Both the position numbers and the translations under genes were made by a program. Source: Bacteroidales bacterium (lineage in GTDB: Bacteria > Bacteroidota > Bacteroidia > Bacteroidales > F082). Taken from it: a stretch of 9,067 bases of DNA. Where the stretch lies: NCBI GenBank assembly GCA_016281295.1, contig JAEEII010000154.1, positions 1-9,067 of the forward strand, in the 5' to 3' direction. The stretch's first letter is position 1. The number at the start of each line of letters is the position of its first letter. Under the pieces are notes generated by a model. That model worked only from the letters and a program-made list of their open reading frames with translations, was not told the DNA's origin and searched no databases. Positions 1 through 9,067 of this stretch are shown one piece after another.

Positions 1-304
1 AATCCTTTCTTTTGAAAACACCCTCGAGACCGTCCAATTGGTTACTGCCTTTGACTGGACCTCTGGCGTGCAAGTTACTGAAAACCAGACAATGACACTT
101 CGACCCAACCCTGCCAACGACTTCGTGACCTTGAAAGGCGAAAACCTCGGTACCGTACGGGTCTATAACACCCTCGGCCAAATGATCGATGAATTCCATA
201 CGGAAAACAACGAACTGAATATCGCCACCACGCGATACGAAAACGGAGTGTATGTCATTAAGACCGAAGATGGCAAAACAATGCGCTTTGTAGTGAGACA
301 TTAA
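1..304 (+). CDS. C-terminal part of a secreted protein with a type A T9SS sorting domain (5' end outside window)
   Basis: The reading frame is open from the left edge (first full codon at position 2) to TAA at 302-304, so about 100 C-terminal residues are visible. The last ~70 show the Bacteroidetes type A sorting-domain pattern: a TLRPNPANDFVTL strand, then VRVYNTLGQMI, then YENGVYVIKTEDGKTMRFVVRH. In this family the domain directs a Sec-exported protein through the type IX secretion system across the outer membrane and is usually removed there, with the cargo released or attached to the surface. The catalytic or adhesive part of the protein lies upstream, so its function is unknown. The next gene on the same strand begins 13 bases after the stop, which suggests co-transcription. 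An internal TTG at 38 is not a credible start, because the frame is open and protein-like before it. Confidence 0.88.
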   Translation, partial: ILSFENTLETVQLVTAFDWTSGVQVTENQTMTLRPNPANDFVTLKGENLGTVRVYNTLGQMIDEFHTENNELNIATTRYENGVYVIKTEDGKTMRFVVRH

Positions 305-317
305 TGGCATTTTTTCT

Positions 318-1562
318 ATGAAAATCATCATCCTTCGATCCTCTTTCCAAACCGATGAATTCGTCCGTGCTGAGTACGCCGAGCTGATTCAACGGCTGGA
401 AAACGAATGCCACGCCGACATACAAATCATTGGGGATGAAAATGTAGAGACGCAAAATTTTGCGTCTCTACAGGTTCCCCCTGACGCCGTGATGATTGCC
501 ACCGGCGGGGTGGAAAACCTGTTCAAACGGGTTTGGTCGGGAAAAAACACGACATTGATTGCAGATGGCAGGAACAATTCCTTAGCCGCCGCTTTGGAAA
601 TCCTCACCTGGCTGGAAGGACAAGGCATGGAGGGACGAATTGTCCATGGAACGAATAACGACATCATTGCCGCCATAGCGAAGGAGGAGACGATATGCAC
701 ATCGTCTCTACAGGGACAACGCATCGGCTTGTTCGGCAAACCCTCCGATTGGCTCATCGCCAGCGACGTGGACCGTGATTATCTGTTCCATCATTTCGGA
801 GTGGAGACCATCGACATCGACTTACAACGCCTCATCGACGGCATCCAGGCCATTCCGCAAACCGAAGCAGTGAAGGTAGCGCAAACCATCGTGAAACGTT
901 CCATCGACACCATTGAACCCTCTTGCGCCGACATGGTGGAGGCCGCCAGAACCTACCTCGCCATCAAAAAAATATGTGAGGAGGAACGACTCAACGCCAT
1001 GACAATCCGGTGTTTCGACATCGTGAAGACCTGCGGCACCACAAGCTGCCTGGCACTCGCCCTGCTCAACGACGAAGGTATCGTGGCTGGCTGCGAGGGC
1101 GACATGCAAACGCTGATGAGCATGCTACTTGTCAAACGCATTTGCGGCGAAGAGGCCTTCATGGCCAATCCTTCACAGCTCACCGACACCAGCTCCATGT
1201 TCGCCCACTGCACCGTACCGCTTAAGATGTGCGATGACATCACCCTGCGTTCCCATTTTGAATCTGGTATCGGCGTGGCCATCCAAGGTGTTTTGCCGTT
1301 GACCGATTACACCATCTTCAAATGGGGCGGACCGCGATTAGAGCGCTATTTCGTGACCGAAGCCCAAGCTGTGGAAGTTCCCTACAGCAACCATTTCTGC
1401 CGAACACAAATCACCTTAAATGTCAACTTAAAACCCTATCTGCTAAAACATTCCATCGGAAACCATCATGTCATCATCAAAGGCCGACATGAAGCGAAAA
1501 TCAGAAAAGAGTTAGCCTTTCCTGAGGATGATTCGGAACGTGGTTCCTTGTCCCACCACTGA
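318..1562 (+). CDS. L-fucose/D-arabinose isomerase-like protein (COG2407-type)
   Basis: A 414-residue cytosolic protein with no signal peptide or membrane segment. The N-terminal half reads as a Rossmann-like sugar-isomerase domain (DAVMIATGGVENLF, residues ~56-69; IGLFGKPSDWLIAS, ~137-150). The second half has blocks I associate with the fucose-isomerase-like family: TIRCFD, a TCGTTSCLALALLND stretch, the acidic GCEGD motif, MANPSQ and AHCTVP. Family members interconvert aldoses and ketoses using a divalent metal; the substrate here cannot be read from sequence, and some relatives have no known activity. ATG at 318 follows the previous stop by 13 bases. Two 30-bp palindromic elements are translated inside the gene, as residues ~43-52 and ~123-132, and both fall between predicted structural blocks. 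The last 17 codons overlap the convergent kinase gene, and the tail after KIRKELAF looks unstructured. The family call is from remembered motifs, not a search. Confidence 0.75.
   Translation: MKIIILRSSFQTDEFVRAEYAELIQRLENECHADIQIIGDENVETQNFASLQVPPDAVMIATGGVENLFKRVWSGKNTTLIADGRNNSLAAALEILTWLEGQGMEGRIVHGTNNDIIAAIAKEETICTSSLQGQRIGLFGKPSDWLIASDVDRDYLFHHFGVETIDIDLQRLIDGIQAIPQTEAVKVAQTIVKRSIDTIEPSCADMVEAARTYLAIKKICEEERLNAMTIRCFDIVKTCGTTSCLALALLNDEGIVAGCEGDMQTLMSMLLVKRICGEEAFMANPSQLTDTSSMFAHCTVPLKMCDDITLRSHFESGIGVAIQGVLPLTDYTIFKWGGPRLERYFVTEAQAVEVPYSNHFCRTQITLNVNLKPYLLKHSIGNHHVIIKGRHEAKIRKELAFPEDDSERGSLSHH
443..472 (+). repeat. Perfect 30-bp palindromic element inside the isomerase-like gene (copy 1)
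   Basis: The arm TGTAGAGACGCAAAA (443-457) is followed directly by its exact reverse complement TTTTGCGTCTCTACA (458-472), with no spacer. The element is in frame with the host gene and contributes VETQNFASLQ, just before the conserved-looking PPDAVMIATGG block. Its length, symmetry and GTAGAGACG ends suggest a dispersed palindromic (REP- or MITE-like) element rather than a regulatory operator. A perfect palindrome of this length is very unlikely by chance in coding DNA. Confidence 0.9.
683..712 (+). repeat. Degenerate second copy of the 30-bp palindromic element (copy 2)
   Basis: This copy aligns with copy 1 at an offset of exactly 240 bases, and its symmetry axis falls at 697/698, the equivalent position. 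The inner arms pair GAGACGAT (687-694) with ATCGTCTC (701-708); the central six bases have one mismatched pair (695/700), and the outer left arm has decayed. GAGACG on the left and CGTCTCTACAG on the right are shared with copy 1, while the ten central bases differ but remain nearly self-complementary. It is read in the same phase and gives EETICTSSLQ, against VETQNFASLQ in copy 1. It lies just before the GQRIGLFGKPSDWL block. Confidence 0.75.
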
Positions 1563-3017
1563 GGATTTCACGAAGATCTTGCCTTTGTGATACTCTTCGA
1601 TGATGCGTTTTGCCAAGGAGAGGCCCAAACCCCAGCCGCGTTTCTTGCTGGTATAGCCTGGGTTGAACACCTGCTTGATCTGTGATTTCGAGATGCCCTT
1701 GCCCGTGTCGCTCAAATCAATGAAGATCTCGTCAGGACTATCTGTCAGTTCCAAAGTAATCTTGCCGTGGTCGCCCATAGCATCCACAGCGTTTTTGGTC
1801 AAGTTCTCCAACACCCAACGGAACAATGAAGGCACCAAAGGCAAGGTCAAAGAATCCATGGGCAGCTGGATGTCGAACTCGAACTTCTTGGAGAAACGTT
1901 TCTGTAGATAATCCATCGTGTCCTTAATCACCGGGATGATATCGGTAGGTTCCAGCACCGGAACAGAACCGATTTTCGAGAAGCGGTCTGTCACGATTTG
2001 CAAGCGTTCGATGTCTTTCTGCATCTCCTCGGTGCCCACAAAAGGCTCCTCCTGCATCCTCAGCAACTCAATCCAGCCCATGAGAGAAGAGATAGGGGTT
2101 CCCAGCTGATGCGCTGTCTCCTTGGCCATACCCGCCCACACCTGATTCTGCTCCGAACGACGCGCCCAGCTGAAAAGCAAATAAGCGATCAGAAGGTAGA
2201 GGGCGATGACAATGAACTGCAAGATGGGGAAATACTTCATCTGCTCGATAAGGTCGGAGGTGCGATAAAAAATCTTAGCCTTACCCGTATTCATGAAGTC
2301 GATTTCCAAAGGGTCGTTTTCAGACTGCATCGCAGCCAGCTGTTTCTCCACATAATCCGCATTCTGCATCAAGGTGGAGTCGAGGTTACCATAGCTAAGG
2401 ATCTTCGTGCCTTCCTCGTTGGTGATGATGACTGGGGCTCCCACCGAATTGAGGGTGATTTCTGAAAGGAAATGGTCGATCATATCCTCCAGCACCGCTT
2501 TCAGCTCCGTGTATATCAACGACTCATTGTAATAAAGCCACTGAATTTGTCCAAACCCAGGGTTAATCTTGATGGGTTTAAATTTGGAGTATGCCTGTTT
2601 CATCTCGGCATCGAATTGCTTTTTATCTTTTTGATTTTCAGGAAGGTTATTAGAGAACATGATATTCCCTTGATCATCGGTGATGACCAAAGGGATGCTA
2701 ATGTTGTTCTTGATGATTTCGAGGTAGATGCCAGTGTTCGCATCGTTCTCAAAGTCGAGGACTTCACGATAAGCTTGTGCAAGCAAGTTCACCCGCATCT
2801 GTTCCTGTTCGCTGACTTTGGCGAAAAACTCCTCGGTAGATTTCATCATGCCCGCATGTTGCTCCATGGCGGCGGCCCACATCTTCACCTGGTTAATCTC
2901 CTGTTCGGTGACCGAACGAACCAGGTGGTTGGTGTACCACAACGAGGCGCCCACGATGAGGAGTGCCACCATGGCGAGGGCCCATTTCCAACGTTTCTTA
3001 TTCGTGTAGAGGTTCAT
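1512..3017 (-). CDS. Membrane sensor histidine kinase (orphan)
   Basis: A 501-residue two-component sensor kinase that would autophosphorylate on a histidine and pass the phosphate to a response regulator. An N-terminal membrane segment (~12-32) and a second one (~263-285, FPILQFIVIALYLLIAYLLF) enclose a ~230-residue periplasmic sensor region of mixed helix and strand, which has no domain I can name. There is no obvious HAMP domain between the second segment and the H-box. The H-box is KETAHQLGTP with phospho-acceptor H303; the N-box is ENLTKNAVDAM with N409; the G1 box is DTGKGI from D437; and the G2 box is GWGLGL at 461-466, so the HATPase domain looks complete. No response regulator lies beside it, so its partner is elsewhere. 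ATG at 3017 precedes a credible membrane segment. The 3' end overlaps the convergent isomerase-like gene by 51 bases, and the gene is divergent from leuS. The signal it senses is unknown. Confidence 0.93.
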   Translation of the reverse strand: MNLYTNKKRWKWALAMVALLIVGASLWYTNHLVRSVTEQEINQVKMWAAAMEQHAGMMKSTEEFFAKVSEQEQMRVNLLAQAYREVLDFENDANTGIYLEIIKNNISIPLVITDDQGNIMFSNNLPENQKDKKQFDAEMKQAYSKFKPIKINPGFGQIQWLYYNESLIYTELKAVLEDMIDHFLSEITLNSVGAPVIITNEEGTKILSYGNLDSTLMQNADYVEKQLAAMQSENDPLEIDFMNTGKAKIFYRTSDLIEQMKYFPILQFIVIALYLLIAYLLFSWARRSEQNQVWAGMAKETAHQLGTPISSLMGWIELLRMQEEPFVGTEEMQKDIERLQIVTDRFSKIGSVPVLEPTDIIPVIKDTMDYLQKRFSKKFEFDIQLPMDSLTLPLVPSLFRWVLENLTKNAVDAMGDHGKITLELTDSPDEIFIDLSDTGKGISKSQIKQVFNPGYTSKKRGWGLGLSLAKRIIEEYHKGKIFVKSSVVGQGTTFRIILRKG

Positions 3018-3036
3018 TTGTCGAATTTTTATAGCG

Positions 3037-3044
3037 CAAAGTTA
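3037..3044 (-). promoter_or_regulatory. Candidate -7 box for the histidine kinase gene
   Basis: Read on the minus strand this is TAACTTTG, which fits the Bacteroidetes TAnnTTTG -7 consensus. It lies 20 bases upstream of the kinase ATG, so the leader would be very short. I do not see a convincing TTTG -33 box at 17-21 bases further upstream, so this is only half of a promoter. Confidence 0.4.
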
Positions 3045-3055
3045 CTAAAAATATG

Positions 3056-3063
3056 TATTTTTG
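3056..3063 (+). promoter_or_regulatory. Candidate -7 box for leuS
   Basis: TATTTTTG matches the Bacteroidetes TAnnTTTG -7 consensus and lies 30 bases before the leuS ATG at 3094. No clear -33 TTTG is visible at the expected distance. It is 11 bases from the oppositely oriented box of the kinase gene, so the two polymerases would compete for overlapping DNA. Confidence 0.4.
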
Positions 3064-3093
3064 CAGTTTGTTTTCGACAAAATCACAAGCTCT

Positions 3094-6000
3094 ATGGATT
3101 ATAACTTTACCGAGATTGAGAAAAAATGGCAGCAGTATTGGCGCGACCAGAAAGTATATAAGGTTGATATAGACCACAATAAGCCCAAATTTTATGTGTT
3201 GGACATGTTCCCCTATCCTTCAGGGGCGGGACTTCATGTGGGGCATCCTTTGGGCTATATCGCCTCGGATATTTACAGTCGTTACAAACGTCTGAAAGGC
3301 TTCAACGTGCTTCATCCCATGGGCTACGACGCCTACGGACTGCCTGCTGAGCAGTATGCCATCCAAACAGGCACGCATCCAGCGGTGACCACCGAGAAGA
3401 ACATCAACCGTTATCGTGAGCAGATGGACAAGATCGGGTTCAGCTACGACTGGGATCGTGAGGTGCGCACTTGTGAACCAAGCTACTACAAGTGGACGCA
3501 ATGGACTTTCCTCCAGTTGTTTAACTCGTATTACTGCAACGGCTGCCAGAAGGCTCAGCCCATCAGCAAGCTGATTGCCCGTTTCGAGGAAAAAGGAACA
3601 GAAGGTCTCAACGTGGCTGAGAGCAAGCCACTGAGCTTCACCGCCACCGAGTGGAAGTCCATGAGCGAGAAGGAGCAACAGGAAGTGCTGATGAACTATC
3701 GCCTTGCCTTCCAAGCCGAAGCGATGGTGAACTGGTGTCCTGAACTTGGTACCGTACTTGCCAATGATGAGGTGGTGGATGGTCTCTCTGTACGTGGTGG
3801 CTATCCCGTGGTGCGCAAGTCGATGAAACAATGGCTGCTCCGCATCACCGCTTACGCTGAGCGTCTGCTTACCGGTCTTGAAACCGTGGAATGGAGCGAA
3901 TCCGTAAAAGAAGTGCAGCGCAACTGGATCGGCAAATCCATGGGTGCTTCTGTGATTTTCAAAGTTGAAGGGAAAAATATTGACTTAGAGGTATTTACCA
4001 CAAGAGCTGATACTTTGTTCGGCACTACTTTCATGGTGTTGGCTCCAGAACACGAGTTGGTTTCGGAAATCACCACCGAGGCGCAACGCACCGAGGTGGA
4101 GGAATACATCACCCGCACCAAGAACCGCAGCGAACGCGAGCGCATGGCCGAGGTCCGCAAGGTGAGTGGTGCCTTCACGGGTGCATACGGCATCAACCCC
4201 ATCACTGGAGCCAAGCTCCCCATTTGGATCGCCGACTATGTGCTCATGGGCTATGGCACGGGCGCCATCATGGCAGTGTCTGCCCACGACAGCCGCGACT
4301 TTGCCTTCGCCAAGCACTTCAACTTACCCATTATCCAAGTGGTGAAAAAACCTGGCACTGAAGCCACTGACCCTTCCACATGGGACGAAAGCTTTGATGC
4401 CAAAGACGGCGAGCTGGTCAACTCAGGCTTCCTCAATGGTCTCCCTGTAAAGAAAGCCATCGAGCGCATGATTCAGGAACTAGAAAAGTTAGGGGTCGGA
4501 ACAGGAAAGACCAACTACCGTCTTCGCGACGCCATCTTTAGCCGCCAACGCTACTGGGGCGAGCCTTTCCCGATTTACTACAAGGATGGCATGCCTTACG
4601 CCATGGACGAGTCGAAGCTTCCATTGGAGCTGCCTTCCATCGACGAATACAAGCCCACTGAGACAGGAGAGCCGCCTTTGGCACGCGCCAAGAACTGGGT
4701 CACCGAAGATGGTTATCCCATCGAGACCAACACCATGCCCGGCTTTGCCGGATCGAGCGGTTATTACTTCCGCTATCAGGATCCGCACAACGACAAGGAA
4801 TATTTCAGCCGCGAGGCCAACGACTATTGGCAGAACGTAGATCTGTATATCGGCGGCGCCGAACACGCCACCGGCCACCTCATCTACAGCCGCTTCTGGT
4901 GCAAGTTCTTGTATGACATCGGATTAGCGTGCAAGGACGAGCCTTTCCAAAGGATGATCAACCAAGGCATGATCCAAGGCCGTTCCAGCTTCGCCTATCG
5001 TGTCAACTTGGAGAAGCTATGCGAATATGACGTCTGGAACATCATCAAGGACAAGCGTTTGGGCGTGGAATTCGTAAGAGATTACAAGGACGGTCGTCGT
5101 CGATTCGACTTCTTCTGCCCCGAAAAAGGCATCCTCATCGAGATTAACCGTATGGGCAACCTCGAAAAGGTAGCCGAGCCTTGGGAAGAATACGCGGCAT
5201 CGAAAGGCTACAAACTGCTTTTGGTGCCTAACATCGACGTTTTGAATGATTACAGGTCTGGAACCCATATCGTTGAACAGAAAATCAAAGACTTGATTGC
5301 TGGGAAGGAAGTCCCGACCTTTGTTGACGGCGAAGAGTACAAGTGTGGCCCCATCTTCGTATCCAAAAACATCCCTGACCGTGAGCAGTTCAGCGACCCG
5401 ATTCATGTGGATATCAACATGGTACACAACGACATCCTTGACATACCGGCTTGCCGCCAATGGCGCGACGACCTCCACAACGCCCACTTCATCAAGGAGA
5501 AGGACAAGGATGGCAACGACATCTATGTGTGCGGTTCCGAAGTCGAGAAGATGTCAAAGTCGATGTATAACGTGCAGAACCCCGATGACATCGTGGAGAA
5601 ATACGGCGCCGACACGCTCCGTCTCTACGAGATGTTCCTCGGCCCGTTGGAGCAGTCCAAGCCCTGGGACACCCAAGGCATCGAAGGCACCTTCCGCTTC
5701 CTACGCAAGTTCTGGAAACTCTACACCGACGAGAATAACGAGTTCCACGTCAGCGACGAGCCTGCCACCGCAGCTGAACTGAAATGTCTGCACAAGCTCA
5801 TCAAGAAAGAGGAAGACGGCATTGAGAGCATCTCGTTCAACACCGTCGTCTCTGCCTTCATGATCGGCGTCAACGAGCTCACCGACCTCAAGTGCAACAA
5901 GCGTGAGATCCTTGAGCCGCTTTGCGTGATGATTTCACCTTACGCTCCGCACATCGCCGAAGAGCTCTGGCACTTGTTAGGCCATGATGACTCCGTAGTG

Positions 6001-6234
6001 AAAGCCACCTTCCCCGTTTACGACGAGAGCAAGACCGTGGAAAACAGCTTCAACTATCCCGTCAGCTTCAACGGCAAGATGCGCTTCAACATGGAGCTGC
6101 CCGTCACGATGACCGCCGACGAGGTTCAAGCCGCCGTGCTCGCCGCCCCCGAAGCCGCCAAGTGGATTGAAGGCAAGCAAGTGCGCAAGGTCATTTACGT
6201 GCCGAAGAAGATTGTCAATATCGTGGTGGGATAG
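3094..6234 (+). CDS. leuS: Leucyl-tRNA synthetase with an extra inserted domain
   Basis: Class I aminoacyl-tRNA synthetase that activates leucine with ATP and charges tRNA-Leu in the cytoplasm. The HIGH motif is HVGH at residues 48-51 after FPYPSGAGL, and KMSKS is at 819-823. The CP1 editing domain is present: the threonine-rich TTRADT motif begins at T302, and [13 protein letters not shown] carries the conserved editing aspartate at D399. The anticodon-binding region ([21 protein letters not shown]) and the C-terminal domain follow, ending KKIVNIVVG. Start chosen at ATG 3094 ([16 protein letters not shown]); an in-frame TTG at 3061 overlaps the putative promoter and adds residues unlike the family. 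At 1046 residues it exceeds both the usual bacterial length (~860) and the ~940 I recall for Bacteroidetes enzymes, which have their own insertions near residues ~145-210 and before KMSKS. The remaining excess is the DUF559-like segment listed separately. All essential motifs are intact, so the enzyme is expected to be functional. Confidence 0.97.
5005..5343 (+). other. DUF559/Vsr-like nuclease-fold domain inserted in frame within LeuRS
   Basis: LeuRS residues ~638-750 interrupt a stretch that, in Bacteroides LeuRS as I remember it, runs directly from GRSxFxYR to the segment before PLHVDVN. Here GRSSFAYRV and [13 protein letters not shown] flank about 112 extra residues. The insert follows the DUF559 (COG2852) layout: a [19 protein letters not shown] start, [17 protein letters not shown] in the core, and [15 protein letters not shown] near the end. 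In DUF559 proteins the core reads like DFYCPE..L.IE.DG..H. Here D672 and E683 are kept, but the DG..H part has become N685-RMGN, so nuclease activity is doubtful. Base composition matches the rest of leuS, which suggests an old, domesticated insertion. The frame is uninterrupted, with no intein-like splice residues (no Cys/Ser start with a terminal His-Asn). The family call is by eye. Confidence 0.7.
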
Positions 6235-6298
6235 ATTTTACTCCACTACTTTGATAAGTGGTTTACCAAAAGCAGCGGATAGCTGCGACAATAAACGT

Positions 6299-6355
6299 AA
6301 AGTGAAGTTGATGAAACCCTTTATCCAACGGGAGACAACAACTTCACTTTTATAC
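6299..6355. terminator. Long stem-loop between convergent leuS and the lipoprotein gene, probable bidirectional terminator
   Basis: AAAGTGAAGTTG (6299-6310) is the exact reverse complement of CAACTTCACTTT (6339-6350), giving a 12-bp stem around a 28-base loop. TTTTATACATTTT follows on the plus strand. The opposite strand has a weaker T-rich exit (ACGTTTAT). The position between converging genes fits a shared terminator. Two smaller hairpins lie nearer leuS, CCACT/AGTGG at 6243-6261 and GCAGC/GCTGC at 6272-6286. The large loop is longer than in a typical intrinsic terminator, so another RNA structure role is possible. Confidence 0.55.
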
Positions 6356-6386
6356 ATTTTACGGGTTTTACATCATTTTGACAGAT

Positions 6387-6965
6387 TCAATCCCATTTAG
6401 TTGGCCCAAGCACTTTGCCTGTTCCATTGCAAGTTCGGCATTTTCCCGTTTTACTGCAATTTGAGCATTCTACTCTTCCCGTACCGTATGGATTGTTGTA
6501 CCAGCCTTTACCGCCACAAGTGCTACAAACACCGCTTCCGTGGCAAATATGGCAATCTTTATAATCGGCATGTGGCTTTTTGACTTGGTGAGTACTGTTG
6601 TTGCTATTTGATGATGAACCACTTGTTGATGTTGTAGTTTGAGGTACTATTATCGGAGCAGTTGTTGGAGCAGGCATATTGGAAATGGCGTTCATATTGT
6701 TCTGCATCACCTGGTTCATCTGTTGATTGAAATTGGCCGTGCCTTGAATCTGTGTCTGAATCGACTGTTGTTGGTAAGACGGGATTGTCGTCCCCCCATA
6801 ACTTGGTGTATACATACCAGGCGCATAGCCGTAATTATAACTGCCATATCCTGCCATTCCCGCAGCCATACCTTCAGCCATACCAAGCATAAATTCACAA
6901 GAGGTTAGAAACATCGTGGAGACAACAAGTACAGTCATCATCCAAATTTTGAGTATTCTTTTCAT
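6387..6965 (-). CDS. Lipoprotein with a C-terminal DnaJ-like zinc-binding module
   Basis: A 192-residue protein. The N-terminus is a lipoprotein signal, with a basic start, a hydrophobic core and the lipobox LTSC placing the lipidated cysteine at C23. After it come a Gly/Met/Tyr-rich stretch (~25-58), a Gln/Asn-rich stretch (~63-92) and a Ser/Thr/Asn linker (~100-126), all of low complexity and probably disordered. The C-terminus holds four CxxC pairs, C138/C141, C147/C150, C167/C170 and C176/C179, within repeats CHICHGSG, CSTCGGKG, CSNCSKTG and CRTCNGTG. This is the CxxCxGxG pattern of the DnaJ cysteine-rich domain, which binds two zinc ions; no J domain is present. The protein probably sits on the periplasmic face or the surface of a membrane. 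Its role is unknown; binding of unfolded peptide is only a guess from DnaJ. It starts 31 bases after the preceding minus-strand gene and is probably in the same operon. Confidence 0.82.
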   Translation of the reverse strand: MKRILKIWMMTVLVVSTMFLTSCEFMLGMAEGMAAGMAGYGSYNYGYAPGMYTPSYGGTTIPSYQQQSIQTQIQGTANFNQQMNQVMQNNMNAISNMPAPTTAPIIVPQTTTSTSGSSSNSNNSTHQVKKPHADYKDCHICHGSGVCSTCGGKGWYNNPYGTGRVECSNCSKTGKCRTCNGTGKVLGPTKWD

Positions 6966-6996
6966 GATTATTTGATTTACAGTGTTTTTAATTCAT

Positions 6997-7662
6997 TCAA
7001 AAGCTATATAAGAGCATACATCCAGTGCCACAATTCCCGCTTCCTTTATCTTTCATAATCACAGGAGCAAGAGACAAACTGCTTTTACTACTTACATTCT
7101 TCAACTGCTGTTCCAATTCCCAAATGGCACTTTGATATGACCCTGCCAAAGATCTAGTGATTACGATTCCAATAATCATCATTCCTCCCGCAATTCCAGC
7201 ACCAAGCCACACATTATCCGCTGGAATGGCCACTCCAGCACCAGTTCCAATTGCAGCTATTGTAGTGATTATTGCACCTGCTCTGATTGTATGCTCTAGT
7301 TTCCCTTTTTGATTAGCTATTTGAGAGCGCAAAATAGCCTCGGTTACTTCGTTGTTGTTATCCGTTTGTTGTTGCATTGGTTGGTGTTTATCTTGATAAT
7401 CATTTTGCTGATTGTTTTGTTGTACGTTGCCAAACCGTTCCATTTCCCCATTGGCAAATTTGACAAAAGCAACAGAACCCAAAGAGATAACAAAAGTAGG
7501 TCCACTTTGATTGTTCCATTTTTTGTACTCAATGTTTTGTTCATCCACGCGAAGTATAAGAGCCTGAATTTCAGATTTGTCTTTTTTAACAATTACATCT
7601 TGTGCCATTGTTACAAAACTGACACACATAAAGATTAGAAATAATACCGATTTTTTGTTCAT
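6997..7662 (-). CDS. Exported protein with an N-terminal beta domain and two C-terminal membrane segments, function unknown
   Basis: A 221-residue protein. Residues 1-20 form a signal peptide (MNKKSVLFLIFMCVSFVTMA, then QDVIVKKD). Residues ~21-78 form a small beta-rich unit (DVIVKKDKSEIQALILRVDEQNIEYKKWNNQ, then GPTFVISLGSVAFVKFANGE) of a kind I recall at the start of many uncharacterised Bacteroidetes exported proteins. A Gln/Asn-rich linker follows (~80-105). A charged helix then leads into two Gly/Ala-rich hydrophobic segments at ~128-146 and ~151-169, separated by PADN, which looks like a small hairpin in the membrane. The tail ends with a Cys pair (NCGTGC). ATG at 7662 is preceded by a purine-rich GGGAAA, 6 bases before the start, an acceptable ribosome-binding region. 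The lipoprotein gene follows after 31 bases; shared Gln/Asn-rich linkers and probable co-transcription suggest that the two act together in the envelope. I do not recognise a named family. Confidence 0.75.
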   Translation of the reverse strand: MNKKSVLFLIFMCVSFVTMAQDVIVKKDKSEIQALILRVDEQNIEYKKWNNQSGPTFVISLGSVAFVKFANGEMERFGNVQQNNQQNDYQDKHQPMQQQTDNNNEVTEAILRSQIANQKGKLEHTIRAGAIITTIAAIGTGAGVAIPADNVWLGAGIAGGMMIIGIVITRSLAGSYQSAIWELEQQLKNVSSKSSLSLAPVIMKDKGSGNCGTGCMLLYSF

Positions 7663-7749
7663 GACCTGTTTCCCTTTCGTTTCCTTTGAACTTGATTAAT
7701 TTTCATTCCGGATTGTATTTTTTATATATGTGGTTCTTGCCAACATGAA

Positions 7750-9067
7750 TTATTGGTAATCTTTGACGAGACGGACGGACAAACCGTGAAATCGATTATG
7801 TGTATGCTGTATTTCAACATAGAAATTAGAAACAAAACATATACTATATGCTGCATCAAGATAGGTCGTTGATCTCCTAAAAGACGAAGACCAATATAAT
7901 CCTTCTTCATTATACACATGACTTGCGCCATGACGAACTCCTGCGGCAGGCAAAAAAACAGCACCATGAGATTCCAAACGTTCCCTCCATTCTTTAACAG
8001 GAATCACGTTACTATCAAAGGAAACGACATTGTTATTAGCATTATTCAATACACAATAAGAGCTAATCCAATCATCAGGCAAAATAATTAGACCATTAAT
8101 GCCATTCACTTGAGCAGTTACATACCGTAAGCCCGAATTAGTAATTCTATCATTGAGTATATAGCTCCATTCTAAATATGTTAACGTGCGCCATCCCATA
8201 TTCTCTTGATTACCTCCATTGCTAATTGCATTGTAACCCCAATCAGCCTTTCCTGTTTTGTCATATAGATTACATGTCTCAATACCATAAGCTCTACAAT
8301 CATGGCCTTCAGGTTTAGACCAAGGGTGATAACAAACCGCCCCATGATTATAATTACTAGAACCCCAAAAGAAAAGATCCCTATCAATATACCGAGAATC
8401 ATCGGATTGTCCTTCGCCCAAAAACTCCCATTGGTTGTCCGCAAACTTCCAATAAGGCGTTGCAGCACTTCCAATGAATTGCAGATTCCCCTGTGAAAAG
8501 TGCACTTTCTTCGTGGCACTTACAGAGAAAACGCCTGGTAACACACCATCTGGCCAAGAAACGGAGGATGTTGTAGTAAACAACACTTCATTGCCATAAC
8601 TTGTTCCAACACTATTGGTGGCATAGGCTTTGACATGATAAGTCGTGTTTGCGGTCAAACCAGTAATGGATAGCCAAAACTCTCCTGTTCCTCCTCCACT
8701 GCTCATGTGGTTGTCATTAATGGTAGGATTGGATGAAACGCTCCAACAGAGCCCCCGTTCGGTTACTGTTGCACCGCCATCGTTCGTTACATTTCCTCCT
8801 CCTTGCACTGAGTTTGAGGTAACAACATCCACATACAATGTATAAACACTTGGTAACGTTGGCATTGTACCACCGCCTCCACCACCACCTCCGCCATCAG
8901 AAAGCGTAGTGAAATACTTATCTTCACCATAATAATACTCCAAACCACGCAAGGCAAAAGCCCGAACATGGTATGTCGTATTAGGGGAAAGCCCTGAAAC
9001 AGTTCTGATGAAAGGCTCATTCCAAGCCTCTGATGACAATTGGCTGTCGTTGGCAGTTGGATTGGGT
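7750..9067 (-). CDS. Surface protein with fibronectin-like repeats and a FISUMP/C-type-lectin-like C-terminal domain (5' end outside window)
   Basis: The frame is open through the right edge, so the N-terminus is missing; 438 residues are visible (visible residue 1 at 9064-9066), ending at TAA 7750-7752. A TTG at 9039 is internal, since the repeat sequence continues upstream of it. Visible residues ~1-55 are the end of one fibronectin-III-like unit (NPTANDSQLSS, then LSPNTTYHVRAFA, then YFTT). A run of nine glycines follows at 58-66, then a complete similar unit at ~67-165 (NPTINDNHMSS, LTANTTYHVKAYATNSVGTSYGNEVLFTT). From ~169 the C-terminal domain begins (KKVHFSQGNLQF, WRTLTYLEW, GLIILPDDW, GAVFLPAAG, YWSSS, SVRLVKD), a pattern I know from Bacteroidetes and Fibrobacter surface proteins (FISUMP-like, probably C-type-lectin fold). 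It is probably exported and may bind glycan or protein; the ligand is unknown. No T9SS sorting domain is at the C-terminus. Confidence 0.85.
   Translation of the reverse strand, partial: PNPTANDSQLSSEAWNEPFIRTVSGLSPNTTYHVRAFALRGLEYYYGEDKYFTTLSDGGGGGGGGGTMPTLPSVYTLYVDVVTSNSVQGGGNVTNDGGATVTERGLCWSVSSNPTINDNHMSSGGGTGEFWLSITGLTANTTYHVKAYATNSVGTSYGNEVLFTTTSSVSWPDGVLPGVFSVSATKKVHFSQGNLQFIGSAATPYWKFADNQWEFLGEGQSDDSRYIDRDLFFWGSSNYNHGAVCYHPWSKPEGHDCRAYGIETCNLYDKTGKADWGYNAISNGGNQENMGWRTLTYLEWSYILNDRITNSGLRYVTAQVNGINGLIILPDDWISSYCVLNNANNNVVSFDSNVIPVKEWRERLESHGAVFLPAAGVRHGASHVYNEEGLYWSSSFRRSTTYLDAAYSICFVSNFYVEIQHTHNRFHGLSVRLVKDYQ
8869..8895 (-). repeat. Trinucleotide run coding a nine-glycine linker
   Basis: Nine consecutive GGN codons (GGC, GGA, GGT mixed) lie between the two fibronectin-like units. 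The run is 27 bases with an embedded pure (GGT)3 run at 8881-8889. It probably acts as a flexible spacer. Because the codons are mixed, slippage should be limited; any length change by threes would only alter the linker. Confidence 0.85.

Follow-up and report, generated by a model that had tools for sequence, protein, structure and literature searches.

The stretch of DNA analysed here (the window, 9,067 nucleotides of a Bacteroidales contig) carries leuS, which encodes a leucyl-tRNA synthetase (LeuRS) of 1046 aa on the + strand (3094..6234), identified by a TIGR00396 score of 944.6 bits and by Pfam editing and anticodon domains. Within the LeuRS ORF, a DUF559/Vsr-like domain (codons ~638-754, 5005..~5355, + strand) replaces the hairpin loop of the leucine-specific domain (LSD), running in frame and free of stops. 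By alignment, this position is the start of the LSD, before KMSKS. Two hairpin strands flank the insert on the + strand: codons 629-637 precede it (4978..5004), and codons 754-756 follow it (5353..5361), the latter bearing an FVS motif common to insert-less LeuRS. Both strands are placed by an AlphaFold2 model of the whole LeuRS, built from 32 rows, whose pTM of only 0.56 is too weak for geometry relative to tRNA. Elsewhere in the window, an ORF ending at 1562 (+ strand) and a histidine kinase ORF ending at 1512 (- strand) overlap tail to tail by ~50 bases (1512-1562). The - strand also encodes a small protein (6390-6965) whose CxxC..G repeats resemble, by eye, a DnaJ zinc finger and which has only a weak DUF7895 match, and a protein (7753-9039) that combines a fibronectin III match just below the cut-off with a glycine-rich stretch.

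The edges of the insert were defined in an alignment of 69 LeuRS proteins longer than 900 aa, drawn from the best 80 matching loci after 11 fragments were left out. A segment of ~117 residues, preceded by YRV(637) and followed by the F-V-S strand, is present in 31 of the 69, which confirms the sequence-only reading that a DUF559-like domain is embedded between the catalytic core and KMSKS. The insert is absent from 29 proteins, insert-less LeuRS having about five residues at this position, for example YRIKGTNTFVSYN; one of the 29, L055, carries 20 additional residues of another kind close to the site. Partial remnants occupy the site in four proteins, and unrelated extra sequence occupies it in five. 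At the LSD position, three Chryseobacterium LeuRS (L043, L044, L045) have long sequences that differ from one another and are not DUF559, so the insertion site seems hypervariable. According to PMC5059758, the LeuRS of AgnB2 and H. pylori have no LSD.

The predicted structure of the insert is a PD-(D/E)XK fold of DUF559 type, which also corresponds to the catalytic-domain fold of EDxHD homing endonucleases. It is predicted to form a compact module attached to the LSD, with no sign of splicing and with no DNA-recognition module beside the catalytic fold in the model. Strong profile and structural matches to DUF559/PD-(D/E)XK thus bear out the proposal that such a domain entered an essential enzyme in frame, at a loop that tolerates it. 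Searched alone, the window insert scores 20.0 bits against Pfam PF04480, just below the gathering cut-off of 20.6; at E<=1, DUF559 is the sole Pfam family listed, with no RAP match. The insert alone gave no match in NCBIfam and, as a single phmmer query against the PDB, none at E<=1. PADLOC likewise gave no match for it at E<=1, on which ground an anti-phage system was rejected. The region of LeuRS that holds it is matched by 86 proteins, one cluster of which has 1041 members. Seven of the 86 bear a precomputed PF04480 label, so the architecture is already visible in databases; a search of the open-licence literature returned no report of DUF559 inside a synthetase, nor of an LSD insert. An ordinary LeuRS segment, or an assembly artefact resembling DUF559 by chance, might be suspected from the score just below the Pfam cut-off, but is extremely improbable, being refuted by the 86 proteins and their large cluster, by the presence of the insert in 31 of 69 LeuRS and its absence from relatives, and by the fold and profile matches. 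The window insert has a pI of 5.28, and the net charge of 58 inserts has a median of -2 (range -7 to +4); this lack of basic character gives no support to generic RNA binding through positive charge.

In the DUF559 domains examined here, the active site reads E...D...ExDGxxH. The window insert departs from this motif at three positions, where D, G and H are replaced by N, R and N respectively, in agreement with the earlier observation that the DG..H part is gone from a site in which D672 and E683 are present. Profile alignment with DUF559 pairs E644 (5023..5025, + strand), an acidic residue of helix 1, with the Glu of 'E..LW', and D672 (5107..5109, + strand) with the Asp of 'VDF'. At E683-I-N685 (5140..5148, + strand), the alignment shows E-x-K/N where DUF559 has E-x-D. 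Conservation was scored in 31 rows outside the window clade and 27 inside. E644 and W648 are invariant in both sets (31/31 and 27/27), and D672 and E683 each occur in 30/31 and 27/27. Position 685 is K in 27, R in 2 and S in 2 rows outside the clade, and N in 21 and K in 6 inside. Most rows outside the clade thereby keep D...ExK, a reading of the insert family that is our own assignment from the alignment. Among 53 distinct inserts (90 proteins found plus the window), residue 683 is E in 48 and D in 5, and residue 685 is N in 38 and K in 15. Position 685 has changed at least eight times on the insert tree and 10 times on the body tree; at least eight changes argue against strict catalytic constraint, and also against one fixed new function. 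E644, D672 and E683 are among the most conserved of the 116 insert positions, a pattern that is also expected from a working nuclease.

Selection was estimated by the Nei-Gojobori method from 196 pairs with body identity above 88%, of which 145 were computable. Median dN/dS is 0.092 for the insert and 0.044 for the LeuRS body, and 0.077 against 0.044 in the 99 pairs with insert identity above 75%, so that the insert's ratio is about twice that of the body. For the same pairs, mean dS of the insert (1.29-1.46) exceeds that of the body (0.86-0.93), all these figures being approximate because pairs are non-independent and dS is near saturation. By these ratios the insert is under purifying selection. 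The sequence-only interpretation is supported in part: its suggestion that the domain lost catalysis and survives as a passenger is not demonstrated, given the strong conservation of the metal-ligand-like residues, the purifying selection and the D...ExK of most rows outside the window clade.

The insert occurs in 30 of 393 genomes of the order Bacteroidales, one copy being cut by a contig end; the count comprises rows below E=1e-19, every one of which adjoins the LeuRS I/VNQG motif. At the same strength, the phylum search returns one genome of 395, the reference genome (that of L001) itself, so the domain is not an ordinary part of LeuRS in all Bacteroidota. Within the genus of the reference genome, the full domain is present in 40 of 60 genomes and cut by a contig end in one more. 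LeuRS was found in 53 of these 60: 41 with the domain, one split across contigs at the insert stretch, and 11 in which the core is missing or cut down. Each of these 11 retains an open LeuRS frame of 936-980 aa, and they share three footprints, seen in eight, two and one genomes. In two of the footprints, and in L071, some remaining residues look by eye like the first helix (EKMA, EKY) or the end (KEVPF-like) of the insert, which suggests that the remnant alleles arose by deletion rather than gain. The single-genome footprint, L215, has nothing but a short loop, possibly an older state. The footprints of L038, L039 and L042 agree with those of the genus set, and the genomes may be identical.

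These alleles bear on the reading of the domain as a neutral passenger, constrained only since misfolding would spoil an essential enzyme. The absence or truncation of the domain in 11 of 53 genomes with LeuRS frames left open, a dN/dS about double that of the body, and the unrelated extras at the same site in five of 69 LeuRS all agree with such a passenger. Nevertheless, E644, D672 and E683 show a polar conservation that folding alone does not predict, and a useless domain of 117 residues would have had to persist across many lineages, which makes this reading somewhat unlikely.

The history of the insert is patchy. On a LeuRS-body tree of 101 rows, its presence needs 17 changes, at least 12 of them forced by well-supported branches; gains and losses are indistinguishable on this tree, a quick LG+G4 tree with long-branch warnings. 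In a midpoint-rooted domain tree of 116 columns, with near-duplicate LSD inserts dropped, a branch with SH-aLRT 96 splits 42 LSD inserts from 44 embedded or free DUF559 domains, which fits a single origin of the LSD inserts as sister to the other DUF559 forms. Identity of insert and body is correlated (r=0.86, 1653 pairs), and the insert is more alike than the body in only seven of 1446 pairs with body identity below 85%; long-distance transfer therefore looks rare, and has little support as the main cause of the patchiness. Local recombination is clear for L012, the one row covered by a formal test: residues ~495-859 around its insert are window-like at 36 of 46 informative sites versus 25 of 145 elsewhere, a contrast reached in 0 of 100 shuffles. 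It is suggested for L016 and L035, in which sliding identity, the only measure applied to them, to close relatives falls across residues ~600-800; in this stretch the LSD of L035 is normal and insert-less. Together, the L012 tract and these drops indicate that the LSD segment is exchangeable between related species. Beyond the sequence-only reading, the comparisons thus point to one clade of inserts, patchy in distribution, exchanged by local recombination and probably lost by distinct deletions.

The same patchiness could mark a domain that is still a selfish homing-type nuclease. ExK lineages would cut insert-less leuS and be copied in by repair, remaining unspliced, and the ExN form of the window would have been weakened recently. 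The 17 changes with at least 12 forced, the replaced segment around the insert in L012, the dS of the insert above that of the body, the prevalence of K at 685 outside the window clade (27 of 31 rows), and the related DUF559 domains lying in frame in LeuRS, ValRS and IleRS are consistent with this. The correlated identities and the rarity of pairs with the more similar insert count against it, as do a body tree that cannot separate gains from losses, a predicted model with no DNA-recognition module, and the N at 685 in 21 of 27 window-clade rows. Homing is quite unlikely as an account of the LSD domain, and is retained because most rows outside the window clade keep D...ExK.

The insert profile, used as a probe, also brought up long ORFs with another kind of match. 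When the 393 genomes of the order were searched with Pfam DUF559, 122 gave a match at E<=1e-20, with no match for the LSD insert of G001; among the matches listed, 32 of 150 DUF559 rows fall within ORFs of 300 aa or more. The statement that DUF559 proteins are normally free-standing is consequently too narrow, since the hosts include LeuRS, ValRS, IleRS and restriction-modification enzymes. Intact-motif domains lie at the start of the LeuRS editing domain (L124, L125, L126, L138, L139) and in ValRS (L129, L131), both assigned by Pfam/NCBIfam, and in IleRS (L249, L250, L252, L253; TIGR00392 972-1011 bits). Six further domains are placed in the LeuRS editing domain by flanking sequence only (L130, L137, L248, L255, L256, L257), and three LeuRS (L110, L116, L117) carry two DUF559-type domains, in the LSD and in the editing-domain hairpin. 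Pfam/NCBIfam matches also identify hosts of intact-motif domains among type ISP proteins (L132, L136, L140, L142), HsdR (L128, L259), HsdM (L134), an Eco57I-type protein (L135) and N6/N4 methylase (L127, L133). Sugar-biosynthesis hosts are UDP-sugar reductase-like genes (L251, L254; below the curated cut-off of the best NCBIfam model) and a DegT-family aminotransferase (L258). Across 25 genomes of the genus of G319, the LeuRS editing-domain insertion is present in six and LeuRS lacks it in 16, one LeuRS being cut before the site and two genomes having no LeuRS match; the sequence GAEMKFKVKDSDIDFEIFTTRADT, or a close variant of it, is found at 13 empty sites.

Many DUF559 insertions, including several in LeuRS, ValRS and IleRS, end in G/C-rich inverted palindromes. 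Scored as passing when above all 60 codon-shuffled controls, palindromic ends are found in 21 of 30 embedded domains and eight of 14 free genes; 'embedded' here means only an ORF above 300 aa (L141 resembles a C-terminal fusion), six of the 30 represent one LeuRS site in one genus, and nine failed. Such ends occur in only two of 62 LSD inserts, and the window insert has none. A 31-base right-end pattern, with up to three mismatches, is found once in G319, once in G031 and nowhere in G001, each match adjoining an inserted DUF559; these counts rule out a high-copy palindrome repeat in the three genomes. Since the LSD clade is sister to, and not nested in, the other DUF559 domains, we can only infer its descent from a palindrome-bounded element. 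The DUF559 insertions may, in our reading of the sequences, be mobile nuclease elements whose in-frame copies the host proteins tolerate as loops. A wider proposal would make Bacteroidales the host of splicing-free selfish homing nucleases of DUF559 type, often palindrome-bounded, translated within LeuRS, ValRS and IleRS as in-frame loops and spreading by cutting insert-less alleles, with the window LSD domain as their oldest member, domesticated or still homing; this is unlikely.

The favoured reading, held at about an even chance, is that a once-mobile nuclease fold was captured in frame and remodelled to give the LSD domain, which selection now maintains although LeuRS can do without it. 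The DUF559/Vsr-like domain would have entered the LSD hairpin loop, probably once, in an ancestor of some Bacteroidales. Its active site would then have passed from the E...D...ExDGxxH of the free form to E...D...ExK, with a further step to E...D...ExN in the lineage of the window; the domain lacks the palindromic ends of many DUF559 insertions. The domain would now be a domesticated accessory module, most likely offering a nucleic-acid-contacting or metal-binding surface, possibly towards tRNA, rather than a cutter. Selection would maintain it, yet in-frame deletion in some lineages would show it to be dispensable, and related species would swap the LSD segment by recombination. An essential translation enzyme of gut Bacteroidales carries a captured nuclease fold under selection, whose role can be tested directly with the remnant, insert-less and swapped alleles of sister species. 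The in-frame, often palindrome-bounded DUF559 domains of LeuRS, ValRS and IleRS suggest a possible route from mobile nucleases to new domains of essential proteins without introns or inteins.

Compared with DUF559/NGO0050 (Pfam PF04480, PDB 3hrl), the window domain lies inside LeuRS, and the D-G..H of that family is N-R..N in the window copy, with K in most relatives. Inteins are likewise in-frame, nuclease-bearing inserts of essential genes, but need Cys/Ser/Thr at their splice junctions. The junctions of the window segment read V-N-L at its start and F-V-S after its end, and lack the intein-type Cys/Ser/Thr. An intein is ruled out because Pfam, searched at E<=1 with the whole LeuRS, lists six families, none of them intein or Hint. 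Unlike I-Bth0305I (PDB 3r3p) and Vsr, the insert has no extra DNA-binding module. Unlike the EDxHD enzymes and Vsr, it sits in neither an intron nor a free-standing gene and lacks the motif H; PMC3943268 describes the PD-(D/E)xK and EDxHD homing enzymes as metal-dependent in mechanism. The ShiLan-type insertion in a phage methylase is also an endonuclease-associated insertion in a host ORF in which no splicing domain was found. Its HNH endonuclease and the host are in different reading frames (PMC11855218), whereas the nuclease fold itself is the in-frame insert in the window LeuRS. Rickettsia palindromic elements, ~150 bp long and encoding a conserved peptide as described in PMC10969869, resemble the other DUF559 insertions in being stop-free, in frame and, for many, palindrome-ended; they carry a peptide, whereas the DUF559 insertions carry a nuclease-type domain and the window insert lacks palindromes. 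Relative to the RAP domain and FASTKD4, which are Vsr-like RNA binders, the insert is bacterial, within a synthetase and without a Pfam RAP match; it is also not basic but net acidic, which counts against a comparable role. PMC11879112 reports that mutating the candidate catalytic Asp of FASTKD4 left MT-ND3 stability unaltered, and that Asn stands in place of the Vsr His. By analogy, FASTKD4 is the nearest functional precedent, a Vsr-like fold with an altered active site that binds RNA.
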